Below, in pieces: positions 1 to 50,228 of a stretch of 50,228 nt of DNA. The notes below the pieces were generated by a model. The model had not been told where the DNA came from, did not search any database, and worked only from the letters and a program-made list of their open reading frames with translations. Positions within the stretch are counted from its first letter, which is position 1. Each line of letters starts with the position of its first letter. The DNA lies in assembly GCA_937944385.1 (NCBI GenBank), contig CALDYQ010000037.1, forward strand, positions 1 to 50,228, in the 5' to 3' direction. Source of the DNA: an uncultured Burkholderiales bacterium (lineage in GTDB: Bacteria > Pseudomonadota > Gammaproteobacteria > Burkholderiales > Casimicrobiaceae). The position numbers and the translations under genes were made by a program.

Positions 1-9
1 GGCATTCAT
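1..9 (-). CDS. Start of a leftward gene, cut by the window edge
   Basis: Reading leftward, an ATG at position 9 is followed by AAT GCC, so only Met-Asn-Ala is visible. A strong Shine-Dalgarno GAGGAG (complement of 17-22) lies seven bases upstream, which is why I call a start here. The upstream leader carries a 9-bp inverted repeat (101-109 and 143-151). Some IS21-family IstA transposases begin with similar residues and have repeat-rich terminal leaders, so this could be a transposase start, but three residues cannot decide that. Confidence 0.45.
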
Positions 10-465
10 GTGTGTACTCCTCGCTTGATGTGAATTCGTCGCTTGGTTGTGGCTACGCGCCGGCAGGGACGACGCTTCTTCAGCGCCCGATTGTGGCGGT
101 TCCGCCTGACAGGACACATCGGGCAAACGTCAGCCACGTGCTTCAGGCGGAGTGGGCGGAAATCGCACCTGCGACAGTGTACGCTGTTTCCATCCAGCGG
201 AATAGATTTCCATTAACGATTCCTGACACCACGACGCCCGTCATACCCCGCGGCTTTGCAGCAGAAAATGCCGTTTCATCGGGCGCGGGGGATCGTTTTT
301 GCGAAAGTCGACTTCGCGCGGGACGACGCCTCACGCCCGATGCAATGGGCCTTCAGCGGGCCTCCAGCGAGAAGGCCTTCAGCGAAAAGACCAATGCGGT
401 GGCGTCTGGTCGAGCGGTCGCGCAGAGCGTGCGTTGCCGGGGGGTTGCCCGAGGGGACGAGCGTG
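10..465. other. Non-coding stretch with inverted and tandem repeats
   Basis: No convincing gene is seen in these 456 bases. The open frames here lack ribosome binding sites or run into the DUF3108 gene in the wrong frame. Structure is present: a 9-bp perfect inverted repeat at 101-109/143-151, a small hairpin GGCG-GTTC-CGCC at about 96-107 that would compete with its left arm, and three near-identical 11-mers (GGCCTYCAGCG) at 348-358, 359-369 and 374-384. Positions 180-300 are less GC-rich than the genes. It may include the outer end of an insertion sequence (about 1-176) and the 3' untranslated region of the DUF3108 gene. Confidence 0.6.
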
Positions 466-1647
466 CTACTCCGCCCGGATGCCCGTCAGTTCGAAGCTCG
501 CGCTTCGGCCGGCGTTCGACACGACCTTGACGCGGAAGGGGACGTAGTGAAAGTCCGGCGCGAGCCAGAAGATCGCCGTGCCGCCGCCCTTGCCCTCGGC
601 GTCGGGCTCGCGCACGCTCTTCCAGACCTGGGTCTTGACCGGCTCGGTTCGGCGCAAGCCAGTCAGCGGATCGGCATCACCCACCGGCATGTCGATCTCC
701 TCGTCCGGTCCGCGCGTGAGCGTGTAGCTGTCGAGCCGGCGCGTGCTGGCCACGGTGAAGCTCGTACGCTCCCCCTTGGGCATCGCGAAATAGAACTGCA
801 CGATCCACGTGAGCGGGTCGTGCGCGGTCTCCTTCATCTCGAGCGGCTCCTTTTCGGGCAGCCGGATGAGACGTTCCGCATAGTCGAACGCCACCTCGCG
901 CCGCTTGTCCGGCGTGCCGCGCTCTTCGACGAAGCGCTCGGGCTGGAGCCCCTGTGCGGTGATGCGGCCCTGCGACTCGCCGCTGAAGGTTCCGGGATAC
1001 ATGAGGGCGGCAAGCCCGCGCGCCCGGCCGCTCGCGCGGAGGGTGTAGCGACCGTCCTCATGCCGAAAACTGAGCGTGACCGGCCCCACCTCGAATTTCT
1101 GCTCACCGAGGTAGGCGACATAGCCGAGATCGAGCCGTTTGGGTGGTAGACGCGCAGGAGGCTCCGGCTCGACCACGGGGGAGGCGGGCGGCGGAGGCGG
1201 CTCGGGCGGCTCGGGCGCGGGTGGTGGTGCGGGCGGAGGCTCGGGCGGAGGCGTGTCCTTTGGCGGCTCGGGTCGGTCCGGCTCGGGCGCAGAAGGTCCC
1301 GGATCGGCCACCGCCTCAACCGGTGACGCCGCTGCCACGGCAGCGACCGCCGGCGCGGGCGACGGCGGTCGGCGGCGCGGCTTGGGTGGTGCGGGCGGTG
1401 TTGCGGCCGCAGCCGGTGGGGGCGGCGGCTTGGCGATCTGCGTGATGAGCGGCACCGAGCGCGCTTCATGCAGGTCCACCCTCGCGAACGACCCGGCCAC
1501 GAGATGCAACATCATCGAGGCGACCAGTGCGAGCGCCAGCCGTCGGCGCGAGGTCGCGAGCCAACCCCGCCCGGCGGCGATGCGTGCGGCGAGCACGTAT
1601 TCGAGGCGATCGTCACCCGAGGGCTTGGAGGCGGGCACGGCAGACAT
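466..1647 (-). CDS. DUF3108 domain protein with N-terminal membrane anchor
   Basis: A 393-residue protein. One hydrophobic segment at about residues 37-54 follows an Arg-rich stretch, suggesting an inner-membrane anchor with the bulk in the periplasm. Residues about 73-165 are an extended Pro/Ala/Glu-rich linker, TonB-like in look. The C-terminal part (from about 170, beginning around LDLGYVAYLGEQ) resembles DUF3108, a beta-rich family of unknown function that in Betaproteobacteria commonly sits beside purN/purM. It ends the leftward purM-purN operon, 15 bases after purN. The ATG at 1647 has only a weak ribosome site. Function is not known; the TonB-like linker suggests spanning the periplasm, which is inference. 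Confidence 0.85.
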   Translation of the reverse strand: MSAVPASKPSGDDRLEYVLAARIAAGRGWLATSRRRLALALVASMMLHLVAGSFARVDLHEARSVPLITQIAKPPPPPAAAATPPAPPKPRRRPPSPAPAVAAVAAASPVEAVADPGPSAPEPDRPEPPKDTPPPEPPPAPPPAPEPPEPPPPPASPVVEPEPPARLPPKRLDLGYVAYLGEQKFEVGPVTLSFRHEDGRYTLRASGRARGLAALMYPGTFSGESQGRITAQGLQPERFVEERGTPDKRREVAFDYAERLIRLPEKEPLEMKETAHDPLTWIVQFYFAMPKGERTSFTVASTRRLDSYTLTRGPDEEIDMPVGDADPLTGLRRTEPVKTQVWKSVREPDAEGKGGGTAIFWLAPDFHYVPFRVKVVSNAGRSASFELTGIRAE

Positions 1648-1662
1648 GGCCCGGTAAACGCC

Positions 1663-2274
1663 TCAGGCCAAGGCAGGGAGGACGCGCACGCGCAGCCCCT
1701 CGATCCGGAGCCGATCCTCGCAGAAAAGCCGCACGGCCCATGGCAGGATCTGGTGCTCCTGCACGAGCACGCGCGCAGCGAGTGTGGCGGGTGTGTCGTC
1801 ATCCTCGACCTGCACCGCGGCCTGGGCAATGATCGGCCCACGATCGAGTTCGGGCGTCACGAAGTGCACCGTGCAGCCGTGCAGCTTCACCCCCTCGGCG
1901 AGCGCGCGGGCGTGCGTGTCGAGCCCCGGAAACGCGGGCAGGAGCGAAGGGTGGATGTTGATGAGCCGTCCAGCAAAGGCCTCGGTGAACACGGGCGTGA
2001 GAATGCGCATGAAGCCGGCCAATACGACCAGATCGACCGCCGCCAGGTTCAGTCGGGCCACGAGCGCCGCATCGAAAGCCTCGCGCGTGGCGAAGTCGCG
2101 ATGCGAGAGCGTGAACGTCGCAATCCCCGCATCGGTGGCGAGAGCGAGCCCGCCAGCATCCGCGCGATTGGAGCCCACGAGCACGACCTCACCCGCGAGA
2201 TCGTGCCGAAGCAGCGCGCCGAGATTGGATCCGCGACCCGAGATCAGAACGGCGATGCGCTTGCGGCGGGGCAT
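1663..2274 (-). CDS. purN: Phosphoribosylglycinamide formyltransferase (GART)
   Basis: Transfers a formyl group from 10-formyltetrahydrofolate to GAR, the third step of de novo purine synthesis in the cytoplasm. The 203 residues match the usual length. The phosphate-binding loop ISGRGSNL lies at 11-18, and the catalytic triad is in place: Asn106 and His108 in INIHPSLLP, and Asp144 in ELDRGPII, the same numbering as the E. coli enzyme. It starts at 2274, four bases after the purM stop, so the two genes are almost certainly cotranscribed and translationally coupled. Confidence 0.97.
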   Translation of the reverse strand: MPRRKRIAVLISGRGSNLGALLRHDLAGEVVLVGSNRADAGGLALATDAGIATFTLSHRDFATREAFDAALVARLNLAAVDLVVLAGFMRILTPVFTEAFAGRLINIHPSLLPAFPGLDTHARALAEGVKLHGCTVHFVTPELDRGPIIAQAAVQVEDDDTPATLAARVLVQEHQILPWAVRLFCEDRLRIEGLRVRVLPALA

Positions 2275-2278
2275 GATC

Positions 2279-3448
2279 TCAGGCGCGCAGTTGGAGAGAT
2301 TCCGCTTCGAAGCAGACGCCCAGAGGACGAATCACCGCACGCTTCGGACCCGCCTCGACCGACCCGGCGACCCACGCGGCCACGCCAGCGCTCGCCGCGA
2401 TCTCGGCGGCGCGTGCAGCATCCGCGGGTGAGACGAAGAGCGCAAAGCCCGCCCCCATGTTGAAGGTGCCGTAGGCCTCGGTCGCATCGAGCCCCGCCTC
2501 ACGGGCGAGGAAGGCGAGTTCGGTCGGCACCGGCGGCACCGTATCGATGACATAGGTGAAGGCCGAGGGGTGGCGCAGCAGCTTGCGCCAGCCGTGGCCC
2601 GTGATGTTGATTGCGTAGTGCACGTCGACCCCGGCGCGGGCGAGCGCCTCGGTCACCGGGCTGTAGAGCGCCGTGGGCGAGAGGATCGCCTCGCCGTAGG
2701 TGCGGCCGTCCTCGAGCACCGTGCCGTAGCCCGCCGGCAGCCGCTCGGCGATCTTGCGCGCGAGCGAGACGCCATTGGCGTGGATGCCGCTCGAAGCGAG
2801 CAGCACGATCGCATCGCCGGCCGCGAGCCGCTCACCGAGGGAGAGCCGGGTTTTGGGGTAGACCGTGCCGACGCAGCCGGCGGCCAGATCGATCGTGCCG
2901 GGCGCCACGACCCCGGCGAGCGCGGGCGTCTCGCCCCCACCCCAGGACACGCGGCAGCGGTCGCAGGCCACACGCCAGCCTTCGATCAGATCGGTCGCAC
3001 GGCGCGTGTCGGCGAACCAGTCGCTGCCGCCCGCGGCCCAGTAGGCCTGCACGACGTGCGGGGTGGCGCCGACGGTGATCAGGTCATTGACCGCCATCGC
3101 GATCGTGTCCTGCGCGATCGCGGCGTAATGGCTCCGGCCCGTGGCAGCGTAGACCGCATCCGCCACGAGCACCTTGGTGCCGAGACACTCGACGATCGAG
3201 GCAAGATAGCGATCGCCCAGATCGACCACGTAGGCCGATTCCCCCCGCGAGGCGGGCACCTCGGCCAGGTCATGCGCGGCCAGATGCAGCGCGGTCGCGG
3301 CGGCCGACCGCTGGGCGAGGCGCTTGACCGGATCGACCTGGTCGTAGTCGACACCGGCCTGCTCGTAGGTGATCGGGGCGGTGCTCGTCGAGACGGACGT
3401 CGTGGATGGCGCGGACGACAAGGAAGATGTTGCCAGTGGTGCGGTCAT
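2279..3448 (-). CDS. purM: Divergent phosphoribosylaminoimidazole synthetase (PurM-like)
   Basis: The position directly upstream of purN points to AIR synthetase, which closes the imidazole ring of FGAM using ATP. The AIRS fold marks are present: ITYEQAGVDYD near residue 26, AMAVNDLITVGATP, GGGETP, SSGIHANG, NITGHGWRKLL and FNMGAGFALF. They differ clearly from the usual proteobacterial versions. The canonical SGTDGVGTK-type segment is replaced by ECLGTKVLVAD with an extra insertion (YAATGRSHY), and there is a Trp-rich segment (YWAAGGSDWF). An in-frame ATG at 3511 would overlap perM, so I prefer the ATG at 3448. Either way the protein begins with a 25-residue or longer Ser/Thr/Pro-rich tail. 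The sequence suggests displacement of the native gene by a distant PurM lineage. Confidence 0.88.
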   Translation of the reverse strand: MTAPLATSSLSSAPSTTSVSTSTAPITYEQAGVDYDQVDPVKRLAQRSAAATALHLAAHDLAEVPASRGESAYVVDLGDRYLASIVECLGTKVLVADAVYAATGRSHYAAIAQDTIAMAVNDLITVGATPHVVQAYWAAGGSDWFADTRRATDLIEGWRVACDRCRVSWGGGETPALAGVVAPGTIDLAAGCVGTVYPKTRLSLGERLAAGDAIVLLASSGIHANGVSLARKIAERLPAGYGTVLEDGRTYGEAILSPTALYSPVTEALARAGVDVHYAINITGHGWRKLLRHPSAFTYVIDTVPPVPTELAFLAREAGLDATEAYGTFNMGAGFALFVSPADAARAAEIAASAGVAAWVAGSVEAGPKRAVIRPLGVCFEAESLQLRA

Positions 3449-3483
3449 GGCGGGCGCGGCGTGCGTGGTCAAATTGTCGGGCG

Positions 3484-4776
3484 ATGACTGAACCGAAGCC
3501 ACGGATGCCACCGATCGAGCCGCCCGTCCGGGGGGCCGCCCGCAGTGCCGGCGACGTCGCCCCGGCGCCGGAGGCCTTGCGTGCAGCGGCGGGCAGCGCG
3601 CGCGGGGTCAGCCCTGAAGTGAATGTTAGCGAGGCCCCTCCCACCGTACCGTCCGCAGCGGGCGGCGCGGACGGCTCAGGCACAGGCGGCTCACTCTGGA
3701 AGCGCCTGTCCTTCACGGCGCGCGCGCTCGTCATCGTCGCACTCCTCTTGGCGCTCGGCTGGCTCATCGATGCGCTCGGGCCGATCCTCACGCCGTTTCT
3801 GTTCGGCGCGATCCTCGCCTATATCGGCGCGCCGATCATGCTTGCCCTCGAACGGCGCGGTGTCGGCCGAACCGTGGGCGCGGTCCTCGTGATCGCCGCG
3901 CTCGTGGGCTTTCTGATTGCCCTCGTGGGGGTCGTCGCACCCCTGATTGCCAGCGAGGTCAACCGGATCGCACGCGCGCTGCCAGAGATCCTCAACCGCG
4001 CGCAGACGGTATGGATCCCGTGGCTCAACGCGACCTTCGGGCTCGCGCTCGCGCTCGACCTGTCGGCACTCAAGACCCTGGCCTCGGAGCATACCGACGT
4101 GCTGGGTCCGCTCTCGCAGCGTTTCCTGGGCTCCCTCAAGGTGGGCGGGCAGGCGTTGCTCGGCATCGCGCTCAACGTGACGCTCGTGCCGGTGGTCATG
4201 TTCTATCTGCTGCGCGACTGGCCGCGGCTCATCGCGGGCGTCGACGGCCTCGTGCCCGCGCAAAGCCAGTCCACGGTGCGCGGTCTCGCACGCGAGATCG
4301 ACGCCGTGCTCTCCGAGTTTTTACGAGGGCAGGGCCTCGTCATGCTCGCGCTCGCCGTCTACTACTCGATCGCTCTCTGGCTCGTCGGGCTCGACTACGC
4401 GCTTGCGGTTGGGCTCGTGACTGGCCTGCTCGTCTTCATCCCCTATCTGGGCTTCGGGCTCGGGCTCGCGCTCGGGTTGCTCGCCGCGCTCACGCAGTTC
4501 ACCACGCCAGGCCCGGTGATCGCGGTGGCGCTCGTTTTTGCCGGTGGGCAACTGCTCGAGGGCTTCGTTCTCGTCCCCAACCTCGTCGGCGACCGCATCG
4601 GCCTCCACCCGCTCGCGGTCATCTTCGCGCTCATGGCCTTCGGCCAGCTCTTCGGCTTCGTCGGCGTGCTGCTCGCGCTGCCGGCGAGCGCCGTCCTCCT
4701 CGTGGTTGCGCGGCACGTCTTCGCGCGCCTGCGGGAGACGGCGCCGGCTGCCCCGCCGGCTGCGCCACCGGCATGA
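3484..4776 (+). CDS. perM: AI-2E family transporter / PerM-like permease
   Basis: A 430-residue polytopic inner-membrane protein of the AI-2E exporter (PF01594) family. After a 60-residue Pro/Ala/Gly-rich cytoplasmic tail come paired hydrophobic segments starting around residue 70 (LVIVALLLALGWLIDALGPILTPF), an amphipathic central region, and a C-terminal block of helices with the family's PYLGFGLG-type loop. The ATG at 3484 is chosen because it clears the divergent purM start by 35 bases. The stop overlaps the start of hda (ATGA). PerM next to hda and purM is a recurrent proteobacterial arrangement. The transported substrate is unknown here. Confidence 0.92.
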   Translation: MTEPKPRMPPIEPPVRGAARSAGDVAPAPEALRAAAGSARGVSPEVNVSEAPPTVPSAAGGADGSGTGGSLWKRLSFTARALVIVALLLALGWLIDALGPILTPFLFGAILAYIGAPIMLALERRGVGRTVGAVLVIAALVGFLIALVGVVAPLIASEVNRIARALPEILNRAQTVWIPWLNATFGLALALDLSALKTLASEHTDVLGPLSQRFLGSLKVGGQALLGIALNVTLVPVVMFYLLRDWPRLIAGVDGLVPAQSQSTVRGLAREIDAVLSEFLRGQGLVMLALAVYYSIALWLVGLDYALAVGLVTGLLVFIPYLGFGLGLALGLLAALTQFTTPGPVIAVALVFAGGQLLEGFVLVPNLVGDRIGLHPLAVIFALMAFGQLFGFVGVLLALPASAVLLVVARHVFARLRETAPAAPPAAPPA

Positions 4777-5483
4777 GTCTGGAAGACGCGCTCACCCGGC
4801 AGCTCACGCTCGATCTCTTCACTGCCGAGCCGCCGAGCTTCGATAACTTCATCGTCGGCCGGAACGCCGAGGCCGTGGCCCGGCTGCGGGCACTCGCGGA
4901 GGGTGGCAACGAACTGCCGGGCTCGTTGTCCGTCTCGCGGGCCATCACGCTTTGGGGAGCACCCGGTGTGGGCAAGAGTCACCTGCTCGCCGCCGTGGCG
5001 GCTTGCGCGCCCCATGACGCGCTCCAGTGCAGCGCCGAAGCGCTCATCGAGAACCCCTTCCCGGACGCCCGACTGTTGCTGGTCGATCAGGTCGATCGCT
5101 TCGATGCCGACCAGCAGGGCGCGCTGTTCACCGCGTTCAACCATGTCACCGGGGCGGGTGGAGGGGTCATCGCTGCACTCTCGACCGCACCGCTCACGAG
5201 CGAACTTCGGGTCGACCTGCGCTCCCGACTCGGCAGCGGACTGGTCTTCGAGATCCTACCGGTGGCCCAGGACGACCTGCCGAGCCTGATGCGCAGCTAC
5301 TGCGCCCAAGCAGGCTTTCAGGTCAGCGATGAAGTGCTTGCTTACCTCCTGAGCCGCCACAGAAGGGACTTACCGTCCCTGCGCCGGGTGCTCCGCGCAC
5401 TCGACCGCTGGTCACTGGCCGAGCGTCGGCCGGTGACCGTGCCGCTCGCGCGGGCCGTCCTCGCGGCGCTCGAACGCGGGTGA
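4773..5483 (+). CDS. hda: DnaA regulatory inactivator Hda
   Basis: A 236-residue DnaA-like AAA+ protein. With the DNA-loaded sliding clamp it promotes ATP hydrolysis by DnaA after initiation (RIDA). Visible parts are a clamp-binding motif QLTLDL at residues 10-15, Walker A GAPGVGKS at 62-69, a Walker B-like LLLVDQVD, and the DnaA-type lid domain ending in helical RDLPSLRRVLRALD. The DNA-binding domain of DnaA is absent, as expected for Hda. The ATG overlaps the perM stop by four bases, implying translational coupling. Confidence 0.95.
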   Translation: MSLEDALTRQLTLDLFTAEPPSFDNFIVGRNAEAVARLRALAEGGNELPGSLSVSRAITLWGAPGVGKSHLLAAVAACAPHDALQCSAEALIENPFPDARLLLVDQVDRFDADQQGALFTAFNHVTGAGGGVIAALSTAPLTSELRVDLRSRLGSGLVFEILPVAQDDLPSLMRSYCAQAGFQVSDEVLAYLLSRHRRDLPSLRRVLRALDRWSLAERRPVTVPLARAVLAALERG

Positions 5484-5550
5484 ACCCCAAGGCCCCTGCT
5501 AGCATCCTGCCTGAGTCGGGTTGCATTCGCCCGCCGGAAAGAGGTTCGGC

Positions 5551-5580
5551 ATGTCAACCAAGCGAATTGGCGTTCGTTAG
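5551..5580 (+). CDS. Nine-codon ORF with a strong ribosome site
   Basis: ATG at 5551 begins a frame encoding MSTKRIGVR and stops with TAG at 5578-5580. It is preceded by GGAAAGAGG (5536-5544) with a six-base spacer, a better ribosome site than most genes here. It lies in the 165-base space between hda and the small Lys/Ala-rich gene, 68 bases before the latter. It could be a leader ORF that influences the downstream gene, or chance. No function is claimed. Confidence 0.35.
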   Translation: MSTKRIGVR

Positions 5581-5648
5581 CGGCTCAGTTCGGGGGAAGT
5601 CTTCCGGGCTTTGCAAAGAAGAACACATTTTCTAGAGGATCGATACCA

Positions 5649-5837
5649 ATGAGCAAACTGTTGACCGCCCTGATCGCTTCGGCTTTCGCTGCCGTTTCCT
5701 TCGCCCAGGCGCCGGCGGCCCCGGCCGCTGCCCCGGCGGCCCCCGCGAAGGCGGAAGCAAAGAAGGAAGAGAAGAAAGCTGCGCCTGAGAAGAAGGCTAC
5801 CAAGAAAGCGAAGAAAGCCAAGAAGGCCAAGAAGTAA
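5649..5837 (+). CDS. Small secreted Ala/Lys-rich protein
   Basis: A 62-residue protein. Residues 1-20 form a typical signal peptide (MSKLLTALIASAFAAVSFAQ, cleavage near Ala19-Gln20). The mature part is an Ala/Pro segment followed by an increasingly basic tail ending in repeated KKAKKAK units, which is low-complexity and probably disordered. Such small proteins are frequent in Betaproteobacteria and are annotated as hypothetical. The ribosome site AGAGGA (5634-5639) precedes the ATG, and a strong intrinsic terminator follows at 5877-5905, so it is probably expressed as a short transcript. A polycation in the periplasm might bind nucleic acid or anionic polymers; that is inference only. Confidence 0.8.
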   Translation: MSKLLTALIASAFAAVSFAQAPAAPAAAPAAPAKAEAKKEEKKAAPEKKATKKAKKAKKAKK

Positions 5838-5854
5838 GCCCATCCGTGGCGTAC

Positions 5855-5870
5855 GGAGCCTTGGGGCTCC
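5855..5870 (+). repeat. Hairpin before the terminator
   Basis: GGAGCC-TTGG-GGCTCC, a perfect 6-bp stem with a four-base loop, 18 bases after the stop of the small Lys/Ala-rich gene and just upstream of the terminator. It may stabilise the 3' end of that short mRNA. Confidence 0.5.
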
Positions 5871-5876
5871 AAGGCG

Positions 5877-5905
5877 GGGCGTCCTTCGGGGCGCCCTGTT
5901 TTTTT
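5877..5905 (+). terminator. Rho-independent terminator
   Basis: GGGCGTCC, loop TTCG, GGGCGCCC form an 8-bp stem with one T-G wobble, followed by TG and a run of seven T. It ends the transcript of the small Lys/Ala-rich gene and separates it from mnmA. Confidence 0.9.
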
Positions 5906-5963
5906 GTGCCATGCAGGCTCCGATGGCTCGGCCATGCGTCGGCATGGCGGCGAAAATCGAGTA

Positions 5964-7034
5964 ATGAACATCGTCGTCGGACTCTCTGGAGGCGTGGACT
6001 CCGCCGTCACCGCCTGGCTCCTCAAAGCCCAGGGGCACGACGTGCTCGGCATCTTCATGAAGAACTGGGAAGATGACGACGACGCTGAGCACTGCTCGTC
6101 GCGCGAAGACCTGGTCGACGCCGTGAGCGTCGCCGATCACATCGGCATCGACATCGAGGTCGTGAACTTCGCCTCCGAATACAAGGAGCGCGTGTTTTCC
6201 TACTTCCTCGCCGAATACCAGGCCGGGCGCACGCCCAACCCGGACGTGCTCTGCAACACCGAGATCAAGTTCGCCGCCTTCCTCGACCATGCGATGCGGC
6301 TCGGCGCCGACAAGATCGCCACCGGCCACTATGCCGGCGTGCGCGAAACGGCCGATGGACGCCATGAGCTCTTGAAGGGCGCGGATCCCGGCAAGGACCA
6401 GAGCTATTTCCTCCACCGGCTCGACCAGGCCCAGCTCGCCCGAGCGATGTTTCCGCTTGCACAGATTCCGAAGCGTGAAGTGCGCGAGATCGCCCGCCGC
6501 GAGGGCATCCCGAACCACGCCAAACGCGACTCGACCGGCATCTGCTTCATCGGCGAGCGGCCCTTTCGCGAGTTTCTCGAGCGCTACCTGCCCAAGACGC
6601 CGGGCGAGATCGTCACCCCCGAGGGTCGCGTCGTCGGCACGCATCAAGGGCTTGCCTACTACACGCTGGGCCAGCGCGGCGGGCTCGCGATCGGCGGCGA
6701 CCGTGAGGGCAGCGGCGAGCCGTGGTATGTCGCAGCCAAGGACATGGCGGAAAATCGCCTCATCGTCGTCCAGGGACGCGAACATCCGGCGCTCCGACGC
6801 GCGGACATCATGCTCACGAACACGCACTGGATCTCGGGCCACGCCCCGCCCGTCGGCCACGGCTACGGTGGCAAGACGCGCTACCGGCAGCCGGACGCGG
6901 AATGCAGCTTCCGGCTCGCTGCGGACGGCCGGGAGTCGCTCATCTTTACCGAGCCGCAATGGGCACCGACCCCCGGGCAGTATGCGGTGCTCTATCGGGG
7001 CGAGGTGTGTCTCGGCGGCGGGGTGATCGCCTGA
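5964..7034 (+). CDS. mnmA: tRNA 2-thiouridylase MnmA
   Basis: Adds the 2-thio group to wobble uridine 34 of the Lys, Glu and Gln tRNAs, using sulfur relayed through the Tus proteins or a direct donor. The 356 residues match the family. The PP-loop ATP site SGGVDS is at 8-13. The catalytic and persulfide cysteines are Cys97 ([12 protein letters not shown]) and Cys194 ([10 protein letters not shown]), and the TGHYA segment follows the central loop. The ATG at 5964 gives the family-standard N-terminus; an earlier in-frame ATG at 5904 would start inside the terminator's T tract. Confidence 0.97.
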
Positions 7035-7067
7035 CCCGGCGCCGCGCCTGAGGTGTATGGAGCGGCC

Positions 7068-7073
7068 GATAAT
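7068..7073 (+). promoter_or_regulatory. Possible -10 box of the sulfhydrylase gene
   Basis: GATAAT lies 35 bases before the ATG at 7108. No clear -35 is seen, so this is tentative. It argues against using the in-frame ATG at 7057, which would lie upstream of the transcription start. Confidence 0.35.
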
Positions 7074-7107
7074 CCGGACCACCGTCACCACCCTTCGAAG
7101 CGCTGCC

Positions 7108-8412
7108 ATGACCGACTTCGACACTCTCGCCCTGCATGCGGGCACGCCGCCCGACCCGGCCACTGGCGCCCGTGCGCTGCCGATCCATCAGTCCACCTCA
7201 TTCGTGTTCGAGGATGCGGACCACGCCGCCGCACTCTTCAACATGGAGCGCGCAGGACATGTGTATTCCCGCATCTCGAACCCAACGGTGGCGGCGTTCG
7301 AGGAGCGCATGGCCGCGCTCGAAGGCGGCGTGGGTGCGGTCGCGACCGCCTCCGGCCAGGCCGCGCTGCATCTGGCGATCGCAACTCTCATGGGCGCAGG
7401 CGGCCACATCGTGGCGAGCCGCGCGCTCTACGGCGGCAGCCACAACCTGCTCGACTACACGTTACCGCGCTTTGGCATCACGACCACCTTTGTCGATCCG
7501 GGCGACACCGATGCCTGGCGCGCCGCGATCCGGCCCGAAACCCGCCTCTTGTTTGCCGAGGCGCTGGCCAATCCGGGCAACCGGCTCGTCGACTTCGATG
7601 CGGTAGCCGAGATCGCGCAGGGAGCGGGCGTCCCACTCCTGATCGACGCCACACTCGCCACCCCCTGGCTATTCCGCCCGTTCGAACATGGGGCAGATCT
7701 CGTCTTTCACTCGGCGACGAAGTTTCTCTCGGGCCACGGCACGGTCATCGGGGGCGTGCTGATCGATGGTGGCCGCTTCGACTGGCTCGCCGAGGGCGTG
7801 CGCGAGCGCTTCGAGGAATTGACCACGCCCTACCGCGGCTTTCACGGCATGGTGTTCGCCGAAGAGTCGCCTGTCGCCGCCTTCCTGCTTCGGGCGCGGC
7901 GCGAGGGCCTGCGCGACTTCGGCGCCTGCCTCGCGCCAATGAACGCCTGGCAGATCCTGCAAGGCATCGAAACACTTCACCTGCGTATGCCGCGGCACGT
8001 GTCCAACACGCGCGCCGTGGTCGAGTTCCTTGTGGCGCACCCTCTGGTGGAGAAGGTGCACTACCCTGAACTCGACACGCACCCCGACCATGCGCTTGCT
8101 CGGCGCTATCTGCCCCGCGGGGCGGGGGCGGTGTTCTCCTTCGACCTCAAGGGCAGCCGCGCGCAGGGCCGGGCGTTCATCGAGGCGCTGCGTCTTTTCT
8201 CGCATCTGGCGAACGTCGGGGATGCCAAGTCACTCGTGATCCATCCGGCCAGCACGACGCACTCACGCATGAGCGCCGAGGAGCTCGCGCGGGCAGGCAT
8301 CGGCGAAGGCACGATCCGGCTTTCGATCGGGCTCGAGTCCCCCGCGGATCTGATCGAGGATCTCAAACGGGCCTTGAAGGTGGCCGAGCGGGCGGCGGAG
8401 CGAGCGGCATGA
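7108..8412 (+). CDS. metY: O-acetylhomoserine sulfhydrylase-like Cys/Met metabolism PLP enzyme
   Basis: A 434-residue fold-type I PLP enzyme of the Cys/Met metabolism family. Marks include YSRISNPT (57-ish), the cofactor-stacking ASGQAALHLA segment, the PLP-binding Asp180 (LLIDATLATP) and the Schiff-base Lys205 in HSATKFLSGHG. The last motif and the long C-terminal half with SLVIHPASTTHSRMS are typical of homoserine-ester sulfhydrylases (MetY), which make homocysteine from O-acetyl- or O-succinylhomoserine and sulfide. Substrate choice cannot be read from sequence alone, so a MetZ-like or cystathionine synthase role remains possible. The stop overlaps the next gene's ATG. Confidence 0.88.
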   Translation: MTDFDTLALHAGTPPDPATGARALPIHQSTSFVFEDADHAAALFNMERAGHVYSRISNPTVAAFEERMAALEGGVGAVATASGQAALHLAIATLMGAGGHIVASRALYGGSHNLLDYTLPRFGITTTFVDPGDTDAWRAAIRPETRLLFAEALANPGNRLVDFDAVAEIAQGAGVPLLIDATLATPWLFRPFEHGADLVFHSATKFLSGHGTVIGGVLIDGGRFDWLAEGVRERFEELTTPYRGFHGMVFAEESPVAAFLLRARREGLRDFGACLAPMNAWQILQGIETLHLRMPRHVSNTRAVVEFLVAHPLVEKVHYPELDTHPDHALARRYLPRGAGAVFSFDLKGSRAQGRAFIEALRLFSHLANVGDAKSLVIHPASTTHSRMSAEELARAGIGEGTIRLSIGLESPADLIEDLKRALKVAERAAERAA

Positions 8413-9197
8413 AAATCGATGACACCTATCTCTACACCGGCGGGCGCGCCTTCGACATCACGCGCCCGACGGCCGTGTTCATCCATGGTGCAGCGAATGA
8501 CCACTCGGTGTGGGCGCTCCAGTCGCGCTACTTCGCGCACCACGGATGGAACGTACTCGCACCCGATCTGCCCGGGCATGGGCAGTCGCGCGGCGCCGCC
8601 TGCCCCTCGGTCGAAGCGATCGCCGAGCACGTGGCCGGGCTGCTCGGCGCGCTTGGTGTGCGTGCTGCCTTCGTTGCCGGCCACAGCATGGGCTCGCTCG
8701 CCGCGCTCGAACTCGCCGCCCGCCGACCCGACGCGGTCGGCCGGCTCGCGCTCATCGGCACCGCGGTGCCGATGGCCGTGGGGGACGCGCTCTTGGACGC
8801 CGCCCGCGCGGATGAGGAGCGGGCGCGGCGCATGATCGTCGGCTGGTCCTTCGCGCCAGCCTCGCAACTGGCGAACAACCAGAAGCTGCCCGGACTGTGG
8901 CTGCCGGGTGTGGCCCTGAGCCTCATGCGTCGGCAGCCCAAGGGCGTGCTCGCAAACGATCTGGCCGCGTGCAAGGGCTACGCGAACGGGCTCACCTCCG
9001 CTCAGGCGGTTGCCGTGCCCACGCTCGTGGTGATCGGGGAGAGTGATCTGATGACCCCACCGAAAGCAGCAGCGCAGCTCATCGGGACGCTGCGTGATGC
9101 CCGCATCGAGCGGCTCCCCGAGGCGGGACATTCGATGCTCTCGGAAGCGCCCGATCGGATGCTCGAAGTGCTCTGGCACTTCGCGAACGATCGTTGA
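8409..9197 (+). CDS. Alpha/beta hydrolase
   Basis: A 262-residue alpha/beta-hydrolase. The oxyanion region HGAAND is at 26-31, the nucleophile elbow GHSMGS places Ser93, and Asp213 (GESDLMTPP) and His241 (EAGHSMLSE) complete the triad. No signal peptide, so it is probably cytoplasmic. It overlaps metY by four bases (ATGA) and its TGA overlaps the rsmE start (TGATG), so the three are translationally coupled. It could be an esterase or a homoserine-ester hydrolase linked to metY; the substrate is unknown. Confidence 0.88.
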   Translation: MKIDDTYLYTGGRAFDITRPTAVFIHGAANDHSVWALQSRYFAHHGWNVLAPDLPGHGQSRGAACPSVEAIAEHVAGLLGALGVRAAFVAGHSMGSLAALELAARRPDAVGRLALIGTAVPMAVGDALLDAARADEERARRMIVGWSFAPASQLANNQKLPGLWLPGVALSLMRRQPKGVLANDLAACKGYANGLTSAQAVAVPTLVVIGESDLMTPPKAAAQLIGTLRDARIERLPEAGHSMLSEAPDRMLEVLWHFANDR

Positions 9198-9898
9198 TGC
9201 CGCGCCTATTCTGTCCGCCGCCGATCCCGGAGCACGCGAGCGCCTGGACACTGCCCGAGGCCGCTGCGCAACATGCGCGCGTGCTGCGTCTTCGCGCGGG
9301 TGAGGCGGTCACGCTGTTCGATGGCCGTGGGGGGGAAGTGCCGGCCCGGCTCGCCACGGTGGATCGTCGCACGGTACGCGTCGACACCGCCGGGCGGTTG
9401 GCCATCGAGCGCGAGGCGACGCGCAGCCTCTCGCTCGCGGTCGGGCTCATCGCGAGCGACCGCTTCGACTGGCTCATCCAGAAAGCGGTAGAGCTCGGTG
9501 TCGAGCACATCGAGCCGCTCCTGACCGAGCGCTCGCAGCGCCTTCCCGGCAGCATCGACAGGCGCCTCACGCACTGGCACGGGATCATCGTCGCTGCGAG
9601 CGAGCAGTGCGGACGCAACCGGCTTGCCACGATCGCCCCACCCGCCCCGCTCGATGACTGGCTCGAGCGCAGACAGGCGACGGCCGCCTCAACCGTGCTC
9701 GCCGATGGAGACGGCGAGCACGCACCGGCGACCCTGCCCGCGGCCGCGATCACGCTCGTCGTCGGGCCCGAGGGCGGCTTTGCCCCCGCCGAGCTCGCAC
9801 GCCTGCGTGAATGCGCAGCTCACCGGCTGCGCCTCGGCCCGACCGTCCTGCGCACCGAGACCGCGGCGATTGCAGGGCTCGCGCGCCTCGTCGCTTGA
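9197..9898 (+). CDS. rsmE: 16S rRNA m3U1498 methyltransferase RsmE
   Basis: A 233-residue SPOUT methyltransferase that methylates N3 of U1498 in 16S rRNA. The N-terminal PUA-like part (to about 75) is followed by the knotted domain with LVVGPEGGF and the C-terminal LRLGPTVLRTETAA motif that form the AdoMet site. The ATG at 9197 overlaps the hydrolase TGA; a TTG three bases earlier is possible but less likely. It ends 38 bases from the convergent holA. Confidence 0.96.
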   Translation: MPRLFCPPPIPEHASAWTLPEAAAQHARVLRLRAGEAVTLFDGRGGEVPARLATVDRRTVRVDTAGRLAIEREATRSLSLAVGLIASDRFDWLIQKAVELGVEHIEPLLTERSQRLPGSIDRRLTHWHGIIVAASEQCGRNRLATIAPPAPLDDWLERRQATAASTVLADGDGEHAPATLPAAAITLVVGPEGGFAPAELARLRECAAHRLRLGPTVLRTETAAIAGLARLVA

Positions 9899-9936
9899 GC
9901 AGGTCGCACCGACTGAAGCATCAAGCGCCGCGCCGA

Positions 9937-10923
9937 TCAGACGCCCGCCGCCGCTGGCCAATCGAGCAGCCCATGGGCGCAGGCTGCGAGCCCGGCCAGC
10001 GTGAGCCACGGATCGCCGGGCATTTGTCCCTTGCTCTGGCCGTCGAGCAGCGCACAGCGGCGAATGAGATCCGGGATGCGCGCTGGCGGAATCGCCTTCA
10101 AGGCCCGCTCCATCGCGCCTTGCCGCTTGCCCCAGATCCGCAGCGTACGAAACGCCTGCGCGAGCGGCACTCCCTCGCGCCGGGCGAGGATCAGCCCCGC
10201 GAGCGCATGCACATCCTCGCTCACTAGCCAGGCGAGCCGCGGGGCCTGCTCGCCCTCGGACCGCAAACCCTCGAGCACGCGGGCGTAGCGCGCCAGGTCG
10301 CCCGTAAGGAAGGCGAGCGAGAGATCCGAGGGGTCGTAGCGCGCCACGTCGGTAATCGCGGCGAGCACGGCCTCGGCCGTGAGCGTGCCCGCGGGTACGA
10401 GGAGGGCAAGCTTCTCGATTTCCTGCCGCGCGGCGAGCAGGTTGCCTTCGCAGCGTTCGGTGAGCAGCTCGATCACGCCCGGTGCGGGCATGAAGTCATG
10501 ACGTGCGAGCCGCTCGGCAATCCAGCCGGGCAACTGTTCGCGCTCGATGAGCGGTGCTGCGATCACCTCGCCCGCGCGCCGCGCGGCGGCGAACCACGCG
10601 CTTTCGGTCTGCGCACGGTCGAGTGGGGGCAGGTCGAAGAGGTAGAGCGTGTCGGGCGCGGGCTCGGTCGCCACGCGCGCGATGTAGTCCGCCGCGTCGC
10701 TGCCCACCCGCGCGGTCGAGAGCGTTACCTCGATCAGGCGTCGCTCGGCAAAGAGCGAGAGGTTGGCTGAGGCATCCGCGAGCGCCCGCCAGTCGAAGTT
10801 CGCCTCGGCGACATGGCGCATCCGCTCGGTGAAGCCCGCGCGATGGGCCTGGGCGCGGATTGCGTCCGCCGCCTCGAGCTTGGTCAGAGTCTCTTCGCCG
10901 TGGATCAGGTAGAGCGGCTTCAC
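9937..10923 (-). CDS. holA: DNA polymerase III delta subunit
   Basis: The clamp-loader subunit that opens the beta ring. It has 328 residues with the HolA layout: an AAA+-like N-terminal region starting YLIHGEETL, central helices (LTERCEGNLLAARQEIEKLALL) and a C-terminal collar domain ending in the LDGQSKGQ...PWLTL motif. The call starts at a GTG at 10923, which makes the N-terminus somewhat shorter than in relatives that have a further 10-20 residues. It lies 13 bases after lptE in the leuS-lptE-holA operon common in Proteobacteria. Confidence 0.94.
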   Translation of the reverse strand: MKPLYLIHGEETLTKLEAADAIRAQAHRAGFTERMRHVAEANFDWRALADASANLSLFAERRLIEVTLSTARVGSDAADYIARVATEPAPDTLYLFDLPPLDRAQTESAWFAAARRAGEVIAAPLIEREQLPGWIAERLARHDFMPAPGVIELLTERCEGNLLAARQEIEKLALLVPAGTLTAEAVLAAITDVARYDPSDLSLAFLTGDLARYARVLEGLRSEGEQAPRLAWLVSEDVHALAGLILARREGVPLAQAFRTLRIWGKRQGAMERALKAIPPARIPDLIRRCALLDGQSKGQMPGDPWLTLAGLAACAHGLLDWPAAAGV

Positions 10924-10936
10924 TGTGGTGAGTCGC

Positions 10937-11452
10937 TCACGACGGCCTCTTTACCGCCGCGAGCCGCCTGAGGATCTGCGCCGCCGCGTCCAACTGCATG
11001 TCGCGGATCAACTGCCGCTCCTCGGCTTCCTTGGCGAGCGCCTGGGATTCAGCGAAGGAGAAATCACGGCGGATCGTGATCTCACCGGGTTCGCCCCAGG
11101 CGCGGCCGCGCGCATCGACGAACTCGTAGCGAACGAGATACTCGAGTTCGAACTCACGCGCCCGACCGCCGCCCGAGAGCGACAACACCCGCTTGTCGAA
11201 GAGCACCTGATTGAAGCGAATCGAGAACTCGGCCTCTTCGATCCTCGGCTTGACCGCCACGCCGGCCCGCTCGAGCCCGCGAATCACGTCGGGCACGACC
11301 GGCGCGGCCGCACCGCCCAAGGCCTGCGACACGGGCGCCTGAACATGCACCGTGCGAAATGGAAAGGTCTCCGAACCGCGCAACTGAAAGCCGCAGCCGG
11401 CGAGCAATGGAGCCCCGAGAAGCAAAGCGAACAGCAGGCGACGGGTGGGCAT
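10937..11452 (-). CDS. lptE: LPS-assembly lipoprotein LptE
   Basis: An outer-membrane lipoprotein that plugs LptD and helps insert lipopolysaccharide. From the ATG at 11452 it has 171 residues with a signal peptide ending in the lipobox LLAGC (Cys20), followed by GFQLRG, the family's typical mature N-terminus. The start is set by GAGGTGG, eight bases upstream and overlapping the leuS stop codon. An in-frame ATG at 11479 would overlap leuS and add nine residues before the signal peptide. Confidence 0.94.
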   Translation of the reverse strand: MPTRRLLFALLLGAPLLAGCGFQLRGSETFPFRTVHVQAPVSQALGGAAAPVVPDVIRGLERAGVAVKPRIEEAEFSIRFNQVLFDKRVLSLSGGGRAREFELEYLVRYEFVDARGRAWGEPGEITIRRDFSFAESQALAKEAEERQLIRDMQLDAAAQILRRLAAVKRPS

Positions 11453-11465
11453 GCGCCGATCCACC

Positions 11466-14093
11466 TCAGACAACGACATTGACGAGGCGGCCCGGCACCA
11501 CCACCACCTTCTTCACCGGCCGCCCTTCGCCAAAGCGCGCGACTTCGGGCGCAGCCGCTGCGGCGGCCTCGATCGCAGCCCGGTCGGCGCTCGCGGCGAC
11601 GACGAGCTCGCCGCGCGTCTTGCCGTTCACCTGCAGCACGAGCGTGATCGCGTCGCGCACGAGTGCTGCGCCATCGGGCTCGGGGAACGGCGCGTCGAGG
11701 ATTTCGCCGTGCACCTTTTCGAAGCCCAGGTCGCGCCAGAGCTGCCAGGTGATGTGCGGCACGATCGGGTAGAGCGTGCGCAAGAGGATCGAGGCGCCTT
11801 CCCGGGCAAGCGCGGGCTCGCTGCCGGGCGGCAGGGTCTCGAGTGCGTTCAGCATCTTCATGCCGGCCGAGACGACCGTGTTGTACTGCTGGCGCTCGTA
11901 GTCATAGCAGGCCTGCTTGAGCGTGGCGTGCAGTTCGTAACGCACCGCCTTCGCCCTTGCGTCGAGCGTGGTGGTATCCACCGTGCCCGCCTCTCCGATC
12001 TCTGCCGCGCGCTCGGCGCAGTACGTCCAGAGGCGGCGCAGAAAGCGGAGCGCCCCTTCGACCGCCGTGTCCGACCAGACGGCAGCGTCCTCCGGCCCGC
12101 CGACGAACATCACGTACAGCCGAGCGGTGTCGGCGCCGTAGCGATCGATCAGATCCTGCGGATCGACGCCGTTGCGCTCGCTCTTGCCCATCTTGCCGAT
12201 GCCGCCGTAGAGCACCGGCGTGCCGTCAGCGAGCTCGCCTCCCGTGATGTGACCCTTCTCGTCGAAACGCAACTTCACCTCGGACGGCGGCACATAGTTT
12301 TTCGCCCCATGCTCGCCCGGCGTGTAGAAGATGTGATTGAGCAACATGCCGTGGTTGGTCATGCGCAGGAACGGCTCGCCGAACTTGACGAGCCCGAGAT
12401 CACGCATCGCCTTGGTCCAGAAGCGGGCGTAGAGCAGATGCAGCACCGCATGCTCGATGCCGCCGATGTACTGATCCATCGGCATCCAGTAGTCGTTGCG
12501 CTCGTCGACCATCGTCTCGGCCCCGGCCGAGGCGTAGCGCATGTAATACCAGGCCGAGTCGATGAAGGTGTCCATCGTGTCGGTCTCGCGCCGCGCGGGC
12601 TTGCCGCATTTCGGGCAGGTGCAGGCGAGGAAGGCCTCGTCACGGTTGAGCGGGTTGCCGCTACCGTCCGGGATATGCTGCTCGGGCAGCACCACGGGCA
12701 GATCCTCGTAGGGCACTGGCACCACACCGCAGTCCGTGCAGTGGATGACTGGAATCGGCGTGCCCCAGTAGCGCTGGCGCGAAATGCCCCAGTCGCGCAG
12801 GCGATAGGTGATCTTCTTCTCGCCCAGCCCCTTGGCTACGAGGTCGGCCGCGACCGCATCGACACAGGCCTGAAAACCGAGCCCGTCGTAGCGGCCGCTG
12901 TTGACGGCAACCCCCGGTCCCTTTTCGGCATACCAGGGCTGCCAGGCCTCGGTCGAGAAGCCGTGCCCGCTGACCTGAACGACCTGTTTGATGGGCAGGT
13001 CGTACTTCTTCGCGAACGCGAAGTCGCGCTCATCATGTGCGGGGACGCCCATGACTGCACCATCGCCATAGGTGATGAGCACATAGTTGCCCACCCACAC
13101 CGGTACGGCTTCGCCGGTGAGCGGGTGGGTGACATGAAGCCCGGTGGCCACGCCTTCCTTCTCCTTGAGCGCGAGCTCGGCCTCGGTGGTGCCGCCACGC
13201 TTCAAGGCCTCGATCGCGGGGGCGAGTGCCGGGTTCAACTCCGCCGCGCGTACCGCGAGCGGGTGCTCCGGCGCCACCGCGACGAAAGTGACGCCCATGA
13301 TCGTGTCTGCCCGGGTCGTGAAGACGTACATGCGGCCATCGCCCACGAGCGTGCCATCAGCCGCACGGATGTCGTGCGTGAAGGCGAAGCGCACGCCCTC
13401 GCTCTTGCCGATCCAGTTCTCCTGGATCGTTCGCAGTTTTTCCGACCAGCCCGGCAGATGGTGCTTGACGTGATCGAGCAGCTCCTCGGCGTAGCGGGTG
13501 ATGGCCAGGTAGTAGCCCGGAATCTCGCGCTTTTCCACGAGCGCACCCGAACGCCAGCCACGCCCGTCGATCACCTGCTCGTTGGCGAGCACGGTCTGAT
13601 CCACCGGATCCCAGTTGACGAGCTGGGTCTTCCGGTAGGCGAGTCCATGCTCGAGCAGCTTCAGGAAGAACCACTGGTTCCACTTGTAATACGCCGGGTC
13701 ACAGGTCGTGAGCTCACGCGACCAGTCGATCGCGAGCCCGAGCGCCTGGCACTGCGCCTTCATCACGCGAATGTTTTCGTAGGTCCACGCTGCGGGAGCC
13801 ACCTTACCCTTCATTGCCGCGTTTTCGGCCGGCAGGCCGAAGGCATCCCAGCCCATCGGCATGAGCACGTTGTAGCCCTTCATGCGCAGCGATCGGGCGA
13901 GTACGTCGTTGATCGTGTAGTTGCGCACATGCCCCATGTGCAGCTTGCCCGACGGGTAAGGCAGCATCGAGCAGGCGTAGTACTTGCCCTTGGGGTAGCG
14001 CGGATCGTGCTCCTTCGCGCGATAGGCGTCGGTGGCTTGCCAATGGCTCTGGGCCGCCGATTCGACGGCCTTGGGGTCGTAGGTGGATTGCAT
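11466..14093 (-). CDS. leuS: Leucyl-tRNA synthetase
   Basis: An 875-residue class I synthetase. The HIGH motif is HMGH in [16 protein letters not shown] near residue 50, followed by the editing (CP1) domain with [19 protein letters not shown], the zinc-type insert (CTDCG and CTCPKCG) and the anticodon domain. The class signature KMSKS reads KMGKS ([14 protein letters not shown]), an unusual Ser-to-Gly change in a loop that stabilises the adenylation transition state. Other conserved residues around it are present, so I take the gene to be functional. It heads the leuS-lptE-holA operon and is divergent from the DsbD-like gene, with a 202-base gap. Confidence 0.97.
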
Positions 14094-14295
14094 GGGAACG
14101 CCCGAAGAGCTCGCCTTGGAGCGGCCTCTAGAATCTTTCGGGGAAATGCCGTAAACAGTTGAATTCTATGGGTTTAGGCGGGGGTCGCCGGAGCGGATGC
14201 GGAACCCCGAGTCGACTTCACCACTCCACATCGACGCGTCTGGGCGTCAGCGCGCCCCCCTGCCCCACCTCGCCCCAGTTAGGAAAGTACGAGCG

Positions 14296-16485
14296 ATGCG
14301 CCTGGTTGCCCTCAGCCTCATCACATCACTGCTCTTCGTCCCCGCGCAGCTTCTGGCTGCGGCCGTCAAGACGCCCCATGCCGAGGTTGAACTCGTTGCT
14401 GAGACGACGGCGGTCGCGCCCGGAACGAGCGCACGCATCGGACTCTCCATCAAGCATGCGCCGCACTGGCACACCTACTGGAAGAACCCCGGCGACGCGG
14501 GCTATCCGGCCAAGGTCACCTGGCAGTTGCCGCCCGGCGTGACCGTGGGCGAGTTCGACTGGCCGGCCCCCAAGCGCATTCCCACGGGCCCGATCGTGAA
14601 CTTCGGCTATGAGGGGATGATTTTGTTGCCCGCGCAGATCGAGCTGCCCGCCGATCTCAAGCCGGGCACGACGCTCGAACTGAAGGGCCAGGCCGAGTGG
14701 CTCGTGTGTAAGGACGTCTGCATCCCCGAGGACGGCCCGGTCCGTCTCACCCTTGCGGTGGCCGCCACGCCTGGCGCGTCCTCGGTACACGCGCCGCGCT
14801 TCGCCGAGGCTGACCGTCTGCGACCGCGCGCGGTTGAGGGTTGGGGCAACGCGAAAGTCGAGACCTCGGGCCGCGACCTGTTGGTGCATTTCTCCGGGCC
14901 TGCCAGCGCGCAGCTCGTCGGCTTCGACATCTTCCCCGAGCCGGAACAAATCACCGAGCCCACGGTGCAGTCGACCTATCGGACGCCGTCGGGGTACCTC
15001 GCCAAGCTCAAGCTCGTCGATGGCGCGACGCCTCCCGCCGAGTTGGCCTTCGTGGTCACTGCCCCGGAGGGCTTCACCCCGGCCGGTGGCGGCGAACCCA
15101 CGCCTGCCCTGCGTTTTGTGGCGCCAGTGACGACGGTCGCCGCAATTGCGCTCCCCGGCGATGCCATGCCGCTGCCCGCCCTGGCGGCGAAGGACGCCAG
15201 CGAAAGCGTAGCCCGTGGACCGTCTGCTCCAACACTCGCCGATACCTCGACCAGCGCGAGCCTCGGCCTCGTCTCGGCGCTCGCGCTCGCCTTCGTGGGC
15301 GGCATGATCTTGAATCTCATGCCCTGCGTCTTTCCGGTGCTGTCGCTCAAGATTCTCTCCTTCGCGCAGCATCACGGCCAAAACGATGGGGCGCGCGCCA
15401 TGCGCGCGCACGGGATCGTTTACGCCGCGGGGGTCGTCGTTTCTTTCCTCGGGCTTGCTGGGGTGCTGCTCGCGCTCAAGGCGGCGGGGAATGCGATCGG
15501 TTGGGGCTTCCAGCTGCAGGAGCCGGCGGTCGTCTGGATACTCGCCACGATCTTCTTCCTGATCGGACTCAACTTGATGGGCGCCTTTGAAGTGGGCCAG
15601 CTCGCCCCCTCGTCGGTGCTCTCCTTCACCGCGAAACACCCCGGCGTGGATGCCTTCGCCACTGGCGTGCTCGCGGTCATCGCGGCGAGCCCCTGTACCG
15701 CGCCTTTCATGGGTGCTGCGCTTGGCTTTGCGCTCACACAGAGCGCGGGGGCGGCGCTGCTCGTCTTTGCGGCGCTCGGGGTCGGCATGGCGATCCCGTA
15801 TGTGCTGCTCGCCTGGTTCCCGGCCTGGCTCGACCGCCTGCCGCGGCCGGGGCCTTGGATGGTGTCACTGAAACAGGCGCTCGCCTTCCCGATGTTCCTT
15901 GCGGTCGTCTGGCTCCTCTGGGTGCTTGCGCAGCAGGTCGATGTCGACCGCACGGCGATCGCGCTCCTCGGTCTGGTGGGGCTCGCCTTCGGTGCGTGGC
16001 TGATTGGATCGGCGCGACCCATCGTGCGCTGGGGCGGAGTGGCTGCCGCAGTCGCCGCGGTCGCATTGGCCTGGCCGGTTGAAGGCGGCGCGCCGCAGGC
16101 GACAGCCAACCCGACTGGCCCCGCAACCACTGCCGGCACACTCAACATGAGCTGGGCGCCCTGGTCGCCCGAGGCCGTGGCCAGCGCCACCGCTGCCGGA
16201 AAGCCGGTGTTCGTGGACTACACGGCCGCCTGGTGCGTCAGTTGCCAGGCGAACAAGCGTTTCGTGCTCTCGCGTGAGGACGTGCAGGCGGCCTTCACGA
16301 GCAAGGGCGTGGTGCTCATGCGCGCCGACTGGACCAACAAGGATCCGCGCATCACCGAGTCGCTCAAGTCGTTCGGCCGCTCAGGCGTGCCGGTCTACGC
16401 GCTCCACGCCCCGGGTAAGCCGGTAGAGCTGCTGCCTGAATTGCTGACGCCGGGCCTCGTCAAGGAAGCTCTTGCCCGGCTCTGA
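14296..16485 (+). CDS. DsbD/ScsB-like thiol:disulfide transporter
   Basis: A 729-residue membrane protein that carries electrons from cytoplasmic thioredoxin to the cell envelope. The order is a signal peptide (1-20), a periplasmic DsbD-alpha-like domain beginning HWHTYWKNPGDAG with a Cys pair in WLVCKDVC, a linker, a CcdA/DsbD-type membrane domain from about 335 with its two cysteines in NLMPCVFPVLS and AASPCTAPFMG, and a C-terminal thioredoxin-like domain with WCVSC near residue 645. The N-terminal domain is closer to the ScsB type than to classical DsbD, so partners may be copper-stress or special thiol-reducing systems. The ATG at 14296 gives a clean signal peptide. Confidence 0.9.
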   Translation: MRLVALSLITSLLFVPAQLLAAAVKTPHAEVELVAETTAVAPGTSARIGLSIKHAPHWHTYWKNPGDAGYPAKVTWQLPPGVTVGEFDWPAPKRIPTGPIVNFGYEGMILLPAQIELPADLKPGTTLELKGQAEWLVCKDVCIPEDGPVRLTLAVAATPGASSVHAPRFAEADRLRPRAVEGWGNAKVETSGRDLLVHFSGPASAQLVGFDIFPEPEQITEPTVQSTYRTPSGYLAKLKLVDGATPPAELAFVVTAPEGFTPAGGGEPTPALRFVAPVTTVAAIALPGDAMPLPALAAKDASESVARGPSAPTLADTSTSASLGLVSALALAFVGGMILNLMPCVFPVLSLKILSFAQHHGQNDGARAMRAHGIVYAAGVVVSFLGLAGVLLALKAAGNAIGWGFQLQEPAVVWILATIFFLIGLNLMGAFEVGQLAPSSVLSFTAKHPGVDAFATGVLAVIAASPCTAPFMGAALGFALTQSAGAALLVFAALGVGMAIPYVLLAWFPAWLDRLPRPGPWMVSLKQALAFPMFLAVVWLLWVLAQQVDVDRTAIALLGLVGLAFGAWLIGSARPIVRWGGVAAAVAAVALAWPVEGGAPQATANPTGPATTAGTLNMSWAPWSPEAVASATAAGKPVFVDYTAAWCVSCQANKRFVLSREDVQAAFTSKGVVLMRADWTNKDPRITESLKSFGRSGVPVYALHAPGKPVELLPELLTPGLVKEALARL

Positions 16486-16652
16486 GGCGCGCACCCCGGG
16501 GGGATGACCCACACCCCTGGGCTCGAGGCACCCCGTGAGGCAGCGGGCGGCCTACACTATTGTGTGCTTGGTTTGAGGAGGAGCCGAAGCCCTCCCCGTG
16601 TTGCGGCACGACGGGACGGTTCAGCACAAACCCGAAAAAAGGAGGACAAGCC

Positions 16653-16700
16653 ATGACGAGACCAACGCGCCGGGCAACCCATGCGCATCCTGCTGGTTGA
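16653..16700 (+). CDS. 15-codon ORF overlapping the response regulator start
   Basis: ATG at 16653 follows a strong GGAGGA (16641-16646) with a six-base gap and encodes MTRPTRRATHAHPAG, ending at TGA 16698-16700. The response regulator ATG at 16681 lies inside it in another frame and has no good ribosome site of its own. Ribosomes that load on this ORF and stop at 16700 could restart at 16681, so this looks like a coupling leader. An alternative is chance. Confidence 0.5.
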   Translation: MTRPTRRATHAHPAG

Positions 16701-17358
16701 AGACGACGCTGCGCTCGGTGAAGCCACGCGCCAGAGCCTCAGGAACGAGTCCTATGCGGTGGATTGGGTCAGCGAGGGCGAACGCGCGTTGAGCGCGATC
16801 GAGTCTGCGCCCTACGATCTGATCATCCTCGACCTCGGACTGCCGCGCATGAGCGGACTCGCGGTGCTGCGGGTGCTGCGAGCACGCGGTGATCCCAAAG
16901 CGGCGACCCCTGTACTCATCACCACCGCGCGCGACGCGGTGACCGATCGGGTCGAGGGGCTCGATGCCGGGGCCGATGATTACCTGGTCAAACCGTTCGC
17001 CGTATCTGAGCTACACGCGCGGGTTCGGGCATTGATCCGTCGTCGAAATGCGGCCGCTTCGAGCGAACTGGTCCACGGCCGGTTGCGCTTCGACCAGGTG
17101 TCTCGGCAGGCCCGTGCTGACGACCAGCCGCTCGAGCTCTCTGCCCGTGAGGCGGGCATCCTCGAAGTGCTCCTTCTGCGCGCCGGCCGTGCGGTGAGTA
17201 AGGAGCAACTGTTGGAGAGCCTCTGCGCGTGGGACACCGACATCTCCCTAAACGCCATCGAGGTCTACGTCCATCGCTTGAGAAAGAAGCTCGAGGTGGC
17301 CGGCATCGAGGTGCGTACGTTCCGCGGGCTGGGCTACTGTATCGAAAAGCCGCAATGA
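16681..17358 (+). CDS. OmpR-family response regulator (TctD/QseB-like)
   Basis: A 225-residue regulator. The receiver domain has the acidic pair Glu7-Asp8/Asp9, phospho-acceptor Asp51 (LIILDLGLP), a Thr switch and Lys102-type VKPF; the C-terminal winged helix ends in VYVHRLRKKLE...RTFRGLGYCIEKP. It is followed by its sensor kinase 62 bases downstream. TctD regulators control carboxylate uptake genes. Here the TRAP transporter 4.7 kb downstream on the same strand is a candidate target, which is inference. Confidence 0.92.
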   Translation: MRILLVEDDAALGEATRQSLRNESYAVDWVSEGERALSAIESAPYDLIILDLGLPRMSGLAVLRVLRARGDPKAATPVLITTARDAVTDRVEGLDAGADDYLVKPFAVSELHARVRALIRRRNAAASSELVHGRLRFDQVSRQARADDQPLELSAREAGILEVLLLRAGRAVSKEQLLESLCAWDTDISLNAIEVYVHRLRKKLEVAGIEVRTFRGLGYCIEKPQ

Positions 17359-17419
17359 GGCGGTGCAGGCCGAAGACCGCGCCGAGCCACTGGCAAATTT
17401 GCACAGGGCGGGCGGCGCG

Positions 17420-18850
17420 ATGAGTTTCGTCGCCCGCCTTCTCGAGTGGCTCGTCGGACCGCTACTCTTTGTCTGGCTCATCAGCCTCGGAGCCACCTTT
17501 CTCACGGCACGGGACATCGTCGAGCGCGCGCTCGATGACCGTTTGAATACCGTCGCCCATGTGCTGCGTGATCACATCTACCGCGACCAGATCGCGCAGG
17601 GATTGCCAGAGCAAATGAACCCATCCACGTTGCGCTGGCTGAATGCGCATGTCGACTATCCAATTTCCTATTTGATCGGGTTCGAGTCGGGCCCGGTGCT
17701 CGCGGGTGACGATGCGCTCGTCCCCTATCTCTCGATTACGGATTCGCCGGTTCTCGAACTGCCGGAGCGGCTGGACGATCGTTTACTGCGCGGCTTCAAT
17801 GCCGCGCGGGGCGACCATTTCGTGCGGGTCCTCAGGGCACGGATTGATCGGATCGGTACGCGCAACGTCTTTCTCGTGCTGACCCAGGCCCGTGATCGCG
17901 AAGACGGCCTGCTGCGCTCGATCATGCTGCGCGAGGCGATGCCGCAATCACTCGTGCTGGTCGCCTCGATGTTTCTCATCTGGTTTGGCGTGCGCTATGC
18001 CTCGCGTCCGATGCACCAGTTGAAACGCGAGATCGACAGCCGCGTAGCCGACGATCTCCGGCCAATCTCCCCAGCCTCTGCACCAGCGGAGCTATCGCCC
18101 CTGATCAATTCGATCAATGCCTTCATGAAGCGTCTTGCCGTGGCGCGCGATGCGCATCAGCGCTTCATCGCCGATGCCGCGCATCAGCTGCGCACACCGC
18201 TCGCGACACTGCGTACGCAGGTGGAGGTGGTGCAGAATGCGGCAAGCGAGGCGGAGCGTCACCAGGCGCTCACCTCGCTCGACCGGACGATCGAGCGCGT
18301 GAGCCGACTCTCCGCGCAGATGCTCTCGCTCGCCCGCGCGGAGAGCTCATCGGTCACCGGCGAGCTGACCGAGATCGATCTGGTCGACACCTGCGCCGAG
18401 GTGGCGCAGGACAGCCTGACCGCGGCGATGGGCAAGTCGATCGATCTGGAATTCGTGCGTCCGGCCCGCCGCGTGAGGCTGCGCGCGGAACCCACGCTGC
18501 TCGGGGAATGCGTGCGCAACCTGCTCGAGAACGCCATCAAGTACGCCCCGACGGACGGCAGCGTCCGGCTTGCGGTACACGCCGATCCGCCCCGCATCGT
18601 GGTCGAGGACAGCGGCCCGGGCATCGATCCTGCCGATCGCGAGCGCATCTTCGCCCCGTTTGCACGCACACCGCGTCAGGATCCGAGTTCGGGGCATTGG
18701 GTGGCGGGCAGCGGGCTCGGTCTGGCCATCGTGCGCGAGGTCGCCATGCTGCACCGAGCGCGGCTGGAGATCGAACGCAGCGACCTGGGCGGCGCGCGCT
18801 TCGTTCTGACCTTTCCGCGCGAGGAGCGCGACGTCTTCAGCCTCCAGTAG
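17420..18850 (+). CDS. Sensor histidine kinase (TctE/QseC-like)
   Basis: A 476-residue inner-membrane kinase. A first membrane segment at about 10-30, a roughly 130-residue periplasmic sensor region of the 2CSK_N type, a second segment near 180-195, and then HisKA with phospho-accepting His about residue 254 (DAAHQLRTPLA). The HATPase has N-box VRNLLENAIKYAP, G1 VEDSGPGID and G2 GSGLGLAIV. The ATG at 17420 is preferred to an upstream in-frame ATG at 17363. The ligand is unknown. Its 3' end overlaps the convergent FHA gene by 14 bases. Confidence 0.92.
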   Translation: MSFVARLLEWLVGPLLFVWLISLGATFLTARDIVERALDDRLNTVAHVLRDHIYRDQIAQGLPEQMNPSTLRWLNAHVDYPISYLIGFESGPVLAGDDALVPYLSITDSPVLELPERLDDRLLRGFNAARGDHFVRVLRARIDRIGTRNVFLVLTQARDREDGLLRSIMLREAMPQSLVLVASMFLIWFGVRYASRPMHQLKREIDSRVADDLRPISPASAPAELSPLINSINAFMKRLAVARDAHQRFIADAAHQLRTPLATLRTQVEVVQNAASEAERHQALTSLDRTIERVSRLSAQMLSLARAESSSVTGELTEIDLVDTCAEVAQDSLTAAMGKSIDLEFVRPARRVRLRAEPTLLGECVRNLLENAIKYAPTDGSVRLAVHADPPRIVVEDSGPGIDPADRERIFAPFARTPRQDPSSGHWVAGSGLGLAIVREVAMLHRARLEIERSDLGGARFVLTFPREERDVFSLQ

Positions 18851-19547
18851 TCGGCGCCGTCGGAGCGAGACTCACCTCGAAGCGCAGCTGCACACCGATC
18901 AACTCGATCACGTCCCCGGCGATCAGGTCGCGCTCACCGACGAGCGACTCCCCATTCACCGAAGCGGCAATCGCGCCCTCCCGCTGCGTCAGGCACCAGG
19001 TGGGGCCCGGGGTGCGGCGGATCTCGATCACCTGCTTGCCAGCCTTCCCGAGGGAGGTGACCTCCTGCGACAGCGAGAAGCGTTTCCCCTGCCCCGGGCC
19101 GGTGAGCACCGTGACGGCGGCAGTCAACGGCTCTTCACGCACGCGGATCGGCACGTGGATCGCGGTGGTTGGCTCGGTCTTGACCGTCTCGACGGCCGGA
19201 GCCGGTTGCGAGAACGGCTCCACCGGTTTGCCCTGCACGAACTGGTTCGCGGTGTCGAGATCGGCGAAATACATCAGGCGCTCGCGGCCCACCTCGATCT
19301 GGTCACCATGCCGGAGCGGCCGGACACTGTCGATCCGGCGACCGTTCACGCGGGTACCGTTCGAGCTCTTCAGATCCTCGATGGTCGCCACATCCCCGAG
19401 GACACGGATCAGCGCGTGCTCCGAGCTCACGGCCGGGTGCTTGATGCGCACGTCGCAGCGCGAGCCGCGCCCGATCAGCGACTGTTCGGCCTTGAGCGGA
19501 AATTCGACGATCGTGGTGTCCGGCTGCAACCAGAAAAGACGCGGCAT
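18837..19547 (-). CDS. Protein with two FHA-like domains
   Basis: A 236-residue protein. Domain 1 (about 10-85) is a complete phosphothreonine-binding FHA domain: Gly26-Arg27, Ser41/Ser42 and His44 (SSEH), and Asn63 (SSNGTRVNG). After a Pro/Thr linker, domain 2 (about 135-230) keeps the FHA skeleton (GKRFSL, VNGESL, AGDVIEL, LRFEV) but lacks the Arg, Ser and His that bind phosphate. No membrane segment or signal peptide. It follows the PP2C phosphatase on the same strand, so the two probably act on the same Ser/Thr phosphorylation pathway. No kinase gene is in the window. An in-frame ATG at 19643 was rejected because it lies within the PP2C gene and extends past the FHA fold. Confidence 0.88.
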   Translation of the reverse strand: MPRLFWLQPDTTIVEFPLKAEQSLIGRGSRCDVRIKHPAVSSEHALIRVLGDVATIEDLKSSNGTRVNGRRIDSVRPLRHGDQIEVGRERLMYFADLDTANQFVQGKPVEPFSQPAPAVETVKTEPTTAIHVPIRVREEPLTAAVTVLTGPGQGKRFSLSQEVTSLGKAGKQVIEIRRTPGPTWCLTQREGAIAASVNGESLVGERDLIAGDVIELIGVQLRFEVSLAPTAPTTGG

Positions 19548-19590
19548 GACGATACCCCAATGCGCTTCCTGCGTGGATTCTCGAATGGCT

Positions 19591-20439
19591 CTATCGGGCC
19601 GCTTCGGTGGGCTTGACCAGACGCTGCCACCATGCGTCGGCATGTTCCGGCGAACCGACCCGACCCAGGATCACCGAAATATTGTCGCGCCCCCCGGCCT
19701 TGTTCGCCAAGTCGACGAGCGCATCGACCGTCGCCTCGAGATCCTCCCCCGCTGCCAGCGTCTTCGTCATCCGGTCGACATCCACCATGTCCGAAAGTCC
19801 ATCCGAGCAGAGCAGGAAGACGTCGCCGACACGGGTCCGAAATTCCTGCACATCGGCCTGCGCGAGCGAATTGATGCCGAGCGCGCGCGTGATCAGGTTC
19901 TTCTGGTGCGAACGCGCTGCCTCGTCCTCGGTCATGAGCCCGCGCGCGACCTGCTCCTGGACGTAGGAGTGGTCGCGGGTCAACTGCTTGAGTTTCCCGT
20001 CGCGAAACCGATAGCAGCGCGAATCCCCCACGTGCGCGATGCCCACCTTACCGTCGTAGAAGCGCGCGGCAACCACGGTCGTGCCCATGCCCGCAAGCTC
20101 CGGCTTGCCCATCGCCATCGCGCAGATGCGGTTGTTCGCCTTCTCGATCGCAAGCTGCATCTGGCGCATGGCCACCGAGATTCCGGCATCCGGATCGATC
20201 CTGGCGAGCGCCTCGTCGGAGGTTGGCCCTTCCCGGCAAGTCTCGGCAATCACGTTGACCGCGAGTTCACTTGCGACCTCGCCCGCCTGGTAGCCCCCCA
20301 TGCCGTCGGCCAGCACCATGATCCGGTGCGCCGCATCGAGATAGGTGGCGTCCTCGTTGTGCGCGCGCATGCGCCCGACATCCGTGCGTCGGGCGAAGCT
20401 CCACGGAACACGGCGTGGGTCGGAAACCGATTGGACCAT
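19591..20439 (-). CDS. PP2C-family Ser/Thr protein phosphatase
   Basis: A 282-residue Mn/Mg-dependent phosphatase of the Stp/PrpC type. The metal ligands are in RAHNEDA (Asp30) and VLADGMGGYQAGE (Asp45), with AHVGDSRCYRF, LCSDGLSD and GGRDNISVILG following in the usual order. No membrane segment is seen, so it is probably cytoplasmic. It sits 17 bases after ybaK and 43 before the FHA gene. The ATG at 20439 was chosen because the reading frame upstream crosses ybaK and has no PP2C features. Confidence 0.93.
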   Translation of the reverse strand: MVQSVSDPRRVPWSFARRTDVGRMRAHNEDATYLDAAHRIMVLADGMGGYQAGEVASELAVNVIAETCREGPTSDEALARIDPDAGISVAMRQMQLAIEKANNRICAMAMGKPELAGMGTTVVAARFYDGKVGIAHVGDSRCYRFRDGKLKQLTRDHSYVQEQVARGLMTEDEAARSHQKNLITRALGINSLAQADVQEFRTRVGDVFLLCSDGLSDMVDVDRMTKTLAAGEDLEATVDALVDLANKAGGRDNISVILGRVGSPEHADAWWQRLVKPTEAAR

Positions 20440-20456
20440 GCGGGAAATGTAGCGAA

Positions 20457-20942
20457 TCAGGCCCTTGAATCGACCAGCCTGGCCGAGAGAGCAGCGAGCG
20501 CGGCGCGCGGGTCGAGTTCCACCAAGAAGCCTCGATGCCCGCCATTCAGAAACATCCGGGGAAGCGCCTCGATCGAGCGCTCGGCATAGATCGGCAGCGG
20601 TTTTCTCGTGCCGAACGGCGAGGTGCCGCCGACCTTGTAGCCAGTGTGCCGAAAGGCAATCTCCGGCTCGCACGGGCGCACGCTCTTGACGCCGAGATGA
20701 CGGGCGAGATTCTTCAGCGAGATCTCCTGATCGCCATGCTGCAGGCAGATGAGCGGCACGCGGGCGTCGGTCTCGAGCACGATGGTCTTGACGACCTCAT
20801 GTTCATCGACGCCGAGGCAGGCCGCAGAATGCGCCGTGCCGCCGCGATCCACGTAGTCGTAGAGGTGCGGCACGAAGGAAAGCTTCGCCGCGCGCAACGC
20901 GCGAACGGCCGTGGTGACGGGGTAATCGTTTGGCTTGGTCAT
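20457..20942 (-). CDS. ybaK: Cys-tRNA(Pro) deacylase YbaK
   Basis: A 161-residue trans-editing enzyme of the YbaK/EbsC type that hydrolyses Cys mischarged on tRNA(Pro). The sequence shows the family's HEVVKTIVLE with its catalytic Lys, the central LARHLGVKSVRPC region, and the hallmark GGTSPFGTRKPLPIY. It is 19 bases from the xerD stop and followed closely by the PP2C gene. Confidence 0.94.
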   Translation of the reverse strand: MTKPNDYPVTTAVRALRAAKLSFVPHLYDYVDRGGTAHSAACLGVDEHEVVKTIVLETDARVPLICLQHGDQEISLKNLARHLGVKSVRPCEPEIAFRHTGYKVGGTSPFGTRKPLPIYAERSIEALPRMFLNGGHRGFLVELDPRAALAALSARLVDSRA

Positions 20943-20961
20943 CGGATCGGGGGCGGAACGC

Positions 20962-21882
20962 TCAACGACCCCGCGGGTGGTGCGCGGCGTGAATCGCCTT
21001 CAACCGTGCCCGCGCGACATGCGTGTAGATCTGGGTCGTCGTGATGTCGGCGTGACCGAGCAGCAATTGCACCACACGCAGGTCGGCGCCGTGGTTCAAG
21101 AGGTGTGTAGCAAAGGCGTGCCTGAGGGTGTGCGGCGAAAGTGCGGCCGGGTCGATACCCGCGAGGACGGCGTAGCGTTTGATCATCTGCCAGAACGCCT
21201 GCCGGGTCATGGGCTCGCCTCGGGCCGTGAGAAACACGAACTCGCTCGGGGGATGCCCGTCAAGAAGCGCCCGACGTGCGCCCGCGAGATAGCCCCGAAG
21301 CGCGGTCACGGCAGCCTCCCCAAGCGGCACGAGGCGCTCCTTGTTGCCCTTGCCGACGATCTTCACGAGACCCTGATCGAGCGACACCTGCACGAGGCGC
21401 AGCCCCACGAGCTCGCTCACGCGCAGGCCGGACGCATAGAGGGTTTCGAGCATCGCCCGGTCGCGCTCTGCACGCGGCTCCTCTCCGGTGGGCGCCGCAA
21501 GCAGCGCCTCGACCTGGGCCTCGGTCAAGGTCTTGGGCAGGCGCCGCTCGCGTGCGGGCGGCTCGATCTGCGCCGAGGGATCATCGGCCCTCTGGCCCGT
21601 CTCGACGAGCCAGCGGAAGAATCGGCGCACGGTCGAGAGCCGTCGCCGCACCGAGGCAGGCCGCGCCCGCTCGGCATACTGCGCGGCAAGGTAGCGCTCG
21701 AGCGCGGGCCGCCCGACCGTGCTCACGGCCAGTCCCTCGCGTGCGAGCCAGCGCAGGAGCCGCTCCATGTCCTGCCGGTAGCTCGCAAGTGTGGCCTGCG
21801 ACAGCCCGTCGGTGAGCCAAAGGTGGTCGGTGAAGCGGTCGACGAGCTCGGTGTCGATCGCCGGGTGCGGTTTTCCAGTCAT
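20962..21882 (-). CDS. xerD: Tyrosine recombinase XerD
   Basis: A 306-residue tyrosine recombinase that acts with XerC at dif to resolve chromosome dimers. The N-terminal SAM-like domain (1-100) is followed by the catalytic domain with Arg154, Lys178, His251, Arg254, His277 and the nucleophile Tyr286 (TTTQIYTHV). The family-typical DIERLLRWL-like helix and LSPHTLRHAFATHLL are present. The ATG at 21882 gives the normal length. Confidence 0.95.
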   Translation of the reverse strand: MTGKPHPAIDTELVDRFTDHLWLTDGLSQATLASYRQDMERLLRWLAREGLAVSTVGRPALERYLAAQYAERARPASVRRRLSTVRRFFRWLVETGQRADDPSAQIEPPARERRLPKTLTEAQVEALLAAPTGEEPRAERDRAMLETLYASGLRVSELVGLRLVQVSLDQGLVKIVGKGNKERLVPLGEAAVTALRGYLAGARRALLDGHPPSEFVFLTARGEPMTRQAFWQMIKRYAVLAGIDPAALSPHTLRHAFATHLLNHGADLRVVQLLLGHADITTTQIYTHVARARLKAIHAAHHPRGR

Positions 21883-22060
21883 GGCCGAAGCGAGCCAGTC
21901 GAACGAAAGCAATGGCTGCCGCGCCAGGACGCCAGCCACTGAGTGGCGGCGCTGAGTCTCGGGATCCCGAGCGGTGGCGGCATGGTGCGCATTTCCTGTA
22001 GGAGTCTACCCATCGTCTGCGCGCGCCCTGCGCGCTATCCTTGACCGATCGCGGCGCACG

Positions 22061-23098
22061 ATGCTCACCCCGCATGCCGTGTGCCCACCATCCGAACCGA
22101 GGAGAACGACGTCCACGCCCAAGACCCTGACCGCGCTCGCAGCCCTCGCGAGCCTCGTGACCCTGAACGTCCCGACCCCGAGCGCCCAGGCACAGACCAA
22201 GTGGGATCTCGCCACCGCCTACCCGGCAGGCAACTTCCACACGGTGACCATCAACGAGTTCGCTGCCGAGGTCGATCGGACCACAGGCGGAAAACTCAAG
22301 ATCACCGTGCACCCGAATGCGGCCTTGTTCAAAGCGCCCGAGATCAAGCGTGCGGTGCAGACCGGTGGCGCCCAGGCGGGCGAGATCCTGCTCGTCAACT
22401 TCCAAAACGAGTGGCCGATCTTCGGCGCCGACGGCATCCCCTTCCTCGCCGACAGCTATGAGGCGGCGATGAAGCTCTACCGCGCGCAGAAACCCATGCT
22501 CGAGAAGAAGCTGGCCGAACAGGGCCTGATGCTGCTCTACTCGGTGCCGTGGCCGCCGCAGGGGCTTTATTCCAAGCGTCCGATCGACAGCGCTGCGGAT
22601 CTCAAGGGCATCAAGTGGCGCGCCTACAGCCCGGCCACGGCCCGGATCGGCGAGCTCGTGGGCGCCCAACCCGTGACCATCCAGGCGGCGGAAGTCTCTC
22701 AGGCGTTCGCCACCGGCGTGGTCGAGTCGATGATGTCCTCGGGCGCAACAGGTTGGGATACGAAGCTCCATGAGCATGTGAAGCAGTACTACGACTTGCA
22801 GGCGTGGCTCCCGAAGAACGCCGTCATCGTGAACAAGCGCGCCTTCGATGCGCTCGACCGACCGACCCAGGACGCCGTGCTCAAGGCCGCGGCCGCGGCC
22901 GAGCAGCGCGGATGGGACGCCTCACGGCGCGCCAACACCGATACGCTCGACAAGCTGAAGGGCGGCGGCATGGCGATCCTCCCGCCTTCGGCTGCTCTCA
23001 AGAGCGACATGCAGAAGGTTGGCCAGACGCTGCTCAACGAGTGGCTCGAAAAAGCCGGCCCGGAAGGCAAGCAACTGGTTGACGCCTTCCGTCGCTAG
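22061..23098 (+). CDS. dctP: TRAP transporter substrate-binding protein DctP
   Basis: The periplasmic solute receptor. The mature part starts near QAQTKWDLATAYP and has the DctP features: FAAEVDRTTGGKLKI, the ligand-binding region with the Arg in GIKWRAYSPATARIGELVGAQPV, and ASGAT-like SSGATGWDT. From the ATG at 22061 there are 345 residues, but the signal peptide then has a long tail and no ribosome site upstream. A GAGGAG at 22099-22104 sits just before an in-frame ACG at 22109, after which a standard-length signal peptide follows. So the true start may be a mutated ATG or a rare ACG. It heads a dctPQM operon. Confidence 0.88.
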   Translation: MLTPHAVCPPSEPRRTTSTPKTLTALAALASLVTLNVPTPSAQAQTKWDLATAYPAGNFHTVTINEFAAEVDRTTGGKLKITVHPNAALFKAPEIKRAVQTGGAQAGEILLVNFQNEWPIFGADGIPFLADSYEAAMKLYRAQKPMLEKKLAEQGLMLLYSVPWPPQGLYSKRPIDSAADLKGIKWRAYSPATARIGELVGAQPVTIQAAEVSQAFATGVVESMMSSGATGWDTKLHEHVKQYYDLQAWLPKNAVIVNKRAFDALDRPTQDAVLKAAAAAEQRGWDASRRANTDTLDKLKGGGMAILPPSAALKSDMQKVGQTLLNEWLEKAGPEGKQLVDAFRR

Positions 23099-23119
23099 CA
23101 GCCCGTTCGAAGCCGCTCC

Positions 23120-23626
23120 TTGCGCTCCGCCCTGGATCGACTCTACGCCGCCTCGCTCTGGCTTGCGGCGTTCTTTCTCGTGCTCCTGCTCGTGATGGTG
23201 CTCCTAGGCATCCTCGGCCGGGAGCTTGGCTTTCATGTGCGCGGCACCGATGCCTACGCCGGCTATTTCATGGCCGGCAGCGGCTTCCTCGCGCTCGCCG
23301 CCACCTTGAAGCGCGGCGAACACATTCGCGTCGCCCTCGTGGTGGACCGCCTGCCCGCCCCGTGGCGGCGGCGCGCCCATCTGTTCGCCTTCGCCGTGGG
23401 CGCATTGCTCGCCACACTGTTCGCCTGGTTCTCGGTCCGCATGGTCTGGCAATCCTGGCAGTTCAACGATATCTCCACCGCCAACGACGCCACCCCGCTT
23501 TGGATCCCGCAGATCGCGATGGCGGTCGGTGCCATCGTGCTCGTGATCGCCTTCATCGATGAATTCGTGATCAAGCTCCGTGGCGGGGCAGCAAGCTCGC
23601 TCTGCGGTCAGGCGCGCGAAGCCTGA
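23120..23626 (+). CDS. dctQ: TRAP transporter small membrane subunit DctQ
   Basis: A 168-residue protein with four predicted membrane segments (about 8-30, 45-65, 88-110, 128-148) and the DctQ-typical charged segment LKRGEHIRVALVVDRLP. The frame opens at a TTG at 23120, the only plausible start before the first membrane segment. It is 21 bases after dctP and 18 before dctM. Confidence 0.9.
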   Translation: MRSALDRLYAASLWLAAFFLVLLLVMVLLGILGRELGFHVRGTDAYAGYFMAGSGFLALAATLKRGEHIRVALVVDRLPAPWRRRAHLFAFAVGALLATLFAWFSVRMVWQSWQFNDISTANDATPLWIPQIAMAVGAIVLVIAFIDEFVIKLRGGAASSLCGQAREA

Positions 23627-23644
23627 GCGTGTGACATACCCGAC

Positions 23645-24940
23645 ATGAGTATCCTGATCTCGGTCGTCCTCATGGTCGTGCTCTTCCTGCTGCTCGCGGG
23701 TGGCGTGACCATCGGCCTTGCTCTTGCGGGCGTGGCCTGGGTCGCGATGGAGCTTTTCTCACCGCGACCCGCGGGGGATGCCATGGCGGTGGCGATCTGG
23801 GGCTCTTCCACGAGCTGGACCTTGACCGCGCTGCCGCTCTTCGTCTGGATGGGTGAAATCCTCTTTCGCACGCGGCTGTCACAGGACATGTTCCGCGGCC
23901 TTGCGCCGTGGGTCGAGCCGCTGCCGGGGCGGCTCCTGCATACCAACGTCTTCGGCTGCGCGATCTTCGCCGCGGTATCGGGATCCTCAGCCGCGACCTG
24001 CGCCACCATCGGCAAGATGACGCTGCCCGAGCTCGCCCGCCGCGGCTATCCCGAAGGCATGGCGATCGGCACGCTCGCCGGGGCCGGCACACTCGGGCTC
24101 CTGATCCCGCCTTCGATCATCATGATCGTCTACGGGGTGGCGGCCGAGGTCTCGATCGCGAAGCTCTTCGTCGCGGGCGTGATCCCGGGCGCGCTGCTCG
24201 CCCTGCTCTTCTCGGGCTACGTGATCGGCTGGTCGCTCGTGAACCGCACTGCCATCCCGAGCGCGCGGGAACGCGTGCCCTTCTTCGAGAAGCTCCGCCG
24301 CTCGACGAGCCTGATTCCGGTCGTGCTCCTGATTGCCTTCGTCGTCGGTTCGATCTACGGCGGTTTCGCCACCGCCACCGAAGCCGCGGCGGTCGGTGTC
24401 GTGGGCGCGCTCGTGCTCGCCGCCGCCCAGCGCGCGCTCACCTGGCAGAGCTTCAGGGAGAGCCTCCTCGGTGCCACGCGCATGTACTGCATGATCGCGC
24501 TCATCCTCGCTGGGGCCGCCTTCCTCACGCTCGCCATGGGCTACCTTGGGCTGCCGCGGGCGCTCGCCGAGTTCATCCAGAGTCTGGGCCTGCCCGAGTG
24601 GGGGCTGCTTCTGGCACTCGCGCTTTTCTACATCGTGCTTGGCTGCTTTCTCGATGGCATCTCGATCATCGTGCTCACGATGGGCGTGATCCTCCCCACG
24701 GTGCAGGCCGCCGGCATCGATCTGATCTGGTTCGGCATCTTCGTCACGATCGTCGTGGAGATGGCGCAGATCACCCCGCCCGTCGGCTTCAATCTCTTCG
24801 TGCTGCAAGGCATGACCGGGCGGCAGATTCCCTACATTGCGCGGGTAACCGCCCCGATGTTCGTGCTCATGTGCATGGCCCTCGCGCTGATCTATTTTTT
24901 TCCGGCGCTCGTGACCTGGCTGCCCGGGCAGATGAAATGA
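23645..24940 (+). CDS. dctM: TRAP transporter large membrane subunit DctM
   Basis: A 431-residue, many-helix protein carrying substrate through the inner membrane with Na+ or H+. Family marks include the AVSGSSAATCATIGKMTLPELARRGY region, AGTLGLLIPPSIIMIVYGV, and the C-terminal LDGISIIVLTMGVILPTV and TPPVGFNLFVLQGMTG segments. The stop (TGA at 24938-24940) overlaps the ATG of the short broken ORF that follows. Confidence 0.96.
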   Translation: MSILISVVLMVVLFLLLAGGVTIGLALAGVAWVAMELFSPRPAGDAMAVAIWGSSTSWTLTALPLFVWMGEILFRTRLSQDMFRGLAPWVEPLPGRLLHTNVFGCAIFAAVSGSSAATCATIGKMTLPELARRGYPEGMAIGTLAGAGTLGLLIPPSIIMIVYGVAAEVSIAKLFVAGVIPGALLALLFSGYVIGWSLVNRTAIPSARERVPFFEKLRRSTSLIPVVLLIAFVVGSIYGGFATATEAAAVGVVGALVLAAAQRALTWQSFRESLLGATRMYCMIALILAGAAFLTLAMGYLGLPRALAEFIQSLGLPEWGLLLALALFYIVLGCFLDGISIIVLTMGVILPTVQAAGIDLIWFGIFVTIVVEMAQITPPVGFNLFVLQGMTGRQIPYIARVTAPMFVLMCMALALIYFFPALVTWLPGQMK

Positions 24941-25149
24941 GCCAAGACACACGCATCCTTCACCGGAGCCTGCACTGGATGCCGCCCCGCGCGGTGGCCG
25001 CCCAGGGCATCGAGATCGAGCACCCGCCGGACGACGTCGAACGTCGCCCGTAGCGCGGTGGCGAGAGCTTCGCCCACGACTGGGTACGCACGGTCGGCAG
25101 CGATGCCACCGAGCTGTTCCTGCCCTACTTCTTCCCCGCCCTGCGCTGA
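24937..25149 (+). pseudogene. Broken short ORF; start resembles a class III aminotransferase
   Basis: An ATG overlapping the dctM stop opens 38 codons, then an in-frame TAG at 25051-25053, then 31 more codons in the same frame to TGA 25147-25149. The first part includes [20 protein letters not shown], which resembles the N-terminal strand of class III aminotransferases that carry R-x-LHR...PPxAV; the body of such an enzyme is missing. The second part (starting [15 protein letters not shown]) I do not recognise. The likely reading is an internally deleted, stop-containing gene between dctM and the oxoprolinase. Recognition of the family is from memory and moderate. Confidence 0.5.
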
Positions 25150-25162
25150 TATCTTCACCCTC

Positions 25163-28792
<3,630 letters not shown>

Positions 28793-28863
28793 GGGCGCGG
28801 CACGGGCAAGGCCACGCTACAAGCGATGGCCGCGTACCGAGGCCGCCCTGATTTGCGTGCCGC

Positions 28864-29325
28864 CTAGCGCACGCCGAGCAGTTCCACCTCGAACTGCAGG
28901 GTCGCGTTCGGCGGAATCACCCCGCCAGCACCGCGCGCGCCATAGCCGAGTTCCGGTGGAATGGTGAGGATGCGCGTACCGCCGATCTTCATGCCCTGAA
29001 CGCCCTCGTCCCAGCCCTTGATGACCCGGCCGCCGCCTAGAGGAAACTCGAAGGGCTGGCCGCGATCCTTGCTCGAGTCGAACTTGTTGCCACGCTTGCC
29101 ATCGACCCAGAGCCAGCCGGTGTAATGCACCTGGGCGATCTGACCGGCTTTGGCTTCGGCACCGGTGCCGACCTTGGTGTCTTCGTACTTGAGTCCGGTT
29201 GCGGTGGTGATCACTTTGTTTCCTTGAGCTGATTGCGCGGGTGCAGCGGGTGCCGGCTGGGCCAAGGCACCCGTGGCGAGACCGAGCAGGGCCACGGGGA
29301 CGATGAGCGCAGTGCGGATGTTCAT
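28864..29325 (-). CDS. Secreted FKBP-type peptidyl-prolyl isomerase
   Basis: A 153-residue protein with a signal peptide (MNIRTALIVPVALLGLATGA..., cleavage near residue 22) and one FKBP domain from about 40. The isomerase core is clear: TGWLWVDGKRGNKFDSS, GGGRVIKGWDEGVQGMKIG and GYGARGAGGVIPPNATL, which contain the usual active-site residues. It is probably a periplasmic folding helper. Convergent with the oxoprolinase gene 71 bases away. Confidence 0.93.
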   Translation of the reverse strand: MNIRTALIVPVALLGLATGALAQPAPAAPAQSAQGNKVITTATGLKYEDTKVGTGAEAKAGQIAQVHYTGWLWVDGKRGNKFDSSKDRGQPFEFPLGGGRVIKGWDEGVQGMKIGGTRILTIPPELGYGARGAGGVIPPNATLQFEVELLGVR

Positions 29326-29389
29326 GGCGAGAGGCCTCGTGAGACGTTCCCCTGCAATTGTAGGCAGGGCTCGACCGTGCCTGTCGTGG

Positions 29390-31084
29390 CTACCGAGTCT
29401 TGTGGTCGAGATCGCGCAACTCCCGCCGAAGGATCTTGCCTACCGGCGTCTTGGGCAGATCGGCCCGGAAGACGATGTGCCTTGGCTTCTTGTAGCCCGC
29501 GAGGTTCTTTTCGCACCAGTCCCGAACCTGCGCCTCGGTGAGTGCAGGGTCCTTCTTGACGATGAAGGCCTTGACCGCCTCGCCCGACTTCTCGTCCGGC
29601 ACGCCGATCACGGCGCACTCGAGCACGCCAGGGCAACTCGCGATCACATCCTCCACTTCGTTCGGGTAGACATTGAAGCCCGAGACGATGACCATGTCCT
29701 TCTTGCGATCCACGATGCGCACGTAGCCACGCTCATCCATCACGCCAATGTCGCCGGTGCGGAACCAGCCATCGGCAGTCATGACCTTCGCGGTTTCCTC
29801 GGCACGCTGCCAGTACCCCGCCATGACCTGCGGGCCCTTGGCGCAGATCTCGCCCGGCTCGCCGAAGGGCAGGTCGCGTCCGGCCTCATCGCGAATCGTG
29901 ATCCAGGTGGACGGCAGCGGCAGGCCAATGGTGCCCGTGTATTCGGTGTTGTCGACCGGATTGCAGGTCAGCACGGGCGATGTTTCGGACAGGCCGTAGC
30001 CCTCGACGATCGGGCAGCCGGTGGCCGCAAGCCAGCGCTCGGCCACCGCGCGCTGCACAGCCATGCCGCCGCCGTTCGAGACGAGCAGCTCCGAGGTGTC
30101 GAGCTGCGCGAAGCCAGGGTCATTGAGCAGCGCGTTGTAGAGCGTGTTGACGGCCGGAAACACGTGGAGCCGAAATCCCTTGAGCGCCTTGATCGTGCCG
30201 GGGATGTCGCGCGGATTCGGGATCAGGAGCCCGCGCCCACCCAGGCGAAGCACGAGCAGAAAGCAGACCTTGAAGGCAAAGATGTGATAAAGCGGCAAGG
30301 CCACCGCGGTATTGACCTGTTCGGGTACCCGTCCCGTGCGCGGATGGTCGAGCGCGGGCTGCGTCCACGCCTCGCTCTGCAGCACGTTGGCGATGAGATT
30401 GCGATGCGTCAGCGTGGCCCCCTTGGACACACCGGTCGTGCCGCCCGTGTACTGCAGCACTGCCGGGTCTCCGGCACGCGCCGGGGAGGGCGTCAGGGCA
30501 AGGCGACGACCTTTGGCCAACGCATCATTGAAGCCGGTCGCCTCGGGCAGGCTGTAGTCCGGCACGAGCTTTCGGCGCTTGCGCACCACCCAGTTCACGA
30601 GCGTGCCTTTCAGTGGCCCCAGCAGATCGCCCATGGTGGCGAGCACCACGTGTTTGACGGGGGTCCGGGCGAGCACCTGCTCGAGCGTCGAGGCGAAGTT
30701 CTCGAGGACCACGATCGCCTTGGCGCCCGAGTCCTTCAGCTGGTGTTCGAGCTCACGTGGGGTGTAGAGCGGATTGACATTGACCAGCACGAACCCGGCA
30801 CGAATGATGCCGGCCGCTGCGATCGGATACTGAAGCACGTTCGGCAGCATCACCGCCACGCGATCCCCTGGGGCCAGATCCTCGCTTTGAAGAAAGGCAC
30901 CGAACGCGCGGGATGCGAGATCCAAGTCCCGGTAGGTGATCGTCTTGCCGAGGCCGGTAAACGCGGGGCGCGCGGCGTGGGTCGCGAAGGCCTCCTCCAT
31001 GAGCTGCACGAGCGAGACATAGCGGTCGGGGTCGATGTCGGCGGGCACGCCCTTCGGGTAGTGCTTGAGCCAGACGCGGTCCAT
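29390..31084 (-). CDS. fadD: Long-chain fatty-acid-CoA ligase (FadD-type)
   Basis: A 564-residue adenylate-forming enzyme that activates fatty acids with ATP and CoA. The AMP-binding signature YTGGTTGVSKG is at 212-222. Later motifs GYGLSETSP, GEICAKGPQVM and GWFRTGDIGVMDERGYV...DRKKDM, and the catalytic Lys in TPVGKILRREL near the C-terminus, are all present. The start at 31084 is fixed by AAGGAGG about nine bases upstream. It is divergent from the ABC-F gene with a 99-base gap. Chain-length preference cannot be read here. Confidence 0.95.
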   Translation of the reverse strand: MDRVWLKHYPKGVPADIDPDRYVSLVQLMEEAFATHAARPAFTGLGKTITYRDLDLASRAFGAFLQSEDLAPGDRVAVMLPNVLQYPIAAAGIIRAGFVLVNVNPLYTPRELEHQLKDSGAKAIVVLENFASTLEQVLARTPVKHVVLATMGDLLGPLKGTLVNWVVRKRRKLVPDYSLPEATGFNDALAKGRRLALTPSPARAGDPAVLQYTGGTTGVSKGATLTHRNLIANVLQSEAWTQPALDHPRTGRVPEQVNTAVALPLYHIFAFKVCFLLVLRLGGRGLLIPNPRDIPGTIKALKGFRLHVFPAVNTLYNALLNDPGFAQLDTSELLVSNGGGMAVQRAVAERWLAATGCPIVEGYGLSETSPVLTCNPVDNTEYTGTIGLPLPSTWITIRDEAGRDLPFGEPGEICAKGPQVMAGYWQRAEETAKVMTADGWFRTGDIGVMDERGYVRIVDRKKDMVIVSGFNVYPNEVEDVIASCPGVLECAVIGVPDEKSGEAVKAFIVKKDPALTEAQVRDWCEKNLAGYKKPRHIVFRADLPKTPVGKILRRELRDLDHKTR

Positions 31085-31183
31085 CTCCACTCTCCTCCTT
31101 CGCCGATTTCGCTCTTTCGACCGATGGTAGCAGCGCGCCCGGGATGTCCTCCATTCGAAGCGCTCGAGCCCAATACACTGCCC

Positions 31184-33079
31184 ATGATGGCCTGGCTCAC
31201 ACTCACCGACGCATCGCTCGCTTTTGGCATGGCTCCACTGCTCGACCACGTCGATCTCGCGATCGAGCGCGGCGAGCGAATCGGCCTGATCGGACGTAAC
31301 GGCACGGGTAAGTCCTCACTGCTTGCAGTCCTCTCCGGGGCTCGCGCGCTGGACGATGGCACGCGCACCGTGCAATCCGGGCTCGTGCTCGCGAGTGTGG
31401 CGCAGGAAACCCGCTTTGCACCCGAGGCCACGGTGTTCGACGCGCTCGCCGAGGGTCTCGCCGAGGTCGTCGCCGCCCGCAGACGCTTCGAGGCGCGCTC
31501 GGCGGCGGGTGCTCCGCCCGACGAGCTCGCCGCCCTCACGCAGTTTCTCGATCAGCATGGCGGATGGGCGTGGGAGGGGCAGATCGCCAATGCCCTCACA
31601 CAGCTCGGCCTTGCCGCCGACACGCCAGTCGCGGCCCTCTCCGGCGGCCAGAAGAAGCGGCTCGCCATCGCCCGGGCGCTGGTCGCGAACCCCGACCTGC
31701 TCTTTCTCGACGAGCCGACGAACCACCTGGATCTGGCCGCGATCGGCTGGCTCGAGGGCGTGTTGACCGGCTTTCGTGGCGCGATGGTGGTCGTGAGCCA
31801 TGATCGTGCTTTCCTCGATCGTGTCGTCACGCGCATCATCGAGCTCGATCGCGGGCGGCTGACGAGCTATCCGGGCAATTACGCGGCCTACGAGGCGGCC
31901 AAGGCCGAGCAGCTCGCCTTCGAGGCCACGATGAACGCGAAGTTCGACCGACTGCTCGCCCAGGAGGAGGCGTGGATCCGAAAGGGTGTGGAGGCGCGCC
32001 GCACGCGCAACGAGGGCCGGGTGCGCCGGCTCGAGGCGCTCCGGCGCGAGCGGGCGGCCCGCCGCGAACGCATCGGCGAGGCCCGGCTCGAGATCGCGAG
32101 CGGCGCCCCCTCCGGCAAGATCGTCGCCGAAGTCGCAGGCGTCAGTAAATCGTTTGGTGAGAAGGTCATCGTGCGCGATCTGAACCTCACGATCCTGCGC
32201 GGAGACAAGGTGGGCCTCGTCGGGCCGAACGGCATCGGCAAGACGACGCTGCTTCGCCTGATCCTGGGCGAGATCGCTCCCGACGCCGGCCGCGTCCGCA
32301 CCGGGACGAACCTGCGCGTGGCCTACTTCGACCAATTGCGCGAGGCGCTCGACGAGTCGGCAACGCTCGCCGAGTTCATCTCGCCGGGCAGCGAGTGGAT
32401 CGAGGTCGGTGGTCGGCGTACGCACGTGATGAGTTACCTCGCCGACTTTCTCTTCCCGCCCGAGCGCGCCCGCTCGCCGGTCGCCATGCTCTCCGGCGGC
32501 GAGCGCAACCGGCTCCTGCTTGCGCGGCACTTCGCGCGCGAGGCCAACGTGCTCGTGCTCGACGAGCCGACCAACGACCTCGACATCGACACGCTCGACC
32601 TGCTCGAAGAGAAGCTCGCCGACTACCCCGGAACGGTCTTCATCGTGAGCCACGACCGGCGCTTCCTCGACCATGTGGTCACGAGCTGCCTCGTGGCCGA
32701 AGGCGGCGGACTCTGGCGCGAATACGAGGGCGGCATCACCGACTGGCAGGCGCAGATGCGCGTGATGGCGAGCCTCGCCGAGCCGACGGTCCCGGCCGGC
32801 CGCTCGGCATCCGCACCCAAGGCGACGGCCACGCCGGCATCACCGCCCGCAGCCGCACGCCGCAAGCGCTCCTACAAGGAGCAACGCGAACTGGACGAAC
32901 TGCCGGCACGCATCGAGGCGCTCGAACGCGAGCAGTCGGAGGTGAGCACCCTGCTGGCCGACGGTGCGATCTATCGCACCGACCCGACCCGCGCGGCGGA
33001 ACTCGCGCGACGAGCGGCTGAACTCGACGCGTTGATCCTGGCCGCAATGACGCGCTGGGAGGCGCTCGAAGGCGGGTGA
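31184..33079 (+). CDS. uup: ABC-F ATPase, Uup-like
   Basis: A 631-residue cytoplasmic protein with two ABC domains and no membrane part. Domain 1 has Walker A GRNGTGKS (37-44), signature LSGGQKKR and LDEPTNHLD; domain 2 has GPNGIGKT, LSGGERNR and LDEPTNDLD. Between them is the charged ABC-F linker (WIRKGVEARRTRNEGR). The C-terminal coiled-coil with KRSYKEQRELDELPARIEALE is the Uup-type extension. ABC-F proteins act on the ribosome; Uup also affects transposon excision in E. coli. ATG at 31184 or 31187. Confidence 0.94.
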   Translation: MMAWLTLTDASLAFGMAPLLDHVDLAIERGERIGLIGRNGTGKSSLLAVLSGARALDDGTRTVQSGLVLASVAQETRFAPEATVFDALAEGLAEVVAARRRFEARSAAGAPPDELAALTQFLDQHGGWAWEGQIANALTQLGLAADTPVAALSGGQKKRLAIARALVANPDLLFLDEPTNHLDLAAIGWLEGVLTGFRGAMVVVSHDRAFLDRVVTRIIELDRGRLTSYPGNYAAYEAAKAEQLAFEATMNAKFDRLLAQEEAWIRKGVEARRTRNEGRVRRLEALRRERAARRERIGEARLEIASGAPSGKIVAEVAGVSKSFGEKVIVRDLNLTILRGDKVGLVGPNGIGKTTLLRLILGEIAPDAGRVRTGTNLRVAYFDQLREALDESATLAEFISPGSEWIEVGGRRTHVMSYLADFLFPPERARSPVAMLSGGERNRLLLARHFAREANVLVLDEPTNDLDIDTLDLLEEKLADYPGTVFIVSHDRRFLDHVVTSCLVAEGGGLWREYEGGITDWQAQMRVMASLAEPTVPAGRSASAPKATATPASPPAAARRKRSYKEQRELDELPARIEALEREQSEVSTLLADGAIYRTDPTRAAELARRAAELDALILAAMTRWEALEGG

Positions 33080-33117
33080 CCGCGGCCGCGGCCCGGAAAG
33101 GCTCCGAAAGGCTCGTC

Positions 33118-33123
33118 GATAAT
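33118..33123 (+). promoter_or_regulatory. Possible -10 box of ppc
   Basis: GATAAT, 28 bases before the preferred ATG at 33152. It overlaps the in-frame GTG at 33125, making that start unlikely. No convincing -35. The region also holds a near-repeat GGAAAGGCTC/CGAAAGGCTC. Confidence 0.3.
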
Positions 33124-33151
33124 CGTGGCGCTCACTGAGAAGATGCCTCGC

Positions 33152-35896
33152 ATGTCAGACCACGATCTCACCGATGCTTCCGATGTCAAACACGCACCGC
33201 TGCGGCAGGATACGCGCCTACTCGGCCGCATCCTCGGCGACACCATTCGCGCCGAACGGGGGGAAGCGGCCTTCGAACTGATCGAATCGATCCGCCGCGA
33301 GTCGGTGCGCTTCCATCGCGAGGGGGCGACCCACCGTCCGCTCGAGGCCATCCTCTCCGACCTGACGGTCGAGCAGATGCTGGACGTGGTGCGGGCCTTC
33401 ACGTACTTCTCGCACCTGGCCAACATCGCCGAGGATGTGCATCAACACCGTCGCCGACGCCACCACCGTGCGGCGGGCTCCCCGCCGCAGCTGGGCTCGC
33501 TTGCGGCCGCCTTTGCGGCTCTCGCTGCGGCGAAAGTCTCCGGCATGGAGATCTGGCACTGCCTGGCCCGCGCGCTCATCTCGCCCACGCTCACGGCGCA
33601 TCCGACCGAAATCAAGCGCGCCAGCATACTCGCGCTCGAGCGTTCGATTGCCAGTGCCCTGCGGGCAGGCGAGCCCGACACCGACGACCGCGAACGCACG
33701 CTCCGGCGACTGGTGCTGCAGCTCTGGCAGACGGCGATGCTTCGGCTGGCGAAGCTGCGCGTGCGCGACGAGGTGGACAACGCGCTCACCTACTTCCGTG
33801 TGAGCTTTCTCACCGAAGTGCCACGGCTCATCGAGGCGACGGTGCGCGCGCTCGAAGCACACGACCGCACGCGCGTCGAACTGCCCTCGTTCTTCAAGAT
33901 CGGCATGTGGATCGGCGGCGACCGTGATGGCAATCCGTTCGTGAATGCCGACACGCTCGACTACGTGGTCACGGCCCAGTGCGAGCTGATCCTCGCCCAT
34001 TACGCCGAGCGCGTGCATGCGCTCGGTGCGGAGCTGTCGATGTCCACCCGCGTGGTCGAGGTTTCACCCGCGCTCGCGGCACTGGCCGAAGCGAGCGGCG
34101 ATGACTCGCCGTTTCGCCAGGACGAACCGTACCGGCGCGCACTCTCGGGCATCTATTCGCGGCTCGCGGCCACACATCGGGCGCTGCTCGGCCGGCCGCT
34201 TGCCCGCCCACCTCGTCGGGCCGACGCGCCGCTCTACGCGACGCCGGATGAGCTGGCCGAGGATCTCGCCACCATCGCCGAATCACTCGCCGCGCACGGC
34301 GGGCGCATGATCGCAGAGGATCTCGTGGTGCCGCTCAGGCGCGCGGTCGAGACCTTCGGCTTCCATCTCGCGCCGATCGACCTCAGGCAGAACTCGGCTG
34401 TGCACGAGGCCGTGGTGGCCGAACTGCTCGCTGGCGCGGGCGTCTGCGCCGACTACCGTGCGCTCGACGAGTCCGCCCGCATCGCGCTGCTTACACAGGA
34501 ACTCGGCCATGCGCGCCTGCTCGCCTCGCCCTACATGCGGCTCTCCGAGACGGCGCTCTCGGAGCTCGCGATTTTCCGCCGTGCGGCCGAGGTCCATGCC
34601 CGATTCGGCCCGGAGGCCATCCCACGGACGATCATTTCCAAGGCGGAGTCGGTCTCCGACCTCCTCGAGGTCGCGATCCTGCTCAAGGAGGTGGGGCTCG
34701 CCCGAGGGGGCGAGGTACCGCACCTCGCGCTCGGGATCGTGCCTCTTTTCGAGACGATCGAGGATCTCGAACGCGCGCCGGCCGTCCTCACCGAAGCCTT
34801 TGCCCACCCGCTCTACAGGCGCTGGATCGCTGCGCGCGGCGAGGCGAAGGAAGTCATGCTCGGTTACAGCGACTCGAACAAGGACGGCGGCTACTTCACG
34901 GCGAACTGGGCGCTCTACCGCGCGCAGCAGGCGCTGGTCGAGACATTCCGAAAGCACGGCATCCGGCTCTGCTTGTTCCACGGCCGCGGCGGCAGCGTGG
35001 GCCGCGGCGGCGGGCCGTCCTATGAAGCGATCCGCGCCCAGCCCGCGGGGGCAGTGAGCGGCTTTTTGCGCCTGACGGAGCAGGGCGAGATCATCTCGAG
35101 CAAGTACGGCGACCCCGAGCAGGCGGAACGCAATCTCGAAGCCCTGCTCGCGGCGGTGCTCGAAAGCTCGCTCCTGCCGACCGCGACGGAGGACGCGCAG
35201 GTGGGCCGATTCGAGGCGATCGCGGCTGAACTCTCCGCGCTCTCGTTTGCCGAGTACCGCTCGCTCGTCTACGGCGAGGATGGGTTTGCGACCTACTTTC
35301 GCGAGGCCACACCGATCAACGAGATCGCGGAGCTGAACATCGGTTCGCGACCCGCCTCGCGCAAGGGCGGCGGCCGTATCGAGGATCTGCGCGCGATCCC
35401 GTGGGTGTTCGGCTGGGCGCAGACGCGCGTGGCACTGCCCGGCTGGTATGGCTTCGGCACCGCGGTCACGGCCCTGCTCGAGCGTAATCCCGACGCGCTC
35501 GACACCCTGCGGGCCATGGCGCGTGACTGGCCGTTCTTCCGAACGGTGCTGTCAAACGTCGGCATGGTGCTCGCGAAGACCGACCTGAAGATCGGCGCCG
35601 CCTACGCCCAGCTCGTGCAGGACGCCGACCTGCGAGACCGGGTCTGGTCGCGTATCGCCGCCGAATGGAGACGGACCATGGAGGCCTATCGCCTCCTCAC
35701 CGGCCATGAGCCGCTCGCCGACAATCCGGTGCTTGCACGCTCGATCCGCAATCGCTACCCCTACCTCGACCCACTCAATCACGTGCAGATCGAGCTCATC
35801 CGCCGCGTGCGCGCCGGAGACACCGAGGAGCGCACACGCCGCGCGCTGCATCTGACGATCAACGGGCTTGCGGCAGGACTGCGCAACACTGGATAG
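33152..35896 (+). CDS. ppc: Phosphoenolpyruvate carboxylase
   Basis: A 914-residue anaplerotic enzyme that makes oxaloacetate from PEP and bicarbonate. The catalytic His150 lies in LTAHPTEIKR; KEVMLGYSDSNKDGGY, the Gly-rich loop FHGRGGSVGRGGGP and the C-terminal NTG tail that closes the active site are present. There are in-frame starts at 33125 (GTG), 33143 and 33152; I chose 33152. A His/Arg-rich insert at about 97-107 (HQHRRRRHHR) is normal for the His-rich region in some proteobacterial PEPCs. Confidence 0.97.
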   Translation: MSDHDLTDASDVKHAPLRQDTRLLGRILGDTIRAERGEAAFELIESIRRESVRFHREGATHRPLEAILSDLTVEQMLDVVRAFTYFSHLANIAEDVHQHRRRRHHRAAGSPPQLGSLAAAFAALAAAKVSGMEIWHCLARALISPTLTAHPTEIKRASILALERSIASALRAGEPDTDDRERTLRRLVLQLWQTAMLRLAKLRVRDEVDNALTYFRVSFLTEVPRLIEATVRALEAHDRTRVELPSFFKIGMWIGGDRDGNPFVNADTLDYVVTAQCELILAHYAERVHALGAELSMSTRVVEVSPALAALAEASGDDSPFRQDEPYRRALSGIYSRLAATHRALLGRPLARPPRRADAPLYATPDELAEDLATIAESLAAHGGRMIAEDLVVPLRRAVETFGFHLAPIDLRQNSAVHEAVVAELLAGAGVCADYRALDESARIALLTQELGHARLLASPYMRLSETALSELAIFRRAAEVHARFGPEAIPRTIISKAESVSDLLEVAILLKEVGLARGGEVPHLALGIVPLFETIEDLERAPAVLTEAFAHPLYRRWIAARGEAKEVMLGYSDSNKDGGYFTANWALYRAQQALVETFRKHGIRLCLFHGRGGSVGRGGGPSYEAIRAQPAGAVSGFLRLTEQGEIISSKYGDPEQAERNLEALLAAVLESSLLPTATEDAQVGRFEAIAAELSALSFAEYRSLVYGEDGFATYFREATPINEIAELNIGSRPASRKGGGRIEDLRAIPWVFGWAQTRVALPGWYGFGTAVTALLERNPDALDTLRAMARDWPFFRTVLSNVGMVLAKTDLKIGAAYAQLVQDADLRDRVWSRIAAEWRRTMEAYRLLTGHEPLADNPVLARSIRNRYPYLDPLNHVQIELIRRVRAGDTEERTRRALHLTINGLAAGLRNTG

Positions 35897-36236
35897 GACA
35901 CCCCGTTCACGGATTGACACACCTCAGGCGCGGGTTGGCGACGAGCTGCCATACCGCTGACATTCCATCCTCTGCTGCACGCCGTGCCTGACCGCGTCGC
36001 CCCCCGAGAGTCCGCCTCCCCCACCATCGCCGCACACCACAATCGCCGCACAGGCCGCGCTCGCCGCCCTCTTCGACCGCGAAGTTGCGACGCGCACGCC
36101 GCTCGGACAGATGCTGCTCTCCGGCGGGCGACCCGCCTTCGACCCGCCACTGAAGCCTGTTTTTGGCTGATCCGGCCCTGGCGTGGGCGCGTCTTTGGGC
36201 GTCGAACCGAGCGTGCCCTGCGCACGGACGGCCGCG
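35897..36236 (+). other. Gap between ppc and oxyR with a coding remnant
   Basis: No intact gene in these 340 bases. Part of the + strand (about 36042-36170) reads as a protein-like C-terminus ending in TGA, listed separately. Elsewhere I see no terminator, tRNA or repeat that stands out. Confidence 0.6.
36042..36170 (+). pseudogene. Unrecognised C-terminal gene fragment
   Basis: In one frame ending at TGA 36168-36170, 42 codons read like real protein: they begin IAAQAALAALFDREV, continue with TRTPLGQMLL, and end PPLKPVFG. The codon choice (GCC, CTC, GAC, CGC) matches neighbouring genes. Upstream the frame dissolves into Pro/Ser and no start with a ribosome site exists. It resembles the tail of a decayed gene. 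I do not recognise the family, so this may also be chance coding-like sequence. Confidence 0.3.
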
Positions 36237-37190
36237 CTACTGCGGCCGCCGCGCCTTGCGGGCGGTCTTCTGGCGCGCCTCGCCGATGAACGCTCGGGCC
36301 TGGGCGAACACGCGGCCGAGCTCGGCGATCTCGTGCTTTCTTGCCGAGGTGCGCCGGAAGGCGAGCGCGATCGTCCGCGCCGGTCCGCGTGGCGTGAACC
36401 GACGCGTGTAGAGGCTCGTGCCCGAGAGCACGCTGCCCGCGATCGCGAGCTCGGGCAGGAGGGTGTTGCCCAATCCGCTTTCGACCATGTGCGTGAGCGT
36501 GATGAGGCTCGTCGCGGAGAAGGTCTGCGGGTTGCGGGCATCCTTCATATTGCAGGCGGCGAGCGCGTGATCGCGCAGGCAGTGGCCGTCCTCGAGCAGG
36601 AGCAGCCGATCCGGATCGATGCGGTCGACCGGCAGCGGCGAGGTGGCTGCACCGAGCTTCGGATCGGCCGTCACGAACAGGAACTCGTCGTCGAAGAGGT
36701 CGGCGGTTTCAAGGATCGGCGGCAGGTCGTAGGGTAGCGCGATCAGGGCGGCGTCGAGCTGCCCGGCGACGAGCCGCTCCACGCAGACGGCGGTCAGGTC
36801 CTCGCGCAACAGCAGCCGGAGCTTCGGGTACGCCGCCCGCAACTTGGCGAGCGATTTGGGCAGCACGAAGGGTGCGATCGTGGGAATGACGCCAAGCCGG
36901 AAGTCGCCGGTCAGCGGATGGCGCGCCGATGCGCAGAACTCGACCAGGTCCTTGGCTTGGGAGACCAGTTCGCGTGCCCGCTCGACCACGGCTTCACCGA
37001 TGGGGGTGAAGGCCACATGCCGCCGGTCACGCTCGACGAGAACGACATCGAGCGTGTCCTCGAGATCGCGCAGCGAGGCCGACAGCGTGCTCTGGGTAAC
37101 GAAGGCGCGCTCGGCCGCACGGCCGAAGTGCTGCTCTTCGTGGAGCGCGATCAGGTAGCGCAGCTGGGTCAGGGAGGGCAGCGCGGGCAT
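36237..37190 (-). CDS. oxyR: Peroxide-sensing LysR-type regulator OxyR
   Basis: A 317-residue regulator. The N-terminal winged helix (6-65) begins LTQLRYLIALHEEQHFGRAA; the C-terminal sensor domain has LEDGHCLRDHALAAC with Cys204 and Cys213 at the same spacing as the redox pair Cys199/Cys208 of E. coli OxyR. So it most likely senses hydrogen peroxide by disulfide formation. It is divergent from dps across a 200-base gap, an arrangement in which OxyR typically controls dps. Confidence 0.94.
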   Translation of the reverse strand: MPALPSLTQLRYLIALHEEQHFGRAAERAFVTQSTLSASLRDLEDTLDVVLVERDRRHVAFTPIGEAVVERARELVSQAKDLVEFCASARHPLTGDFRLGVIPTIAPFVLPKSLAKLRAAYPKLRLLLREDLTAVCVERLVAGQLDAALIALPYDLPPILETADLFDDEFLFVTADPKLGAATSPLPVDRIDPDRLLLLEDGHCLRDHALAACNMKDARNPQTFSATSLITLTHMVESGLGNTLLPELAIAGSVLSGTSLYTRRFTPRGPARTIALAFRRTSARKHEIAELGRVFAQARAFIGEARQKTARKARRPQ

Positions 37191-37299
37191 TTGGGTCGGG
37201 TCTTGCGTGACGCTTCGATGCGCACAAGTTTAGAGAGCCGACCGCCTGGCGTGCCCCAGCTCATCGACTGAAGCGATCACTCTGGCACGAGTTTGTCAC

Positions 37300-37327
37300 T
37301 GGACAGGTCACCGGACGACCCAATAAT
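37300..37327 (+). promoter_or_regulatory. Likely dps promoter
   Basis: -35 TGGACA (37300-37305) and -10 AATAAT (37322-37327) with a 16-base spacer, each one base from consensus. Transcription would start near 37334, giving a leader of about 57 bases that includes the 14-bp direct repeats. Confidence 0.6.
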
Positions 37328-37338
37328 CGAGTGCAGCG

Positions 37339-37367
37339 CATTGCACTGACACACATTGCACTGACAC
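37339..37367 (+). repeat. 14-bp direct repeat in the dps leader
   Basis: CATTGCACTGACAC occurs at 37339-37352 and again at 37354-37367 with one base between. The pair sits 5-33 bases after the likely start, a position where bound protein or RNA folding would affect dps expression. Confidence 0.85.
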
Positions 37368-37390
37368 GTCACGCAAAGGGAGCGATCCAC

Positions 37391-37861
37391 ATGAAACCGA
37401 ACATCGGCATCAGCGAGAAGAACAGGAAGCGTGTCGTCGGTGCGCTTGCCGACATCCTCGCCAACGAAGTGGCGCTTTACATCGCCACCCGCGGAGCCCA
37501 CTGGAACGTGACCGGACCGCAGTTCGGCGCACTGCATGGCTTCTTCGAGGAGCAGTACGAGGCCCTCGACGAGATCATGGACGAGGTGGCCGAGCGGATC
37601 CGGGCCTTGGGCGAGAAGGCCCCGGCCACGGTGGGCGGCTACGCGATGGCGCGCACGATCGATGACGGCGCGGGCGAGGCGAAGAACGCCTTCGAGATGA
37701 TCGCCGGTCTTCTTGCCGCGCATGAGGCGCTCGCCAGTCAGCTCGTGGCGGCCGCGGAGTTGGCCGACGAGGCCAAGGATCCGGTGACCGAGGACTTTCT
37801 CATCGGTCTCGCGGAGCAGCACCAGAAGATGGCCTGGATGCGGCGCGCCCACCTGGCCTGA
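37391..37861 (+). CDS. dps: DNA-protecting ferritin-like protein Dps
   Basis: A 156-residue protein that forms a 12-mer, oxidises and stores iron, and shields DNA under peroxide or starvation stress. The ferroxidase-site helix is seen as [35 protein letters not shown], with His37, His49 and the acidic residues after them in Dps spacing. The basic N-terminus ([14 protein letters not shown]) may aid DNA binding. AAAGGGAG precedes the ATG by about eight bases. dtd follows 17 bases later. Confidence 0.95.
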
Positions 37862-37878
37862 CGGGGGCGAACGTCACG

Positions 37879-38331
37879 ATGCGTCTGCTCGTGCAGCGCG
37901 TGCGTGAGGCGCGCGTCGAAATCGAGGGCGAGACGGTGGGGGAAATCGGCCCCGGACTGCTCGTTCTCGTGGGCATCACGCATGAGGATGATGAAGCCAT
38001 GGCCGCGCGGCTCGCCGACAAGCTCGTGAGGCTGCGCATCTTCGAGGACGAGGCCGGGAAGATGAACCGTTCGGTCGTCGACACGGGCGGCGCCTTGCTC
38101 GCGGTCAGCCAGTTCACGCTCTACGGCGACACCCGGGGCGGCAACCGCCCGAGCTTCACTGCCGCAGCGCGCCCGGAGCACGCGCGCCCCCTCTTCGACT
38201 GCTTCGTCGACCTCGTGGCCGAGCGGTTGGGCCGCGCGGTGCCGACCGGGCGATTCGGTGCCGACATGCAAGTCCATCTGGTGAACGACGGGCCCGTGAC
38301 GATCTGGCTCGACAGCGCTACGAACCGATGA
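37879..38331 (+). CDS. dtd: D-aminoacyl-tRNA deacylase
   Basis: A 150-residue enzyme that removes D-amino acids and glycine from tRNAs charged by mistake. SQFTLYGD at 77-84 and the NDGPVT motif (136-141, the cross-subunit Gly-Pro motif) identify the DTD family. It follows dps by 17 bases and may share its transcript. Confidence 0.95.
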
Positions 38332-38556
38332 CGTGACGCGTGTCCGCGATCATCGCCTGATCGCCTGCCCGCAACGAGCATGAGCACGACGAAGGCTGCG
38401 TCTGGACGCAAACGGCTGATCGAGCGCTCGCGACGTGAGGTCAATGCGGCACCGAAGTGATCCGCCACGACGGGTCGCGCGTCCCCGTGACGCGTGTCGC
38501 ATGAGTTCAGACGTCTTCCGTCTTTACCAATGGAAGGGCTTGCGGGGGTGGGCTTG
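38332..38556. other. Gap between dtd and the DUF3592 gene with flanking direct repeats
   Basis: 225 bases. A 13-bp direct repeat CGTGACGCGTGTC occurs at 38332-38344, immediately after the dtd stop, and at 38486-38498. A tandem ATCGCCTG pair is just inside the left copy. Between the long repeats is a 26-codon ORF, listed separately. No terminator is obvious. Confidence 0.7.
38380..38460 (+). CDS. 26-codon basic ORF, uncertain
   Basis: ATG to TGA encoding MSTTKAASGRKRL and 13 more residues, with net positive charge. Only a weak ribosome site precedes it, and the frame is short enough to be chance. It lies between the 13-bp direct repeats. Confidence 0.25.
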   Translation: MSTTKAASGRKRLIERSRREVNAAPK

Positions 38557-39411
38557 ATGAACGTCGGACAACGGATCGTGCAGATCGTGGGCGGCCTGCT
38601 GCTCGCTGCGATCTTCGCGCCCTTGGCGTGGTTCTTCGGCATTGATCCGCTCGCTGCAGCCGTAGGCAACTGGCGGCAAGCGGCAGACTATGTCGAAGTA
38701 CCTGCGACCGTCGAGACGCGCACGGCACAGGACGCCGAGGGCCGCTTCGAATATCTCGTGCTGCGCTACGAGCGCAATGGCCAGTCCTACGAGACCATAC
38801 GCATGACGGTGCTCGAGGACACCGACATCGACATCCGCGCGAATGCGCAGGTGATCGAGCGGCTGCGACGGCCGGGCGCAAACGCGTCGGTATGGGTGAG
38901 CCCGCGTCGGCCCGAGGTCGCGCTCGCCTCGCGGGACCTGCCCTGGACGTCGATGTGGCCGCGTCTACCGCTGGCCGTTGGCTTCAACCTGCTCGCGCTC
39001 GCCGGATTGGTCGCTGCGGCGCGTGCAGCCTTCGGACGCAACATGTCCGTAACTCTTTGGCTCACCGGGTTCGCCGGCGCGTGGTCGGGCTTCTCTTTGC
39101 CCCTCTTCTCGCTCGCCGCAGGCGAAGGTACGAGCGTGGACACGGGTGCGACCGCCGGCGCGGGGATCTTCGCGGTCATCGGCCTGGGCCTGACGTTTGT
39201 GGCTGTTCTCGGCGCACTTCGCCCGAGCAGCGAAACGGAGGCGATCCTCGCGAGTGAATCCGCAGGCGGTTTCCGACCCGAGCACCGCACCACGGGCGGA
39301 TCGGTGAAAGCGGCCCAAGCGGTCGGATCGGCTCGCGCCCCGGCCGCCCCCGCGTCTGGCGTGAAGCGGGGCGGGATCGGCCGGCGGGGCAGCGGATTCG
39401 ACAAGCGCTGA
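38557..39411 (+). CDS. DUF3592 membrane protein
   Basis: A 284-residue protein. One membrane segment at about 8-30 is followed by a 90-residue soluble part of the DUF3592 type (VPATVETRTAQ...YLVLRYERNGQSYE, then RRPGANASVWVSPRRPEVALA), then three more hydrophobic segments (about 125-150, 160-180, 195-218) and a disordered basic tail ending in GSGFDKR. GGGGGTGG lies upstream of the ATG at 38557; ATGs at 38494 and 38530 are possible alternatives. Function of the family is not known. Confidence 0.75.
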   Translation: MNVGQRIVQIVGGLLLAAIFAPLAWFFGIDPLAAAVGNWRQAADYVEVPATVETRTAQDAEGRFEYLVLRYERNGQSYETIRMTVLEDTDIDIRANAQVIERLRRPGANASVWVSPRRPEVALASRDLPWTSMWPRLPLAVGFNLLALAGLVAAARAAFGRNMSVTLWLTGFAGAWSGFSLPLFSLAAGEGTSVDTGATAGAGIFAVIGLGLTFVAVLGALRPSSETEAILASESAGGFRPEHRTTGGSVKAAQAVGSARAPAAPASGVKRGGIGRRGSGFDKR

Positions 39412-39571
39412 GGCCAGCGGAGATCGCTTGCGCATGCAGGCCAATGCCCGGAGCGGCGTCCTTCATCGCCTACCCACGATCGTCCGGATCGCCGGGTGCG
39501 ACTGGCGGCAGGTCCCAACTTTTGCCTCCACCCATACCGGGCGAGAGGCTTGCGACGCAGGCCCGCGATCG

Positions 39572-39964
39572 TCAGGCAGGGCGAAAGCGCAGCGCGGCCG
39601 AGTTGATGCAGTAGCGCATGCCCCCGGGAGGTGGCCCGTCAGGGAAGACATGGCCGAGATGGGCGTCACAACGCGCGCAGAGCACCTCGGTGCGCACCAT
39701 GCCCCAGGAGCGGTCGATGCGCTCCTCGAGGTGCGTGGGATCGACCGGATGCCGCCAGCTCGGCCAACCGGTGCCGGAATCGAACTTGGTGCTGCTTTCG
39801 AAGAGCGGCAGGTCGCAACACACGCAGTGATAGGTCCCTGGCTCGTGGTGATCCCATAGACCGCCGCAGAATGCAGGTTCGGTGCCGTGACAGCGGGTGA
39901 TGCGGTACTGCTCGGGGGTAAGGATTGCCCGCCATTCGGCGTCGGTCTTGATGATCTTTTCCAT
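39572..39964 (-). CDS. msrB: Peptide-methionine (R)-S-oxide reductase MsrB
   Basis: A 130-residue enzyme reducing Met-R-sulfoxide in proteins. Zinc ligands are Cys47/Cys50 (CVCC) and Cys96/Cys99 (CARC). The active-site segment [11 protein letters not shown] holds the nucleophilic Cys119, and [10 protein letters not shown] is the substrate-side motif. No signal peptide, so cytoplasmic. It begins 12 bases after the molybdoenzyme stop, so both are likely cotranscribed. Confidence 0.96.
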
Positions 39965-39976
39965 CGTTGGCAAGCA

Positions 39977-42109
39977 TCAGGCGGCGGCGACCTCGACCCG
40001 GCAGTCATAGAAAGTCGCGCCACCGCCCAGATCGGTTAGAGCCTGTGCGGTGAGATCGTTGACGTGACCCATCGTTCCCGGCGCATCCCGCCAGTGGCCC
40101 CAAAGCAGCGTGGCGACCCCCGGACGGGTGTCGGTGGTGACCTCGAGCGTGAGCCGTATCTCGCCCCGACCATTCCACACCCGTACTGCAGCGCCATCGC
40201 CGAGCCCGCGCGCCCGGGCGTCGTCGGGGTGGAGCTTGAGGCGCGGCGGCCCGTGGGGACGGGCGAGTTCCGCAATGTTGGCGAACGTCGAGTTCATGAA
40301 GTTGCGCTCGGGAGGCGAAATGAGTGCAAGCGGATAGCGCGCCGCAAGCGGCGAGGCGGCCGCCTCATGCGGTGGCACGTAGCTGGGCAGCGGATCGAGC
40401 CCGCGCTCGGCCAGCGCGGCCGAATAGAACTCGCAGCGGCCCGAGGGGGTGCCGAACCCTCCTTCGGCAAACGGCGCGATGAAGCCATCCACACGCGGGT
40501 AAGCCAGCCGGACATGCCCGCGCGACATCAGCGCTTCAAAGCTCGTGTGCGCAAGCGCGGGGTGGCTGAAATCGAGTGCCTGCCGCATGAGCGCCTCGTC
40601 GGTCTCGGCAAGGGCGGGATGGTCGAGTCCCAGCGCGCGAGCGAGGCGGCGGAAGAGCTCGGTGTTGGCGATACATTCGCCCGGCGGCTCGACGGCGCGG
40701 TGATTGACGAGCACGTCGTAGTGGCCATAGCTCCGGTGGATGTCCACGTGTTCAGGCTGCATCGTGGCCGGAAGCAGATAGTCGGCGTAGCGCGCGGTGT
40801 CGGTCACGAAGTGCTCATGCACAACAGTGAACAGGTCCTCGCGCGCGAGCCCCGCGAGCACGCGATTGCCGTCGGGTGCGACTGCGGCGGGGTTGGCGTT
40901 GTAGACCACGAGCGCCCTGACGGGCGTATCGCTGCCGCGGCCGGTCAAGGCCGAAGCAGGAACGCGCTCTGGCGACAGCGCATCCCCGAGCGCGCTCATG
41001 TTGATGATGCGCGGCGGCCGCCCCGCGGCATCGCGCGGCATGAGATCGGGCCGTTCGAGCGCGACCGTGTCGACCGGGTAGGCGCCCGAGGTGGAGAGCA
41101 GCAGGCCGCCCGCCCCGCTCCGCCAAGCCCCAGTGAGCGCGGGCAGGCAGGCGATCGTGCGCACCGCCATGCCGCCACCGCCGTGGCGCTGCACGCCGTA
41201 GTTGAGCCGGATCGCAGCACGGCGCGTGCGGCCGTAGCGGGTCGCGAGCGACTCGATCGCCTCGGTCGGCAAGCCGCAGATCTCGGCGGCACGCGCGGGC
41301 GGCCACCCGGCCACGCGCTCGGCCAGTGCCTCGAAGCCCACCGTGTGGCGTGCGATGTAGTCGTGGTCGAGCAGATCGTCCCGGATGAGCACGTGCATCA
41401 TCGCAAGCGCGAGTGCGGCATCGGTGCCAGGCCGGATCGGCAGCCATTCGTGGCACTTCTCGGCCGAGAGCGAGCGGTAGGGATCAATCGCGATCAAGGT
41501 CGCACCGCGCTTTTTGGCCTCCTGGCAGCGGCTCCAGAGATGGAGGTTCGAGGCGACGGGATTCGTCCCCCAGAGGATGATGAGATCGCTCGCAGCGAAG
41601 GCCTCGATGTCCATTCCGAGGCGTGAGCCGAGCGTCACCTGGAGCCCCGCAGCCCCCGCGGAAGAACAGATCGTGCGATCGAGTTGGCTCGCGCCCAGCG
41701 CATGGAAGAAGCGGCGATCCATCGAACCGTATTGGAGGATACCCATGTTGCCCGCGTAGCTGTAGGGCAGGATGGCCTGGGCACCGTGGTCACGGCAGAT
41801 CGCGTGTAGCCGCGCGGCGATGTCTGCGAGCGCCTCGTCCCAGCTCACGCGCTCCCACGCGGGTATCCGCGCCCCCTTGGGGCCGCGGCGTCGCAGGGGG
41901 TTGAGCACGCGCTCGGGGTGATGCACACGAAGCGGATAGCGGGCGACCTTGGTGCAGAGCACGCCCGCGGTGACCGAGTGATCGGCCGCGCCGCGGACCT
42001 CGACGAGCCGTCCCGCCTCGATGTGGTTTTCGAGCGCGCAGGTGTCCGGGCAGTCGTGCGGACAGGCCCCGCGAACCACCTGCCGTTCTGCGCTTGCCTT
42101 CGGCATCAT
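39977..42109 (-). CDS. Cytoplasmic molybdopterin oxidoreductase
   Basis: A 710-residue enzyme of the DMSO-reductase family. Cys16, Cys20, Cys24 and Cys52 (CPHDCPDTC...GVLCTKVARYP) bind a 4Fe-4S cluster; the molybdopterin domains follow (YGSMDRRFFHALG, ILWGTNPVASNLH, IDPYRSLSAEKC), and the C-terminal dinucleotide-binding domain from about 590 (LALISPPERNFMNSTFAN). TICSSAGAAG lies where the Mo ligand is expected, so Cys or Ser could be the ligand. There is no Tat signal, so the enzyme stays in the cytoplasm. No partner electron-transfer subunit is seen nearby. The substrate is unknown; adjacency to msrB suggests a sulfoxide, which is inference. Confidence 0.9.
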   Translation of the reverse strand: MMPKASAERQVVRGACPHDCPDTCALENHIEAGRLVEVRGAADHSVTAGVLCTKVARYPLRVHHPERVLNPLRRRGPKGARIPAWERVSWDEALADIAARLHAICRDHGAQAILPYSYAGNMGILQYGSMDRRFFHALGASQLDRTICSSAGAAGLQVTLGSRLGMDIEAFAASDLIILWGTNPVASNLHLWSRCQEAKKRGATLIAIDPYRSLSAEKCHEWLPIRPGTDAALALAMMHVLIRDDLLDHDYIARHTVGFEALAERVAGWPPARAAEICGLPTEAIESLATRYGRTRRAAIRLNYGVQRHGGGGMAVRTIACLPALTGAWRSGAGGLLLSTSGAYPVDTVALERPDLMPRDAAGRPPRIINMSALGDALSPERVPASALTGRGSDTPVRALVVYNANPAAVAPDGNRVLAGLAREDLFTVVHEHFVTDTARYADYLLPATMQPEHVDIHRSYGHYDVLVNHRAVEPPGECIANTELFRRLARALGLDHPALAETDEALMRQALDFSHPALAHTSFEALMSRGHVRLAYPRVDGFIAPFAEGGFGTPSGRCEFYSAALAERGLDPLPSYVPPHEAAASPLAARYPLALISPPERNFMNSTFANIAELARPHGPPRLKLHPDDARARGLGDGAAVRVWNGRGEIRLTLEVTTDTRPGVATLLWGHWRDAPGTMGHVNDLTAQALTDLGGGATFYDCRVEVAAA

Positions 42110-42186
42110 GAGGTGAAAGGCGTCGGCTGCGAGAGGCGCCTCGGGCGCGGGCTCGGGCCCACGGCGTCATCCGATCGACGCACACG

Positions 42187-42214
42187 TTGACGACACCGAG
42201 AAAACCGATAATAT
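42187..42214 (+). promoter_or_regulatory. Possible promoter of the candidate small RNA
   Basis: -35-like TTGACG (42187-42192) and -10-like TAATAT (42209-42214) with a 16-base spacer; GATAAT (42207-42212) is an overlapping alternative. A perfect 10-bp palindrome ATGACGTCAT (42213-42222) straddles the expected transcription start, a natural operator position. Confidence 0.5.
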
Positions 42215-42222
42215 GACGTCAT
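42213..42222. promoter_or_regulatory. Palindrome ATGACGTCAT, possible operator
   Basis: A perfect 10-bp palindrome, extended imperfectly to about 18 bp (TATGATGACGTCATATTA on the - strand). It lies between the start of the molybdoenzyme gene and the candidate small RNA start, so one bound dimer could affect both. I do not recognise the binding protein. Confidence 0.4.
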
Positions 42223-42350
42223 CATACCCACCGTTCATCGCCGACAGCACGGTGAGCGCTGGGGATGGTTCCTTCGAAGTCACCCCTCAACACTTCCGGT
42301 CTGTTCAGATTTCGAAGGAGTCAAGCCCCGCGACTCGGGGCTTCTTTTTT
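42221..42350 (+). ncRNA. Candidate small RNA with intrinsic terminator
   Basis: From a start near 42221 to the terminator this would be about 130 nt. It could fold with CCTTCGAA (42271-42278) pairing to TTCGAAGG (42311-42318), followed by the terminator hairpin. GAGTC (42318-42322) can pair with GACTC (42332-42336) instead, which would break the terminator, so two mutually exclusive folds exist. No gene lies on the + strand to need this terminator: both neighbours run leftward. A 104-codon frame starts at 42213 but overlaps the -10, lacks a ribosome site and runs through the terminator. I therefore prefer a non-coding RNA. Confidence 0.5.
42323..42350 (+). terminator. Rho-independent terminator of the candidate small RNA
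   Basis: AAGCCCC (42323-42329), loop GCGACTC, GGGGCTT (42337-42343), then C and six T: a 7-bp GC-rich stem with a U tract on the + strand. The reverse reading has no T tract, so it is not a terminator for chpA. Confidence 0.85.
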
Positions 42351-42396
42351 CGCCGCGGCCCAGTCTGGGACCGTGGGACCGCAAGGGCATCGAGGG

Positions 42397-45300
42397 TCAG
42401 TGTACGCCGCCGGTGTACTGCGCAAGCAACCCGAGCAGCTGATCGTCCTGATAGGGCTTGCCGAGGTATTCCTCGACGCCCAGCTCCTTCGCATGCATGC
42501 GGTGCTTGTCAGCCGTCCGCGAGGTGATCATGATGATCGGAATGCCCCGCTGACGGTCGTCGGATCGGATCGTGCGTGCGAACTCGAAGCCATCCATGCG
42601 CGGCATTTCGATGTCGAGAAGGATGACGTTGGGCGTGTGATCCGCGAGTACTTGAAGCGCGTCGAGCCCGTCCTTCGCCGTGAGCACGCGATAGCCTTCG
42701 CGCTCGAGCAATCGGGTCGTGATCTTGCGCACCGTCAGCGAATCGTCGACCACGAGCACGAGCGGCGCGCGCGGCTGCACGGTGATGTCCGGCCGGATCG
42801 GAATCACTTCGGCAGCGACCGGAGCCGCAGCGGGCGTGGCGGCAACAGGCGCCACGACACCCGAGCCTGCAGGGGGGGCCTCCGCCCGCAGGGCCGCTTC
42901 GGCGGGGCTCTGGGCGTGCCCCGCAACCTGGGCAGGACGCACCGCACGTGCCGGGTCGCGCGCCTGCCCGGGCAGGACGGCCGACAGCATCAGCTGCAGC
43001 GGGTTCGACAGGATGACGATCGAGCCATCACCCAGCACGGTGAGACCGGCCAGTCCACGCACCCGCGCGAGTTGCGGGCCATAAGGCTTGGCGACGACTT
43101 CCTGGTTGCCGAGGACCGCTTCGAGCTCGAATGCCGCCACGAGATCGCCGGAGCGGAGAATGGCCACCGACCGCGTACGATGTTCGGCGACATCGATCGG
43201 TGTCTTGTCGTAGAGCGGAGTCAGAACGAAATACGGAATTTGCTTGCCCGAATGCAGCAGCGTGCCGCTCAGACGCGCAGCCTCGCATTCGGCGGAGCGC
43301 ACCTGGCGCACGGTTTCGATGAGGGACGCTGGAATACCAACGGCCGTATCGCCGGTACGCACGAGCAGCACCTGGGTGACTGCGAGCGTGAGCGGCACGC
43401 GCAGCACGAAGGTGGTCCCGCGGCCGGCCTGCGTGCGCACCTCCACACGACCGCCGAGCGCGGTGACCTCGCTGCGGACCACATCCATGCCGACGCCACG
43501 GCCGGCGATGGCGCTGACGGTCTCGGCCGTCGAGAAACCCGTCTGAAAGATCAGCTCGACGAGCTTGTCCTCGCTGACCTGCGCATCCGGTGCCAGCATG
43601 CCCAGAGCGCGGGCGCGTGCTTCGATCTTTTCGAGCGGCAGCCCGGCGCCATCGTCCGTGAGTTCGATGACGACTTCGTTGCCCTGCTGAGTGACGGCGA
43701 GCCCTATTTCGCCGGTAGCGGACTTGCCGACGCGCTCGCGCTCGACCGCCGGCTCGATGCCATGGGCGAGCGCGTTACGAACGAGATGTTCGAGCACCGG
43801 GGCGAGACGTTCGAGAACGCTGCGGTCGATCTCGGTGCGCCCCCCGCGGATATCGAGGTTGGCACGCTTGCCCAGCTCCTTGGCGGACTGGCGCAGGACG
43901 CGATAGAGGCGATCCGACAGGGTGGCGAACGGAACCGTACGCATCGACTGCAAACGCAGCTGGACCGAGCGCGAGAGCCGCATCTGTGCGGCGAGCGCGG
44001 CTTCGGCGTCCGCCAGGTTCTTGAGCAGATTCTGCTGCACCGTGGCCACGTCGTTCACCCCCTCGGCCAGGCCGCGCGTGAGCTCTTGGAAGCGTGTGTA
44101 GCGGTCGAATTCCAGCGGGTCGAAGGCGCTCTCGGTATCGAGGCGAGACTGGATTTGGGACTCGCCCTGGATCTCGATCTCGCGCAGCTGACTGCGCAGG
44201 CGAGTGACTGCGGAGGTGAGATCCAGAAGCCCGGTCTTGAGATCCCGCAGCTCACTTTCGATGCGAGCGCGGGCGATCGCGATCTCACCGGCCTCGTCGG
44301 CCAGCGTCTCGAGCGCATCGCTCCGTACGCGCAGGAAGGCGGTCTCGGCCCGAGCGGTGGCTGCCCCCAACGCTACACGAGCGGGTGTATCGGCGGCCGC
44401 CACCACAGCGGCGGGCACGGCGGGTACGACTGGCGGGAAGGAAAGGTCAGAAGGTGCAGCCGTCGGCGCGGTCACTGCGAGCGGCGCGTCCGCCACCAGA
44501 GGCACAGGAGCCGCCTCCACCCTTGGCACCCGAGCGACGTCCTCCGCCGCTTCGACGACGGCATCCAGACGGAAGCGCGGCAGCACGACGTTGTGCTCGC
44601 CCCGGCTATGCCGATCGAGCAGGAAGGCCACATCGTCGAGCGCTTCATCCACCGCATCGAAAAATGCCGGATCGGGCAGGGCCGGCGCTTCGATGATGCG
44701 TGTTTCGAGCAAGTGGGTGATCTCGCCGAGACGCATCGCTCCAGCCATGCGGGCGCTGCCCTTGAGCGTGTGCAGCGTACGCTTGATCGCCGCACGCGCC
44801 GAGGCGTCGCCCGGCGCCGCGCGCATCATCCGCGCCTGCTCGGTCGCCGCCGGGAAGAGCTCCTGCGCCTCCTCGAGAAATAGTGGCATGACCTGCTCAT
44901 CGACCTCGTCACGTACGTCGGCCAACGGGTCGGCGCTGTCGGTTTCTGCGTGCGTGAGCACCGTGGGCGCGAGCGTGGCTCGACCAGCCACAGCTGCCGC
45001 CGCAATTCCGAGCGGCGTAACCGCGGCAGATGCCCCTGGCGCGGGCGATGCCACCGTCGGGGATGACGTCGTAGCTATAGGCTGCGCCGTGGGTGTTGAC
45101 CCCGGCTCGCGCGCGACGGGCGCGGGCGCCTGCTCCACAGCCCGTGGAGCTGCAGCCATTTCGGACAGCGACGCGACGGGCTCAAGCAGAACCGACGCGG
45201 CCGGTTGCGGCTCGTGGATATCGGACTGCTCGAACGCGCTTGCCTCGGGTGCTGGGGGGAGCGTGGGCTCCGCTTGCGGTGATGGGATCGAGGCGACGGC

Positions 45301-48300
45301 GCTCGCATCGACCGGCGCTGCACTGCGCGCCGGTGCCAGCGGCTCGACACCGACCCCCAGAGACGTGAGTTCGACCGGCGAGGCGGCCGCCGTAGCCTCA
45401 GTCGATTGCCCAGTCTCGGTGACGTCAAGCAGACCAGGCGTTCTCGGGGGGGCTGTCGCTTCATCGCGAATGGCCGCCATGGCAGCGGCAACGGCGTCAC
45501 GCGTGCGCGCGCCGAGCCGTACGCCGAGCCGTGCATTGAGCCCACGCATGGCGACCAGCGCCTGGCCGAATGCCCGGCGCTCCTCCTCGTGCATCGCGGT
45601 CTTGGTCTGGATGCGCAGGGACGCGGTACGCAGGGCGGCGATCGCCGAAGCGATCACCGCATAGGCTTCTCCGTCGCGCGCGGCACCGCTCAATGTGACC
45701 AATGCACTCTCGATCTCTGCGGCGAGGTCACCGATGTGGGTGAACCCCGCCGTCCGATGAATCCCGCACAGCGTGTGTGCAGCACGCACCATGCTTTCAC
45801 TGGGCACGCCCGCGGGGTCGAATTGCAGCAGCGCCAGTTCATGCTCGAGCGTCTGCAGGTGCGCGCGTGACTCGTCCACCAAAATGGAGAACAGCGTACG
45901 CGGCACCGTGACACCCTCGACGACCACGTTCTCGTCCTCGAGCGTCCAGGCACTCGCCGGCAGTTCGATCACCTCGGGCAACGAGATCGACTCATCGGCT
46001 GATTCCTTTGCGGTCGCGAACGCATCGACCTGCTCTCCAGCCACAGACGAGGCGCGCGGAGGTTCTGGCTCGACCGGCGGCGGTGATACTGCATCCGGAC
46101 TCGACGGCGGAACGAAATCTAGCGTGGGCAGGGGCGCGGCGGCCGGCCCGCTCTGCGCAATGGGGGAAGGCGGTTCGGCGACCAAGGCGGTCGCAATCGG
46201 CGGCAACTCCGGGAGTTGCGCGTCCAGCTCCAGTGCACGCATGGCGGGGACTTCGGCGGCGACGACGCCAAGCTCGACCGTCGTCCGGGCTGGCGCGACG
46301 TCCTGGGTGGCCGAAGTCATCCAGCCGTCGGGCGGCATTTCGCGGCGCTCGCACGCCGCGACCAGTCGCGTGATGGCGCCGACATCGACATCGGCCCGCC
46401 CTGTGTCCTCCTTGAGTTGGCTCACCCACCCTTCGAACAGGGTCGTTGCGGCCTTTATGAGCGCGACCTCATGGGGCAGCGGCGCACGATCGCTCTCGAG
46501 CACGCCGTTGAGCACACGCTCGATCTGCCATGCCGCCTCGCCGAAGTCCGTCAAGCCGACCATGCGGCCACTGCCCTTCAGCGTGTGGAACGCCCGTCGC
46601 ACGGTCACCAGCGCATCGCGGTCCCCAGGCGCTGAAACGAGATTCGACACGCCTTCCTTGAGGGTGGACACGACCTCCACCGCCTCTTCGCAGAAGATCT
46701 CGAGCAGCAGCGAGTCTCGCTCCTCATCCCGGGCCTTGGCCAGACGCTGCGACTCGGGAGAGGCCTCGGGAACGGGAACGCTCGTGTCCGACGCAGCGAG
46801 CAGCGCACTGACTGCAGCAGCGTCCGGCTTGCCCTGGTCGATTGCGGCGAGGGCGCTGTTCGCGGCGCCAAGCAGACGGGTGTCCGCGAGCAGTTCGGCG
46901 TCGTACTTGATCGCGAGAACCGCCTCGCGCGCGCTGCCCGCACCCGCGGGCTCGGCGGCCAGTTCGAGGGATTCGCGCAACTGACGTCGATGTCCAGCGA
47001 TGGACGCTTCGACACTCTGGTCCTCGTGCGACGCGCTTTCGACCGGCTCGCCTCGCGCCCGACGTTCGAGCGCATCGAGCATGGCTTCAGCCTCGTTCTC
47101 TCGCTGCCCCTTCGCGTCGATGTAGAAGCTGATGCCTGCCAGCGTGTCCGCGTACTCGTTGATAAGCTTGTCGTCGAGCGGCTGTTCGCTCTGGATGCCC
47201 TGGAGCAGGCGTGCCGACGTCTCCGACAGGATGTCGTTCGCTCGCGTCCAGCCAAGGATCTGCAGTGCGCCAGAAACCTGCGCGAGCAATCCGGGAACGG
47301 GTGCAAGCTCATCGACTGCGCTCCGATCGCGGAACGCGGTGTCGAGCGCCTGTTCGACGGCCCGCATGTTGGTGCGGATCTCGCGCACCACCTGCGCAAC
47401 CGTCGCTCGTTCCTGCGCCTTGCGCGTGAGGCTGTCGGCGTCGGTATCGTTGCGCAGCTCGGACGGGATGGCAACGCCCGTGCGCGCGTAGGTGAGACGC
47501 TGGATGGTCAAGTCGACTTGCGCCGAGAAGTTGCGGGGCAGCGATGCGATCTGGCTCGCTGCCGTCTCGATGAGAATCAGCGTCGAGGCGATCTCGATCG
47601 AGAGATCGTCGCTCGGTGTCGCGGCACCCAAACCGTGAACTGTCTCGGCCAGCGCCTCACCGAGACGTTTGAAGTCTGCGTGTCCGAGCAGCTTGCTCTG
47701 CGCGGCAATCTCGTCCACCGCAGAAACAAACTCGTCCCGGTCGCGCTCGCGCGCCACGCCGAGGGAGGTGCCCCAGCGCTCCTTGGCCCGAGCGACCGCC
47801 TGCCCGAGACGTTCGAGCGCAGGCTGGATCGCGATGTAGTCGATCTCGACCGGCACCCGCTTCGGTATCAGCACGCCCAGCTCGTACAGAGCCTTGACCT
47901 CGTCGACGAGCGGGTCTCCGTCATCGCTGCGCGCGAGGTGGTAGAGCACTTCGCGACGAAGTCGGTCCGCCACGCGCGTCGAGCCTTCGGCAAACCGGCG
48001 GATCTGCAGATCGACGCGGGCGAACAGTTGCTTGAGGGCAACCGACGGTTCGAGCAGACGGGTCTCGACCGCACGGATCAGCGCGCGCGTGCTCCACCAG
48101 AACGACCGCTGTGCGGGCAGGGGAAACGCTTCCTCGATGGACTCGAGCGCACCACTCATCAGCCCGAGGCCGCCCGCCCCCCCGCGCAACCACAGGAGCA
48201 GTCCCTGCTGGAACTCCCGCCGCTTGCGCATGAGAAGGGCCGGGAGCTGCCCGGGCGGGATCTCGACCGTGGTCGGTGCCTTGGCAGGCTTTCGCGACAG

Positions 48301-48729
48301 ATCGGGAAAAAACAAATCTGCCGGTCCGAGCCGGGCGTTGCGCAGCTTGCCGAGTGCAAGGTACTCGGGCAGGAAGCGGATCGGCACAGCCGGCGCACCT
48401 GCGGCGATCTCCTGCAGATGGGCGAGCAGCCGTCGCACGCCGCGTTCGATCTGCTCCAAGGCCTGCACGGAAGGCGGCTGCGATGGGGCAGTGAAATGCG
48501 TTTCGAACTCGCGAACGAGGACGGAAAGTCCCTCGACACCGACCAGCTCGAAGGCGCCAGCCACGGTGTGCAGTTCGCGCGCGATGGACTTCTTGACCTC
48601 GGGTTCGATCCGCTCCCGGCTCGCGGCGATGCCGCTGAGCACTCGCGCGAGCGAGGCCTCGATTTCGGGCTTGACCCAGGTGATCGGCCCGGTGTCGAGC
48701 TCGAGAGGGATGTCGATCGACACGCTCAT
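42397..48729 (-). CDS. chpA: Hybrid chemotaxis histidine kinase ChpA/PilL
   Basis: A 2110-residue CheA-like kinase controlling type IV pili. Hpt or Hpt-like sites are visible at about residues 54 (ELHTVAGAFEL), 714 (AFHTLKGSGRMVG), 985 (AAHTLCGIHRTAG) and 1320 (TLHTLKGSARMAG). The dimerisation and HATPase domains follow, with N-box HLVRNALAHGIEP near 1647 and GRGVGMDVVRSEV, then a CheW-like domain (about 1790-1925) and a C-terminal receiver (about 1985-2105) with VLVVDDSLTVRK and LLDIEMPRMDGFEF. Long Ala/Pro/Glu linkers join the Hpt modules. The ATG at 48729 follows AGAGG and lies eight bases after the pilJ stop. The order pilJ-chpA matches the Pil-Chp operon. Confidence 0.95.
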   Translation of the reverse strand: MSVSIDIPLELDTGPITWVKPEIEASLARVLSGIAASRERIEPEVKKSIARELHTVAGAFELVGVEGLSVLVREFETHFTAPSQPPSVQALEQIERGVRRLLAHLQEIAAGAPAVPIRFLPEYLALGKLRNARLGPADLFFPDLSRKPAKAPTTVEIPPGQLPALLMRKRREFQQGLLLWLRGGAGGLGLMSGALESIEEAFPLPAQRSFWWSTRALIRAVETRLLEPSVALKQLFARVDLQIRRFAEGSTRVADRLRREVLYHLARSDDGDPLVDEVKALYELGVLIPKRVPVEIDYIAIQPALERLGQAVARAKERWGTSLGVARERDRDEFVSAVDEIAAQSKLLGHADFKRLGEALAETVHGLGAATPSDDLSIEIASTLILIETAASQIASLPRNFSAQVDLTIQRLTYARTGVAIPSELRNDTDADSLTRKAQERATVAQVVREIRTNMRAVEQALDTAFRDRSAVDELAPVPGLLAQVSGALQILGWTRANDILSETSARLLQGIQSEQPLDDKLINEYADTLAGISFYIDAKGQRENEAEAMLDALERRARGEPVESASHEDQSVEASIAGHRRQLRESLELAAEPAGAGSAREAVLAIKYDAELLADTRLLGAANSALAAIDQGKPDAAAVSALLAASDTSVPVPEASPESQRLAKARDEERDSLLLEIFCEEAVEVVSTLKEGVSNLVSAPGDRDALVTVRRAFHTLKGSGRMVGLTDFGEAAWQIERVLNGVLESDRAPLPHEVALIKAATTLFEGWVSQLKEDTGRADVDVGAITRLVAACERREMPPDGWMTSATQDVAPARTTVELGVVAAEVPAMRALELDAQLPELPPIATALVAEPPSPIAQSGPAAAPLPTLDFVPPSSPDAVSPPPVEPEPPRASSVAGEQVDAFATAKESADESISLPEVIELPASAWTLEDENVVVEGVTVPRTLFSILVDESRAHLQTLEHELALLQFDPAGVPSESMVRAAHTLCGIHRTAGFTHIGDLAAEIESALVTLSGAARDGEAYAVIASAIAALRTASLRIQTKTAMHEEERRAFGQALVAMRGLNARLGVRLGARTRDAVAAAMAAIRDEATAPPRTPGLLDVTETGQSTEATAAASPVELTSLGVGVEPLAPARSAAPVDASAVASIPSPQAEPTLPPAPEASAFEQSDIHEPQPAASVLLEPVASLSEMAAAPRAVEQAPAPVAREPGSTPTAQPIATTSSPTVASPAPGASAAVTPLGIAAAAVAGRATLAPTVLTHAETDSADPLADVRDEVDEQVMPLFLEEAQELFPAATEQARMMRAAPGDASARAAIKRTLHTLKGSARMAGAMRLGEITHLLETRIIEAPALPDPAFFDAVDEALDDVAFLLDRHSRGEHNVVLPRFRLDAVVEAAEDVARVPRVEAAPVPLVADAPLAVTAPTAAPSDLSFPPVVPAVPAAVVAAADTPARVALGAATARAETAFLRVRSDALETLADEAGEIAIARARIESELRDLKTGLLDLTSAVTRLRSQLREIEIQGESQIQSRLDTESAFDPLEFDRYTRFQELTRGLAEGVNDVATVQQNLLKNLADAEAALAAQMRLSRSVQLRLQSMRTVPFATLSDRLYRVLRQSAKELGKRANLDIRGGRTEIDRSVLERLAPVLEHLVRNALAHGIEPAVERERVGKSATGEIGLAVTQQGNEVVIELTDDGAGLPLEKIEARARALGMLAPDAQVSEDKLVELIFQTGFSTAETVSAIAGRGVGMDVVRSEVTALGGRVEVRTQAGRGTTFVLRVPLTLAVTQVLLVRTGDTAVGIPASLIETVRQVRSAECEAARLSGTLLHSGKQIPYFVLTPLYDKTPIDVAEHRTRSVAILRSGDLVAAFELEAVLGNQEVVAKPYGPQLARVRGLAGLTVLGDGSIVILSNPLQLMLSAVLPGQARDPARAVRPAQVAGHAQSPAEAALRAEAPPAGSGVVAPVAATPAAAPVAAEVIPIRPDITVQPRAPLVLVVDDSLTVRKITTRLLEREGYRVLTAKDGLDALQVLADHTPNVILLDIEMPRMDGFEFARTIRSDDRQRGIPIIMITSRTADKHRMHAKELGVEEYLGKPYQDDQLLGLLAQYTGGVH

Positions 48730-48736
48730 CAACCTC

Positions 48737-50228
48737 TCAGACCTTGAAGCCAGCAACCGACATGCGGAGCGACTGGGCCAGTCGACCCAACTCCTCAATC
48801 GAGCTGTTGGTCTGCTGGGTACCGCGCGAGGTCTCTTCAGTCACGGCAAGGATGTCCTGCATGCAACGCGTCACTTCGGACACCGAGGCCGCCTGTGACT
48901 GCGCCTGGGCCGAGATGCCGGCCACGATCTCAGCGAGCTCCTTCGACACGCGACCGATCTCGGCAAGCGCCTGGCCGGCGGCGTCAGACAGACGCGTCCC
49001 TTCGACCACCCCCTGAGTGGTGCGCTCCATGGCGCTCACCGCATCCTGGGTGTCGGCCTGAATGGTCCGAACCAGCGCTTCGATCTGTTTGGTGGCCTCG
49101 GCAGAGCGTTCAGCGAGTCGCTGGACCTCTTCCGCAACCACCGTGAAGCCGCGGCCCGCTTCCCCGGCCGAGGCCGCCTGGATGGCGGCGTTCAGAGCAA
49201 GGACGTTCGTCTGTTCGGTGATGTCCGAGATCAGTTCCACGATCTCACCGATCTCCTGCGAGCTTTCGCCGAGGCGCTTGATGCGCTTCGCGCTGTCCTG
49301 AATCTGGGCCCGGATCTCGTTCATGCCGGCGATCTGGTTCTGCACCGCAACGGAGCCTTGCTCGGCCACGGCGAGCGACTGTTGCGCAACGCTGGCCCCC
49401 TGGGAGGCGGAGTTCGACACCTCGGCAATCGATTGCGCCATTTGCAGCACGAGCGAGCTCGCCCGCTGGATCTCACCGGACTGCCGCTGCGACGCCTGGA
49501 AGAGACGCTGGGACACAGCCTGTGCAGACTGGGTCGCGCTTGCGACGTCGGCGGTCGTGTTGTTGATGCCTGTCACCACCTTGCGCAGTTCATCGACCGT
49601 GAAGTTGATCGAGTCTGCGATCGCGCCGGTCACGTCTTCGGTCACGCTCGCGCGCACCGTGAGATCACCGTCGGCGAGCGTGCCCATCTCGTTGAGCAGA
49701 CGCAAAATGGCCTCCTGGTTGCGCTGGTTCTCGAGCTCGTTGGCTCTCGCGCGCTCCCGGGCTTCGTTCACGAACAGGTAGCCGAGCAGGACGCCGAAGA
49801 TCACCGTGAGTACACCGAAGATCACCGCGAGGACGACCGCGATGTTGGAGGTGTTGCCGCTACCCTCATAGGCGGCGGTGAGGTTTCGGGTGGCCGTGAG
49901 AAGGCCCTCGGACTCCTGCGCGATGACGCGGGAGGCCTGCTTGCCCGCGAGAAGACGCGGCATCGCACGTAGCACGTCGGCCAAGCGCCGCTCGGTTTCC
50001 TGGAAGCGCATCGTCAGCTCGGCGAGCGTCCGCCGCGTTTCGGCATCACGCACCGGCGCCAAGCGCAACGACTCGCTGCCCTGCGTCAAGCCCGCGAGGA
50101 TGTCGCGGAACGTCGCCGTGTCCTTGCCGAGCAGGAAGGCCACGTCGGAGTCGACCTCGTTGCCGAGGAGAGCGTTGGCGTTCTTGGCGATCCGCTGGGT
50201 CAGCATCACGAGGTTTCCTGCGAGCGCA
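48737..50228 (-). CDS. pilJ: Twitching-motility methyl-accepting protein PilJ (5' end cut)
   Basis: The frame continues off the window's right end (upstream codons read ALAGNLV before [10 protein letters not shown]), so the N-terminus is missing; about 497 codons are present. [14 protein letters not shown] is the PilJ-type ligand-region motif. A membrane segment ([26 protein letters not shown]) is followed by a HAMP-like region ([20 protein letters not shown]) and the long coiled-coil signalling domain with the hairpin [48 protein letters not shown]. The last residues, VAGFKV, match PilJ. It feeds ChpA; pilG, pilH and pilI should lie to the right. Confidence 0.95.

Follow-up and report, generated by a model that had tools for sequence, protein, structure and literature searches.

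The region studied lies in a window of 50,228 nucleotides from an uncultured Burkholderiales bacterium, between two genes on the − strand that fall outside the unit described here: a molybdopterin oxidoreductase gene (39977–42109), which is divergent from it, and a chpA-like gene with Hpt, HATPase_c, CheW and receiver domains (42397–48798), which is convergent with it. A sigma-70-type promoter sequence, TTGACG-N16-TAATAT, was found on the + strand at 42187–42214 by a pattern scan and by comparison with relatives, bearing out a promoter-like pair to which an earlier note on this DNA had pointed. It matches the consensus at 9 of 12 positions and is one of two promoter-like sites in 1.5 kb, where shuffled sequences gave a mean of 0.1.

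From a predicted start at about 42222, the RNA encoded between promoter and terminator is predicted to form three hairpins in succession, all on the + strand. The 5' hairpin, SL1 (42221–42269), comes from the predicted fold; every one of the 16 copies of the gene is predicted to have a hairpin at this end, with a sequence that varies among relatives. SL2 (42271–42318), defined by alignment, covariation and a covariance model, has an outer stem of 11 pairs (42271–42281 with 42308–42318) and holds in its loop a C/U-rich core, CACCCCTCAACACTTCCGGTCTGTTCAG (42281–42308), which is conserved across copies. It is followed by an intrinsic terminator (42323–42350), identified by a terminator scan and by folding, with an 8-pair stem at 42323–42343 and then a T-run. 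This + strand terminator, also named in the earlier note, was the only terminator-like site found on that strand in 1.5 kb; taken alone it is not beyond chance expectation, shuffled sequences giving a mean of 0.6. The 132-nt span as a whole folds at −52.7 kcal/mol (z −4.0), and none of 200 shuffles folded as well.

Two structural details of the earlier note, a palindrome at the start point (TGACGTCA) and a GAGTC/GACTC pairing in competition with the terminator stem, turned out to be present in the window copy only (1/16 in both cases). Forcing the GAGTC/GACTC pairing gave −42.0 against −52.7 kcal/mol, a cost of 10.7 kcal/mol, and the pairing was predicted with a probability of 0.0, so the hairpins are predicted to follow one another and not, as had been proposed, to be mutually exclusive.

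The span of about 130 bases had been described as free of a good ORF, and no conserved ORF was found among the copies. The frame from 42213, whose reality as a protein gene would have told against an RNA, has its start within the −10 box. Ten relatives have an ATG where that box ends, and in these the frame stops after 4–14 codons (L052 is left out of this count, its ATG being in the spacer). As in a trans-encoded sRNA, the locus has its own promoter and intrinsic terminator, at the sequence level, and a conserved RNA structure without a conserved ORF.

Distribution and conservation of the RNA gene

The RNA gene was present in 16 of the 17 genomes, the window genome included, of one Burkholderiales genus known from metagenome-assembled genomes only. 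When 60 genomes, its own counted, were searched by BLAST with the window sequence, two of the others matched clearly (E 3.7e-7 and 1.4e-4); all further matches were short, spread over most genomes and of E 7.4e-4 or weaker. With the first of these two (E 3.7e-7) as query, matches touching the core were obtained in 16/17 genomes of the genus, and six other genomes of the taxonomic family matched the terminator part only (E 0.001–0.005). G016 was the sole genome of the 17 in which neither BLAST nor the covariance model found a match. In the 47 other genomes of the taxonomic family, BLAST gave nothing better than a match of about E 0.001, confined to the terminator part, and the covariance model nothing better than E 0.003.

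The covariance model of 16 sequences recovered the same 16 genomes (E ≤ 1.6e-14). In the larger searches, which include the training sequences and, like all those over more than 40 genomes, used stricter filters by which weak relatives may be missed, its other matches among 64 genomes of the taxonomic family were of E 6.7e-6 or weaker, and nothing outside the genus exceeded 31.7 bits in 399 genomes of the order, matches of 28–32 bits being found in taxonomic families f20 and f21. A model built from the 15 relatives with the window left out (R2) had its only match in 50 kb at 42265–42349 on the + strand (58 bits, E 2.8e-11). The exact core pattern, sought in genomes of 84,980 species, was found on 14 contigs, the window's own contig not among them, all from metagenome-assembled Betaproteobacteria, Burkholderiales, Proteobacteria or Pseudomonadota; the named records of the genus are all metagenome-assembled genomes (14/14).

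Secondary model matches in G014:C261, G007:C19, G015:C91 and G010:C10 were considered as further copies and rejected as unrelated-looking hairpins with terminators. A hairpin with a similar stem, a C-rich loop and a terminator was also observed in a sister genus (G033:C225; L180 793–884, − strand), with 26 bits in the RNA model; it may be distantly related or may match by chance.

Each of the 16 copies carries TTGAC[A/G] with a −10-like hexamer 16–17 nt further on, as found by a script that demanded TTGAC and took the best −10 with A2 and T6, and their fold z-scores range from −3.0 to −6.0 (100 shuffles each). The promoters of the 15 relatives read TTGACA-N17 followed by TAATAT (13), TACAGT (1) or TACTAT (1), and the window copy lies farther from the consensus than these in its −35 box and spacer.

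The earlier note had looked to relatives for covarying stems, and the outer helix of SL2 provides them. When the 16 cores were aligned by sequence only (A2, 15 distinct rows), two-sided changes were found in 9 of its 11 pairs and 85.4% of cells were paired, the two middle pairs being unpaired in 8/14 and 9/14 rows; in the window copy all 11 pairs form, one of them as G-U. The whole structure contains 24 cells with two-sided changes against a shuffled mean of 8.2. In four of five covariation measures the observed value was reached by none of 500 shuffles, and in the fifth, further pair types, it was 18 against 15.8, with 55 of 500 shuffles as high. In register 88.6% of cells were paired, against 30–44% in slid versions, and the terminator helix lies in two registers in A2, which makes its 83% of paired cells an underestimate. 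A full-length consensus fold from another alignment (A1), in which the 5' end paired with the terminator, was attributed to misaligned terminators and rejected; single-sequence folds and alignment A2 were used in its place.

The SL2 core, ACCCC(C)UCGAUACACCUCCGGUCUUAUCAGG, is invariant in the 15 relatives save for one C that some of them lack, and ACCCCTC, with one extra C in some copies, is kept in 16/16. In the relatives, ACCCC(C)UC is predicted to form an internal bulge and GAUA...UAUC an inner hairpin with the loop UCC. The window copy keeps ACCCCUC, misses the two bases after it, has lost the inner hairpin, and reads CACTTCC where the 15 relatives read CACCTCC. The core is predicted to be mostly unpaired, with unpaired probabilities for the bulge bases of 0.58–0.96 in the window and 0.77–0.99 in L040.

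Stems and terminator, on whose conservation the earlier proposal had been made to depend, are among the features borne out by comparison of the copies. The short + strand RNA put forward in that note is strongly supported by sequence comparison, through its relatives, the covariation and the leave-one-out model, and the most probable reading of the region 42187–42350 is that of a genuine small regulatory RNA gene.

Genomic neighbourhood

In 13 of the 16 copies the RNA gene is preceded on the same strand by one encoding a Spy-like periplasmic protein, an adjacency established by clustering in 11 copies and by coordinates in two (G011 and G009). In a Pfam LTXXQ scan of two Spy-like proteins, one passed the cut-off of 24.3 bits with 30.5 bits and the other, with 20.3, was below it. 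Clustering also placed a histidine kinase beside the RNA gene in at least 12/16 copies and an OmpR-like regulator in at least 8/16, counts that are lower bounds, the ORF calls being mechanical. The usual presence of a Spy-like gene and a two-component system beside the RNA suggests a possible role in cell-envelope stress.

The Spy-like gene of G003 and G008 is found ~16.4–16.5 kb upstream of the RNA gene, on the same strand and beside two-component genes, with other genes between. Within these ~16 kb there is a frame of ~2,450 codons (L201 5618–13006, − strand; L202 7621–14928, + strand); in 13 other genomes of the genus, unlike these two, the Spy-like gene and the sRNA are adjacent. A search with the Spy-like protein gave no match in the window genome or in G016, and both genomes keep a kinase of 48–49% identity.

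Only the window copy, of the 16, adjoins chpA. By mechanical ORF starts, chpA and the molybdopterin gene lie 287 bp apart in the window (42109–42397) and 128 bp apart in G016 (L162 1348–1477), where no RNA gene was found between them. The extra 159 bp in the window come close to the 164 bp of promoter and RNA, a difference that would fit a compact unit having been inserted here in the lineage of the window; the sequences of the two gaps cannot be aligned. The retention of the RNA at differing positions and among differing neighbours points to action in trans.

Relation to known RNA families

Searching the whole window against Rfam 15 gave no match at gathering thresholds. The search of 42180–42360 that the earlier note had suggested, run at a loose threshold, gave nine matches, all far below the cut-offs, and the 12 loose matches of the relatives likewise included none at its own cut-off. 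Hrs13 (RF02631), named in a paper on Erwinia amylovora (PMC4070566), had sub-threshold matches in 3/15 relatives, the best of 30.6 bits (E 0.00084, 45-kb search) against a cut-off of 52 bits, and was absent from the window's matches up to E 10.

Membership of RF02278 was rejected, the window scoring 11.3 bits (E 6.7) against a gathering cut-off of 50 bits. The RNAs of that family (bdhR1, ncS27 and other double-hairpin RNAs) are likewise short betaproteobacterial RNAs, and share with the RNA described here a C/U-rich unpaired stretch and loop complementary to ribosome-binding sites, with a terminator directly after it; the window has such a stretch by its terminator, with CACTTCC for CACCTCC. 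Their core differs in sequence, however, the consensus beginning UGUCUCCUC. At E ≤ 0.001, RF02278 was detected in 53 of 119 genomes, among them none of the 17 of the genus but 15 of the 47 others of the taxonomic family, if all 47 are among the 119, as we infer. None of four RF02278 loci in the taxonomic family had Spy-like or two-component genes in flanks of ~4–6 kb; a shared neighbourhood is expected of orthologues, though it does not define them.

The Bordetella pertussis RNA S17 has been described as a homologue of the RF02278 RNAs that depends on Hfq and represses BP2158 through base-pairing between its Site 1 and the 5' UTR, for which compensatory changes gave support (PMC11722255). For the double-hairpin RNAs of Burkholderia cenocepacia, coverage of ribosome-binding sites by the C/U-rich parts has been predicted (PMC5688073). 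The best explanation is that our RNA would work like these betaproteobacterial 'toxic' sRNAs (RF02278, S17) but is not a member of RF02278.

Possible mode of action

We consider it probable that the locus is a free-standing gene for a trans-acting sRNA of ~130 nt, probably assisted by Hfq, that blocks ribosome binding and represents a family so far found in one uncultured Burkholderiales genus. The RNA would act in trans: the unpaired ACCCC(C)UC, together with CACCUCC in 15/16 copies, would base-pair, probably with the help of Hfq, with the G-rich Shine-Dalgarno regions of a number of mRNAs and thereby block ribosomes. The proposal draws on an anatomy like that of the RF02278-group RNAs and on the Hfq gene found in 16/17 genomes of the genus, the window's included. 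The core is partly complementary to ribosome-binding sites, and two target patterns were searched for. The pattern TTGAGGGG-N3-12-RTG occurred twice in the window's genome and five times in the reversed control. The pattern TCGAGGGG-N3-12-ATG had 4–35 matches per genome of the genus against 0–7 in the reversed control, but G016, which is without the RNA, had 18 against 2, so this pattern looks like ordinary ribosome-binding sites. Neither test gave support to the proposed pairing.

This result leaves room for a different function of the conserved loop, namely that it binds a protein or a ligand, as a regulator sponge or a structured motif, with no mRNA pairing; we think this unlikely. As in binding motifs, a loop of ~27 nt is invariant in 15/16 copies, and the stem around it changes by compensation. 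CsrA/RsmA sponges, however, repeat a GGA motif, and the core has no GGA. It is instead C/U-rich, with the anti-Shine-Dalgarno sequence CACCTCC in 15/16 copies, and an invariant 27-nt stretch is also reported for S17, which pairs with mRNA (PMC11722255).

Action in cis, either as antisense control of chpA or as a leader or attenuator of a downstream gene, appears very improbable. The RNA is convergent with chpA in the window, its predicted end being 46 bp from the chpA stop codon, and the earlier note had accordingly regarded it as antisense to the chpA 3' UTR and as possibly touching the motility system. That idea did not survive comparison: the other 15 copies are away from chpA, and in G016 chpA directly adjoins the molybdopterin gene with the RNA absent. 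Nor is there a plausible + strand gene downstream in the window, where the next gene is chpA on the − strand. The link of the RNA to the neighbouring motility gene looks accidental. CpxP and Spy are kin, and the position of the RNA 3' of a Spy/CpxP-like periplasmic protein gene, on the same strand and near a two-component system, in 13/16 copies recalls CpxQ in its gene context. CpxQ is reported to be the 3' end of cpxP (PMC4817254), and derivation of our RNA from the 3' UTR of the Spy-like gene, in place of an independent gene, would be a similar case. We find this improbable, and the sequences do not fit a CpxQ-type sRNA without its own promoter: unlike CpxQ, the RNA has a promoter sequence in 16/16 copies; a terminator-like hairpin and T-run were seen by eye upstream of that promoter in L040, L041, L046 and L047; and the window copy is away from any Spy-like gene, its upstream gene being on the other strand and the search of its genome for a Spy-like protein having found nothing. 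That the locus encodes a small protein is hardly credible. The core is readable as PSIHLRSYQ, and in the window the frame passing through it runs for 104 codons without a stop, but this LRS frame is without an in-transcript start codon in 6/16 copies, synonymous sites of the core are also kept, a one-base length difference 5' of the core shifts the frame, and the changes in the stem alter residues.

The trans-acting sRNA that we favour forms a new, apparently genus-restricted family of a known kind, that of small regulatory RNAs with an anti-ribosome-binding-site core. Literature searches by gene and family names, and not by sequence, found no description of it, and none was found that linked LTXXQ with a small RNA and a two-component system. 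It contributes a family of RNAs strongly supported by covariation and unmatched by any Rfam 15 model at cut-off, and its usual site by a Spy-like gene and a two-component system is a testable hint of function. A more specific reading, which we offer as doubtful, is that of an undescribed envelope-stress sRNA family, encoded beside the Spy-like gene and its two-component system, that originated in the genus and took over the role played by RF02278-type RNAs in sister genera. In the window genome, which is smaller and from which the Spy-like gene is gone, a unit of ~160 bp would have been transferred to the chpA locus. The anatomy, a covarying stem with a near-invariant C/U-rich loop (S17, too, is reported to have an invariant stretch of 27 nt), is like that of RF02278 and S17, the sequence is different and RF02278 was not found in the genus, which raises the question of whether bacterial lineages swap RF02278-like sRNAs for analogues.

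As a separate observation, a hairpin with the loop CATTCCTCCTCCTTGG and a terminator, like the RF02278 core, was seen at L177 683–756 (− strand; G007:C19:148482-148555). It lies 3' of an ORF ending GLDIVSHGETAYN, which we take to resemble an ammonium transporter, an arrangement seen in one locus only among those examined.
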